DNA of 11,624 nucleotides, from positions 1-11,624 of the forward strand of contig JALGVQ010000086.1 in NCBI GenBank assembly GCA_025774615.1. Direction: 5' to 3'. How positions within the stretch are numbered: the first letter of the stretch is position 1; each line of letters starts with the position of its first letter. This document shows positions 1-11,624 of this stretch, piece after piece. Source of the DNA: a bacterium (GTDB taxonomy: Bacteria; Blakebacterota; Blakebacteria; Blakebacterales; Blakebacteraceae). The position numbers and the translations under genes are program-made. The notes beneath the pieces are model-generated. The model did no database searches. It was not told the DNA's origin and saw only the letters and a list, made by a program, of their open reading frames with translations.

Positions 1-553
1 TCACAAATGAGGTAACCGTCACTTTGCCCGGAGCCCGGACAGGTTTCTTTTTCTGTTTGATCCAGCGTGGCGGCTCGACGTCATCGGTGAATGGTTTCCA
101 CATCAGGATGGCGACACCGTCCCGGTCCACCGGCCGATATCCCTGCTTCCTGAACCATGAGGCCTTCATCCAGAAGGGGAGCCTGATTCCCCAGACGACC
201 AGCCCCTTACCTTCCTGTGCCCGTACATCATTCTCGGCTGCGGCCAGAAGGGCTTTCCCCATGCCCTGTTTCTGGTAGTTCCCCCGGCCCTTCTTGTACC
301 CGTGCACCCAGATGCAGTAGACGAAATAGAGCCCCTCTCCTTCTACGTGGGTGCTCTCGATCGGTGCGTACTGGATCATCCCGCCCACGGTGCCCTCATC
401 GTCGGTTGCCAGCTTCACCCGAAGCCCCTTCTCCCGCATCGATCGGTACCACTCACTCCTGCAGGTACCCGCCTCCTTTGCTTCGTCCGACCAATCCTCG
501 AGACAGCAGAAAAAATCCGTTTCATGGGCTTCTGTCATGTCGATGATTTGCAT
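1..553 (-). CDS. GNAT-family N-acetyltransferase, probably YoaP-like two-domain type (3' end missing)
   Basis: The reverse strand is open from the start to the left edge with no stop, giving 184 residues of an incomplete protein. It is a GNAT domain, expected to move an acetyl group from acetyl-CoA to an amine. The pyrophosphate-binding loop fits QxxGxG at residues 94-99 (QKQGMG), preceded by the strand YFVYCIWVHGY (76-86), the usual beta4 region. After the fold closes near residue 154 (MWKPF) comes a Lys-rich linker (WIKQKKKP, 164-171) and then a new beta-like stretch, KVTVTSFV, cut by the edge. From memory, YoaP-like proteins have this layout, with a thioredoxin-like C-terminal domain. ATG at 553 is chosen because GAGGG lies four bases upstream; ATG at 568 has no ribosome site and ATG at 538 is also possible. 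It is transcribed away from the antiporter across a 106-base gap with no clear promoter, only an AT-rich TATATAC at 577-583. The substrate is unknown. Confidence 0.85.
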   Translation of the reverse strand, partial: MQIIDMTEAHETDFFCCLEDWSDEAKEAGTCRSEWYRSMREKGLRVKLATDDEGTVGGMIQYAPIESTHVEGEGLYFVYCIWVHGYKKGRGNYQKQGMGKALLAAAENDVRAQEGKGLVVWGIRLPFWMKASWFRKQGYRPVDRDGVAILMWKPFTDDVEPPRWIKQKKKPVRAPGKVTVTSFV

Positions 554-647
554 GATTCCCTCGTGCATTCGATAGGTATATACAGAGTGGCAGGGCGCAT
601 TCCCGTGTGCAGATTGCCTGACACCGGATCAGTATGGCAGACGCCAA

Positions 648-652
648 AAGGG
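648..652 (+). promoter_or_regulatory. ribosome binding site deciding the antiporter start
   Basis: AAGGG ends seven bases before ATG 660. The in-frame ATG at 654 would leave only one base of spacing, so 660 is the better start. Confidence 0.55.
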
Positions 653-659
653 TATGGAA

Positions 660-2411
660 ATGGAACTTGAAGGCTCACTTCCCTTCCTGGGTGAACTGGT
701 GCTCCTCTTCCTCCTGGGAGGTACCATTGTCTACCTGTGTCAGCGGCTGCGAATCGCTCCGATCGTCGGCTACCTGCTGGCCGGTGCCCTGGCCGGCCCT
801 GGTGTTCTCGGACTGGTCCGCGATACCCTCCTGGTGGAGAATATGGCCGAGGTGGGCGTCATCCTGCTGCTCTTCACGATCGGTCTGGAGTTTCAGCTTG
901 AGCGGCTTCTGAGGGCTCTGCGCCTGGTGCTGCTGGGCGGCGGACTGCAGGTAGCTGCCACGATCCTGGTCAGCACGCTGTTGCTGGTCGCGGTGGGTGT
1001 AGCCCCCTTGACGGCGATCTACACCGGGATGCTTGTGGCGTTGAGCAGTACGGCCATCGTGCTCAGAGTACTCGATGACAGAGGAGAGATCGAGGGGCCG
1101 GCAGGGGGCTCCTCACTGGCGATACTCATCTTCCAGGATCTGGCGGCGGTGGGGATGATCCTGCTGCTCCCCTTCCTTGCGGGACCCACAGGGGGGAACT
1201 CCATCCATCTGGTTGCTGCCCTGGGCGAGACCGTGCTCATCGTCTTCGTTGTGCTGTTCGCCGCTCGCCGCGTGGTTCCCTGGTTGCTGGACAAGATCGC
1301 ACACAGCCGCAGCCAGGAACTCTTTATTCTGACGGTGGTCACCCTCTGTTTTGGAACTGCCTGGGTACTCCACCTTGCCGGAATCAGTCTGGCCCTGGGG
1401 GCCTTTCTGGCGGGACTGCTGGTCAGCGAAAGCCGGTTCGGTCTGCATGCTCTCAGCCAGATCCTGCCGCTGCGCACAGTATTCAGCGCGATCTTCTTCC
1501 TTTCGGTGGGGATGCTCCTCGATCCCGCCTTCCTGCTGTCAAATCCCCTGCTTGTTCTGGGAGCGGCTTCGGGAGTAGTGGTTGTGAAGGCCCTGCTGAC
1601 CGGGGGAGCGATCCGACTGACGGGCATGCCGGTACGGATTGCGGCAGCGGCTGGTCTGGGATTGGCGCAGATAGGTGAATTCTCCTTCGTGATCGAGCGC
1701 GCCGGCGCGGCGGTGGGTCTCACCCCGGCTGGGATGGGATCATCCGGTCGGCAGCTCTTTATTGCGGTCAGCGTGCTCCTGATGGGGGTGACTCCTTTCC
1801 TGGTGGCGGCCGGCTCCGCCCTGGGAGCCCGTCTTGCAAGACGGGGGGGAGGAAGATTGAAAACCAGCGAATATGATGAAGAGAAGGTGCGAGAGTTGCC
1901 CTTCTCCGATCACACTGTTGCGGTTGGGTACGGGCCCGGGGGGCAGCGGGTCTGCCGGGCACTCAGATCGAGCGGGGTTCCGGTCGCGGTGATTGAGCTG
2001 AATCCGGTGCTCGCCCGGCAAGCGGAAACGGATGGGTTCGAGGTTATGGTCGGGGACGCATCAAAGGCTTTGATGCTGGAGGAGGCCGGCATTCTGCAGG
2101 CCCGACTCCTGCTGATCGTCACGGGGGACTGGTCTGGAGCGGTGCAGATCGTCCAGACAGCACACTTTCTGAATCCCAGCCTCCGGATCATGGTGCGTAC
2201 ACGCTTCCTCGGGAGTGTGGACCGGCTTCATGATGCCGGGGCCGAACTGGTCGTGCCCGAGGAACTGGAGACCGCTCTCAGGCTCCTGGCCGCGGTACTT
2301 GAAAACTATGGGGTTCCCCATGAGCAGATCACCAGGGAGGTGGATACCCTGCGGGCCGATGACTACTGGCGCCTTCGACGGCCTCCATTACCTCCGGATT
2401 CTGATGAGTGA
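660..2411 (+). CDS. CPA2-family cation:proton antiporter with TrkA-N (RCK) domain, KefB/KefC-like
   Basis: Inner-membrane monovalent cation:proton antiporter of 583 residues, close to the usual length of KefB/KefC (about 600). The first ~390 residues form a series of hydrophobic segments of the Na+/H+ exchanger fold. Recognisable pieces are GYLLAGALAGPGVLGL (37-52), FTIGLEFQ (72-79), the SSTAIVL stretch (129-135), IFQDLAAV (157-164, with the Gln-Asp pair important in Kef-type carriers) and GEFSFVIERAG (339-349). After a basic linker (LARRGGGRLK) comes a cytoplasmic TrkA-N Rossmann domain from about residue 418, with GYGPGG (423-428) as the nucleotide-binding loop. Such domains gate transport by binding NAD(H) or related ligands. 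A polar tail follows (about 565-583). It is likely to extrude K+ or Na+ for pH and cation balance. No KefF/KefG-type ancillary gene lies beside it, so glutathione gating cannot be claimed. A start at 654 would add two residues. Confidence 0.92.
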   Translation: MELEGSLPFLGELVLLFLLGGTIVYLCQRLRIAPIVGYLLAGALAGPGVLGLVRDTLLVENMAEVGVILLLFTIGLEFQLERLLRALRLVLLGGGLQVAATILVSTLLLVAVGVAPLTAIYTGMLVALSSTAIVLRVLDDRGEIEGPAGGSSLAILIFQDLAAVGMILLLPFLAGPTGGNSIHLVAALGETVLIVFVVLFAARRVVPWLLDKIAHSRSQELFILTVVTLCFGTAWVLHLAGISLALGAFLAGLLVSESRFGLHALSQILPLRTVFSAIFFLSVGMLLDPAFLLSNPLLVLGAASGVVVVKALLTGGAIRLTGMPVRIAAAAGLGLAQIGEFSFVIERAGAAVGLTPAGMGSSGRQLFIAVSVLLMGVTPFLVAAGSALGARLARRGGGRLKTSEYDEEKVRELPFSDHTVAVGYGPGGQRVCRALRSSGVPVAVIELNPVLARQAETDGFEVMVGDASKALMLEEAGILQARLLLIVTGDWSGAVQIVQTAHFLNPSLRIMVRTRFLGSVDRLHDAGAELVVPEELETALRLLAAVLENYGVPHEQITREVDTLRADDYWRLRRPPLPPDSDE

Positions 2412-2488
2412 GATCCGTGTGGCCGCCGGGGAGCAGACCACAGACCATTTGTGCACGGAAAGCTGAATCGGTGTATCTGATTGTCCGG

Positions 2489-2527
2489 TTGACACTGTTT
2501 ACCTGTTTGTGACGGATATGGTATGCT
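2489..2527 (+). promoter_or_regulatory. candidate promoter for the phosphofructokinase gene
   Basis: In the 227-base gap after the antiporter, a perfect TTGACA lies at 2489-2494 and an extended -10 (TGG then TATGCT) at 2519-2527. TTGACA is too far from this -10 (27 bases); TTTACC at 2498-2503 gives an 18-base spacer and is the better -35. The start would fall near 2534, leaving a leader of about 105 bases. The pairing of boxes is uncertain. Confidence 0.4.
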
Positions 2528-2618
2528 CAGGGCGGGAATCGAGTTTCTTTGAGTGTATGCGGAGAGAGAATAACCGGAGTACCTTCCTTTTCTGCCATTC
2601 AAACGGGCTGCTCATATC

Positions 2619-2629
2619 AAGGAAAGGGG
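2619..2629 (+). promoter_or_regulatory. ribosome binding site deciding the phosphofructokinase start
   Basis: The purine run AAGGAAAGGGG ends nine bases before GTG 2639. It is the only strong ribosome site in the region and places the start at this GTG rather than at the in-frame TTG at 2549. Confidence 0.65.
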
Positions 2630-2638
2630 CAACTGGTC

Positions 2639-3826
2639 GTGTCGACGTATAAAGGAACTATCGGAATACTGACGGGGGGTGGGGATGTTCCCGGCCTGAA
2701 TCCAGCCATCAGAGCGATCACCCTTCGGGCACTGAAAGAGGGATACCGGGTCCTGGGTATCCGGCGGGGTTGGGCAGGGATCGTGGATGTCATCCCGGAA
2801 GATGGAGAGGGACAGGAAGAGCATATCATCGAACTCGATGCGATGACCGTGAACAAAGTCGGCAGGTCGGGCGGTACCTTTCTGCATACCTCACGGACAA
2901 AGCCGAGTCGCCTTCCCCGGGCATATATTCCGGATCATATCAAGGACCAGTACACCGATGAGATCAACGACGTCACTCCCCAGGTACTGAAGAACATCGA
3001 ATCGCTGGGGATCGATTATCTGATCCCGATCGGTGGAGATGACACTCTCAGCTATGGCGCCCGGCTGCATGAGGAAGGTGTGAAGGTCGTCGCCATTCCC
3101 AAGACGATGGATAACGATGTTCCCGGCACCGATTACTGTATCGGGTTCAGTACCTGTCTTACCCGTACCATCGAACTCACACATCGGCTCAGGACCACTG
3201 CCGGGTCCCATGAACGATTCCTGATCATCGAGGTGTTCGGTCGCTATGCCGGATTCACGGCGTTGCTGCCCACCATGGGTGGAGCCGCGAACCGTTGTGT
3301 GATCCCCGAGCATCCGCTCGATGTCGAACTGCTTTGTGAGCTGCTCACCGAAGATCGCAATGAGAATCCCAGCAACTACTCGGTGGTACTGGTCTCAGAA
3401 GGGGCCACCCTGGCCGGCGATGCCGGGATGCACTTCGAGGATGGTGAGACCGACCAGTACGGGCACAAGAAACTGGGTGGGATCGGTAGTCAGATCGGAA
3501 GACTGCTGAAAGATCTCTCCCCGAAATACAACAATGGCCGTTCGATCAATGTCGTCAGCCAACAGCTCAGTTACCTGATGCGCAGCGGTGATCCCGATGC
3601 TCTCGACTCGATCGTTCCCATGGTATACGGGAACATCGCATTCGACTGCATATCGGCAGGTCATTCCGGACGGTTGGTGAATCTACGCAATGGGACCTAC
3701 GACAACGTGCCGATCGATGTGGTAATGGGCAAAAAGGTCATTGATGTTGCCAAGTATTACAATACGGAGAGACTGAGACCTCTCTACAAGACCTTCAGCG
3801 GTCACCCGCTGTTCGTCATGGCTTAG
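2639..3826 (+). CDS. 6-phosphofructokinase, residues of the PPi-dependent type
   Basis: Phosphorylates fructose 6-phosphate to fructose 1,6-bisphosphate in the cytoplasm; 395 residues from GTG. The N-terminal phosphate loop is GGGDVPGLN (13-21). The two diagnostic sites are GGDDT (132-136), with Asp135 where E. coli ATP-PfkA has Gly104, and PKTMDND (154-160), with Lys155 where PfkA has Gly124. Asp and Lys at these sites block ATP and mark pyrophosphate-dependent enzymes (EC 2.7.1.90), which work reversibly in glycolysis and gluconeogenesis. Asp158 matches the catalytic base. EVFGRYAG (198-205) corresponds to the MGR substrate motif, and SEGA (253-256) is also conserved. The length suits the longer PPi/group III enzymes rather than the 320-residue PfkA. 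It stands alone between the antiporter and convergent genes, with its own promoter candidate. Phosphofructokinase identity is certain; the phosphoryl donor is inferred from two residues. Confidence 0.95.
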   Translation: MSTYKGTIGILTGGGDVPGLNPAIRAITLRALKEGYRVLGIRRGWAGIVDVIPEDGEGQEEHIIELDAMTVNKVGRSGGTFLHTSRTKPSRLPRAYIPDHIKDQYTDEINDVTPQVLKNIESLGIDYLIPIGGDDTLSYGARLHEEGVKVVAIPKTMDNDVPGTDYCIGFSTCLTRTIELTHRLRTTAGSHERFLIIEVFGRYAGFTALLPTMGGAANRCVIPEHPLDVELLCELLTEDRNENPSNYSVVLVSEGATLAGDAGMHFEDGETDQYGHKKLGGIGSQIGRLLKDLSPKYNNGRSINVVSQQLSYLMRSGDPDALDSIVPMVYGNIAFDCISAGHSGRLVNLRNGTYDNVPIDVVMGKKVIDVAKYYNTERLRPLYKTFSGHPLFVMA

Positions 3827-3829
3827 TCA

Positions 3830-3847
3830 CGCCACACGATTGTGGCG
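3830..3847. terminator. palindromic hairpin between convergent genes, probable bidirectional terminator
   Basis: CGCCACA, loop CGAT, TGTGGCG: a perfect 7-bp stem starting three bases after the phosphofructokinase stop and ten bases from the stop of the convergent lipid kinase gene. It fills most of the 31-base gap. There is no T-tract on either side, so it may be a weak or Rho-assisted terminator. Confidence 0.55.
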
Positions 3848-3857
3848 AGACAGGGCA

Positions 3858-4823
3858 CTAACTCTCCTGGTTGATCTTATCGAGTCTCACGACCTCGACA
3901 GGCGGCCCGGCTGTAACAACGAGTGAACCGGTTTCAGAATAATACTCTCCGTCTGCCATATAAGGGATCTTACCTTCACCGGCGGTCACTTCGAGGCGTA
4001 ATGTGCCGCATAACATGACCTGTTCGGGGTAGCCTTCGCTGCTTCTCTGTAACAGGGGACGGATGACCTTTGCGACGGCGCGCCGGTCCAGGGTCTCAAT
4101 ACCGAGTACCTTGAATCCATCCTCAGGGCATTCCATCTCCTGCAGAGGTTTGAAAACGGGCAGTCGCCTGAGCGCTGAGGCGTAGAGTCCCACAAAATGG
4201 TCGGAGTCGTATTCCAGCTCGTCGATACTGATGGTCCAGGGGCAGGGCTCGAAGGCGCGGCGGGCGAAGGAACCCCCCGCCATGTAGCTGCCCGCCAGAC
4301 GAGCGCCCAGATAAAGGTGTGAGAGCGCTACCTGGCCACCATAGGTGATGTACTCGGCAGAGACATTCCTGAAGGCCCCCAATCCGAAACTCAATGTGGT
4401 CCGATCCCCGACCTTGAGTGTACGCAGTTTCCCGGTTGGCAGTGGTCGCTTCTCCAGATATGCCTCCTGCAGGATCGAAAGAGCGATAACAGGTTCGACA
4501 CTCTCGGTTTCCCTGGCGACGACTCCCGCGGTGCCGCCATGCAGCAGAAGAAGCCTCGGTGGAATGTCGCCCTCCCAGATTCGGAGCATCTCATCCACGA
4601 GGCGCTGAACAGTGCCGTCACCGCCTGAGATGACAAGCAGATCAAGCCCTTCCTGTCGCCATTTTGTGAGGGTGGTGGTGAGTACGTCCGGATCTCCGAT
4701 CAGTACGGTCTCACCCATTTCTCTGAACGCGGCCACGATCTCTCCAGCCAGATCCCGGTTCCGGGCATTCCTGAAGGATCCGGGATTGAAGACCAGACCG
4801 ATCCTGTTGACAGGAGTGTTCAT
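3858..4823 (-). CDS. diacylglycerol/sphingosine-kinase-type lipid kinase (DAGK catalytic domain)
   Basis: A 321-residue soluble protein of the DAGK-cat/YegS/LCB5-like family, which uses ATP to phosphorylate a lipid hydroxyl at the membrane face. Motifs in order are FNPGS (12-16), the nucleotide-binding SGGDGTVQ (66-73), HGGTAGVVARE (95-105), which occupies the place of the usual G-T-G/A-N-D-(F/L)-A-R loop, and DGE (291-293) in the C-terminal beta domain. The length is normal (YegS is about 300). The third motif departs from the common form: GTAG in place of GTxN, with Arg-Glu kept. The start at 4823 has a modest GGCGGGAA site about eight bases upstream. It lies 38 bases downstream of the GNAT-fold gene on the same strand, so the two are probably co-transcribed. 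Diacylglycerol, ceramide or a sphingoid base are all possible substrates; the sequence does not decide. Confidence 0.85.
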   Translation of the reverse strand: MNTPVNRIGLVFNPGSFRNARNRDLAGEIVAAFREMGETVLIGDPDVLTTTLTKWRQEGLDLLVISGGDGTVQRLVDEMLRIWEGDIPPRLLLLHGGTAGVVARETESVEPVIALSILQEAYLEKRPLPTGKLRTLKVGDRTTLSFGLGAFRNVSAEYITYGGQVALSHLYLGARLAGSYMAGGSFARRAFEPCPWTISIDELEYDSDHFVGLYASALRRLPVFKPLQEMECPEDGFKVLGIETLDRRAVAKVIRPLLQRSSEGYPEQVMLCGTLRLEVTAGEGKIPYMADGEYYSETGSLVVTAGPPVEVVRLDKINQES

Positions 4824-4861
4824 CGTCAGAGTTCCCGCCAGGGGTTTCAGAGAGTCTCCGG

Positions 4862-5983
4862 TTACAGCTGTTTATGCCAGACCCGGAAGATCTTGTAGAT
4901 CTCGCCGCCCATCCGCTCCATGTCGGAACGGACCGCTTCATTCGTCTCCATCTCGTGATGAGTGTCGATGACCTTCAGACCGGCATCGATCGCTGAGCGG
5001 AATATCGCGGTCCCCATCAGGATATCGAGTCCCCGGCCCCGGTATTCCTTCTTCACGGCCCCAAGGAGGAGATCGAGCTGTGTCGTTTTCTTTGCGGCTC
5101 GCATGATCTTCAACAGGCCGAAGGGGAAGAGTCTGCCCTTCGCCTGCTGGATGCCGAGGGTGAGATCGGGCATGCTTATCACGAATCCGACCGGGTCATC
5201 ATCGACGAACACCGCCTTGACCAGTCGGGGATCGAGCATGGGCAGATAGCGTTTGGCGAGGGCGTCCATTTCTTTTTCGGTGAGCGGGGTGTAACCGTAA
5301 ATGTTGGACTCGGTGTACGTTTCATTCATGAGCCCGAGAATAGGCTTTACCCACGGCTTGAGCTCTTTCCGCTTCGTGAATTCGGTGACTTCGAAACCAC
5401 GCTTCCTGACCCGTTCGCAGATCTTCCCGTAGGGCTCCGGGACAGGATCAGGGATGGGATAGGTGTACACGAAATAGTCCATGTCCTTCACATAACCCTC
5501 ATCCTCGATGATTCCCGGCAGCCATTCGAAATTGTAATAGGTGGCGATAGTGGCCCGGTGCTCGAAACCCTCGATCAGATATCCTTCGGGATCCTGATCG
5601 GAGAAGCCGTACGGTCCGACTATCCGCTCCATACCTGACTGGCGAGCCCACTCCTCAACGTGGGCAAGAAGTGCGTGGATTACCTCCCGGTCCTCCCATG
5701 CTTCAAGCCATGCCCACCGGGCGATCTTCTCTCCCCGATGCTCGTTATAGCGCCGGTTGATGATCCCCATGATGCGACCGACGAGTTCCTCACCCCGCCA
5801 GGCCAGAAGCCGGATTGTATCACAGTGGGCGAATGATTGATTTTTCTCGGGATCGAACACCGACCACTCATCCATCCAGATGGGAGGTACCCAGTTCTCC
5901 CGTCCCTTATGTATCTTGGCAGGGAGGAAGATGAACCGTTTGAGATCCTTCCTGGTCTGTACCTCTTCCAGCACGATCTCCAT
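4862..5983 (-). CDS. YghO-like GNAT-fold acyltransferase
   Basis: A 373-residue protein of the YghO-like group, often labelled only as hypothetical or, misleadingly, dATP pyrophosphohydrolase. The C-terminal half has the GNAT acyl-CoA loop in KKEYRGRGLD (311-320), with RGRG standing in for the R/QxxGxG motif, followed by a helix and IDTHHEMETNEA (339-350). The N-terminal half (about 1-150) contains LLAWRGEELVGRIMGIINRRYNE, a second GNAT-like beta hairpin, and GPYGFSDQDPEG (123-134), a stretch I associate with this family. It therefore looks like a tandem GNAT fold. It probably transfers an acyl group from acyl-CoA or acyl-ACP to an amine. No membrane segment or signal peptide is visible. ATG 5983 is chosen over the longer start at 6073 because GGAGG sits five bases upstream; the extra 30 residues are Pro-rich and unlike the family. 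It is the first gene of a pair with the lipid kinase. Confidence 0.8.
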   Translation of the reverse strand: MEIVLEEVQTRKDLKRFIFLPAKIHKGRENWVPPIWMDEWSVFDPEKNQSFAHCDTIRLLAWRGEELVGRIMGIINRRYNEHRGEKIARWAWLEAWEDREVIHALLAHVEEWARQSGMERIVGPYGFSDQDPEGYLIEGFEHRATIATYYNFEWLPGIIEDEGYVKDMDYFVYTYPIPDPVPEPYGKICERVRKRGFEVTEFTKRKELKPWVKPILGLMNETYTESNIYGYTPLTEKEMDALAKRYLPMLDPRLVKAVFVDDDPVGFVISMPDLTLGIQQAKGRLFPFGLLKIMRAAKKTTQLDLLLGAVKKEYRGRGLDILMGTAIFRSAIDAGLKVIDTHHEMETNEAVRSDMERMGGEIYKIFRVWHKQL

Positions 5984-5988
5984 CGCAA

Positions 5989-5993
5989 CCTCC
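5989..5993 (-). promoter_or_regulatory. ribosome binding site deciding the YghO-like start
   Basis: GGAGG on the minus strand with a five-base spacer to ATG 5983. It rules in this start over the upstream in-frame start at 6073. Confidence 0.7.
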
Positions 5994-6019
5994 AGGGGAA
6001 TTGCATTGAGGAAGGGTGG

Positions 6020-6048
6020 AGTGTAGCCAATGGGCTGGAACGCTGCAA
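6020..6048 (-). promoter_or_regulatory. weak candidate promoter for the YghO-like/lipid kinase pair
   Basis: On the minus strand, TTGCAG (6043-6048) and TACACT (6020-6025) are separated by exactly 17 bases, giving a leader of roughly 30 bases before ATG 5983. The -35 matches consensus at only three positions and the -10 at four. Confidence 0.3.
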
Positions 6049-6096
6049 GGAGGGGCAGATCCAGGGTGACCATGGAGTGGATGAACGGGGTGGAGG

Positions 6097-6723
6097 ATGA
6101 ACGATCAGCGGACTGAGGAATGGCTGAGTATGATCAGGAGCAGTGTGGCTTCCAGAGACAGGCTCGCTCTCGATCCGGGTCGAGCCGCCCTCCTGGTCAT
6201 CGACATGAACGTCTATTTTACCTCTCCAGCCGGACGCTCATATCTGCCGATGACTGAACCGGTTATCCCGAACCTGAAACGGCTCCTCGAATTCTGGCGA
6301 ACCGCCGGGGCCCCGGTCATCTTCACCCGTCATGGACATGAAGGAGATCACGACCTCGGCATGCTGGGACGATTCTTTTCTGATTATATCAGAGTCGATG
6401 AACCGGAAGCCGAAATCATTTCCGAACTCTCTCCATATGATAATGAGACCGTCATCCGGAAGAAGACCTATGACGCGTTTCTGGGAACTCCCCTGAGTTC
6501 GATTCTGGAAGAGAAGGGGGTCGACCAGGTGCTTGTTACTGGTGTCCTGACCCACATGTGCTGTGAGACCACCGCCCGCTCGGCTTTCTGTCGTGGGTTC
6601 GAGGTGTATGTTGCGGTCGATGCCATGGCCTCCAGCAGTGAAGAGCGCCATCTTGGTTCACTTCTCTCCATGGCCGATTCTGTCGCTGTCATGATGAGCA
6701 CCACGGAAATCCTCGACCGGTGA
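6097..6723 (+). CDS. isochorismatase-family cysteine hydrolase
   Basis: A cytoplasmic hydrolase of 208 residues, the standard size for the family, which includes isochorismatase, nicotinamidase, N-carbamoylsarcosine amidase and ureidoacrylate hydrolases. The catalytic triad is visible: Asp36 in LLVIDMN, Lys122 in IRKKTYDAF, and Cys155 in TGVLTHMCCETTAR. The CCETTAR form resembles amidase-type members more than isochorismatase, so cleavage of an amide or carbamoyl group is more likely, but the substrate is unknown. GGAGG abuts ATG 6097 with no spacer, which is poor; the in-frame ATG at 6130 has TGAGGAA nine bases upstream and may be the true start, removing 11 residues without touching the domain. 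It is the first gene of a three-gene operon: its TGA overlaps the GTG of the flavoprotein in GTGA. No convincing promoter is visible upstream on the plus strand. Confidence 0.9.
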   Translation: MNDQRTEEWLSMIRSSVASRDRLALDPGRAALLVIDMNVYFTSPAGRSYLPMTEPVIPNLKRLLEFWRTAGAPVIFTRHGHEGDHDLGMLGRFFSDYIRVDEPEAEIISELSPYDNETVIRKKTYDAFLGTPLSSILEEKGVDQVLVTGVLTHMCCETTARSAFCRGFEVYVAVDAMASSSEERHLGSLLSMADSVAVMMSTTEILDR

Positions 6724-7637
6724 GATCTGAAGCGATCGTCATCATCGGAGCGGGTCCGGCCGGTTGCGCGGCGGCAGTCCAGTGTGTCCGTCTTGGTGTG
6801 ATGCCCCGTCTCATCGATCGGAACGGGAGGCCGGGGGGACTGCTCTTGAATGCCTGGTCAGTCGAGAACTATCCCGGGATCGAACCGACAGACGGCAGGG
6901 CTATGGCAGTTCACCTGAAGGAATTCCTCGACCGGTTCGATATCACGATCGAGCAGGAGATCGTCGATGGTATTCACGTCGAGAGCGTTCATGGCGAAGG
7001 AGAGCACTACCTGGTCGAAACGACGGGTGAAAACACACTTGTCCGGGCAGTGATAGTCGCGACGGGAACCCGCCCGAAACTCCTCGTCGTTCCGGGTGCG
7101 GATGATCTGCGGGAAAAGAAACTGTGGTACGAGGTTATCGATCTTTTCGAACTGGAGCCGGATCCCGGACATATCGTGGTTATCGGGGGCGGGGAGGCGG
7201 CGCTCGATTATTCACTCTCTCTTGCCGGAGCGGGTGGGCGGGTCACCCTGCTGGTCAGGGGGGTGACATACCGGGCCTGCCGGAGACTGATCGAGGCAGT
7301 GGAGGCGTCTCAGACGATCACTCCCCTGTTCGGGGTGGAGGTCGAGAGTCTGGAGAGTACCGAGGGTGGTGTCTCTGTCAGATTTTCCAGAGCCGCTGTG
7401 GAGACCACGCTGGCATGCAACGGTGTTGTTGCGGCTCTCGGGCGAGAGGCTGCGACCTCAGACCTCCTGAAGGAATGCCCTGTGGAGAAACAGAGTTCGA
7501 TCTATACCGATTATCAGGGTCTGTTTATCGTGGGTGATGCCCGGCTCGGAGTGCTCGGCCAGGCTGGGATCGCGGTGGGTGATGGCCTGGAGGCGGCAAT
7601 GGCTGCCGTATCGGTCGTGGAGAGGGGGAGGGTGTGA
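6720..7637 (+). CDS. thioredoxin-reductase-fold FAD/NAD(P) oxidoreductase lacking the redox CxxC
   Basis: A 305-residue pyridine nucleotide-disulfide oxidoreductase of the two-domain thioredoxin reductase size. The FAD loop is IGAGPAG (9-15), followed by GRPGG (36-40) and WSVENYPG (46-53); ATGTRPK (114-120) ends the first FAD half; the NAD(P) loop is IGGGEAALD (155-163); and FIVGDAR (269-275) closes the FAD site. In thioredoxin reductase a CxxC sits in the NADPH domain just before the NAD(P) loop. Here that segment (about 134-148) has no Cys, and the five cysteines (16, 22, 187, 233, 253) form no CxxC. It therefore cannot be a classical thioredoxin reductase and is closer in logic to TrxR-like ferredoxin/flavodoxin reductases. 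The usual HRRxxxR phosphate-binding motif reads VRGVTYR, so NADH preference is possible. The GTG start sits in a 4-base overlap with the hydrolase gene, implying coupled translation. The electron acceptor may be the radical SAM protein or its carrier (inference). Confidence 0.9.
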   Translation: MRSEAIVIIGAGPAGCAAAVQCVRLGVMPRLIDRNGRPGGLLLNAWSVENYPGIEPTDGRAMAVHLKEFLDRFDITIEQEIVDGIHVESVHGEGEHYLVETTGENTLVRAVIVATGTRPKLLVVPGADDLREKKLWYEVIDLFELEPDPGHIVVIGGGEAALDYSLSLAGAGGRVTLLVRGVTYRACRRLIEAVEASQTITPLFGVEVESLESTEGGVSVRFSRAAVETTLACNGVVAALGREAATSDLLKECPVEKQSSIYTDYQGLFIVGDARLGVLGQAGIAVGDGLEAAMAAVSVVERGRV

Positions 7638-8545
7638 AACTGGAGATCGTGCACACTACCGGTGACGATGAGCTGGCCCAGGTATACGTGGCCAGACTCG
7701 ATGATGGTTTCCTCGTTGAATTTGTGGAGTCGGTTCAACCGCCGATCCCACGGAATGAGAAATGGGTGCTGATCGTTTCGACCCTTCGAGGCTGTCCGGT
7801 TGGATGCCCGATCTGTGATGCGGGTGGGAGCTATGCCGGGAAACTCACGCGTGAAGAGATCATGGCTCAGATCGACTTTCTTGTCCGGAGCCGGTTTCCT
7901 GAGGGATCTGTCCCGATTCCGAAACTGAAGATCCAGTTCGCCCGGATGGGAGATCCTGCACTGAATGAAGCGGTGCTGGATGTGCTCGAAACCCTGCCCG
8001 GCACCTGGAACATGCCGGGATTGATGCCTTGCATCTCAACGGTTGCTCCGGCCGGTTGTGACCGGTTTTTCGACAGGCTCGTCACTGTCAAGGATTCCCT
8101 CTACGGGGACGGACAGTTCCAGATGCAGTTCTCCCTTCATACCACTGATGAGGATGCCAGGCGCCGGCTCATACCATGCCGGACATGGCCGCTGGAGAAG
8201 ATCGCGGAATATGGCGACCGGTTCTTCAGTGCGGGAGACCGGAGGATAACCCTGAATTTTGCGCCATCAGTCGGTGTGCCTCTTGAACCTGCACGTCTTG
8301 TACCTCTCTTTTCACCGGATCGTTTCATCATCAAGCTGACACCGATCAATCCCACTCACGCTTCTGTCAGTGCACAGCTCGTCGGTCTGATTGATCCTGA
8401 AAATGAGGATTCGAATCAGGCTGTCATCGAAGAGTTCGAGGCGTACGGTTTCGAGACATTGCTGAGCATCGGTGAATTGCGGGAAAATGCGATCGGATCG
8501 AATTGTGGGATGTATGTAACCCGAATGAGAGAATCAGCGGGATAG
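7634..8545 (+). CDS. short RlmN-like radical SAM protein
   Basis: A 303-residue radical SAM enzyme, expected to use a [4Fe-4S] cluster to cleave S-adenosylmethionine. The cluster motif is Cys54-x3-Cys58-x2-Cys61 in GCPVGCPICDAG. The core follows the RlmN/Cfr family: IVSTLRGC before the cluster, ARMGDPALN (103-111) for the MGEP SAM motif, SLHTTDEDARRRLIP (167-181), KLTPINP (234-240) and SNCGMY (289-294) for the RlmN ACGQL with its methyl-carrying Cys355. It departs from RlmN in three ways: no N-terminal helical domain (E. coli RlmN has 384 residues), Ile47 at the position of catalytic Cys118, and Asp in place of Glu in MGEP. I therefore do not call it a 23S rRNA/tRNA methyltransferase. The GTG start overlaps the flavoprotein stop (GTGA), with a purine-rich GAGGGGGAGG just upstream. 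It ends eight bases from the convergent symporter gene. Confidence 0.85.
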   Translation: MKLEIVHTTGDDELAQVYVARLDDGFLVEFVESVQPPIPRNEKWVLIVSTLRGCPVGCPICDAGGSYAGKLTREEIMAQIDFLVRSRFPEGSVPIPKLKIQFARMGDPALNEAVLDVLETLPGTWNMPGLMPCISTVAPAGCDRFFDRLVTVKDSLYGDGQFQMQFSLHTTDEDARRRLIPCRTWPLEKIAEYGDRFFSAGDRRITLNFAPSVGVPLEPARLVPLFSPDRFIIKLTPINPTHASVSAQLVGLIDPENEDSNQAVIEEFEAYGFETLLSIGELRENAIGSNCGMYVTRMRESAG

Positions 8546-8553
8546 AACCACTC

Positions 8554-9939
8554 TTACACAGCTTCCGATTCCTCCGATTCCTCTTCCCTGTCGATCTTCT
8601 TCAGAAAAGTCCCGACTGTGCTGATCGCGACCCCTGAGAGAATAGCCACACCGATGAGGTTCGTCAGGGCCATCATCCCGTTGAATATGTCGCCGATCGA
8701 CCAGCTGGTCTCAACGCCCATCGAAGCGCCCAGGAAGATGAAGATACAGAAGGTCCACCGGAAGGGTTTACGGATACGGGGCCCGAAGATGTAGCTGTAG
8801 GAGATCTCACCGTAGTAGGGATTCGCGATGAGGCTCGAGAATCCAAAGAGGAGTGAGGAAGCGGCCACGATCAGGCCGCCGACACCGGGAATGGCTGTGT
8901 TGAAGGCATTGACGGTCATCTCGGTGCTGATCCCTTCGGTCCACACTCCGGTCACCAGAACGGCCAGAGCAGTTAGGGTGCAGACCACAAGGGTATCGAT
9001 GAATACATCCAGCGAGGCGATCATCCCCTGCCTGGCCGGTTCGCTGGTTCTGGCTGCTGCGTGGAATACAGCCGCCGTGCCCGTTCCTGCTTCGTTCGAG
9101 TAGGCACCTTTTGCAAAGCCCTGTCGTATCGCATGCGCGATAGTTGCCCCTGCAACGCCTCCCCCGACCGCCTGGGGATTGAATGCGCCCTTGAGGATCA
9201 GCGAAAATGCCTCCGGAATACGGTTCGCAAAGACGGCTATCGTGATGAGCGCTCCCCCGATGTAGAGGATGACCATGACGGGACTCAGGATCACCGTGAC
9301 ACGCGCGATCCATTTGATCCCGCCGATGATGACGAGCCAGACGAGCACTGCCAGTACGAGCCCGGATATCCATGGCTCGATGCCGGCTTGGGTTTTCAGT
9401 GCCAGGGCGATCGAGTTCGACTGCACAATGGTGGTCGCAAAGAGCGCCTTGCCCCCCATGAAGAAGGCGAAGATGCTGGCCAGCCAGCCAAGCCCCAGGC
9501 CGCGACTGATGTAGTACATCGGGCCTCCCGCAATACTGCCGTCGGGGGCGATGGTCCGGAAACGCTGCCCGAGTACGGCTTCAACGATCTTGGTGGCCAT
9601 GCCGAAGAAGGCGGCGAGCCACATCCAGAACACCGAACCGGGGCCTCCCAGAGCGATCGCGGTGCAGACGCCCGCGATGTTCCCGTTGCCGATGGTAGCT
9701 GCCAGTGATGTGGTCAGGGCCTGCAGGGGCGAGATGTCACCAGTGGCATCATCCTGCTCCCTATCCCTCTGTCCACTTCGCACCAGGAGGCGGATCGAGA
9801 GGCCGATCCGGCGGACCTGAATGAACCGGAGCCGTATCGTGAGGAATATCCCAACCCCGATGAGCAGCAGGAGGGTGTGCGGACCCCAGACAATGGCGCT
9901 CAGAAGGCGGATGACACGCTCGAACAATCCCATCTCCAC
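8554..9939 (-). CDS. sodium:alanine/glycine symporter, AGCS family
   Basis: An inner-membrane secondary transporter of 461 residues, normal for AGCS proteins (AlsT/DagA/GlyP), importing alanine or glycine with Na+ (some use H+). Family motifs are NGNIAG (85-90), LGGPGSVFWMW (97-107), GGPMYYI (138-144) and AYSNEAGTGTAA (279-290), the last being the signature helix, more often seen as SNEAGxGSA. About ten to eleven hydrophobic segments are visible, and the tail is short and acidic (EEESEESEAV). The start is GTG 9939, with AAGGAAGGGG about ten bases upstream; ATG 9933, two residues in, is an alternative. It is monocistronic as far as visible, convergent with the radical SAM operon with no hairpin in the eight-base gap, and divergent from the secreted carboxypeptidase, which may supply its amino acids. 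Substrate and coupling ion are inferred from the family. Confidence 0.94.
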   Translation of the reverse strand: MEMGLFERVIRLLSAIVWGPHTLLLLIGVGIFLTIRLRFIQVRRIGLSIRLLVRSGQRDREQDDATGDISPLQALTTSLAATIGNGNIAGVCTAIALGGPGSVFWMWLAAFFGMATKIVEAVLGQRFRTIAPDGSIAGGPMYYISRGLGLGWLASIFAFFMGGKALFATTIVQSNSIALALKTQAGIEPWISGLVLAVLVWLVIIGGIKWIARVTVILSPVMVILYIGGALITIAVFANRIPEAFSLILKGAFNPQAVGGGVAGATIAHAIRQGFAKGAYSNEAGTGTAAVFHAAARTSEPARQGMIASLDVFIDTLVVCTLTALAVLVTGVWTEGISTEMTVNAFNTAIPGVGGLIVAASSLLFGFSSLIANPYYGEISYSYIFGPRIRKPFRWTFCIFIFLGASMGVETSWSIGDIFNGMMALTNLIGVAILSGVAISTVGTFLKKIDREEESEESEAV

Positions 9940-9989
9940 GATTTGACAACCCCTTCCTTCGGGTACACCAACCGGTCGGGAAAGGGGCC

Positions 9990-10018
9990 ATTGTAGTGGT
10001 GGAACAGAAGCGCCTCAA
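9990..10018 (-). promoter_or_regulatory. sigma70-like promoter of the AGCS symporter gene
   Basis: On the minus strand, TTGAGG (10013-10018) and TACAAT (9990-9995) have a spacer of exactly 17 bases. They match consensus at four and five of six positions. The predicted start near 9983 leaves a leader of about 44 bases before GTG 9939. This is the best promoter match I found in the window. Confidence 0.6.
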
Positions 10019-10035
10019 TGCTCAGTGCAGTCCGG

Positions 10036-10055
10036 TGGTATACATAGAGTATGAT
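10036..10055 (+). promoter_or_regulatory. weak -10 candidates for the carboxypeptidase gene
   Basis: TGG followed by TATACA (10036-10044) looks like an extended -10, and TATGAT (10050-10055) matches the -10 consensus at five of six positions. Neither has a convincing -35 at 16-18 bases, so only the general location is suggested. Confidence 0.3.
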
Positions 10056-10094
10056 CGGATATCGCCCACATCACCCCTGCAGTCGAGGATGACC

Positions 10095-11624
10095 ATGCGA
10101 ACCAGGTTGAATGTTCCCGTATTCAGAGCAGTTGTCTTGTCGATCTTCCTGCTGACAGCGGCAGGCCCTGCGATCGCTCAGAACGATCTCCAGACTCCTG
10201 CTGAAGCCTCCGGATTCACCGCATATACCACCTACGCGGAGATGATGACCTACCTGCAGGCTGTGCAGGCATCTTCCCTGGAGATGAGACTCGCGATCTA
10301 TGGTGAATCGTATCAGGGGAGGGAGCTTCCCGTGGCGATCTTCAGCCGTCCGGGGATACGTGAGCCGTGGGAGGCGCTCGTGTCTGGGAAGCCGATCGCC
10401 GTAGTGGCCGCGAATGTGCACGGCGGGGAGCGCACCCTCAGGGAATCGCTTCTCATCCTGACACGTGACCTGGCGACACCGGGCACGGCGGCCAACAGAC
10501 TGCTCGACGATCTCATTATCCTGGTGGTGCCCTCTGTCAATCCCGATGGTCTGGAGGCACAGCCCCGTCCCACACGGGGGAACGCCTGGGGAATCGACAT
10601 GAACCGTGACTACATGAAACTGGAGCAGGATGCGCTGGCGGCCTATGTCGCAGAGATCGCCAATACCTGGCATCCGCACATCCTGGTAGATGGTCACAAT
10701 GGCGGCTCTTATCCGTACAATGTCTGTTATGCGAGCACGAGCAACGACACGCCTGATCCCCGGATCACCCGGCTCTGTGACGAGGAGATCTTCCCATTCA
10801 TGAATTCAATGATGGAGGAGAACGGATATCGGTCCTTCTACTACAGTGGAGGTGACGCGACCAAATGGCGGACCGGTGGGTCCGATCCCCGTATCGCCAG
10901 GAACTACCTGGGATTCTCGAACAGTATCGGAATCCTCTTCGAGTCACCGGGCGGGCAGGAGATGGAGCCGGGGATCCTGAGTGGAGTGGTGGGATATCTG
11001 TCCATCCTTGAATACACTGCCCGGAATCCCGGCAAGGTGATGGACACAGTGAGTAATGCCCGATGGGGAACAGTCGCGAAGGGTGAGAACCCGGGAGATG
11101 ATCTCACTGTCCAGCAGGTCTACGGTCCGGCTGATTTCCAGGTCACCTACCAGATACAGGAAGACCGGCGTGACCGGAGCTCTCCTCTGATCACGGTCGT
11201 GAGCGACAGCCTGATGAAGAAGCCGGTGCCCACGCTGCAGCGGACATGGCCGTATGCCTATCTCCTGCCGCGGGACGCTGTGGATGCCGTCGCGATGCTG
11301 CAGCGCCACGGCATCACGATCGAGGTTCTTCAAGATACGCTCACGCTCGAGGTGCAGGCGTACAAGCCGGCTGAATTCACCTGGCGGCGGGAGTACAACC
11401 ACGATGCCGCGGTGTTCGTTGAGGTTGAGGAGGTCGTGACCCTCACGCAGAGATTCCCGGCCGGGACGTACATGATCCCGACCGGGCAGTTCATGGGCAG
11501 GGTCGCGGCCCATCTGCTCGAACCGGAGACCAATGACAACGTGGTCAGATGGAACACCATGGACGCGTGGCTGCCGCTCTCGGAACCTTCCACCCGGTTC
11601 GGTGGACGGGGAGGCCGTCCCGCC
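10095..11624 (+). CDS. secreted M14-family zinc carboxypeptidase (3' end missing)
   Basis: Open to the right edge with no stop; 510 residues visible. The N-terminus is a Sec signal peptide: basic MRTRLN, hydrophobic core AVVLSIFLLTAA, and AIA at 26-28 before Gln-Asn, a signal peptidase I site. The mature part begins with a typical M14 preface (YGESYQGRELPVAIFS, 69-84). Catalytic residues follow in family order: the HxxE zinc pair His109-Glu112 in VHGGER, VNPDG (148-152), the substrate-binding NRD (170-172) in IDMNRDYMK, the third zinc ligand His201 in VDGHNGG, and the catalytic Glu283 in ILFESPGG. It should cut amino acids or short pieces from peptide C-termini in the periplasm or outside. 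The part after about residue 330 is an extension of unknown function, ending in a Gly/Arg-rich run (RFGGRGGRP) near the edge. ATG 10095 has GAGG six bases upstream; ATG 10089 abuts it. It is divergent from the amino acid symporter. Confidence 0.92.
   Translation, partial: MRTRLNVPVFRAVVLSIFLLTAAGPAIAQNDLQTPAEASGFTAYTTYAEMMTYLQAVQASSLEMRLAIYGESYQGRELPVAIFSRPGIREPWEALVSGKPIAVVAANVHGGERTLRESLLILTRDLATPGTAANRLLDDLIILVVPSVNPDGLEAQPRPTRGNAWGIDMNRDYMKLEQDALAAYVAEIANTWHPHILVDGHNGGSYPYNVCYASTSNDTPDPRITRLCDEEIFPFMNSMMEENGYRSFYYSGGDATKWRTGGSDPRIARNYLGFSNSIGILFESPGGQEMEPGILSGVVGYLSILEYTARNPGKVMDTVSNARWGTVAKGENPGDDLTVQQVYGPADFQVTYQIQEDRRDRSSPLITVVSDSLMKKPVPTLQRTWPYAYLLPRDAVDAVAMLQRHGITIEVLQDTLTLEVQAYKPAEFTWRREYNHDAAVFVEVEEVVTLTQRFPAGTYMIPTGQFMGRVAAHLLEPETNDNVVRWNTMDAWLPLSEPSTRFGGRGGRPA

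Follow-up and report, generated by a model that had tools for sequence, protein, structure and literature searches.

The radical SAM enzymes RlmN and Cfr are class A methylases, which have a barrel fold, a CxxxCxxC motif, a GEP/GDP motif and a C-terminal cysteine (C355 in E. coli RlmN). Class A methylases are described as using two conserved cysteines, and RlmN is described as unable to resolve the enzyme–RNA crosslink without its second cysteine (PMC9692996). The isochorismatase superfamily includes RutB, BiuH and EntB; its amidohydrolases have an Asp-Lys-Cys triad, whereas in EntB, which like PhzD is an isochorismatase (a vinyl-ether hydrolase), a glycine occupies the nucleophile site. Thioredoxin reductase (TrxR) is built of FAD and NAD(P) Rossmann folds and has a redox-active CxxC; TrxR-like ferredoxin-NADP reductases (FNR) without CxxC also exist. 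The window, which is the whole stretch of 11,624 nucleotides that was analysed, contains an operon for three proteins resembling these enzymes.

The first gene (6097..6723, + strand) encodes H, a 208-residue isochorismatase-fold cysteine hydrolase (PF00857, 2.5e-47) with the triad Asp36-Lys122-Cys155. It is followed by the gene for F (6720..7637, +), a TrxR-like FAD/NAD(P)H flavoprotein of 305 residues without CxxC, and by that for R (7634..8545, +), an RlmN-like radical SAM protein of 303 residues. The TGA stop of H and the GTG start of F overlap in a GTGA (6720..6723, +), as do the TGA stop of F and the GTG start of R (7634..7637, +). The three same-strand genes and the two overlaps of the preliminary description are confirmed in the sequence. 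The flanking genes (GNAT upstream, AgcS symporter downstream) are on the opposite strand, so the operon consists of H, F and R alone. A sister MAG (L003) shows the identical arrangement, including the flanking genes, and its R is 77% identical to that of the window. The divergent GNAT open reading frame extends over 4862-6073 (− strand); its probable start is an internal Met near 5983, as in the L003 relative, which would leave the promoter of the operon an intergenic space of about 114 bp. No sigma-70-like site was found in these ~114 bp between GNAT and H.

A scan of the genome collection with R gave the order H-F-R in a Myxococcota MAG (L005, whose phylum was given by the tree tool; R 61% identical) and in a Fervidobacterium MAG (L004, R 51% identical). 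A search profile built from four R proteins was then run on Thermotogota, Myxococcota and broad bacterial samples. R is present in 45 of 103 Thermotogota genomes, in 24 of the 282 genomes of the Myxococcota sample and in 28 of the 386 genomes of the broad sample, these 28 belonging to 21 families. The 386 genomes were taken as relatives of the window's genome, and nearly all share only the domain with it. The scores of intact R proteins lie at about 230-606 bits, against 46 and 53 for RlmN proper in the two genomes compared, and the search keeps the two proteins apart because these ranges are far separated. In a quick R tree the phyla are mixed outside a core Thermotogota clade and the R of the window lies among the Myxococcota rows, which suggests that the H-F-R unit may have been transferred between phyla. 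One of the carriers, G096, is what we take to be Thermotoga maritima MSB8, where R presumably adjoins what looks like a trp operon. R is broken in two genomes: in G065 its two halves (L181 and L182) are about 76 kb apart, and in G102 (L183) it is fragmented, with an internal stop, and a close relative of H is absent too.

F lies at most 4 kb upstream of R, on the same strand, at 88 of 94 R loci, with a gap of at most 30 bases at 70 of them. Five of the six loci with no upstream F have R less than 200 bases from a contig end, and L092 is the only true exception. H precedes F at 73 of the 94 loci. At three of these (L094, L096 and L102) H and F form a single polypeptide, and these three loci occupy two regions of the quick R tree. 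The unfused H-F junctions overlap in 63 cases out of 70, and 39 of the 88 F-R junctions permit a 4-base overlap. At seven additional loci H is lost to a contig end. At the 14 loci where an upstream H is genuinely missing, the same genome encodes an H relative at another place, with a high score of about 140 bits or more; in one case the displaced H adjoins R on the other strand. The displaced H of L188 and L190 is found, probably by chance, near lysine-fermentation-like genes (CoA transferase, 3-keto-5-aminohexanoate cleavage enzyme).

The presence of the three proteins is also correlated. The H subfamily (at least 130 bits) occurs in 44 of the 45 Thermotogota genomes with R and in 1 of the 58 without it; the Fisher p value of ~7e-27 overstates the independent evidence, because genomes within one phylum are related. 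The single R-containing genome without the H subfamily is G102, the one whose R has an internal stop. A second TrxR-like protein is encoded in 43 of the 45 genomes with R, while those without R carry one, with two weak exceptions. Over 72 loci, the pairwise identity matrices are correlated (0.84 for R-F, 0.84 for R-H and 0.89 for F-H) and none of 500 permutations exceeds these values; such a correlation indicates a shared history, and would not by itself prove interaction. The linkage of H, F and R is far beyond chance, since dozens of distant genomes show the same order and the gene distances vary together. Because this order is kept across distantly related bacteria, among them the thermophilic Thermotoga group, the three proteins almost certainly run one uncharacterised biochemical pathway. 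The preliminary description supposed that they are made together and act in one pathway, which receives strong support from the conserved order, the H-F fusions, the presence or absence of the genes as a unit and the correlated divergence. The gene-neighbourhood search that it proposed reveals co-occurrence across distant genomes (Thermotogota, Myxococcota and the 21 families of the broad sample): the homologues are not mostly apart, and their adjacency is not limited to close relatives.

We propose that H, F and R form a self-contained, uncharacterised three-enzyme pathway which acts on a small, probably anionic metabolite, F being the NAD(P)H electron source of R and H an amidohydrolase. We hold this proposal as a whole tentatively, with a confidence just short of even. 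It is based on the co-inheritance and gene order described above, on residue conservation and on a predicted fold, from which we infer the substrate class, the electron route and the order of the steps.

The triad of H (D36, K122, C155) is invariant in four sequences, and over 73 H proteins the Asp is kept in 97% and the Lys and Cys in 100%. The highest sequence similarity in the PDB is to the isochorismatase EntB, which has a Gly where H has its Cys nucleophile. Since the Asp-Lys-Cys triad is kept and Cys replaces the Gly of EntB, H is by its anatomy a cysteine hydrolase. None of the named NCBIfam equivalogs fits it, its scores being far below their cut-offs (85 bits where BiuH requires 370). 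In the proposed pathway, H would cleave the substrate or the product at an amide or carbamoyl bond.

F matches Pyr_redox_2 in Pfam (PF07992, 2.4e-24) and has the TrxR fold, in which the glycine motifs for FAD and NAD(P) are conserved. Its best NCBIfam equivalog is thioredoxin reductase (127 bits against a cut-off of 343). It resembles the TrxR-like FNR in having no CxxC, but its sequence is nearer to TrxR than to FNR (2.8e-25 against 2.9e-11). The description of F as a CxxC-less flavoprotein applies to the whole family: any CxxC is present in only 1 of 88 F proteins, no Cys is conserved across the 88, and near the CxxC site of TrxR most of them show Tyr-Glu. F is not a TrxR, since this motif is missing. 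Judging from its motifs, F can bind NAD(P)H and FAD, the usual disulfide exchange would not be possible, and the natural inference is that it delivers electrons to another protein, for example R, ferredoxin or flavodoxin. In our proposal, F would hand electrons from NAD(P)H to the cluster of R, directly or via ferredoxin/flavodoxin. This scheme of amide removal by H and electron transfer by F, which the preliminary description puts forward, is plausible.

F could also be a metabolite enzyme of the same pathway, which reduces or oxidises the product of H or R, while R is reduced by the general cellular ferredoxin. The three fusions join F to H and none joins it to R, so H and F possibly catalyse consecutive steps, and F and H are the pair that diverges most in step. 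F could thus work with H and not as the donor of R, and ferredoxin could reduce R without F. However, F is directly upstream of R at nearly all loci, even when H is elsewhere in the genome, and we judge it unlikely that F acts on a metabolite rather than on R.

R has no match in Pfam, and the RlmN/Cfr models of NCBIfam match it weakly (24-44 bits), far below their cut-offs: the best scores are 44 bits (cut-off 422) and, for TIGR00048, 35.6 bits (cut-off 290), and TIGR04432 gives 28 bits (cut-off 550). The fold was predicted with AlphaFold2 on four sequences (pLDDT 83, pTM 0.85). Foldseek aligns the model with an RlmN-type methylase from Sphaerobacter (6fz6, TM 0.69) and with Cfr (9p0p, TM 0.60); the identity to the nearest solved member is about 24% in the structural alignment. 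R shares with RlmN and Cfr the barrel fold, the GEP/GDP motif and the CxxxCxxC motif of the [4Fe-4S] cluster, whose cysteines (C54, C58 and C61) are invariant in 93 R proteins. It also shares the C-terminal cysteine: C291 aligns with C355 of E. coli RlmN, and all 90 R proteins that reach this position have a Cys there. In contrast, the position of C118 of E. coli RlmN corresponds to I47, and it is occupied by I, N, V, M, T or L across the 93 proteins and by Cys in none. The preliminary description of R as RlmN-like therefore holds for the fold and fails for the second cysteine, which is one of the defining features of the class. C142 was considered as a substitute for C118, being invariant in the first four R sequences, and was rejected, since it is Cys in only 17 of the 93.

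About 70 N-terminal residues of RlmN are missing from R, which has no RlmN N-terminal accessory domain. Four residues are invariant in R (K43, K99, R104 and Q165) and three nearly so (Q163, N208 and K234), whereas E. coli RlmN differs at these positions, with N, G, A and N in place of K99, R104, Q165 and K234. Conservation and strand spacing suggest that the interior of the barrel may hold a polar, anion-binding pocket. The model of R is least confident at residues 283-288 and in the tail (301-303); the segment 283-288 leads into C291, which would fit the mobile methyl-cysteine loop of RlmN. In the proposed pathway, R would hold a [4Fe-4S] cluster, together with SAM, inside its RlmN-type barrel and generate a 5'-deoxyadenosyl radical, and C291, near the C-terminus, would either carry a methyl/methylene group, as the corresponding cysteine of RlmN does, or donate hydrogen from its thiol. 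R would not carry out the standard two-cysteine methylation of adenosine, because it has neither an equivalent of C118 nor an RlmN-type N-terminal domain.

RlmN is also encoded in 28 of the 31 R-containing genomes checked, so R is a protein separate from RlmN, and the idea that it replaces RlmN is ruled out as a general rule. RlmN was not found in the genome of the window (G000, a MAG which is 82% complete), in the incomplete sister MAG G001 or in G415 (92% complete). R might nevertheless modify RNA or a protein like RlmN and Cfr do, the function of H and F being to make or recycle the group used. Such a role would agree with the fold, with the retained equivalent of C355 and with the high conservation of R, whose median identity is 49%, compared with 31% for F. 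We regard it as quite improbable, considering that R begins about 70 residues in and lacks the N-terminal domain, that it has no C118 equivalent and has its own invariant Lys, Arg and Gln, and that known class A methylation involves no amidohydrolase partner. R further differs from RlmN and Cfr in being encoded together with H and F.

The preliminary description proposed looking for additional conserved partner genes around the trio, and none was found: in a clustering of the neighbouring genes recurrence is seen among close relatives only, and when 112 neighbours were sorted by Pfam family, none of the families occurred in more than three. The hypothesis of a fourth pathway gene was dropped, as no neighbour family recurs beyond close relatives. 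The three genes therefore seem to form a complete set, and the neighbourhood is silent on their substrate.

Some local arrangements were observed. In the Fervidobacterium MAG (L004), the trio lies between genes for an nrdG-like activase and an anaerobic ribonucleotide reductase (688-1269 and 3901-5055); a tie to this reductase was considered and rejected, as the nrdG-trio-nrdD arrangement was not noted at other loci. In the Thermotoga group (L063-L068), a gene for a metallo-beta-lactamase-fold protein (glyoxalase-II-like) sits between F and R, as does an opposite-strand open reading frame of 414 residues in L065. In seven close relatives (L069-L076), a second radical SAM-like protein (CxxxCxxC; cluster c8, ~300 residues) is encoded just upstream of H, together with a recG-like gene. 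A phage or defence origin was rejected: no relatives were found in viral contigs and PADLOC gives no match for H, F or R. The plasmid relatives are solely RlmN-like proteins, with at most 33% identity.

It is doubtful that the role of the trio is to salvage or detoxify a small molecule that is damaged or foreign (an amide or a ureide) instead of building a needed product: the patchy but wide distribution, the lack of recurring pathway neighbours, the transfer between phyla suggested by the R tree and the combination of an amidohydrolase and a reductase are in keeping with such a function, but R is strongly conserved, which points to a reaction that is specific and demanding.

No paper on the H-F-R trio was found in the open-access literature, nor anything relevant on RlmN relatives without C118, and no model of Pfam, NCBIfam or PADLOC names R. 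It may be, and here our doubt somewhat outweighs our confidence, that R is the first single-cysteine member of the RlmN/Cfr fold, whose C291 serves to modify a small anionic metabolite, and that H-F-R is a new metabolic pathway, widely shared and probably found also in Thermotoga maritima, with a substrate and a product that appear in no pathway map.

A unit which keeps a fixed order in many bacterial families, is present whole or absent, and is sometimes fused, is very likely a real pathway, and this one is named by no database model used in this analysis. R is an exception in a fold class where two cysteines are the rule, which bears on the evolution of that chemistry and on whether the RlmN/Cfr fold can act on small molecules. 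The existence of culturable carriers among the Thermotogota makes the pathway testable.
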